Part shown: one piece after another, positions 1 to 21,355 of the stretch
How positions within the stretch are numbered: the first letter of the stretch is position 1
Layout of the letters: each line of letters opens with the position of its first letter
Virus record (IMG/VR): IMGVR_UViG_3300030406_001830
Coordinates: 1 to 21,355 of that record
Length of the DNA: 21,355 bases
Strand: one strand, 5' to 3'
From: a virus
The notes under the pieces: generated by a model
Databases searched by the model: none
Told to the model about the DNA's origin: nothing
Seen by the model: the letters and a program-made list of their open reading frames with translations, nothing else
Translations under genes and position numbers: made by a program

Positions 1-564
1 AGTGACAGAACCGCTTTATGTAAAAGGCGTGGTAATGAAGTTGTTGACAAAATACGAACATGGCAAGGAAAAGACCTAATGGAAACTGTTGGTATGGTTG
101 TACAAGAGTATGAAATGTGTAATTACAAAGATAAACCAACAGATATTTTTGTTGATACTATTGGAATTGGTAGTGGTGTATGTTCAAGATTAACAGAACT
201 TGATTTACCTGCTAGACCTATACAAGTAAGTGAAAGCCCTAGTATGCGTGACAAGTATATGCGTTTGCGTGACGAATTATGGTTTCGTGCTAGAGAATGG
301 TTTGAGGGTCGTGATGTTTTTCTTATACAAGATGACAAACTTATTGAAGAATTAATTGCACCTCGTTTTAAAATAACAAGTGCTGGAAAAATAAAAGTTG
401 AAGCAAAAGATGAATTTAAGAAAAGATTAGGTGGTCGTTCTTGTGATTTAGCTGATGCGTTTTGTTTAACATTTGCACATCAATCATTTGTTGCAAGTGT
501 TCGAGGCACACAACATAATTGGAATAAACCAATAGCATATAAGGATAACTCATGGATAACATAA
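1..564 (+). CDS. terL: Terminase large subunit, C-terminal nuclease part (5' truncated)
   Basis: The reading frame is open from base 1, so the gene begins upstream and only the last 187 residues are visible; the ATG at 79 is internal. The visible part matches the RNase H-fold nuclease domain of phage large terminases, which cuts concatemeric DNA during packaging into the prohead. Visible residues 48-60 hold the beta-strand motif DIFVDTIGIGSGV with the probable metal-binding Asp at 52. Near the end, RSCDLADAF (146-154) is the conserved last motif, with Asp149 and Asp152 as metal-ligand candidates. The first catalytic Asp and the ATPase Walker motifs should lie upstream. The stop overlaps the next gene by 13 bp. 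Terminase first, then portal, is the usual order for phage head genes. Assignment to TerL is firm; the exact terminase subfamily is not determined. Confidence 0.9.
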   Translation, partial: SDRTALCKRRGNEVVDKIRTWQGKDLMETVGMVVQEYEMCNYKDKPTDIFVDTIGIGSGVCSRLTELDLPARPIQVSESPSMRDKYMRLRDELWFRAREWFEGRDVFLIQDDKLIEELIAPRFKITSAGKIKVEAKDEFKKRLGGRSCDLADAFCLTFAHQSFVASVRGTQHNWNKPIAYKDNSWIT

Positions 565-833
565 AATATGACCTAATGTATATGGGTTTTGATATTAATG
601 AAGAAGAAACAAAAAAATTTATTACTGAAAACCCTATTACACACGCTCTATTATCACATTTGGTAACAGAGGTAGATTCAATGAACGAAACCATAAAAGA
701 TTGGTCATTTTTAACAGATGTTGTCTTGGCAACAGCTGCCTATACATTTTATCGGTCAGGTGGCACAAGTAAAGAGTTTATGAAAAAATTAAAAAGTGTT
801 GATATTGCACCTGATATTAGCAAATTAAACTAG
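552..833 (+). CDS. Conserved-looking small protein of unknown function (93 aa)
   Basis: I do not recognise this protein. It starts at ATG 552 inside the last codons of the terminase gene (13-bp overlap, different frame), so translation is probably coupled to terminase. It is mildly acidic with predicted helices: residues 15-25 are charged (NEEETKKF), and 53-69 form a more hydrophobic helix (SFLTDVVLATAAYTFYR). That stretch is short and broken by polar residues, so I do not call a membrane segment. Position between terminase and portal fits a packaging accessory or head-associated role, but nothing in the sequence proves it. A TAGGAG sequence overlaps its stop and serves the next small gene. 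Confidence 0.7.
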   Translation: MDNIKYDLMYMGFDINEEETKKFITENPITHALLSHLVTEVDSMNETIKDWSFLTDVVLATAAYTFYRSGGTSKEFMKKLKSVDIAPDISKLN

Positions 834-841
834 GAGAAAAC

Positions 842-943
842 ATGGAAATAATTACAAACATATATAATTATATCAAAAATCACTCATGGGATTATGTTGA
901 TGCTGCTTTTGGTGTCATTATCGTAATACTTTTATTTATATAA
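842..943 (+). CDS. 33-aa single-pass membrane microprotein
   Basis: This short frame has ATG 842 preceded by a good ribosome binding site (AGGAGAAAAC, 832-841) and ends at TAA 941-943, followed at once by a second TAA. The protein has a polar N-terminal half (residues 1-20) containing Tyr, Asn, Lys and His, then a strongly hydrophobic C-terminal stretch AAFGVIIVILLFI (21-33) that would span the membrane, probably with the N-terminus in the cytoplasm. Similar tiny membrane proteins occur in many phages between known genes; some are holins or superinfection factors, but no specific function can be read here. A real gene is supported by the strong RBS, the fit between neighbours with no wasted sequence, and the clean membrane segment. 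Confidence 0.65.
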   Translation: MEIITNIYNYIKNHSWDYVDAAFGVIIVILLFI

Positions 944-956
944 TAAGGAGAATACT

Positions 957-1052
957 ATGCAAAAAAGTCAAATAGCAGACATGGAAAAGACAGCTAAAAA
1001 GGCAAAAGAAGAAAAAAAAGCTGCCGAAAAGAAAAAAACCACAAAAAAATAA
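957..1052 (+). CDS. 31-aa Lys/Glu-rich microprotein
   Basis: ATG 957 follows TAAGGAG (944-950) with good spacing, and the frame ends at TAA 1050-1052, 8 bp before the portal start. Of 31 residues 12 are Lys and 5 are Asp or Glu, with Ala between them (for example KTAKKAKEEKKAAEKKK), so a single amphipathic charged helix is likely. There is no recognisable domain. It lies in a pair with the 33-aa membrane microprotein between terminase and portal. It could bind nucleic acid or a partner protein, or its translation could mainly serve to deliver ribosomes to the portal gene; I cannot choose. The strong RBS supports expression. Confidence 0.6.
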   Translation: MQKSQIADMEKTAKKAKEEKKAAEKKKTTKK

Positions 1053-1060
1053 GGTAAGTT

Positions 1061-3067
1061 ATGAATGAACTAGAGTTTCAAGCTCTTGTGCGTAATGAAA
1101 TAGAAAACGCATTAGGGTTTTATGATAGTGAGTATGGTATAGACCGGATTCGTGCTATGGATTACTATATGGGCGAAAAGTTTGGTAACGAACAAGAGGG
1201 GCGTTCTCAAGTTGTAACGACAGAAGTTGCCGATACCATAGAATTTATCATGCCAAGCCTGATGCGTACTTTTACACAGACAGATAATTATGTTGAGTTT
1301 GTGCCACGACAAGAGGAAGATGTGGAGGGTGCAAAACAAGCAACATCATACGCAAATTATGTTATTAACTGTCAAAATAATGGTTTTGTTATTTTACACA
1401 ACTTTTTTAAAGACGCATTACTACAAAAACTTGGTGTGGTAAAAGTCTATTATGACGAAACAGAAAAGGTAGAAGAAGAAACATATACAAACCTATCTGA
1501 TGATGAATTAACTTTATTGTTACAAGATGATAGTATTGAAATTGTTGAACAAAAAACCTTAGATTTACAATCAGAAGAAATTGATGAAATGGGTACACCT
1601 ATCATGGAAGATTATATCAGACATGATGTTACCATAAAAAGAACCATGTATGATGGTATGATACGAGTTGACAACATACCACCTGAAGAATTTTTAGTAA
1701 ACAAAAGGGCTGCATCAATAGATGAAGCTGATTTTGTTGCACATAGAACAACAATGAAAGTAACTGATTTAGTACAAATGGGTTATGACCGAGAAACAGT
1801 TGAACGCTATGCTGGTTATACAGAATTAGATTTTGACCAAGAGGTACAAAATCGTTTTGAAGATGTTGAGTCTGGTTCTGACACCGATACCTCTGATATG
1901 TCAATGCGTGATGTGTTAGTTACAGAAGCATATATTCGTGCTGATTATGATGGTGATGGTATTGCAGAGTTACGCAGAGTTGTTGCACTAGGGTCCGGTT
2001 TTGAAATAGTTGAAAACGATACTTTTGACCATATACCTTTTGCGTGTTTATCACCAATACTTATGCCACATAGATTAGTAGGTCGTAGTTTAGCAGAACT
2101 AATTATGGATATACAGATGATAAAATCAACTGTTATGCGTCAATTATTAGATAATATTTATTTAACAAATAATGTTAGAGTTGCAGCTGTAGAGGGTCAG
2201 GTTAATATTGATGATTTGTTAAACTCAAGAGCTGGTGGTATTGTGCGTGTTCGTCAAGCTAATGCCTTACAACCATTGCAACCACAACTTATCGGTCAAA
2301 ACGCATTTAGTTTATTACAATATCTTGACAGTTTAAAAGAACAAAGAACAGGATTATCAAAAGCATCAATGGGTTTAGATGCTGATGCTTTACAAAGTAC
2401 AACAGCAACCGCAGTTGCAGCCCAAATGTCAGCAGCACAAGGCAAAATAGAAATGATTGCTCGTGTTTTTGCCGAAACAGGCGTGAAAGACTTATTTCAA
2501 TTAATTTTAACACTTTGTTTACAACATGGCAAAAAAGACCAAATGATACGCTTGAATAATAAATTTGTTCCGATTGACCCTAGTAATTGGAAACATGAAT
2601 ACGATATTTCAGTAAATGTCGGATTAGGTAGTGGTCAAACTAACGAAAAAATGGCATTTTTAAATACGATTGCACAAAAACAAGAACAAATATTATTGCA
2701 AACAGGTATAAACAATCCATTAGTTAGTTTACAACAGTATCGTAATACTCTTGCTGAACTTGCAGGTATGGCAGGATTTAAAGATGCGTCAAGATTCTTT
2801 AAAAATCCAGAAGATACACCACCACAACCACAACAACCTCCACCACCAAGCGAGGCTGAAATGAAGATGCAATTTGAACAGCAAAAATTACAGGCAGAAC
2901 TTGAGCTACAAAAACAAAAACAAGACGCAGAATTAGCTTTAAAACGAGAAGAATTGCAAATGAAAATGCAAATACGACAAGAAGAATTACGCTATGAGGC
3001 ACAATTAAGAGGATTTGAACAACAATTAGGTGGTGAACCATCTACAAACTTACCAAGAGCTGAATAA
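1061..3067 (+). CDS. Portal protein, P22-like
   Basis: The 668-residue product has the features of P22-type portal proteins, which form the dodecameric ring at one capsid vertex and act as DNA channel and terminase docking site. Recognisable segments are the N-terminal helical part, the segment LHNFFKDALLQKLGVVKVYY (about 113-132), the wing or stem motif DYDGDGIAELRRVV (295-308), and VGRSLAELIMDIQ followed by a long helix (340-372). From about residue 580 there is a Pro/Gln-rich linker (PPQPQQPPPP) and then a long Gln/Glu/Lys-rich coiled-coil-like helix to about 655, comparable in place to the C-terminal barrel of P22 portal. Its length is in the usual range for the family. The stop overlaps the next start in TAATG (3065-3069). 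Family call is confident; fine structure is inference. Confidence 0.9.
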   Translation: MNELEFQALVRNEIENALGFYDSEYGIDRIRAMDYYMGEKFGNEQEGRSQVVTTEVADTIEFIMPSLMRTFTQTDNYVEFVPRQEEDVEGAKQATSYANYVINCQNNGFVILHNFFKDALLQKLGVVKVYYDETEKVEEETYTNLSDDELTLLLQDDSIEIVEQKTLDLQSEEIDEMGTPIMEDYIRHDVTIKRTMYDGMIRVDNIPPEEFLVNKRAASIDEADFVAHRTTMKVTDLVQMGYDRETVERYAGYTELDFDQEVQNRFEDVESGSDTDTSDMSMRDVLVTEAYIRADYDGDGIAELRRVVALGSGFEIVENDTFDHIPFACLSPILMPHRLVGRSLAELIMDIQMIKSTVMRQLLDNIYLTNNVRVAAVEGQVNIDDLLNSRAGGIVRVRQANALQPLQPQLIGQNAFSLLQYLDSLKEQRTGLSKASMGLDADALQSTTATAVAAQMSAAQGKIEMIARVFAETGVKDLFQLILTLCLQHGKKDQMIRLNNKFVPIDPSNWKHEYDISVNVGLGSGQTNEKMAFLNTIAQKQEQILLQTGINNPLVSLQQYRNTLAELAGMAGFKDASRFFKNPEDTPPQPQQPPPPSEAEMKMQFEQQKLQAELELQKQKQDAELALKREELQMKMQIRQEELRYEAQLRGFEQQLGGEPSTNLPRAE

Positions 3068-5331
3068 TGAGAAATGATGCAGTAGATATAGTTGGTGAGT
3101 TAAATAAAATACAACCAACAACACAACAAGTAGATTATTCAGGTTTTATGCAGAATTTCCAACCTGTATTAAATAATCCTAATTACTTTGTTCCACAACA
3201 AGGATTGTTACAAAACACACCTGTATTAGACACATTGTCAGATTTAGATGTTATGCAACAAAGACCACAAGTTGTTATGGATATGTTAAATCAGTACCCA
3301 ACACTTGAGAGTGATTTTCAACAAAGTTTTGCAGTTAGTCCTGACACATTTAACATGAATGTTTACAAACCATTACCTTATGACCCTAGTTTTTGGGAAT
3401 CATTTATTAATCGTGGTGGTACATTAGATGGTAGTTTAGACTTAGGTGGGTTAGGGGCTGCAGGTCTTGTTGGTGCTTCTGCTTATAAATTATTAAGTGG
3501 AGATGATAGTGCTTCAATTACAGATACTACTACAGGTCTAACATCATCAGTTGTTGATACAGGTACTCCATCATCTGATGTAACTACAAATGAAATTGTT
3601 ACAGTCGAAGATGTATCAGATAGTGATGATACTAATACAGTAACAACAGATGATGGTAAAGTAACTGTTATAGATACATCATTAGATGATACCACAACTG
3701 ATGGTTCTAATTTGTCAACAAAAGGTGTCGTAGAGGTTGTAGATTTACAAACTGATAACACACTTGATGCTACAACTGCTGATAGCGGAACAACAGAGGT
3801 TACAGACACAACTTTGTCTGATGTAAAAACAAATGCTAATAATTTAATAATTGATTCTCTTTTTAGCACAGGTGACATTAGTGGTGCGGAATTAGATAGT
3901 CTTACAAATACAATTAATGCAAGCACATCTGTTATTGACATAAATAATGTTCTTAGTGATGCTTTTGGTACTGCTGGAAAACAAATTCCTGTTAGTTCTG
4001 TACTTACAAAAGGTGGTACACCTCTAATAAGCACATCAAGCTATAATGTAATAAATCCTGCAACAATAAGTGGTTTAAATTTTAAGGGGAATATTGCAAC
4101 TGATGTTGCAACAGGTGCAGATGCTTTTAGTAATATTTTAGGTTTAGATGAACCTATAGCTGGTTATAATGCTATTTTTAATAATAGAGGTTTTAGCCCA
4201 GACTTTAAAGTTGTAGATGTTACAGAAAATGGCGTTAAAGTTGGTGAAAAAATAGTTCAAAAAAATTTTTTAGATAAACAATTTGATAAATTAGGTAATT
4301 TTTTAAATAACCCAATTAATGAGGGTTTTGGTTCTGCTGGTTCAGCAATAAATGAGGCAACACAATTAACAGGTGCAGAGGCATTATCTTTAGCTGGTGG
4401 TATTTTATCAGGTTTAGATGCAATAGAAGATGGTAATGTTTCTAATGTTTTTAATACAGCCGCAGGTTTAAGTGGTTCAGGTTTATTAGGTTCTCAAGCT
4501 CAAGCTCTTGCAACAAACCCAGCAACAGCTGCAATAGGCACATTATTGTTCGTAGCTAATCAAATGGCACCAGACCCATCTGCTAAAACAGGTTCAGGTA
4601 CTTATGATTATGATACAAATACAGCATCTGAATTTGGTATGGGTGGTGATAAATTTAAGCAAGAACATGTTGATACAGCATCATCAATATCACAAGGTAT
4701 TGGCACAGCAGTTAATACGATTGCTAATTCTTATGGATTATCAGTAGAGGGTGACCATTTAGTTGAATTTGGTCGTGATAGACCATTAAGTATAACATTT
4801 GGTGATACTGACGAGGAACAAACTAATACAGATAGATTAAATTACAGTCCTGAAACAGGTGATATTATTAATAGTACAGACGATATAAAAAGATTTTATT
4901 TTCTTAATGATGGTAATACATCTACAAGAGTGACAGACAATGTTGTAAAGGGAACAAATTTACTTGCATTAAAAGCAATAGCTAACAACGAGGATAGTAT
5001 AAATTTAAAAGATTTTGTTTTACCAGCAAGGTCATCTGATGATGTTATGCGTGGTTATATGTCATTAGGTTATGATGAGGTAGCTGCTAATGCTTTAACA
5101 GGGGCATCACAAAACCCATCACCAGAAACTGCATCTTTATTAGGAAGTTTGTTACAACCTAACACAGTTGATACTCGTTTATTTTTAACAGACGCAGAAA
5201 GAACAAGTTTAATTGATAAAGGTTATACAAATGAACAATTAGATACACTTTTGTATGGAACAACGCAGGATAGTGTAGCTGCGATTAACTTATTAAATAT
5301 AAATGAGGAAAATAATCAAACAAACATATAG
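3067..5331 (+). CDS. 754-aa unknown virion-type protein with Thr/Ser/Asp-rich centre
   Basis: I do not recognise this protein. It starts in a TAATG overlap with the portal gene, so it is probably made in step with it. The N-terminal 115 residues contain Gln, Tyr and Asn and end in the aromatic segment PYDPSFWESFINRGG (about 104-118). A Gly/Ala-rich hydrophobic segment follows (about 127-143, GLGAAGLVGASAYKLL). Residues about 150-260 are low complexity, dominated by Thr, Ser, Asp and Val, acidic and probably disordered. The C-terminal half looks folded: a small-residue-rich stretch about 439-500, then a mixed region with FGMGGDKFKQ and a final helical part (VLPARSSDDVMRGYMSLGY and after). Position between portal and scaffold fits a minor head or internal protein; an ejected or portal-associated protein is possible. 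No enzyme motif is seen. Confidence 0.8.
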   Translation: MRNDAVDIVGELNKIQPTTQQVDYSGFMQNFQPVLNNPNYFVPQQGLLQNTPVLDTLSDLDVMQQRPQVVMDMLNQYPTLESDFQQSFAVSPDTFNMNVYKPLPYDPSFWESFINRGGTLDGSLDLGGLGAAGLVGASAYKLLSGDDSASITDTTTGLTSSVVDTGTPSSDVTTNEIVTVEDVSDSDDTNTVTTDDGKVTVIDTSLDDTTTDGSNLSTKGVVEVVDLQTDNTLDATTADSGTTEVTDTTLSDVKTNANNLIIDSLFSTGDISGAELDSLTNTINASTSVIDINNVLSDAFGTAGKQIPVSSVLTKGGTPLISTSSYNVINPATISGLNFKGNIATDVATGADAFSNILGLDEPIAGYNAIFNNRGFSPDFKVVDVTENGVKVGEKIVQKNFLDKQFDKLGNFLNNPINEGFGSAGSAINEATQLTGAEALSLAGGILSGLDAIEDGNVSNVFNTAAGLSGSGLLGSQAQALATNPATAAIGTLLFVANQMAPDPSAKTGSGTYDYDTNTASEFGMGGDKFKQEHVDTASSISQGIGTAVNTIANSYGLSVEGDHLVEFGRDRPLSITFGDTDEEQTNTDRLNYSPETGDIINSTDDIKRFYFLNDGNTSTRVTDNVVKGTNLLALKAIANNEDSINLKDFVLPARSSDDVMRGYMSLGYDEVAANALTGASQNPSPETASLLGSLLQPNTVDTRLFLTDAERTSLIDKGYTNEQLDTLLYGTTQDSVAAINLLNINEENNQTNI

Positions 5332-5339
5332 GATAAAAA

Positions 5340-5600
5340 ATGGTGCAAATTGAAAATTTAGAAAAAGACAAAGCTCGTGCTGAACAGGCACAAGCATTAT
5401 TACGAAATGAGATATTACAAGAGGCTTTTAAATACTTAGAAGAACAATACCATGAAGCATGGGCTAACAGTTCTATAGAACAAAAAGAACCTCGTGAAAA
5501 AGTTTTTATGATGTTGTCAACACTTAAAACTGTAAAACAACACATAGAAAATGTTGTCGCTAATGGTAAATTAGCTGATGACCAATTAAATCAATTATGA
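5340..5600 (+). CDS. 86-aa helical protein preceding scaffold
   Basis: The product is almost entirely charged helix: an N-terminal stretch rich in Lys, Glu, Ala and Gln (residues 6-40), a Trp at about 42, then REKVFMMLSTLKTVKQHIEN (about 52-71) and VVANGKLADDQLNQL at the end. This pattern of a helical region ending in a conserved GKLA-type segment resembles small proteins found near capsid genes of many phages, whose function I do not know. It starts 8 bp after the 754-aa gene; the upstream sequence ATAGGATAAAAA gives only a weak Shine-Dalgarno match. A 32-bp gap holding the strong scaffold RBS follows. It may act during head assembly, judging only from its place. Confidence 0.75.
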   Translation: MVQIENLEKDKARAEQAQALLRNEILQEAFKYLEEQYHEAWANSSIEQKEPREKVFMMLSTLKTVKQHIENVVANGKLADDQLNQL

Positions 5601-5632
5601 CCAAGCATTAAGCAGTCACAAAGGAGAAAAAC

Positions 5633-6664
5633 ATGATAAACGACAACCCAACAGGGAACGAACCAATCAATATGGCGGAAGCCGCAAGCCTACTACTTGA
5701 TAGGCAGGAATCAGAAGATAATCCACAACCGAATCAAGAGGCACAACCTGAGTCAGAAGTTGAAGAAACTCCTGATGTTACAGATACAGAAGAATTAGTA
5801 AGTGAAGAACCTGATGAGGCACTTGAAGCTACTGAGGAAGATGTATCGGAAGAATCAGATGAAGAAATAACTGAAGAAACTGAAGAATTTGAGGAACAAG
5901 AATACTATACTGTTAAAAATAATGGTGTAGAAGAAGATGTTACCCTTGATGAATTAGTTGCAGGTTATTCTCGACAATCTGATTATACAAAAAAGACAAC
6001 CGATTTAGCCAATCAAAGAAAAGAATTTGAACAGCAAAAAGAGGCTCTTTTACAAGAGCGTAATGCTCTTGCACAAGGATTACAACAGTTGAATCAAAAA
6101 TTGTCGAATGAAATACAAAATGAACCGACAAAAGAGTATTGGGATAATTTGTATAATACAGACCCCTTAGAGTTCATTAAACAAAAAGACGATTATCGTG
6201 ACAAACAACTAGAGTTACAAAAAGTCCAACAAGCACAAAATCAACTACAACAACAACAGGCTGCTGAACAACAACAGCAAATGCAAAAACATTTAGCTGC
6301 AGAACAAGAAAAACTTGTAAAAGCAATACCTGAATGGAAAGATGAAAAAGTTGCTGAAATAGATAAAAGAAACATTGTTACTTTTGCAAAAAGATATGGT
6401 TTTAATGACCAAGAACTTAATAATGCTACTGACCATAGAGCAATATTAATGTTACGCATGGCAATGATGTATGATGCTTTAGAATCAAAAAAACCTTTAG
6501 TTAAGAAAAAATTGAAAAAAGCACCAAAAATGACAAAATCTAGTAAGAAACTTTCAACTCAAAAATCCTTAAACAAAACAAAGGTCGATAAAGCCTACAA
6601 TAAGTTGAAATCAACAGGTAGCATGGATTCTGCTGTTGATTATCTTTTACAAAAATCCAATTAA
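5633..6664 (+). CDS. Capsid scaffolding protein
   Basis: The 343-aa product lies directly upstream of the major capsid gene and has the composition expected of a scaffold, which guides capsid assembly and then leaves the prohead. Residues 20-90 are very acidic (runs of Glu with Asp and Thr). The segment YYTVKNNGVEEDVTLDELV (91-109) followed by GYSRQSDYTKKT (111-122) is a motif seen in many phage scaffold-like proteins. Residues 120-235 form a long Gln/Glu/Lys coiled coil, and the tail from about 286 is strongly basic (KKPLVKKKLKKAPK), as in scaffolds whose C-terminal basic helix binds the coat. The start is supported by AAGGAGAAAAAC at 5621-5632. I see no protease signature, so it is probably not a fused protease-scaffold. 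Confidence 0.85.
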   Translation: MINDNPTGNEPINMAEAASLLLDRQESEDNPQPNQEAQPESEVEETPDVTDTEELVSEEPDEALEATEEDVSEESDEEITEETEEFEEQEYYTVKNNGVEEDVTLDELVAGYSRQSDYTKKTTDLANQRKEFEQQKEALLQERNALAQGLQQLNQKLSNEIQNEPTKEYWDNLYNTDPLEFIKQKDDYRDKQLELQKVQQAQNQLQQQQAAEQQQQMQKHLAAEQEKLVKAIPEWKDEKVAEIDKRNIVTFAKRYGFNDQELNNATDHRAILMLRMAMMYDALESKKPLVKKKLKKAPKMTKSSKKLSTQKSLNKTKVDKAYNKLKSTGSMDSAVDYLLQKSN

Positions 6665-6681
6665 CCATAAAGGAGTTTATT

Positions 6682-7629
6682 ATGGCAACTTTTAAAACCG
6701 CAAATGCAATCGGTGAAAGAGAAGATTTGTCTGATGTAATTACTCGAATTGACCCAGCTGAAACACCAATTTTCAGTAACGCCAAAAAAATTACATCAAG
6801 TGGTGTATTCCACGAATGGCAAGTTCAAGAATTAGCCGCAGCTGCAGATGACAATTATGTTAATGAGGGTGCTGACTATTCTTATGTCAACCCAACAGCA
6901 ACTACAAGACTTGGTAATTATCACCAAATCTCAGTACAAGCTGCATCAGTATCAGGAACACTTGATGTTGTTGATAAAGCTGGTCGTGACAAAGAAACAG
7001 CTTATGTGAAAGTTCTAAAAGGACTTGAACAGCGTAGAGATATTGAAAAATCACTATGTAAAAACGAAGCAAGAGTAGCTTCACCAGAACCAAGAAAAAC
7101 AGGTAAAATTAGTTCATTTATGACTAATGTTTCACTTGTTTCTCCAAGTACAACACCAACAGGTGATGGTACTGATGTTTCTGACAAAGCTGGTACTAAC
7201 GCTGCCCTTACATTAGCAAAAATTGATGCTGCAATGAAACTAGCTTATGATGATGGCGGACAGCCAGATATGCTAGTTGTATCACCTGCTAACAAAGTAG
7301 CATTTAGTGATTTATCTTCTGGTTCAGTTGCAACTGCACAGTTACAATATTCTGCACCAAGAGATATTGCTATCATTGGTAGTGTATCACTATATCTTAC
7401 TGATTTTGGTGAGCTTAGTGTCACTATCAGCAGACAAATGCTAAATGATACAATATTCCTATTAGATTCTGACCACTATTCTATTGGTGCATTACCTAAT
7501 AGATTATTTTCTGTATCAGATGTAGCACCTACAGGTGACGCTACAAAATTTGCTATCGTCAGCGAGTATGTTTATGTGCCAACAGCACCTAAAGCACACG
7601 CTATGGTAACAGATTTAAATACATCTTAG
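6682..7629 (+). CDS. Major capsid protein, DUF5309 / SU10-like
   Basis: The 315-aa product matches the SU10-type major capsid family (DUF5309), an HK97-fold coat protein. The N-terminus is characteristic: REDLSDVITRIDPAETPIFS (residues 13-32), then HEWQVQELAAA (about 48-58) and NYVNEGADYSY (about 62-72). Near the middle, QRRDIEKSLCKNEA (about 115-128) is the conserved long-helix region, and PDMLVVSPANKVAFSDL (about 195-211) and the C-terminal strands follow in family order. Length is typical. The RBS AAGGAG lies at 6670-6674 region, 8-9 bp before ATG. Its codons are slightly less A+T-rich than those of the neighbours, as expected for the most abundantly made protein. A strong hairpin follows the stop, consistent with separate control of coat transcript levels. 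Confidence 0.93.
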   Translation: MATFKTANAIGEREDLSDVITRIDPAETPIFSNAKKITSSGVFHEWQVQELAAAADDNYVNEGADYSYVNPTATTRLGNYHQISVQAASVSGTLDVVDKAGRDKETAYVKVLKGLEQRRDIEKSLCKNEARVASPEPRKTGKISSFMTNVSLVSPSTTPTGDGTDVSDKAGTNAALTLAKIDAAMKLAYDDGGQPDMLVVSPANKVAFSDLSSGSVATAQLQYSAPRDIAIIGSVSLYLTDFGELSVTISRQMLNDTIFLLDSDHYSIGALPNRLFSVSDVAPTGDATKFAIVSEYVYVPTAPKAHAMVTDLNTS

Positions 7630-7639
7630 TAATAGCAAA

Positions 7640-7662
7640 GGTGGGGTATTAAATACCCCACC
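7640..7662 (+). terminator. G+C-rich perfect hairpin after the capsid gene (probable terminator or mRNA-stabilising stem)
   Basis: The sequence GGTGGGGTATT-A-AATACCCCACC is a perfect 11-bp inverted repeat. A realistic RNA fold is a 9-bp stem (GGTGGGGTA/TACCCCACC) with a 5-nt loop. It starts 10 bp after the major capsid stop and ends 17 bp before the next gene. Such a G+C-rich block is exceptional in this A+T-rich window. The downstream bases (GAACTTTAGG) lack a proper T-run, so it may be a weak or leaky terminator, or a stem protecting the 3' end of capsid mRNA, rather than a classical intrinsic terminator. Confidence 0.75.
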
Positions 7663-7679
7663 GAACTTTAGGACAGATA

Positions 7680-8000
7680 ATGAAAAAAATTATAGGATAT
7701 GACCCTGTACAGAAAAAAACTACATATTTTCATGGGGGTTCTGATGGTCAACATCATGTAACAGTTGAACAAGAAACTGAACATATTATAAAAAAAGCAA
7801 AAGAATTAGATATAGATTACAAACCATACGATATTGTTGGTACACAAAAACACATGAGGCAAGTTGCAGAACTACCTGCTAATCTATATTTTGAATTAAC
7901 AAAAAAACTTGGTGAACCAAAACATAACAAAAAGGCATGGGCTAGATGGCTAAATGACCCTGACAACAAATTTTTTAGAACAGGTGGTGGTAATATATAA
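7680..8000 (+). CDS. 106-aa conserved phage protein with WLNDPDNKFFRT motif
   Basis: The small, basic protein has an N-terminal beta-like part (residues 1-30), a helical middle, and a highly conserved-looking C-terminus, KKAWARWLNDPDNKFFRTGG (84-103). Proteins of about this size ending in a W-x-x-WLNDP-x-N-x-x-FRT-type motif are common between the capsid and adaptor genes of podovirus-like phages; their role is not known to me. The position after the coat gene suggests a virion or head-completion role, which is inference. The start is supported by TAGGACAG about 7 bp upstream. The stop overlaps the next start as TAATG (7998-8002), opening a run of translationally coupled genes. Confidence 0.8.
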   Translation: MKKIIGYDPVQKKTTYFHGGSDGQHHVTVEQETEHIIKKAKELDIDYKPYDIVGTQKHMRQVAELPANLYFELTKKLGEPKHNKKAWARWLNDPDNKFFRTGGGNI

Positions 8001-8626
8001 TGTCAATTACAACATATTCAGAACTAAAAACACAAATAGCTAATTTTTTGGCAAGAGATGATTTAACATCACAAATAGATACATTTATTGACCTTGCTGA
8101 GTCAAGAATTAGTCGTGAATTAGAATCACGCTCTCAAGATACACGCACAACTCTAACAACAACACCTGACAATGCCTATGTATCATTACCAACAGATATG
8201 CGTACAATTCGTAATGTTAAAGTAATGAACAATCCAAGAATTACATTAAGGTATTTGTCACCATTACAAGTAAAAAAAGAATTTGCTACAACAGGTACAG
8301 GATTACCACGAGTGTATAGTGTAATTGGTGATAATTTGTTTTTAGCACCTATACCAGATACAGCATACAATATAGAATTGACTTATAAAGCGTCTGTAAG
8401 CTCTCTGAGTGACAGTAATACATCAAATACTATATTGACTCGTTATCCTGATTTATACCTCTATGCGAGCTTATTTCACGCTTACACATACCTTTTAGAT
8501 GAACAAAGAGCTACACAATACGAAGCCTTAATACAATCAATACTACAACAAATACGAGTTGACGAAGAAAAAGGCAGCTATGGTGTTGGTTTAGAGATGA
8601 GAAGTGTATATGGAGAATTTACCTAA
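8000..8626 (+). CDS. Head-tail adaptor protein
   Basis: The 208-aa product resembles the phage adaptor proteins that bind below the portal ring and connect it to the tail hub. The N-terminus has the typical helix pair: YSELKTQIANFLARDD (6-21) then IDTFIDLAESRISRELESR (26-44). A beta-rich middle contains YVSLPTDMRTIRNV (about 60-73) and DNLFLAPIPD (about 110-119), and a C-terminal helical hairpin begins at RYPDLYLYASLFHAY (148-162) and continues through EQRATQYEALIQ. This order is common to adaptor proteins of P22-like and many marine podophages. The gene has 1-bp overlaps with both neighbours, the following one being the tail hub-like protein. Exact equivalence to P22 gp4 cannot be shown here. 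Confidence 0.82.
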   Translation: MSITTYSELKTQIANFLARDDLTSQIDTFIDLAESRISRELESRSQDTRTTLTTTPDNAYVSLPTDMRTIRNVKVMNNPRITLRYLSPLQVKKEFATTGTGLPRVYSVIGDNLFLAPIPDTAYNIELTYKASVSSLSDSNTSNTILTRYPDLYLYASLFHAYTYLLDEQRATQYEALIQSILQQIRVDEEKGSYGVGLEMRSVYGEFT

Positions 8627-10095
8627 TGTTAAATTTTGGTGAATGGTTACCGGACCAACCAGATAATACATCTGGTGTAACAACAGCAAAAAATGTTATA
8701 CCTGCAGCAAGAGGGTATCGTGGTTTACAAGATTTATCACAATATAGTAATGCTGCTGATAATAGATTAAGAGGTATATTTGCTGCTAAAGACGATAGTG
8801 GTGACCCAAAAATATTTGCAGGTGATGTTACAAAATTATATGAGTTTACAAAATCAAACTCTAACTTAACAAATATATCAAAAGCAGGTAATTACACATC
8901 ATTGGGTAATGAAGATATATGGAAGTTTATTGACTTTAGTGGTTTTGTTATCGGTGCATCAGGGCATAATAATATATTGCAAGTCTATGATAATGGTACA
9001 AGTTCTGCTTTTGCTGACATATCCGGTAGTCCTGCAGCTAAACATATAGCAGTTGTTGGTGACTTTGTATTTACAGGTAATGTAAAATATGGTGGCACAG
9101 TCTATCCTAATCGTGTGTATTTTTCATCACTTGCATCACATACAGGTTGGACTATAGGCACAGACCAATCTGATATACAAGATATATTTGATATGGGTGA
9201 TATTACAGGTATTGTTGGTGGAGAATATGCAACGATATTATGTGAAAGAGGTATAGTGCGTGGTTCGTATGTTGGTACACCATTTATATTTCAATTTGAT
9301 AAAGTACAAACAGGTTTTGGTTGTAACTATCCAAATTCAGTAGCAAATGTTGGTGAGACAATTTTTTACTTATCAGATGATGGTTTTTATCAATTTGATG
9401 GGCAAAGAAGCACACCTATAGGGGCAGAAAAAGTAAATCGTTTTTTCTTTGATGATTTTACAATACGAAACAAGGGTAGAATATCTACTGCGGTTGACCC
9501 TACAGAACAAATTGTCGTTTGGTCATATACATCAGGTAGTTCAAATGATGATACACCGGACAGATTATTAATATATAATTATGCGTTACGAAGATGGTCG
9601 TATGCAGAATTAGATTGTGAACTTATATCACCATTTATGACAATAAATTACACATTAGAAGAATTAGATAGTATTAGTACATCATTAGATGGTTTACCTG
9701 CATCACTTGACTCATCTATCTATATAGGTGGTCAATTTATATTTGGTGGTGCTAAAGATAAAAAATTACATACATTTAGTGGTATTAACAAACAAGCATT
9801 AATAGAAACTGCTGATTTAGATACAGGTAATGGTCGGACAAGTGTTATTACTAATGTCATACCCTATGTAGAAATTGTTGGTGGTACATCACCATCAGTA
9901 ACAGCACAAGTGTCATCAAGAAATAGACAAGTTGATGAAGATAGTTTTGGTACAGAAAGCACATTAAATACAGATGGATATTGTAATGTTAGGTCAAATC
10001 AAGGTAGGTATCATAAGATAAGACTGAATGTATCAGGTACATGGAAATATATACAAGGTGTAGAGATAGAGGCAAAAACAACAGGTAAACGATAA
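8626..10095 (+). CDS. Tail hub / nozzle-like structural protein
   Basis: The 489-aa product is predominantly beta-strand with many Gly, Tyr and Asn residues. The N-terminus FGEWLPDQPDNTSGVTTAKN (4-23) followed by VIPAARGYRGL is a signature of a widespread podophage tail protein family placed directly after the adaptor. The middle contains FDMGDITGIVGGEYATILCE (about 185-204) and GFYQFDGQRSTPIGAEKVNR (about 252-271), also conserved in that family. Repeated strand patterns suggest a beta-propeller or beta-barrel tube, like P22 gp10 hub or T7 gp12 nozzle; I infer the function from family and position, not from a catalytic motif. It overlaps adaptor and next gene by 1 bp each. Confidence 0.78.
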   Translation: MLNFGEWLPDQPDNTSGVTTAKNVIPAARGYRGLQDLSQYSNAADNRLRGIFAAKDDSGDPKIFAGDVTKLYEFTKSNSNLTNISKAGNYTSLGNEDIWKFIDFSGFVIGASGHNNILQVYDNGTSSAFADISGSPAAKHIAVVGDFVFTGNVKYGGTVYPNRVYFSSLASHTGWTIGTDQSDIQDIFDMGDITGIVGGEYATILCERGIVRGSYVGTPFIFQFDKVQTGFGCNYPNSVANVGETIFYLSDDGFYQFDGQRSTPIGAEKVNRFFFDDFTIRNKGRISTAVDPTEQIVVWSYTSGSSNDDTPDRLLIYNYALRRWSYAELDCELISPFMTINYTLEELDSISTSLDGLPASLDSSIYIGGQFIFGGAKDKKLHTFSGINKQALIETADLDTGNGRTSVITNVIPYVEIVGGTSPSVTAQVSSRNRQVDEDSFGTESTLNTDGYCNVRSNQGRYHKIRLNVSGTWKYIQGVEIEAKTTGKR

Positions 10096-10409
10096 TGGCT
10101 GATAATCAGTACAAAAGGTTAGCTAATCAAGGTGGTAGTCCTAGACAGGTTGCAGAGGTTGTCAATCGTATTTTAGATGGTGGTATTAATTCAACAGGGT
10201 CAATAACCTTGCAAACCTCATCTACGACAACTACAGTTAATGATGTTCGTGCTGGTGAAAATAGTGTTATAACTTTTATGCCAAAATCAGCTAATGCTGC
10301 AGCAGAACTTACAGCTTTATTTGTTTCAACTAGAACAAATGGGTCCTTTACAATTACACATAATAGTAGTGGAACAACTAGACAATATGAATACATCATC
10401 ATTGGATAA
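10095..10409 (+). CDS. 104-aa small virion-type protein
   Basis: The product starts with a short helix (SPRQVAEVVNRILDGGI, about 15-31) and continues as beta strands rich in Thr and Ser (TGSITLQTSSTTTTV), then AGENSVITFMPKSANAAAEL (53-72) and NGSFTITHNSSGTTRQYEY to near the end. Proteins with an N-S-V-I-x-F-x-P-x-(S/T)-A-N-A-A core and an FTITH strand are frequent in podophage tail regions and are probably virion components, although I know no defined function. Start and previous stop overlap in TAATG; the next gene starts 23 bp before this stop in another frame, so the cluster from 7680 to 10770 is almost certainly co-translated. Confidence 0.72.
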   Translation: MADNQYKRLANQGGSPRQVAEVVNRILDGGINSTGSITLQTSSTTTTVNDVRAGENSVITFMPKSANAAAELTALFVSTRTNGSFTITHNSSGTTRQYEYIIIG

Positions 10410-10770
10410 AGAAGCGTGGTTAAAATCACGCAAATATATATTAGAAGCCCTTAATAGGGGTATTGATAGCCATAGTGAGAAAGATGTATTTTATGCAATA
10501 GCAAGAGGTGATGCTCAATTATGGACCGGACAGCAATCAGCTTGTGTTACAGAAATAGTTACATATCCTAATTATAAAATGATACGATTTTGGTTAGGTG
10601 GTGGTAATTTAGAAGAATTAAAAGAAATGGAAAAACCAATTTGTGAATGGGCTAAATCTATTGGTTGTGAAAAATCAATGATATTAGGTCGTAAAGGTTG
10701 GTCAAAAATTAAACATGAAAACAGAACTTACAAAGAAGTAGGTACAATATCAATAAGGAGTTTATTATGA
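10387..10770 (+). CDS. Small GNAT-like protein (127 aa)
   Basis: I choose ATG 10387 (MNTSSLDKEAWLKSRKYILE) over the more distant ATG 10294, because homologous-looking phage proteins begin with such a charged helix and 10294 would overlap the upstream gene by more than 100 bp. The product has the outline of a minimal acetyltransferase fold: helix 1 (about 5-22), strands around QLWTGQQSACVTEIVTYP (38-55) and YKMIRFWLGGG, a helix LEELKEMEKPICEWAKSIGC (72-91), and MILGRKGWSKI (about 95-105) before the last strands. The GR-x-GW motif is typical of the degenerate GNAT-like proteins found among podophage tail genes. A clear acetyl-CoA loop (Q/RxxGxG/A) is not seen, so catalysis is doubtful. The stop overlaps the next ATG as ATGA. 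Confidence 0.7.
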   Translation: MNTSSLDKEAWLKSRKYILEALNRGIDSHSEKDVFYAIARGDAQLWTGQQSACVTEIVTYPNYKMIRFWLGGGNLEELKEMEKPICEWAKSIGCEKSMILGRKGWSKIKHENRTYKEVGTISIRSLL

Positions 10771-11516
10771 GTATTGGCGGAAGTGAACAAACAGGTATGC
10801 AAACAACGACAATGTTGCCACCTGCCTATGTTTTACCACAGTTAGCGTATGGTGCAAATGAAGCCCAAAGAATGTATAACGCAGGAACAGGGTTTAATTT
10901 TTTTCCAGATAATACTGTAGCAGATTTTAGTCCTGAACAACAAATGGCTATGAATCTACAAAGAAATAGAGCATTATCTGGTAGTCCTATAACAAGACAA
11001 GCACAAGATTTATCACTAAATACTTTGCGTGGTGATTTTTTATCAGGTAATAATCCTTATTTTCAAACCGCAGTATTAGACCCAATAACCGATAGAGTAC
11101 AAGGTCAATTCAGTCGAGCTGGTCGTTTAGGTTCTGGTGCAAACCAAATGGCACTTACTCGTGCCTTGGCAGACCCACTTATGCAAAATTATGAACGAGA
11201 AAGACAAAGACAAAACGCAATGATTACACAAGCCCCATCTATTGCTAATCAAGATTATGTCGATTATTCACAATTAGCAGCTGTTGGTTTAGATAGACAA
11301 CAACAAGCACAACGACAGATTGAAGCAAATAAAGCTCGTTTTGATTTCTTACAAGCTGCACCACAACAACGATTAGCTACATTTTTAAGTAATCTAAATG
11401 CTGCAGCAGGAAACGCACAAACACAATCACAACCAATTTATGAAAATAGAGCTGCAAATGCTCTTGGTAATGTGGCTACGATTGCAGGTATTTTAAAAAC
11501 ATTGAATTTAGTTTAG
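10767..11516 (+). CDS. Putative internal / ejection protein (249 aa)
   Basis: The product is rich in Gln, Ala and Asn. It has a short disordered N-terminus, PAYVLPQLAYGANEAQRMYN (19-38), FSPEQQMAMNLQRNRALSG (about 54-72), the conserved-looking glycine segment RAGRLGSGANQMALTRALAD (116-135), and a long Gln/Ala helix (about 170-220) ending in a small hydrophobic C-terminus (NALGNVATIAGILKTL). Proteins of this shape occur as the first of the internal virion genes in many podophages and can be compared by position to P22 gp7 or T7 gp14, which are ejected into the host envelope. The start is supported by AAGGAG at 10754-10760 region and an ATGA overlap. Function is by position and composition only. 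Confidence 0.68.
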   Translation: MSIGGSEQTGMQTTTMLPPAYVLPQLAYGANEAQRMYNAGTGFNFFPDNTVADFSPEQQMAMNLQRNRALSGSPITRQAQDLSLNTLRGDFLSGNNPYFQTAVLDPITDRVQGQFSRAGRLGSGANQMALTRALADPLMQNYERERQRQNAMITQAPSIANQDYVDYSQLAAVGLDRQQQAQRQIEANKARFDFLQAAPQQRLATFLSNLNAAAGNAQTQSQPIYENRAANALGNVATIAGILKTLNLV

Positions 11517-11524
11517 GAGTTAAC

Positions 11525-12679
11525 ATGGGATTATTTGATAATAAAAAAAGACCAAATGGATTATTAGGTAATGTAAGTGAAGAGGGTTTATTGGCACTTG
11601 CAAATGCTTTATATCAACAAGGTCAACCAAGTTTAACACCAAAAGGTGGGTTAAATCTTGCTGCACCAATGTTAGCATATAAACAAGCAAGCAAAGGTAA
11701 TGAAACAGATAGATTTTATTTACAATTAGGAATAGACCCAAAAGACCCTCTTAGGGAAGAAAAAGCTAAAAGAGCACAAGGACTTTCAGGTACGCCTATG
11801 TATCAAAATTTTTTATTTGCTCAAAGTGAAGGTTATCCTTTTGACTTCAATCGTTATGTAAGTGATGTCAATAATAAAACTTTAGCATTAAACACAGGAG
11901 TTCCACAAACTAATCAAGTTAGCAACACAGAAATTACACAACCTAGTCAAGAGGGTAAAATTGATTCTCAAGTTGACAGCTCTATAACAAATCCTCGTAT
12001 TTATGTGCCAACAGACAGAGCATTATCTCAACCAACAGCTGATGGCAGAATAAATGTATTAAGAAATGGTGAACTAAAAACAGTATTTTTTGAGGGAAGT
12101 AAGGCTTATGATGACGAAATACGAAAATTTGAACTAAGAAGAATAGAAGAAATAAAAAAATTACAACCTGTGTTTAATAATGCTGTAAGAATAAAAGAAA
12201 TAGTAACCGAAAATCCACAAGCTGTTGGTGCGTTTTCAGCACTTACTGAAAGTCTAAGAGGTAGTGATGCAAGAACTGTACAAGAGTTATTAGAACCAAT
12301 CAAAGCATATACAGGTTTTGCAACACTTGCTGCAATAAAAGCATCAAGCCCAAAAGGTGGTGCATTAGGACAAGTTTCTAACCAAGAAATTTCTTTATTA
12401 CAAAATGCTTGGGGTTCTCTGTCAAATTCTTTAAATGCACAAGATTTTGTTAAACAACTTGATATAGTTGTAAAACAAGCTGAACAATCATTAGCTAATT
12501 TAGAAAGAGAAGCACAAACAAAAGGTGTTCCTATAGAAGCTGACCCTGTTGCAAAAGCCTTACAAGACGAATTAAACAGTTTTCTTAACACTTACAAAAC
12601 AGGTGTTGGTGGAACATCAACACTAAAACCAATAGATGAAATGACACCAGAAGAAATTGATGCGGAGTTAAATAGTTAA
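11525..12679 (+). CDS. Putative internal / ejection protein (384 aa)
   Basis: The start at 11525 follows TAGGAGTTAAC (11514-11524). The N-terminal 100 residues contain GLLGNVSEEGLLALANALYQ (12-31) and a positively charged section; a Gln/Thr/Ser-rich linker lies about 120-160. From about 205 to 350 the protein is helical, with the motif SSPKGGALGQVSNQEISLLQ (274-293) and NAWGSLSNSL. That KGGALG-x-(L/V)S-x-x-E motif recurs in podophage internal virion proteins that lie between the tail genes and the fibre, so I assign this gene to the ejection group. No lytic transglycosylase or peptidase motif is seen. It is the middle gene of three similar-context genes and ends 2 bp before the next start. 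Confidence 0.68.
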   Translation: MGLFDNKKRPNGLLGNVSEEGLLALANALYQQGQPSLTPKGGLNLAAPMLAYKQASKGNETDRFYLQLGIDPKDPLREEKAKRAQGLSGTPMYQNFLFAQSEGYPFDFNRYVSDVNNKTLALNTGVPQTNQVSNTEITQPSQEGKIDSQVDSSITNPRIYVPTDRALSQPTADGRINVLRNGELKTVFFEGSKAYDDEIRKFELRRIEEIKKLQPVFNNAVRIKEIVTENPQAVGAFSALTESLRGSDARTVQELLEPIKAYTGFATLAAIKASSPKGGALGQVSNQEISLLQNAWGSLSNSLNAQDFVKQLDIVVKQAEQSLANLEREAQTKGVPIEADPVAKALQDELNSFLNTYKTGVGGTSTLKPIDEMTPEEIDAELNS

Positions 12680-12681
12680 TT

Positions 12682-14253
12682 ATGGCGGATAGTTTAGAAT
12701 TAAAAAAGAAAAAATTAGCTTTAAAAAGAAAAAGAGAAGCAGAGGCACAAAACAACAAAAACAATAGATTTTTAGATAGGGATTTTGTTCGTAGTGCTGT
12801 TGGTCAAGGTTTGTTTTTTGGCTATGGTGATGAAATTGAAGCAAAAATTCGTTCTATGATTGGTAAGAAAAGCTATGAGGAACTTTTGCCTGAAATTAGA
12901 GCTGCTTTAAAGGCGTATGAACAGGATTTTCCTATTCAATCACTTACTAATGAGGTTATTGGTTCTATTCCATCAGGAATATTGTTAACATTAGGCACAA
13001 GCGGATTAGCAACTCCGGTTGTTGCAGGAACAAGATTAGCAACACTTGCTAATAAAGCAAAACCATTTTTACAGGCTATGGGATTAGCTGGTTTATATGG
13101 TAGTGGTAAAGAAGAGGGTGATGTAATTGAAAAAATAAAAACAGGTGCAAAAACAGCACCATTTGGATTAGTTTTATACCCAATTCAAAGGTTGGCTGGT
13201 AGCAAACCTGCACAAGCATTAAAAAACAAATTAAACTTAACGATAGGTCAAAAGATTGGTGGTACTGCAAAAAGATTTGAAGAAATTTTAAAATCAGTAC
13301 CAATATTAGGTGAAACAATAAGAAAGCGTGAACAAGATGTTCTTCAACAAATGAATGTCAATATTTATGACAGAGTTTTAAAAAATATTGGTAAAAAATT
13401 AGACAAAAACAAAGTAGGACATGAAGCCTTTGATGAGGCTGATGGTTTTATTCGAGATGCTTATAAAGAAATTATACCAAAATTAAAATTAGATGAAACT
13501 AGCATACAAACATTAATAACCAAAATTAAAGCTATTGGTTCAGATGATTTAAATATATCAACAGATGTTGGAGAAGATTTTATAAAAAAAACAACTAATT
13601 TAATTAATAACAATATAACTAAATCAAGTCTTAATAAAAACGCAAGAAATATATCAGGTCAAAATTTAAAAAATTTAGAAAGCAAGTTAAGTCAAAATAT
13701 TAGCAAGGGTATAAAAAGCCCAGACGCTGCAGTAAGAGAAAATGCTTTTCGATTACAAAAAGTAAGAAATGAACTTACAAAATTAATGGAAAATAATAAT
13801 CCTAAATATGCAGATAAATTAAAAAAAATAAATTTAACATTTCGTCAATTTTTACCGATTGGAAACGCTGTTAGTTCATCAGTTAAAAATGATGGTGTAT
13901 TTACAACAGGTCAATTAATTACAGGAATAAGACAAACTTCGCCAAAAAGAGATTTAAGACGAGGAAGCGGTGGTGCTGGTTTACAAAAAGAAGCCCAACA
14001 ATATCATTCTGTTTTAAAAAATGTTGTACCTGATAGTGGTACACCAGAAAGGGGTTTAGGACTAGCAGGATTAGGTGGTGCAGCATATTTTACTGACCCT
14101 GTTACAGTTGGTACAGCATTAGGGGCTGGTACAGCTTTGTACACAAAAGGTGGTCAACGAATCGCTGACATAGTTACAGATAAATTAAGTTTGTTAGGTA
14201 CATCAGGTGGACTAGCAAATGTTACAAGAGAACAAACAGGCTTATTAGATTAG
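12682..14253 (+). CDS. Putative internal / ejection protein (523 aa)
   Basis: The product starts with a highly basic segment (KKKKLALKRKREAEA, 8-22), then GQGLFFGYGDEIEAKI (41-56), a motif common in podophage internal virion proteins. Hydrophobic Gly/Ala-rich segments occur at about 91-116 (IGSIPSGILLTLGTSGLA), 133-170 and 452-490 (GLGLAGLGGAAYF and onward), the kind of sequence that can enter membranes. Between them are a conserved part, LTIGQKIGGTAKRFEEILKS (186-205), and a long Lys/Asn-rich helical region to about 400. It is shorter than T7 gp16 and lacks a visible lysozyme domain. As last gene before the fibre and the third of the group, it is a candidate for the trans-envelope DNA conduit; this is inference. 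The RBS is poor (GCGGAG, about 14 bp upstream), so coupling to the previous gene is likely. Confidence 0.68.
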   Translation: MADSLELKKKKLALKRKREAEAQNNKNNRFLDRDFVRSAVGQGLFFGYGDEIEAKIRSMIGKKSYEELLPEIRAALKAYEQDFPIQSLTNEVIGSIPSGILLTLGTSGLATPVVAGTRLATLANKAKPFLQAMGLAGLYGSGKEEGDVIEKIKTGAKTAPFGLVLYPIQRLAGSKPAQALKNKLNLTIGQKIGGTAKRFEEILKSVPILGETIRKREQDVLQQMNVNIYDRVLKNIGKKLDKNKVGHEAFDEADGFIRDAYKEIIPKLKLDETSIQTLITKIKAIGSDDLNISTDVGEDFIKKTTNLINNNITKSSLNKNARNISGQNLKNLESKLSQNISKGIKSPDAAVRENAFRLQKVRNELTKLMENNNPKYADKLKKINLTFRQFLPIGNAVSSSVKNDGVFTTGQLITGIRQTSPKRDLRRGSGGAGLQKEAQQYHSVLKNVVPDSGTPERGLGLAGLGGAAYFTDPVTVGTALGAGTALYTKGGQRIADIVTDKLSLLGTSGGLANVTREQTGLLD

Positions 14254-14262
14254 GAGTATATA

Positions 14263-17200
14263 ATGGCAAAAACAAAAATATCACAGTTTGATGCTACCGC
14301 AGCAAATAATACTGACTTAAATAGTATTAGTATTGCTGAGGGTACAGCACCATCTAATATTAACAATGCTATAAGAGAATTAATGTCACAACTTGCTGAC
14401 CTAAATCTTGGTAATGAAGTTTTATCTACTCTTAAAATAGATAATTTACACCTAGATGGTAACAGTATTGTCACTTTAGATACTAATGGTGACCTCAACC
14501 TTACGCCAAATGGTAGTGGTTCGGTTGTCGTAGCCAAAGCAGACATCAATGGTGGTGCAATAGATGGTACACCAATAGGTGCGGCTAGTGCAAGTACAGG
14601 GGCTTTTACAACATTGTCTGCAAATTCGACTGTTGGTCTTGGCAGTAGCGTGACTATATCAGGAGGTAATATTGATGGTGTTATAGGTGCAAATACACCT
14701 GCAGCTATTACAGGCACAGTCATAACCGCTAATACAAATTTTGCTGGTAATCTTACAGGTAATGTAACAGGTACTTTAGATGGTGTTGTAGGTGGCACAA
14801 CCCCAGCTGCTGTTACAGGAACGACAATAACAGCCAATACGAAATTTGTCGGTGCAATAGATGGTAATGTTACCGCAACAAGTGGCACATCTACATTTAA
14901 TAATGTCACTATAAATGGTACATTAGATATGGATAGTACCACATCACAAACAATAACAGGTCTTGCTACACCATCTGGTTCTACAGATGCAGCAACAAAA
15001 GGTTATGTTGATACCGAAATATCTGGTTTAGTTGACTCTGCACCTGCAGCACTAAATACATTAAACGAATTAGCTGCAGCATTAGGTGATGACGCTAGTT
15101 TCTCAACAACTGTAACTAATTCTATCGCAGCAAAATTACCACTTGCTGGTGGTACAATGACAGGTGATATTAACGCAAATTCTAATACTGTTAGTGGATT
15201 AAAAGCACCATCATCTGCAAATGACGCAACAACAAAAACTTATGTTGATACAGCAGATGCACTAAAACTTAATTTAAGTGGTGGTACATTATCTGGTAAC
15301 CTTGCTATGGGTAGCAATAAAATAACAGGTTTAGACACACCGACTGATACTGCTGATGCTACGACAAAAGGTTATGTTGATGGTGTATTAGGTTCTGCAA
15401 CAGCTGCTGCTACATCTGCATCAAATGCTGCTACATCAGCTACAAATGCAGCGTCTAGTGCGACTGCCGCAGCGTCATCAGCAACTGCTGCTGCCTCAAG
15501 TGCTACATCAGCTGCTGCATCTTTTGACAGTTTTGACGACAGATATTTGGGTGCAAAATCATCAGCACCTACTGTTGATAATGATGGTGATGCTTTAGTA
15601 ACAGGTGCATTATATTTTAATACAACATCAAATGAATTATTTGTTAGAAATTCATCAAACGCATGGGTACAAGCTGCGTTTACTGCAAGTGGATTTTTAA
15701 GTTCTAGTAATAATTTATCAGATGTAGCAAGTGCATCAACAGCAAGAACAAATTTAGGATTAGCTATAGGTTCAAATGTGCAAGCCCATGACCCTGATTT
15801 AGATGCCCTTGCAGGACTTACCTCTGCTGCTGACAAAGGCATACAATTTACAGGTAGTGGAACTGCAGGTACTTACGACTTAACAACAGCAGGTAAAGCC
15901 CTACTAGATGACGCAAATGCTGCAGCTCAAAGAACAACACTAGGTCTTGGTACAGTTGCAACATTAGATGCAGGTACATCAGCAAATAATGCTGTTCAAT
16001 TAGATGGCTCTGCCAAGCTACCAGCAGTTGATGGCTCAGCATTAACAAATATGGCAAGTGGTGGCAGTATAAACATGGTTGCAGATGGTGCTATTGCTAT
16101 AAGAAAACCTGTCATACTTACTGCAGCAGGTAAAGCAAAAGAAGTAGCTGAAACAGGAAATGATGTTACAGAGGGTATAGGCACAGCAAACCAATTTAAC
16201 AGCACTAATTCAATTAATTATCCATCTAATTCATTAGCCCAAGTAGCAGATGATAAAGTCGCAGTTGTATATCGAGATGCAGCCAACAGTAATTATGGTG
16301 TTGTTCAAATAGCAACAGTAGATGATTCAAACAGAACAATATCCTTTGGTACAAAAGTTGTTATTAATAGTGTTGCAGCTAATGGTGCAGGTGTTGCTTT
16401 TGATACAAGCAGAAGTGTACTTGGTGCAACAGTACAAACAGAAAGTGACCCAAAACTTATTATAGCTAATTTTACAATATCAGGCACAACACTTACAAAA
16501 CAAGGTAGCAGTTTAAGTTTAATAACAACAGATGAAGTAAAAGCACACACAACATTTTTTGACCCAGACAACAATCATATTATGGTTTTCCTTGTATATG
16601 TTAATGGGTCAGACCGAACATTTAGAGCAGTTGCGGTAACAGGTAATGCGTCAGGTACACCAACAAGTTCTTATCTTGTTAATACTAATGTTGATACTAC
16701 CTTTTTTGATATAGCAAATCCTTTTTTTGCAACTTATGATACCAATGTAAATGCTTTCTTTATTACATCTGGTAAATCAGAACCATCAACATTTAGAGGT
16801 ATAGTCGTAACAAATAGTGGTTCTGCTCTTACAGCAACAGAACGCAGTAAAACAAAGCCAACAAATTATAAAAATCACCCAACAGTATGTTTTGACAGTA
16901 ATAATAATAAAGTAGTTATGGCATATAACACGACAGGTAATTATAATGAAATTGTAAATATTACAATGACTACTAATGATTTTACTTTAGGTACACCGAC
17001 ATCAACTACATCACTTGGTACAGGTGCATCAGACTCTGTATCATCAGGATTTTTGTCTTTTGACCCAACAGCTCAAAGAATTGTATTGCTGAGAGGTGGT
17101 GGAGGTGCTGCAACCTCAAGATGGGCAGTATTTTCCAATGATGGTACAGACTTTACAGAACAATCAACAGGTGTTTGGGATTCCTCAATAAATAATTTTT

Positions 17201-19104
17201 CTCAAAGAGGTGGTATCTTACAAACAGCAATGACAACAAATATGAATACCAATCCAATACCAATAATTATGAATAATGGTAATACAGGATATGGTTACGC
17301 TGCTGTCTTTACTGTCGGTCAAACTCCTGTCTTTAATCTTGATAATGGTAATTATTTAGGTATAGCTGCCGAAGCAATATCTGATACTGCTACAGGTAAA
17401 ATAAATGTTATTGGTGGAATAAGCACAGGACACTCTTCTCTTACAGTCGGTAATCACTATTTTACAGATAGTGCAGGTACAATAGGTTTATCTGGTAACG
17501 CAAGAGGTGAACAATATTTAGGTAGAGCTATCTCAACAACTGAAATACAATTACTAGAAAATGAGGGCTATTTATATGGTACAGCAGAGGGAGCAGTAAC
17601 CGCAGGTAAACCAGTTGTTGTAGAAGCTGATGGTGATTTTGCCGAAGTAAAAGAAACTACTGCAACACAAAGTTTTACATACGCAGTAGGTACTGCCGTT
17701 GAATATAAAGATGCTGACAATATAGCTTCACATGATATTGCTTACGATAGTTATAGAAATAAAATTATTTTAGCAACGCATGGGTCAACTTCAGGTAAAC
17801 TGCAAATCTATGTAGGAACTGTTACAGGTGGTTCTACAAATTCAATATCTTGGGGTGCTGCTGAAGATGCTGATATTGGAGGTTACGAATATGTAAAAGT
17901 AGCTTATGACCCTGTAAGCTATCAAACTATGGTAATATACAATGATGGGTCAAATTTAAGAGCATTCATTGTTACAGAAGATGGTGATAACACAGTAACT
18001 ACTGGTTCGCAGGTTAGTATTACAAATGCTAATGGTAGTACCTCTAGCGATATTAGTACTGACCTTATAAATGTTGGTGAAAGAAAATGGGTAGTTGCTT
18101 ATAAAAATGCTTCTACTGGTTATATCGAATCAAGAGTTTTAACAACATCAGGAACAACTATTAACCAACAATCAGCAACAACTATAAGAAGTATAGATAA
18201 TGGTAGAATGGCTATTGCAGTTAATACCGAAACTATGGGGTCTTATGCTGCTAACACTAGACTTGTTTATTTTATAGCACAAAACAGTTCGTCTGATATG
18301 CACATTGTTGGGGCAACATTAGATGGTAATTCTATTGGTAGTTTAGGTACTTTACATGATACGAATAGTGCATTTCAAATGACTGGAGGTTCTGCTGTGT
18401 ATGACCCTGAAAGCAATAGATTTTGTTGTGCTTCAAAAAATGGGGATGGTGGTGCTGGAAAATTTACTAGCTGTACTTTAGATGGGAGTGATAATTCAAT
18501 AGGAAGTGTTGTTGAATCAACATTTGAAAGCGGTCACACTACAACAACTATAAAAGTTTTAGCTGAACTAGGTAAAGTTCATATATGTTATGGGGATAGA
18601 GATGATGGCACAAAAGGTAAAATAATAGATGCTTCAATAAATTCAGGTACAGGTGCAGCTACCTTTGGTACAGCAAATGTATTTTTCGATAGCACATTAC
18701 ATTTTTCTAACTCACCAAGAACGGCAAATGTTGATTTAGGTTTTGCTTTTGATAGTGATACAAATAGATTTGTTGTAGTATATTCAGATGATTCTAGTAA
18801 TGATGGCTTTAGTGCTGTTGGCTCACTTGTTGGTAGTAAAGCAGTAACTACTACTACTTTGGCAGATGATGGAGAAAATTATATAGGAATTGCAACAAAA
18901 ACAGTTGCAGATAATGAACAAGTTGAAGTAGCGACTTTTGGTCAAATAGATGCTCAACAAAGTGGGCTTACTGCAGGACAAAAATATTTTGTTCAATCAG
19001 ATGGAACTTTAGCTACAAGTGCAGATGCTAGTGGTTTAAGTGCAGGTGTTACTATGGTAGCAGGTAAGGCATTGTCAGCTACCAAGTTATTAATTAGTGA
19101 ATAA
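14263..19104 (+). CDS. Tail fibre protein with duplicated predicted beta-propeller modules (1613 aa)
   Basis: The N-terminus (ISQFDATAANNTDLNSISIA, 6-25, then APSNINNAIRELMSQL) is the conserved virion-attachment segment of many marine podophage fibres. Residues about 50-230 are Gly/Thr/Asn-rich shaft repeats (IDGTPIGAASASTGAFTTL type). Residues 233-375 hold three copies of a T4 short/long-fibre-type unit (LAGGTMTGDI, GL..P...DA.TKGYVD). An Ala-rich coiled coil (377-420) leads to RYLGAKSSAPTVDNDGDALV (427-446), the usual knob sequence. Residues 607-1107 and 1108-1613 are two copies of a long beta module, each with several blades carrying (F/Y)D-x-x-x-N-(R/K)-(F/I/V)-V patterns. The fibre would bind the host receptor at its C-terminus. 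The start has TAGGAG 6 bp upstream. No chaperone or auto-cleavage peptidase domain is recognised. Confidence 0.88.
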   Translation: MAKTKISQFDATAANNTDLNSISIAEGTAPSNINNAIRELMSQLADLNLGNEVLSTLKIDNLHLDGNSIVTLDTNGDLNLTPNGSGSVVVAKADINGGAIDGTPIGAASASTGAFTTLSANSTVGLGSSVTISGGNIDGVIGANTPAAITGTVITANTNFAGNLTGNVTGTLDGVVGGTTPAAVTGTTITANTKFVGAIDGNVTATSGTSTFNNVTINGTLDMDSTTSQTITGLATPSGSTDAATKGYVDTEISGLVDSAPAALNTLNELAAALGDDASFSTTVTNSIAAKLPLAGGTMTGDINANSNTVSGLKAPSSANDATTKTYVDTADALKLNLSGGTLSGNLAMGSNKITGLDTPTDTADATTKGYVDGVLGSATAAATSASNAATSATNAASSATAAASSATAAASSATSAAASFDSFDDRYLGAKSSAPTVDNDGDALVTGALYFNTTSNELFVRNSSNAWVQAAFTASGFLSSSNNLSDVASASTARTNLGLAIGSNVQAHDPDLDALAGLTSAADKGIQFTGSGTAGTYDLTTAGKALLDDANAAAQRTTLGLGTVATLDAGTSANNAVQLDGSAKLPAVDGSALTNMASGGSINMVADGAIAIRKPVILTAAGKAKEVAETGNDVTEGIGTANQFNSTNSINYPSNSLAQVADDKVAVVYRDAANSNYGVVQIATVDDSNRTISFGTKVVINSVAANGAGVAFDTSRSVLGATVQTESDPKLIIANFTISGTTLTKQGSSLSLITTDEVKAHTTFFDPDNNHIMVFLVYVNGSDRTFRAVAVTGNASGTPTSSYLVNTNVDTTFFDIANPFFATYDTNVNAFFITSGKSEPSTFRGIVVTNSGSALTATERSKTKPTNYKNHPTVCFDSNNNKVVMAYNTTGNYNEIVNITMTTNDFTLGTPTSTTSLGTGASDSVSSGFLSFDPTAQRIVLLRGGGGAATSRWAVFSNDGTDFTEQSTGVWDSSINNFSQRGGILQTAMTTNMNTNPIPIIMNNGNTGYGYAAVFTVGQTPVFNLDNGNYLGIAAEAISDTATGKINVIGGISTGHSSLTVGNHYFTDSAGTIGLSGNARGEQYLGRAISTTEIQLLENEGYLYGTAEGAVTAGKPVVVEADGDFAEVKETTATQSFTYAVGTAVEYKDADNIASHDIAYDSYRNKIILATHGSTSGKLQIYVGTVTGGSTNSISWGAAEDADIGGYEYVKVAYDPVSYQTMVIYNDGSNLRAFIVTEDGDNTVTTGSQVSITNANGSTSSDISTDLINVGERKWVVAYKNASTGYIESRVLTTSGTTINQQSATTIRSIDNGRMAIAVNTETMGSYAANTRLVYFIAQNSSSDMHIVGATLDGNSIGSLGTLHDTNSAFQMTGGSAVYDPESNRFCCASKNGDGGAGKFTSCTLDGSDNSIGSVVESTFESGHTTTTIKVLAELGKVHICYGDRDDGTKGKIIDASINSGTGAATFGTANVFFDSTLHFSNSPRTANVDLGFAFDSDTNRFVVVYSDDSSNDGFSAVGSLVGSKAVTTTTLADDGENYIGIATKTVADNEQVEVATFGQIDAQQSGLTAGQKYFVQSDGTLATSADASGLSAGVTMVAGKALSATKLLISE
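14959..15384 (+). repeat. Three repeats of a T4-fibre-type shaft unit inside the fibre gene
   Basis: The repeat unit codes for GL-x-x-P-(7-8 residues)-A-(A/T)-(T)-K-(G/T)-YVD. Copies begin at residue 233 (base 14959), 312 (15196) and 356 (15328). Two of the copies are preceded by L-(A/S)-GGT-(M/L)-(T/S)-G-(D/N) units at residues 294 and 338. The copies are related at protein level and diverged at DNA level, as is usual for fibre shafts, so this is old protein repetition rather than a recent DNA repeat. Confidence 0.8.
16081..17583 (+). repeat. Fibre C-terminal module, copy A (about 501 residues)
   Basis: Residues 607-1107 of the fibre. It opens with ADGAIAIRKPVILTAAGKAK, runs through propeller-like blades such as FFDPDNNHIMVFLVY, CFDSNNNKVVMAYN and SFDPTAQRIVLLR, and closes with NYLGIAAEAISD (from 1030), VGNHYFTDSAGTIG and YLGRAISTTEIQLL. 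It lines up from end to end with copy B that follows. Confidence 0.75.
17584..19101 (+). repeat. Fibre C-terminal module, copy B (about 506 residues)
   Basis: Residues 1108-1613. It opens with AEGAVTAGKPVVVEADGDFA, has blades such as AYDSYRNKIILATHG, AYDPVSYQTMVIYND, VYDPESNRFCCASKN and AFDSDTNRFVVVYSD, and closes with NYIGIATKTVAD (from 1539), AGQKYFVQSDGTLA and VAGKALSATKLLI. Opening and closing segments match copy A, while the blades between have diverged strongly, as expected for the surface that touches the receptor. Confidence 0.75.
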
Positions 19105-19115
19105 GGAGTAAATAA

Positions 19116-19571
19116 ATGCAAACAATAGTAAGAAATGGAACAAATATCAGTCTTTATTATTTAGAAGATAGTAAAACTGTAGATATAGGTTCTGACCAAA
19201 CAACAATAAGTGATGGTGGTACACTTGAATTAATTATTGGAGATTGTAATTCTAGTAATGCAACATTGCATACAGGCGTAGATGCAAAATCAGATTATTG
19301 GGGTTGGAAATATAAACATGATGGTTCTTCATGGTCAGCTAATGCAGATTTTAAGGGTAGCAATAACCTTACAACTGATATTAATGATTCTGTAACAACT
19401 ATTACTGTTTTTAACACAAACCCATTTACAGCATCTGGTACTGTTCAAATAGGTGATGAAAAAATTACTTATACAGGTGTTGATGGAACAAATCTAACAG
19501 GTTGTACTAGAGGTGCAGAATCAACAAGTGCTACAAATCATAGTGCTGACGATTTTGTAAAACAAATCTAA
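19116..19571 (+). CDS. Fibre-associated small protein (151 aa)
   Basis: The product begins MQTIVRNGTNISLYYLEDSK, a sequence start seen in small proteins that follow fibre genes in marine phages. The N-terminal part (1-85) is beta-rich with IIGDCNSSNATLHTGV (about 41-56). The C-terminal part (about 86-151) is a separate module: DINDSVTTITVFNTNPFTAS, TVQIGDEKITYTGVDGTNLT and GCTRGAESTSATNHSADDFV, the G-(D/S)-E-x-I-x-YTG and TRG motifs known from fibre and tail accessory proteins. It may cap or decorate the fibre. The RBS AAGGAG at 19103-19108 gives the start. The stop overlaps the next start in TAATG. Virion function is inferred from motif and neighbour. Confidence 0.72.
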   Translation: MQTIVRNGTNISLYYLEDSKTVDIGSDQTTISDGGTLELIIGDCNSSNATLHTGVDAKSDYWGWKYKHDGSSWSANADFKGSNNLTTDINDSVTTITVFNTNPFTASGTVQIGDEKITYTGVDGTNLTGCTRGAESTSATNHSADDFVKQI

Positions 19572-19738
19572 TGGTCAAAGCAACTGTAGCAACTGTAAAA
19601 CAAAAGATTGACGACCATGTTGACGCTTGTTCTTTTCGTTATGAAGCTATAGAAAAAAGATTAAATAGAATAGAAACTATTATGATTGGTGCAAGTGCAT
19701 CAATTATCATGTTGTTGTTAAAAATTATATTTTTTTAA
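19571..19738 (+). CDS. 55-aa holin-like membrane protein (XhlA-like layout)
   Basis: This short gene starts in a TAATG overlap with the preceding stop and ends at TAA 19736-19738, 1 bp before the next ATG. The protein has a cytoplasmic amphipathic helix (about 8-36, with KQKIDDHVDACSFRYEAIEK and RLNRIE) and one C-terminal membrane segment, IMIGASASIIMLLLKIIFF (37-55). That order, a charged helix with heptad-like spacing and then one hydrophobic helix at the very end, is that of XhlA/hemolysin-type accessory holins and related small phage lysis proteins. No endolysin is seen nearby, so a lysis role rests on topology alone. It may also be a membrane anchor of another process. Confidence 0.7.
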   Translation: MVKATVATVKQKIDDHVDACSFRYEAIEKRLNRIETIMIGASASIIMLLLKIIFF

Positions 19739-19739
19739 A

Positions 19740-20150
19740 ATGTCAACAAAAATTGGTTTACAGGGAGAGTTAATAGCAAGTTCTCTTCTTTTAAACTATG
19801 GTATTGACAATGACCTCGTGTCAAAAGAGGGATATGACATCATTGCATGGATAAATGCTAAACCTTTTCGTGTGCAAGTTAAAGCAACATCAAAACCACA
19901 TAAAGAAACAGGTGAAACAAAATATCGTTATAATTGGAATTTAGGTTATGGTGCTGACAAAAAACCATATACCCATAATGAGTGTGATATAATTATATTG
20001 GTTGCATTAGACAAACGCATTTGTCACTTTATGTTGCCAAATAACAATAAATCAAAAAAAATGTATATTAGTAAAATGACATTAGAAAATGAAGAAAAAA
20101 CATTTTATAGTGTAATTGATAATGTAAAAAACAAATGTTTATGTAGGTAA
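19740..20150 (+). CDS. PD-(D/E)XK nuclease-like protein (136 aa)
   Basis: The N-terminal 60 residues have the order of a PD-(D/E)XK nuclease core: helix with KIGLQGELIASSLLLNYG (4-21; candidate Glu10), then GYDIIAW (31-37; candidate Asp33) and the strand FRVQVKAT (43-50; Gln46-x-Lys48 in the E/Q-x-K position). Replacement of Glu by Gln in this position occurs in resolvase-like and intron-endonuclease-like members. The remaining residues include YNWNLGYG and HNECDIIILVALD, the usual strand after the core in such proteins. Possible roles are Holliday-junction or branched DNA cutting before packaging, or homing-type cutting; the sequence cannot separate them. It lies 1 bp after the holin-like gene and 3 bp before the basic 94-aa gene. 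The RBS is not obvious, so coupling is likely. Confidence 0.7.
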   Translation: MSTKIGLQGELIASSLLLNYGIDNDLVSKEGYDIIAWINAKPFRVQVKATSKPHKETGETKYRYNWNLGYGADKKPYTHNECDIIILVALDKRICHFMLPNNNKSKKMYISKMTLENEEKTFYSVIDNVKNKCLCR

Positions 20151-20153
20151 ATA

Positions 20154-20438
20154 ATGGCAAAAGCAATACGAAGAACAACAGGCAAGGGTGGTAACTACCG
20201 ACCTACAAAAAAAGGTGCAGGTATGACACAAAAAGGTATTCGTGCCTATCGCAGAGCAAACCCTAAGTCTAAATTAAAAGGTGCAGTAACAGGTAAAGTA
20301 AAAAAAGGTAGTAAGGCTGCCAAGAGAAGAAAAAGCTATTGTGCAAGGTCTTTAGGACAGTTAAAACGCAGTTCTGCAAAGACTAGAAACAATCCTAACT
20401 CTCGTATTCGTCAGGCAAGACGCAGATGGAAATGTTAA
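20154..20438 (+). CDS. Highly basic 94-aa protein, DUF6321-like
   Basis: The protein has 33 Lys or Arg and no Asp or Glu in 94 residues. Residues 24-66 (MTQKGIRAYRRANPKSKLKG, then AVTGKVKKGSKAAKRRKSYC and ARS) and the C-terminus (NPNSRIRQARRRWKC) match, from memory, a family widespread in marine phages and annotated as DUF6321, with unknown function. The pattern of short basic helices, a conserved Cys at 62 and a terminal Cys suggests nucleic-acid binding. The start has only a weak RBS (AGGTAAATA), so translation may be coupled to the preceding gene. It leads a set of three very basic small proteins; binding to packaged DNA or to host nucleic acid is inference. Confidence 0.8.
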   Translation: MAKAIRRTTGKGGNYRPTKKGAGMTQKGIRAYRRANPKSKLKGAVTGKVKKGSKAAKRRKSYCARSLGQLKRSSAKTRNNPNSRIRQARRRWKC

Positions 20439-20520
20439 GGTATCGAGGTATAAAATATACTAGAAAAAAAATTACAAATCACATATCATATATACTTTGT
20501 TTGTATAGAGGTATTGAACA

Positions 20521-20536
20521 TTTAGTTACAACTAAA
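20521..20536 (+). promoter_or_regulatory. Perfect 16-nt inverted repeat upstream of the 54-aa basic gene
   Basis: TTTAGTT-AC-AACTAAA is a perfect inverted repeat of seven bases on each side with a two-base centre. It lies in the longest gap of the window (20439-20549, about 110 bp) and ends 5 bp before the AGGAG ribosome binding site of the next gene. The short centre favours a protein-binding operator over an RNA hairpin, though a small stem with fewer pairs is possible. The rest of this gap is A+T-rich and may carry a promoter; none is convincing. Confidence 0.35.
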
Positions 20537-20549
20537 CATAGGAGTTAAA

Positions 20550-20714
20550 ATGTCATTATATAGAAACATAAACAGAAGAAAAAAAGCTGGTACAAGTCGG
20601 TCAAAGAAAAAATCAACTATATCAGCAAAGGCTTATGCTGATATGAAAGCTGGTTTTCCTAACAGCAAAAAAAATAAAGCTAAAAGAAAAAGAAAACGCA
20701 AAGCAAAAAAATAA
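20550..20714 (+). CDS. Highly basic 54-aa protein
   Basis: ATG 20550 follows TAGGAGTTAAA with good spacing; the stop is TAA 20712-20714. Of 54 residues 23 are Lys or Arg and one is acidic (Asp31). The N-terminal half is MSLYRNINRRKKAGTSRSKK, the middle STISAKAYADMKAGFP and the end a nearly unbroken Lys/Arg tail. The SLY-x-NI-x-x-(R/K)-(R/K) start resembles the opening of other small basic proteins found in the structural region of marine podophages, from memory. Function is unknown; nucleic-acid binding is likely from charge alone. The palindrome at 20521 lies directly upstream and may control it. Confidence 0.72.
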   Translation: MSLYRNINRRKKAGTSRSKKKSTISAKAYADMKAGFPNSKKNKAKRKRKRKAKK

Positions 20715-20724
20715 GGAGTAAAAA

Positions 20725-20808
20725 ATGAAAAAATCAAAGGGCTACAGAAAAGGTGGCGTTAGAAAAAAAGCAAAAGGTATGAAAAGAGGCGGTAAGAAAA
20801 AAAAATAA
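20725..20808 (+). CDS. 27-aa Lys/Arg/Gly microprotein
   Basis: ATG 20725 follows TAAGGAGTAAAA (20712-20723), the previous stop being part of the RBS region. The product is MKKSKGYRKGGVRKK, then AKGMKRGGKKKK: 15 of 27 residues are Lys or Arg, 6 are Gly, none acidic. The G-x-RKKAKGMKRGG pattern recalls tiny basic proteins that I have seen in environmental marine phage genomes, without known function. Although a frame of 27 codons can arise by chance, the strong RBS, close fit between neighbours and repeated KGYRKGG / KGMKRGG units argue that it is translated. Confidence 0.6.
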   Translation: MKKSKGYRKGGVRKKAKGMKRGGKKKK

Positions 20809-20828
20809 ATAAGTTTTAGGGAGAACTT

Positions 20829-21355
20829 ATGTCTTATTTAATATCCAATGTGCCTTATTTTAAGGTATGGGTAAGAAAAGAATTTACTTGTGGTCATCTT
20901 AAATATCATGGTGATTTCATACACGCACTTGCATTTGCTGTTAATTGTATTCCAGACAGGTCTTTATCATTTCAAGTTGTTTTTACTGGTTGTGAAATAG
21001 ATTATGATGACTATGATACCCCTAATATACATGGTGGGGCTATGTGGGCTAGAATGCCGATACAGGGTCTAGTTGCTGACATACCATTAGATGAATACCC
21101 AGATAGAATGGAAAACCACCTATGTCAGCCTTGGGATTGTATGTCACATCATCATTCTGTCATTGTTATGGATAGAACATCATCTTCGCCTTGGTATGCA
21201 AAAATAGATGGTAAATTTTATTTAGCAAAATATATTTTTACAGTTGATTATACAGAACACGAAATTGCTGATAGTCCGGACCAACATAAGCAAAGCCATG
21301 TGCTGTATCTTACAGAGGGCAAATGGAAAGGCAATATTGTAGCTTTACCAAATAA
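20829..21355 (+). CDS. Conserved marine-phage protein of unknown function (3' truncated)
   Basis: The frame is open from ATG 20829 to the end of the window (175 codons plus two bases), so the gene continues outside. The start follows AGGGAGAACTT (20818-20828). The product begins MSYLISNVPYFKVWVRKEFT and contains IPDRSLSFQVVF (about 45-56), MWARMPIQGLVADIPLDEYP (about 76-95), CQPWDCMSHHHSVIVM (about 102-117) and, near the window end, KWKGNIVALPN. The pattern of VPY-x-x-x-(W/F)-VR-x-E at the start and a (W)DC-x-S-(Y/H)-H motif in the middle recalls a family found in many marine phages, whose function I do not know. From the usual family ending I expect the stop only a few codons beyond the window. 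No enzyme motif is visible; the His/Cys-rich centre could bind metal. Confidence 0.8.
   Translation, partial: MSYLISNVPYFKVWVRKEFTCGHLKYHGDFIHALAFAVNCIPDRSLSFQVVFTGCEIDYDDYDTPNIHGGAMWARMPIQGLVADIPLDEYPDRMENHLCQPWDCMSHHHSVIVMDRTSSSPWYAKIDGKFYLAKYIFTVDYTEHEIADSPDQHKQSHVLYLTEGKWKGNIVALPN

Follow-up and report, generated by a model that had tools for sequence, protein, structure and literature searches.

An accessory, exchangeable late-gene cassette of small basic proteins in a podovirus-like phage

INTRODUCTION

Accessory and exchangeable head-associated proteins that are delivered together with the DNA are exemplified by the internal proteins of T4 (IPI type) and by DarA/Hdf of P1. A second point of comparison is provided by T4-like cyanophages, in which domains of the family DUF6321 form part of longer proteins. 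ORF29 of S-SCSM1 combines in one chain the families phrog_23735 (W; residues 64-145), DUF5872 (P; 204-236), and DUF6321 (D; 443-517), and it is given as a virion protein in its record, consistent with mass spectrometry of CsCl-purified particles (PMC9602691). For S-CREM2, both ORF137 (D at the C terminus; 4 peptides, 4.1%) and ORF160 (W-like plus P; 7 peptides, 13.1%) appear in the virion table (PMC10665884), and the W-P part of S-SCSM1 ORF29 shares 38% identity with ORF160 (E 2e-25). The authors of both papers point out that CsCl preparations may carry over abundant nonstructural proteins (PMC9602691, PMC10665884). S-SZBM1_192, a D protein for which eight suitable tryptic peptides were computed, is absent from the confirmed virion list of that phage (PMC9146016).

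Among algal giant viruses, DUF5872 and DUF5754 proteins are listed for Chrysochromulina parva virus BQ1 (PMC12085832). A full-text search of open-access papers returned none naming DUF6321, found DUF5872 named in a single paper, on an algal virus, and gave nothing fitting on small basic proteins in marine phage virions. Here, a cassette of small, strongly basic proteins from a podovirus-like phage is described and compared with these systems.

RESULTS

Layout of the cassette

The window, that is, the whole stretch of DNA analyzed, is a 21,355-base IMG/VR virus record carrying terminase, portal, capsid, and tail genes on one late strand. The gene order at its right end is N, D, Y, M, G, S, and the features are as follows.

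19740..20150, plus strand: N, PD-(D/E)XK nuclease-like; flank outside the exchanged block, used as bait (Pfam and PHROGs scans)
20150..20210, no strand: putative recombination junction (identity step against relative L200)
20154..20438, plus strand: D, 94-aa DUF6321 protein (PF19846), net charge about +33 (ORF list, Pfam, PHROGs, dN/dS)
20426..20548, plus strand: Y, 40-aa protein with weak DUF4278-like "YRG" repeats (ORF list, Pfam, relatives)
about 20521..20536, no strand: 16-base palindrome TTTAGTTACAACTAAA inside Y (sequence, comparison with relatives)
20550..20714, plus strand: M, 54-aa phrog_25774 protein, net charge about +22 (PHROGs, homologues, dN/dS)
20725..20808, plus strand: G, 27-aa K-G-G-repeat protein, net charge about +15 (ORF list, relatives)
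20829..21353, plus strand: S, phrog_3704, truncated by the window end, 228 aa in relative L178 (PHROGs, relatives)

A preliminary description of this DNA had reported three consecutive genes for extremely basic proteins, and both the coordinates and the compositions were confirmed. D contains 33 Lys or Arg in 94 residues and no Asp or Glu, M contains 23 in 54 with a single Asp, and G contains 15 in 27 with no acidic residue; the computed net charges are +32.5, +21.5, and +14.5, respectively, with a pI of about 12. All three genes are real, but they are not strictly consecutive, as the 40-aa gene Y between D and M had been missed. Y carries two YRG motifs, shares its first 13 bases with the end of D, and ends 1 base before M; it is kept in relatives L178, L199, L200, and L203 and is present in a 65-aa form in L019 and L092. 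Two strong ribosome-binding sites had been claimed, and these were found for M (AGGAG) and G (AAGGAG) at normal spacing, the site of D being weak. The nuclease-like gene N does adjoin D upstream, but the nuclease call itself is weak (PDDEXK_5, 20.8 bits versus a cut-off of 26.1). The palindrome around which the genes were said to stand is present but lies within Y and is absent from four close relatives; a role as a regulatory site was rejected on this ground, and the palindrome, showing no sign of importance, is probably incidental.

Of 149 D genes, 41 contain within their final bases the start of another frame of at least 38 aa, often as ATG/GTG GAA RTG. The gene following D varies among phages, and the overlap (window 20426-20438) may reflect translational coupling. 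Two further small genes were observed in the window. A 55-aa protein with a C-terminal hydrophobic stretch (19571-19738), possibly holin- or spanin-like, directly precedes N in most relatives, and a 31-aa Lys-rich ORF (957-1052; MQKSQIADMEKTAKKAKEEKKAAEKKKTTKK) lies immediately upstream of the portal gene, with a 34-aa counterpart before the portal gene of G006.

Among the ORFs of 100 first-order Markov copies made from the window, none had a net charge of at least 22 and only seven had at least 15. Compared with L200, the differences in D, Y, M, and G are mostly silent, and the dN/dS values are 0.019/0.39 for D, 0.008/0.22 for M, and 0.015/0.07 for G. It was concluded from the Markov copies and the silent differences that D, M, and G did not arise by chance, and the substitution pattern indicates that all three are under purifying selection.

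Protein families

The 94-aa member had been likened to a widespread, uncharacterized marine-phage family, and this was borne out by a match of 38.2 bits to DUF6321, above the gathering cut-off of 28.5, with residues 21-92 aligned to positions 5-72 of the 72-position model. D also matches the C-terminal ends of PHROG profiles that differ greatly in length. Its C-terminal module reads RRKSYCARS...RRWKC, and in the corresponding KS[FY]CAR...W.C motif at the protein end, S61, C63, R65, W92, and C94 are invariant across 28 diverse members; together with G28, these are the strongly conserved residues of D. The AlphaFold model of D is mostly helical (pLDDT 87, pTM 0.68), and the confident viral models matched by it in a fold search were DUF6321 proteins only, one being the S-SCSM1 virion protein. 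Single-sequence and profile searches of D against the PDB gave nothing meaningful, and the fold search against the PDB gave no convincing match (best Z 2.4 by VIA-align, which covered five chains only, so that the lack of a known fold for D proves nothing). No DNA-binding fold was recognized.

M matches phrog_25774 with an E value of 4.6e-21 (residues 1-41 on positions 1-41 of 42). Its conserved core, MSLYRNIN+RKKAGTSRSKKKSTISxKAYAxMKAGFP, with 15 invariant residues in M overall, is followed by a variable Lys-rich tail, and homologues occur in pelagiphages, roseophages, OM43 phages, and T7-like cyanophages. The AlphaFold model consists of three helices (pLDDT 84, pTM 0.38). Nothing meaningful was obtained from PDB sequence searches with M (single and profile), I (phrog_7595, described below), or W; the best match of M, ribosomal protein L37 (E 0.23), was taken as chance. 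The M homologue in the HTVC010P record (L161:5555-5695) is truncated and unannotated, giving two tblastn pieces and an altered C terminus, and this represents either damage or a sequencing error; M is not shortened in HTVC100P, HTVC024P, and Skadi. For gp69 of Venkman (L176:1325-1465), a 46-aa M-family protein labeled "Gp59-like DNA recombinase," support for the label was not found, and the label perhaps stems from confusing Syn5 gp59 with T4 gp59.

G is the only one of the three proteins that is low-complexity, and it resembles longer proteins made of K-G-[MY]-x-K-G-G repeats, a family of which it is a short form. In most relatives it lies directly upstream of S. S has a full length of 228 aa (L178:3506-4192), is highly conserved, and is tied to K-G-G-repeat genes. 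PHROGs places it in the category "moron / host takeover" and labels phrog_3704 "ferredoxin," yet neither a ferredoxin nor any other domain was found in the full-length protein with Pfam.

Linkage and the interchangeable slot

Genes on contigs were called by a simple longest-ORF scheme, and neighborhoods were scored around several baits. Among 25 scorable loci with N as bait, M and a D-slot protein were present together in 21, both were missing from 4, and one alone was never seen (Fisher p 8e-5, an overstatement since the loci are related); here and below, the contigs are related and often fragments, and the counts represent strong trends rather than independent events. The D slot is occupied by either D or I, never by both in N- or S-bait loci, and I takes this position beside M in most relatives of the window phage. 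The last 30-40 residues of I are common to D (RRKSxxAR...W; hhalign probability 94.7%), the full pattern being IRFG...RKSFKARH...YWxxKxW with an N-terminal half unlike D. I also matches DUF5754 weakly (21.9 bits; cut-off 27.4). A weak match to phrog_220, "minor head protein and DNA pilot" (E 3.7e-5), was not confirmed by named matches and hence was not used.

With M as bait, D or I was located no more than two genes away on the same strand in 38 of 79 loci, compared to 13.6 under random placement, while 80 major-capsid-gene loci taken as a control contained I in 5 cases and D, M, or G in none. Nine longer related records gave a similar picture: M lies side by side with D (two) or I (three) in five, and D, I, and M are all lacking in four, among them possibly incomplete records of 18.8 and 22.6 kb. 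The suggestion that the set may be a conserved system, to be checked by whether the smaller genes travel with DUF6321, is thus supported, M being found in the N-bait loci only with D or its substitute I. A single-sequence scan of genome contigs gave 14 matches, mostly on marine-bin or single-cell contigs in phage-like settings.

Upstream of S the order is [D or I]-(Y)-P-(J)-W-G, where P of these sister cassettes exceeds the DUF5872 cut-off. Among 63 S-bait loci with at least four upstream genes, D or I was found in 39, both in none, and G directly before S in 37, the K-G-G class being identified by pattern and not by profile. In G006, D is followed by a 56-aa basic protein, M, and a 36-aa basic protein, in that order, and in L092, M and G are fused as one protein. 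From these arrangements it was deduced that the slots persist while their contents change. The core of the cassette is taken to be a pair, consisting of a basic protein with the RKSxxAR...W C-terminal module (D or I) and the highly conserved M, with G/S and the basic families P and W as add-on parts. The pair is not strictly obligatory, since M can be lost or damaged as in HTVC010P.

As a separate observation, a cytidylyltransferase that ends in DUF5824 is immediately followed by an I-module protein in Pelagibacter phage HTVC008M (L365:1519-3710). As cytidylyltransferases are seen repeatedly in the virion proteomes of cyanophages, basic end modules may mark cargo proteins.

Exchange and dispensability

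Nucleotide identity to L200, about 0.6-0.85 before D, rises at the start of this gene to 0.89-1.0 and stays at that level to the window end; at the protein level, N is 57% identical and D 98%. This step suggests that the block D-Y-M-G-S was most likely swapped recently, as a unit, between diverged phages. G004, known from a 37,958-base record, is a near relative whose 668-aa portal has the same start, and it contains neither D, I, nor M nor any other small basic ORF. The cassette is therefore accessory, and an essential role in DNA packing is contradicted for this phage group.

Position and virion data in other phages

In cultured phages belonging to different groups, the pair occurs as D-x-M in HTVC100P, HTVC024P, and Skadi, and it is found near packaging genes in Venkman (M-D-endonuclease-TerL-portal), S-TIP28 (D-M-TerL), and CRP-738 (I-M-x-TerS-TerL). 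D lies between TerS and TerL in P-HM2, S-CREM2, and S-SZBM1 and two genes after the cement protein in DSL-LC04. M lies between scaffold and capsid in HTVC019P, adjoins terminase in Syn5, and adjoins the portal gene in HTVC028P. In the window phage and the HTVC010P-type phages, the cassette does not adjoin terminase.

The available virion data concern long fused homologues (D, W, and P) in T4-like cyanophages rather than stand-alone proteins from a phage of podovirus-like type. Digestion with trypsin yields next to no measurable peptides from such basic proteins (computed as two usable peptides for D, one for M, and none for G), and past proteomics could easily have missed stand-alone D, M, and G. 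S-SZBM1 also has a 457-aa virion protein, S-SZBM1_139 (L453:2989-4362), with an Ala/Lys/Gly-rich basic C-terminal half, whose motif CWKGYKATGTK resembles the sequence CWxGYEKKGxK found next to the P module of S-SCSM1 and S-CREM2.

DISCUSSION

The analysis shows the cassette genes to be genuine, conserved, and linked, as well as interchangeable and dispensable. D, Y, M, and G, with S, are read as an accessory, horizontally exchanged late-gene cassette, and the reading we favor, at roughly even odds, is that its products are accessory DNA-binding proteins loaded with the genome. The late position, the basic surface, the head and packaging neighbors, and the virion homologues suggest that D or I and M go into the head with the genome. 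From their position, the genes would be expressed late; D or I and M would then most likely bind phage DNA or a DNA-terminase complex, enter the head together with the genome, and be delivered with the DNA, which they may help to organize or protect on arrival. That the proteins bind DNA is suggested by their charge, and the presence of stand-alone D, M, and G in the virion of this phage is proposed by analogy with the fused cyanophage proteins. Being accessory and exchangeable, the cassette probably confers an advantage rather than a basic function; protection or organization of incoming DNA is our guess at the benefit.

Alternatively, D or I and M could be packaging helpers that bind terminase, procapsid, or concatemer DNA during filling and are then released, comparable to small-terminase partners and to the HNH proteins beside terminases. 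Location beside genes for TerS, TerL, the portal, or an endonuclease, seen in several genomes of unrelated architecture, would fit such a role, as would the missing report of S-SZBM1_192 from its virion, and the strongly conserved nonbasic residues of D and M suggest a protein partner. We nevertheless consider this unlikely, as W, P, and D proteins were detected in two virion proteomes, the cassette is away from terminase in the window and in HTVC010P-type phages, and close relatives package DNA without it. Nor do D and M appear to be small terminases: neither gave a terminase match in Pfam or PHROGs, and separate TerS genes are nearby in CRP-738, S-CREM2, and P-HM2.

A function in host takeover or counter-defense, in which small basic proteins made in the cell or ejected with the DNA would either bind to nucleic acids or ribosomes of the host or protect phage DNA against host nucleases, is likewise given a low probability. 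The accessory distribution, the alternative genes per slot, and the block exchange between diverged phages are what would be expected if the slots reflected an arms race; moreover, a nuclease gene is adjacent, and S falls in a host-takeover category of PHROGs. Against this, no defense or toxin family was found in Pfam and PHROGs scans of the cassette proteins, and both the position in a late operon and the homologues among virion proteins indicate a link to the particle. If the proteins were ejected, this explanation would overlap with that of accessory proteins loaded with the genome.

The preliminary description had also considered a protamine- or histone-like system. Bulk condensation of the packaged genome would be consistent with the extreme charge, the late genes, and the homologues in virions, yet a general role of this type is not supported, as the 38-kb record of G004 has no small basic protein, and we consider it very improbable. 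Unlike protamines, D and M show conservation at G, S, C, W, Y, N, and P positions, which argues for a specific fold or partner, and no cassette protein matched histone or HU families in Pfam or PHROGs. A 38-kb genome has about 76,000 phosphates, and more than 100 copies of D would be required to neutralize 5% of them, yet no more than four peptides were obtained from S-CREM2 ORF137; this last argument is weak because such counts undersample basic proteins. That the genes are spurious ORFs, or ORFs in decay, in a region that is AT-rich and A-rich is scarcely credible. Although G is A-rich, has only 27 aa, and gave no tblastn match in the phage collection, it is retained in L200 and forms one protein with M in L092. 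For D and M, whose dN lies far below dS, this reading is already refuted, and good ribosome-binding sites, hundreds of homologues, and conserved order also speak against it.

We further put forward, tentatively and with little confidence, that marine viruses share a kit of portable basic modules (DUF6321, phrog_7595, phrog_25774, DUF5872, phrog_23735, and K-G-G repeats) that bind packaged DNA and thereby load proteins into the head. The kit would take the form of separate mini-genes in podovirus-like phages, of domains of long virion proteins in T4-like cyanophages, and, for at least DUF5872 and DUF5754, would extend to algal giant viruses. If true, this would be a virion cargo or DNA-organizing system across unrelated viruses, never described as such. 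Through the analysis, a set of unrelated "hypothetical proteins" becomes a modular, linked system that has a core of two parts, alternatives for the same slot, gene fusion, and mass-spectrometric support for some parts. Its families are found in viruses that rank among the most abundant in the ocean, including HTVC010P-type pelagiphages, and its function becomes testable in cultured phages, where proteomics may overlook such proteins.

All parts belong to cataloged uncharacterized families (G only as a repeat type), and no new protein family is therefore proposed. A described system of this make-up was not found in the open-access literature, although an earlier description elsewhere is possible. 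The nearest functional analogy would be with the T4 IPI-type and P1 DarA/Hdf proteins, to which no sequence relation was found. Algal giant viruses share DUF5872 with P and, weakly, DUF5754 with I, their hosts and virion types being unrelated. Phrog_7595 shares the slot beside M and the C-terminal likeness with D and differs in its N-terminal half. The phrog_25774 proteins of Syn5 (gp59), HTVC019P, Venkman (gp69), and S-TIP28 (gp64) have the 37-residue core and the structural-gene setting of M, whereas M in the window precedes G and is far from terminase. D is in turn related to the DUF6321 proteins of T4-like cyanophages, which have the same C-terminal domain (79.5 bits for S-SCSM1 ORF29, 40.8 for S-CREM2 ORF137, and 81.8 for P-HM2 PHM2_112, versus 38.2 here) and a late-gene setting near terminase. 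There, DUF6321 is the C-terminal domain of a protein of 165-517 aa, whereas here it makes up nearly the whole of a 94-aa protein and is followed by M and G in a podovirus-like phage. The system appears to be undescribed, with a two-part core and interchangeable partners that occur as mini-genes in podovirus-like phages and as virion-protein domains in cyanophages.
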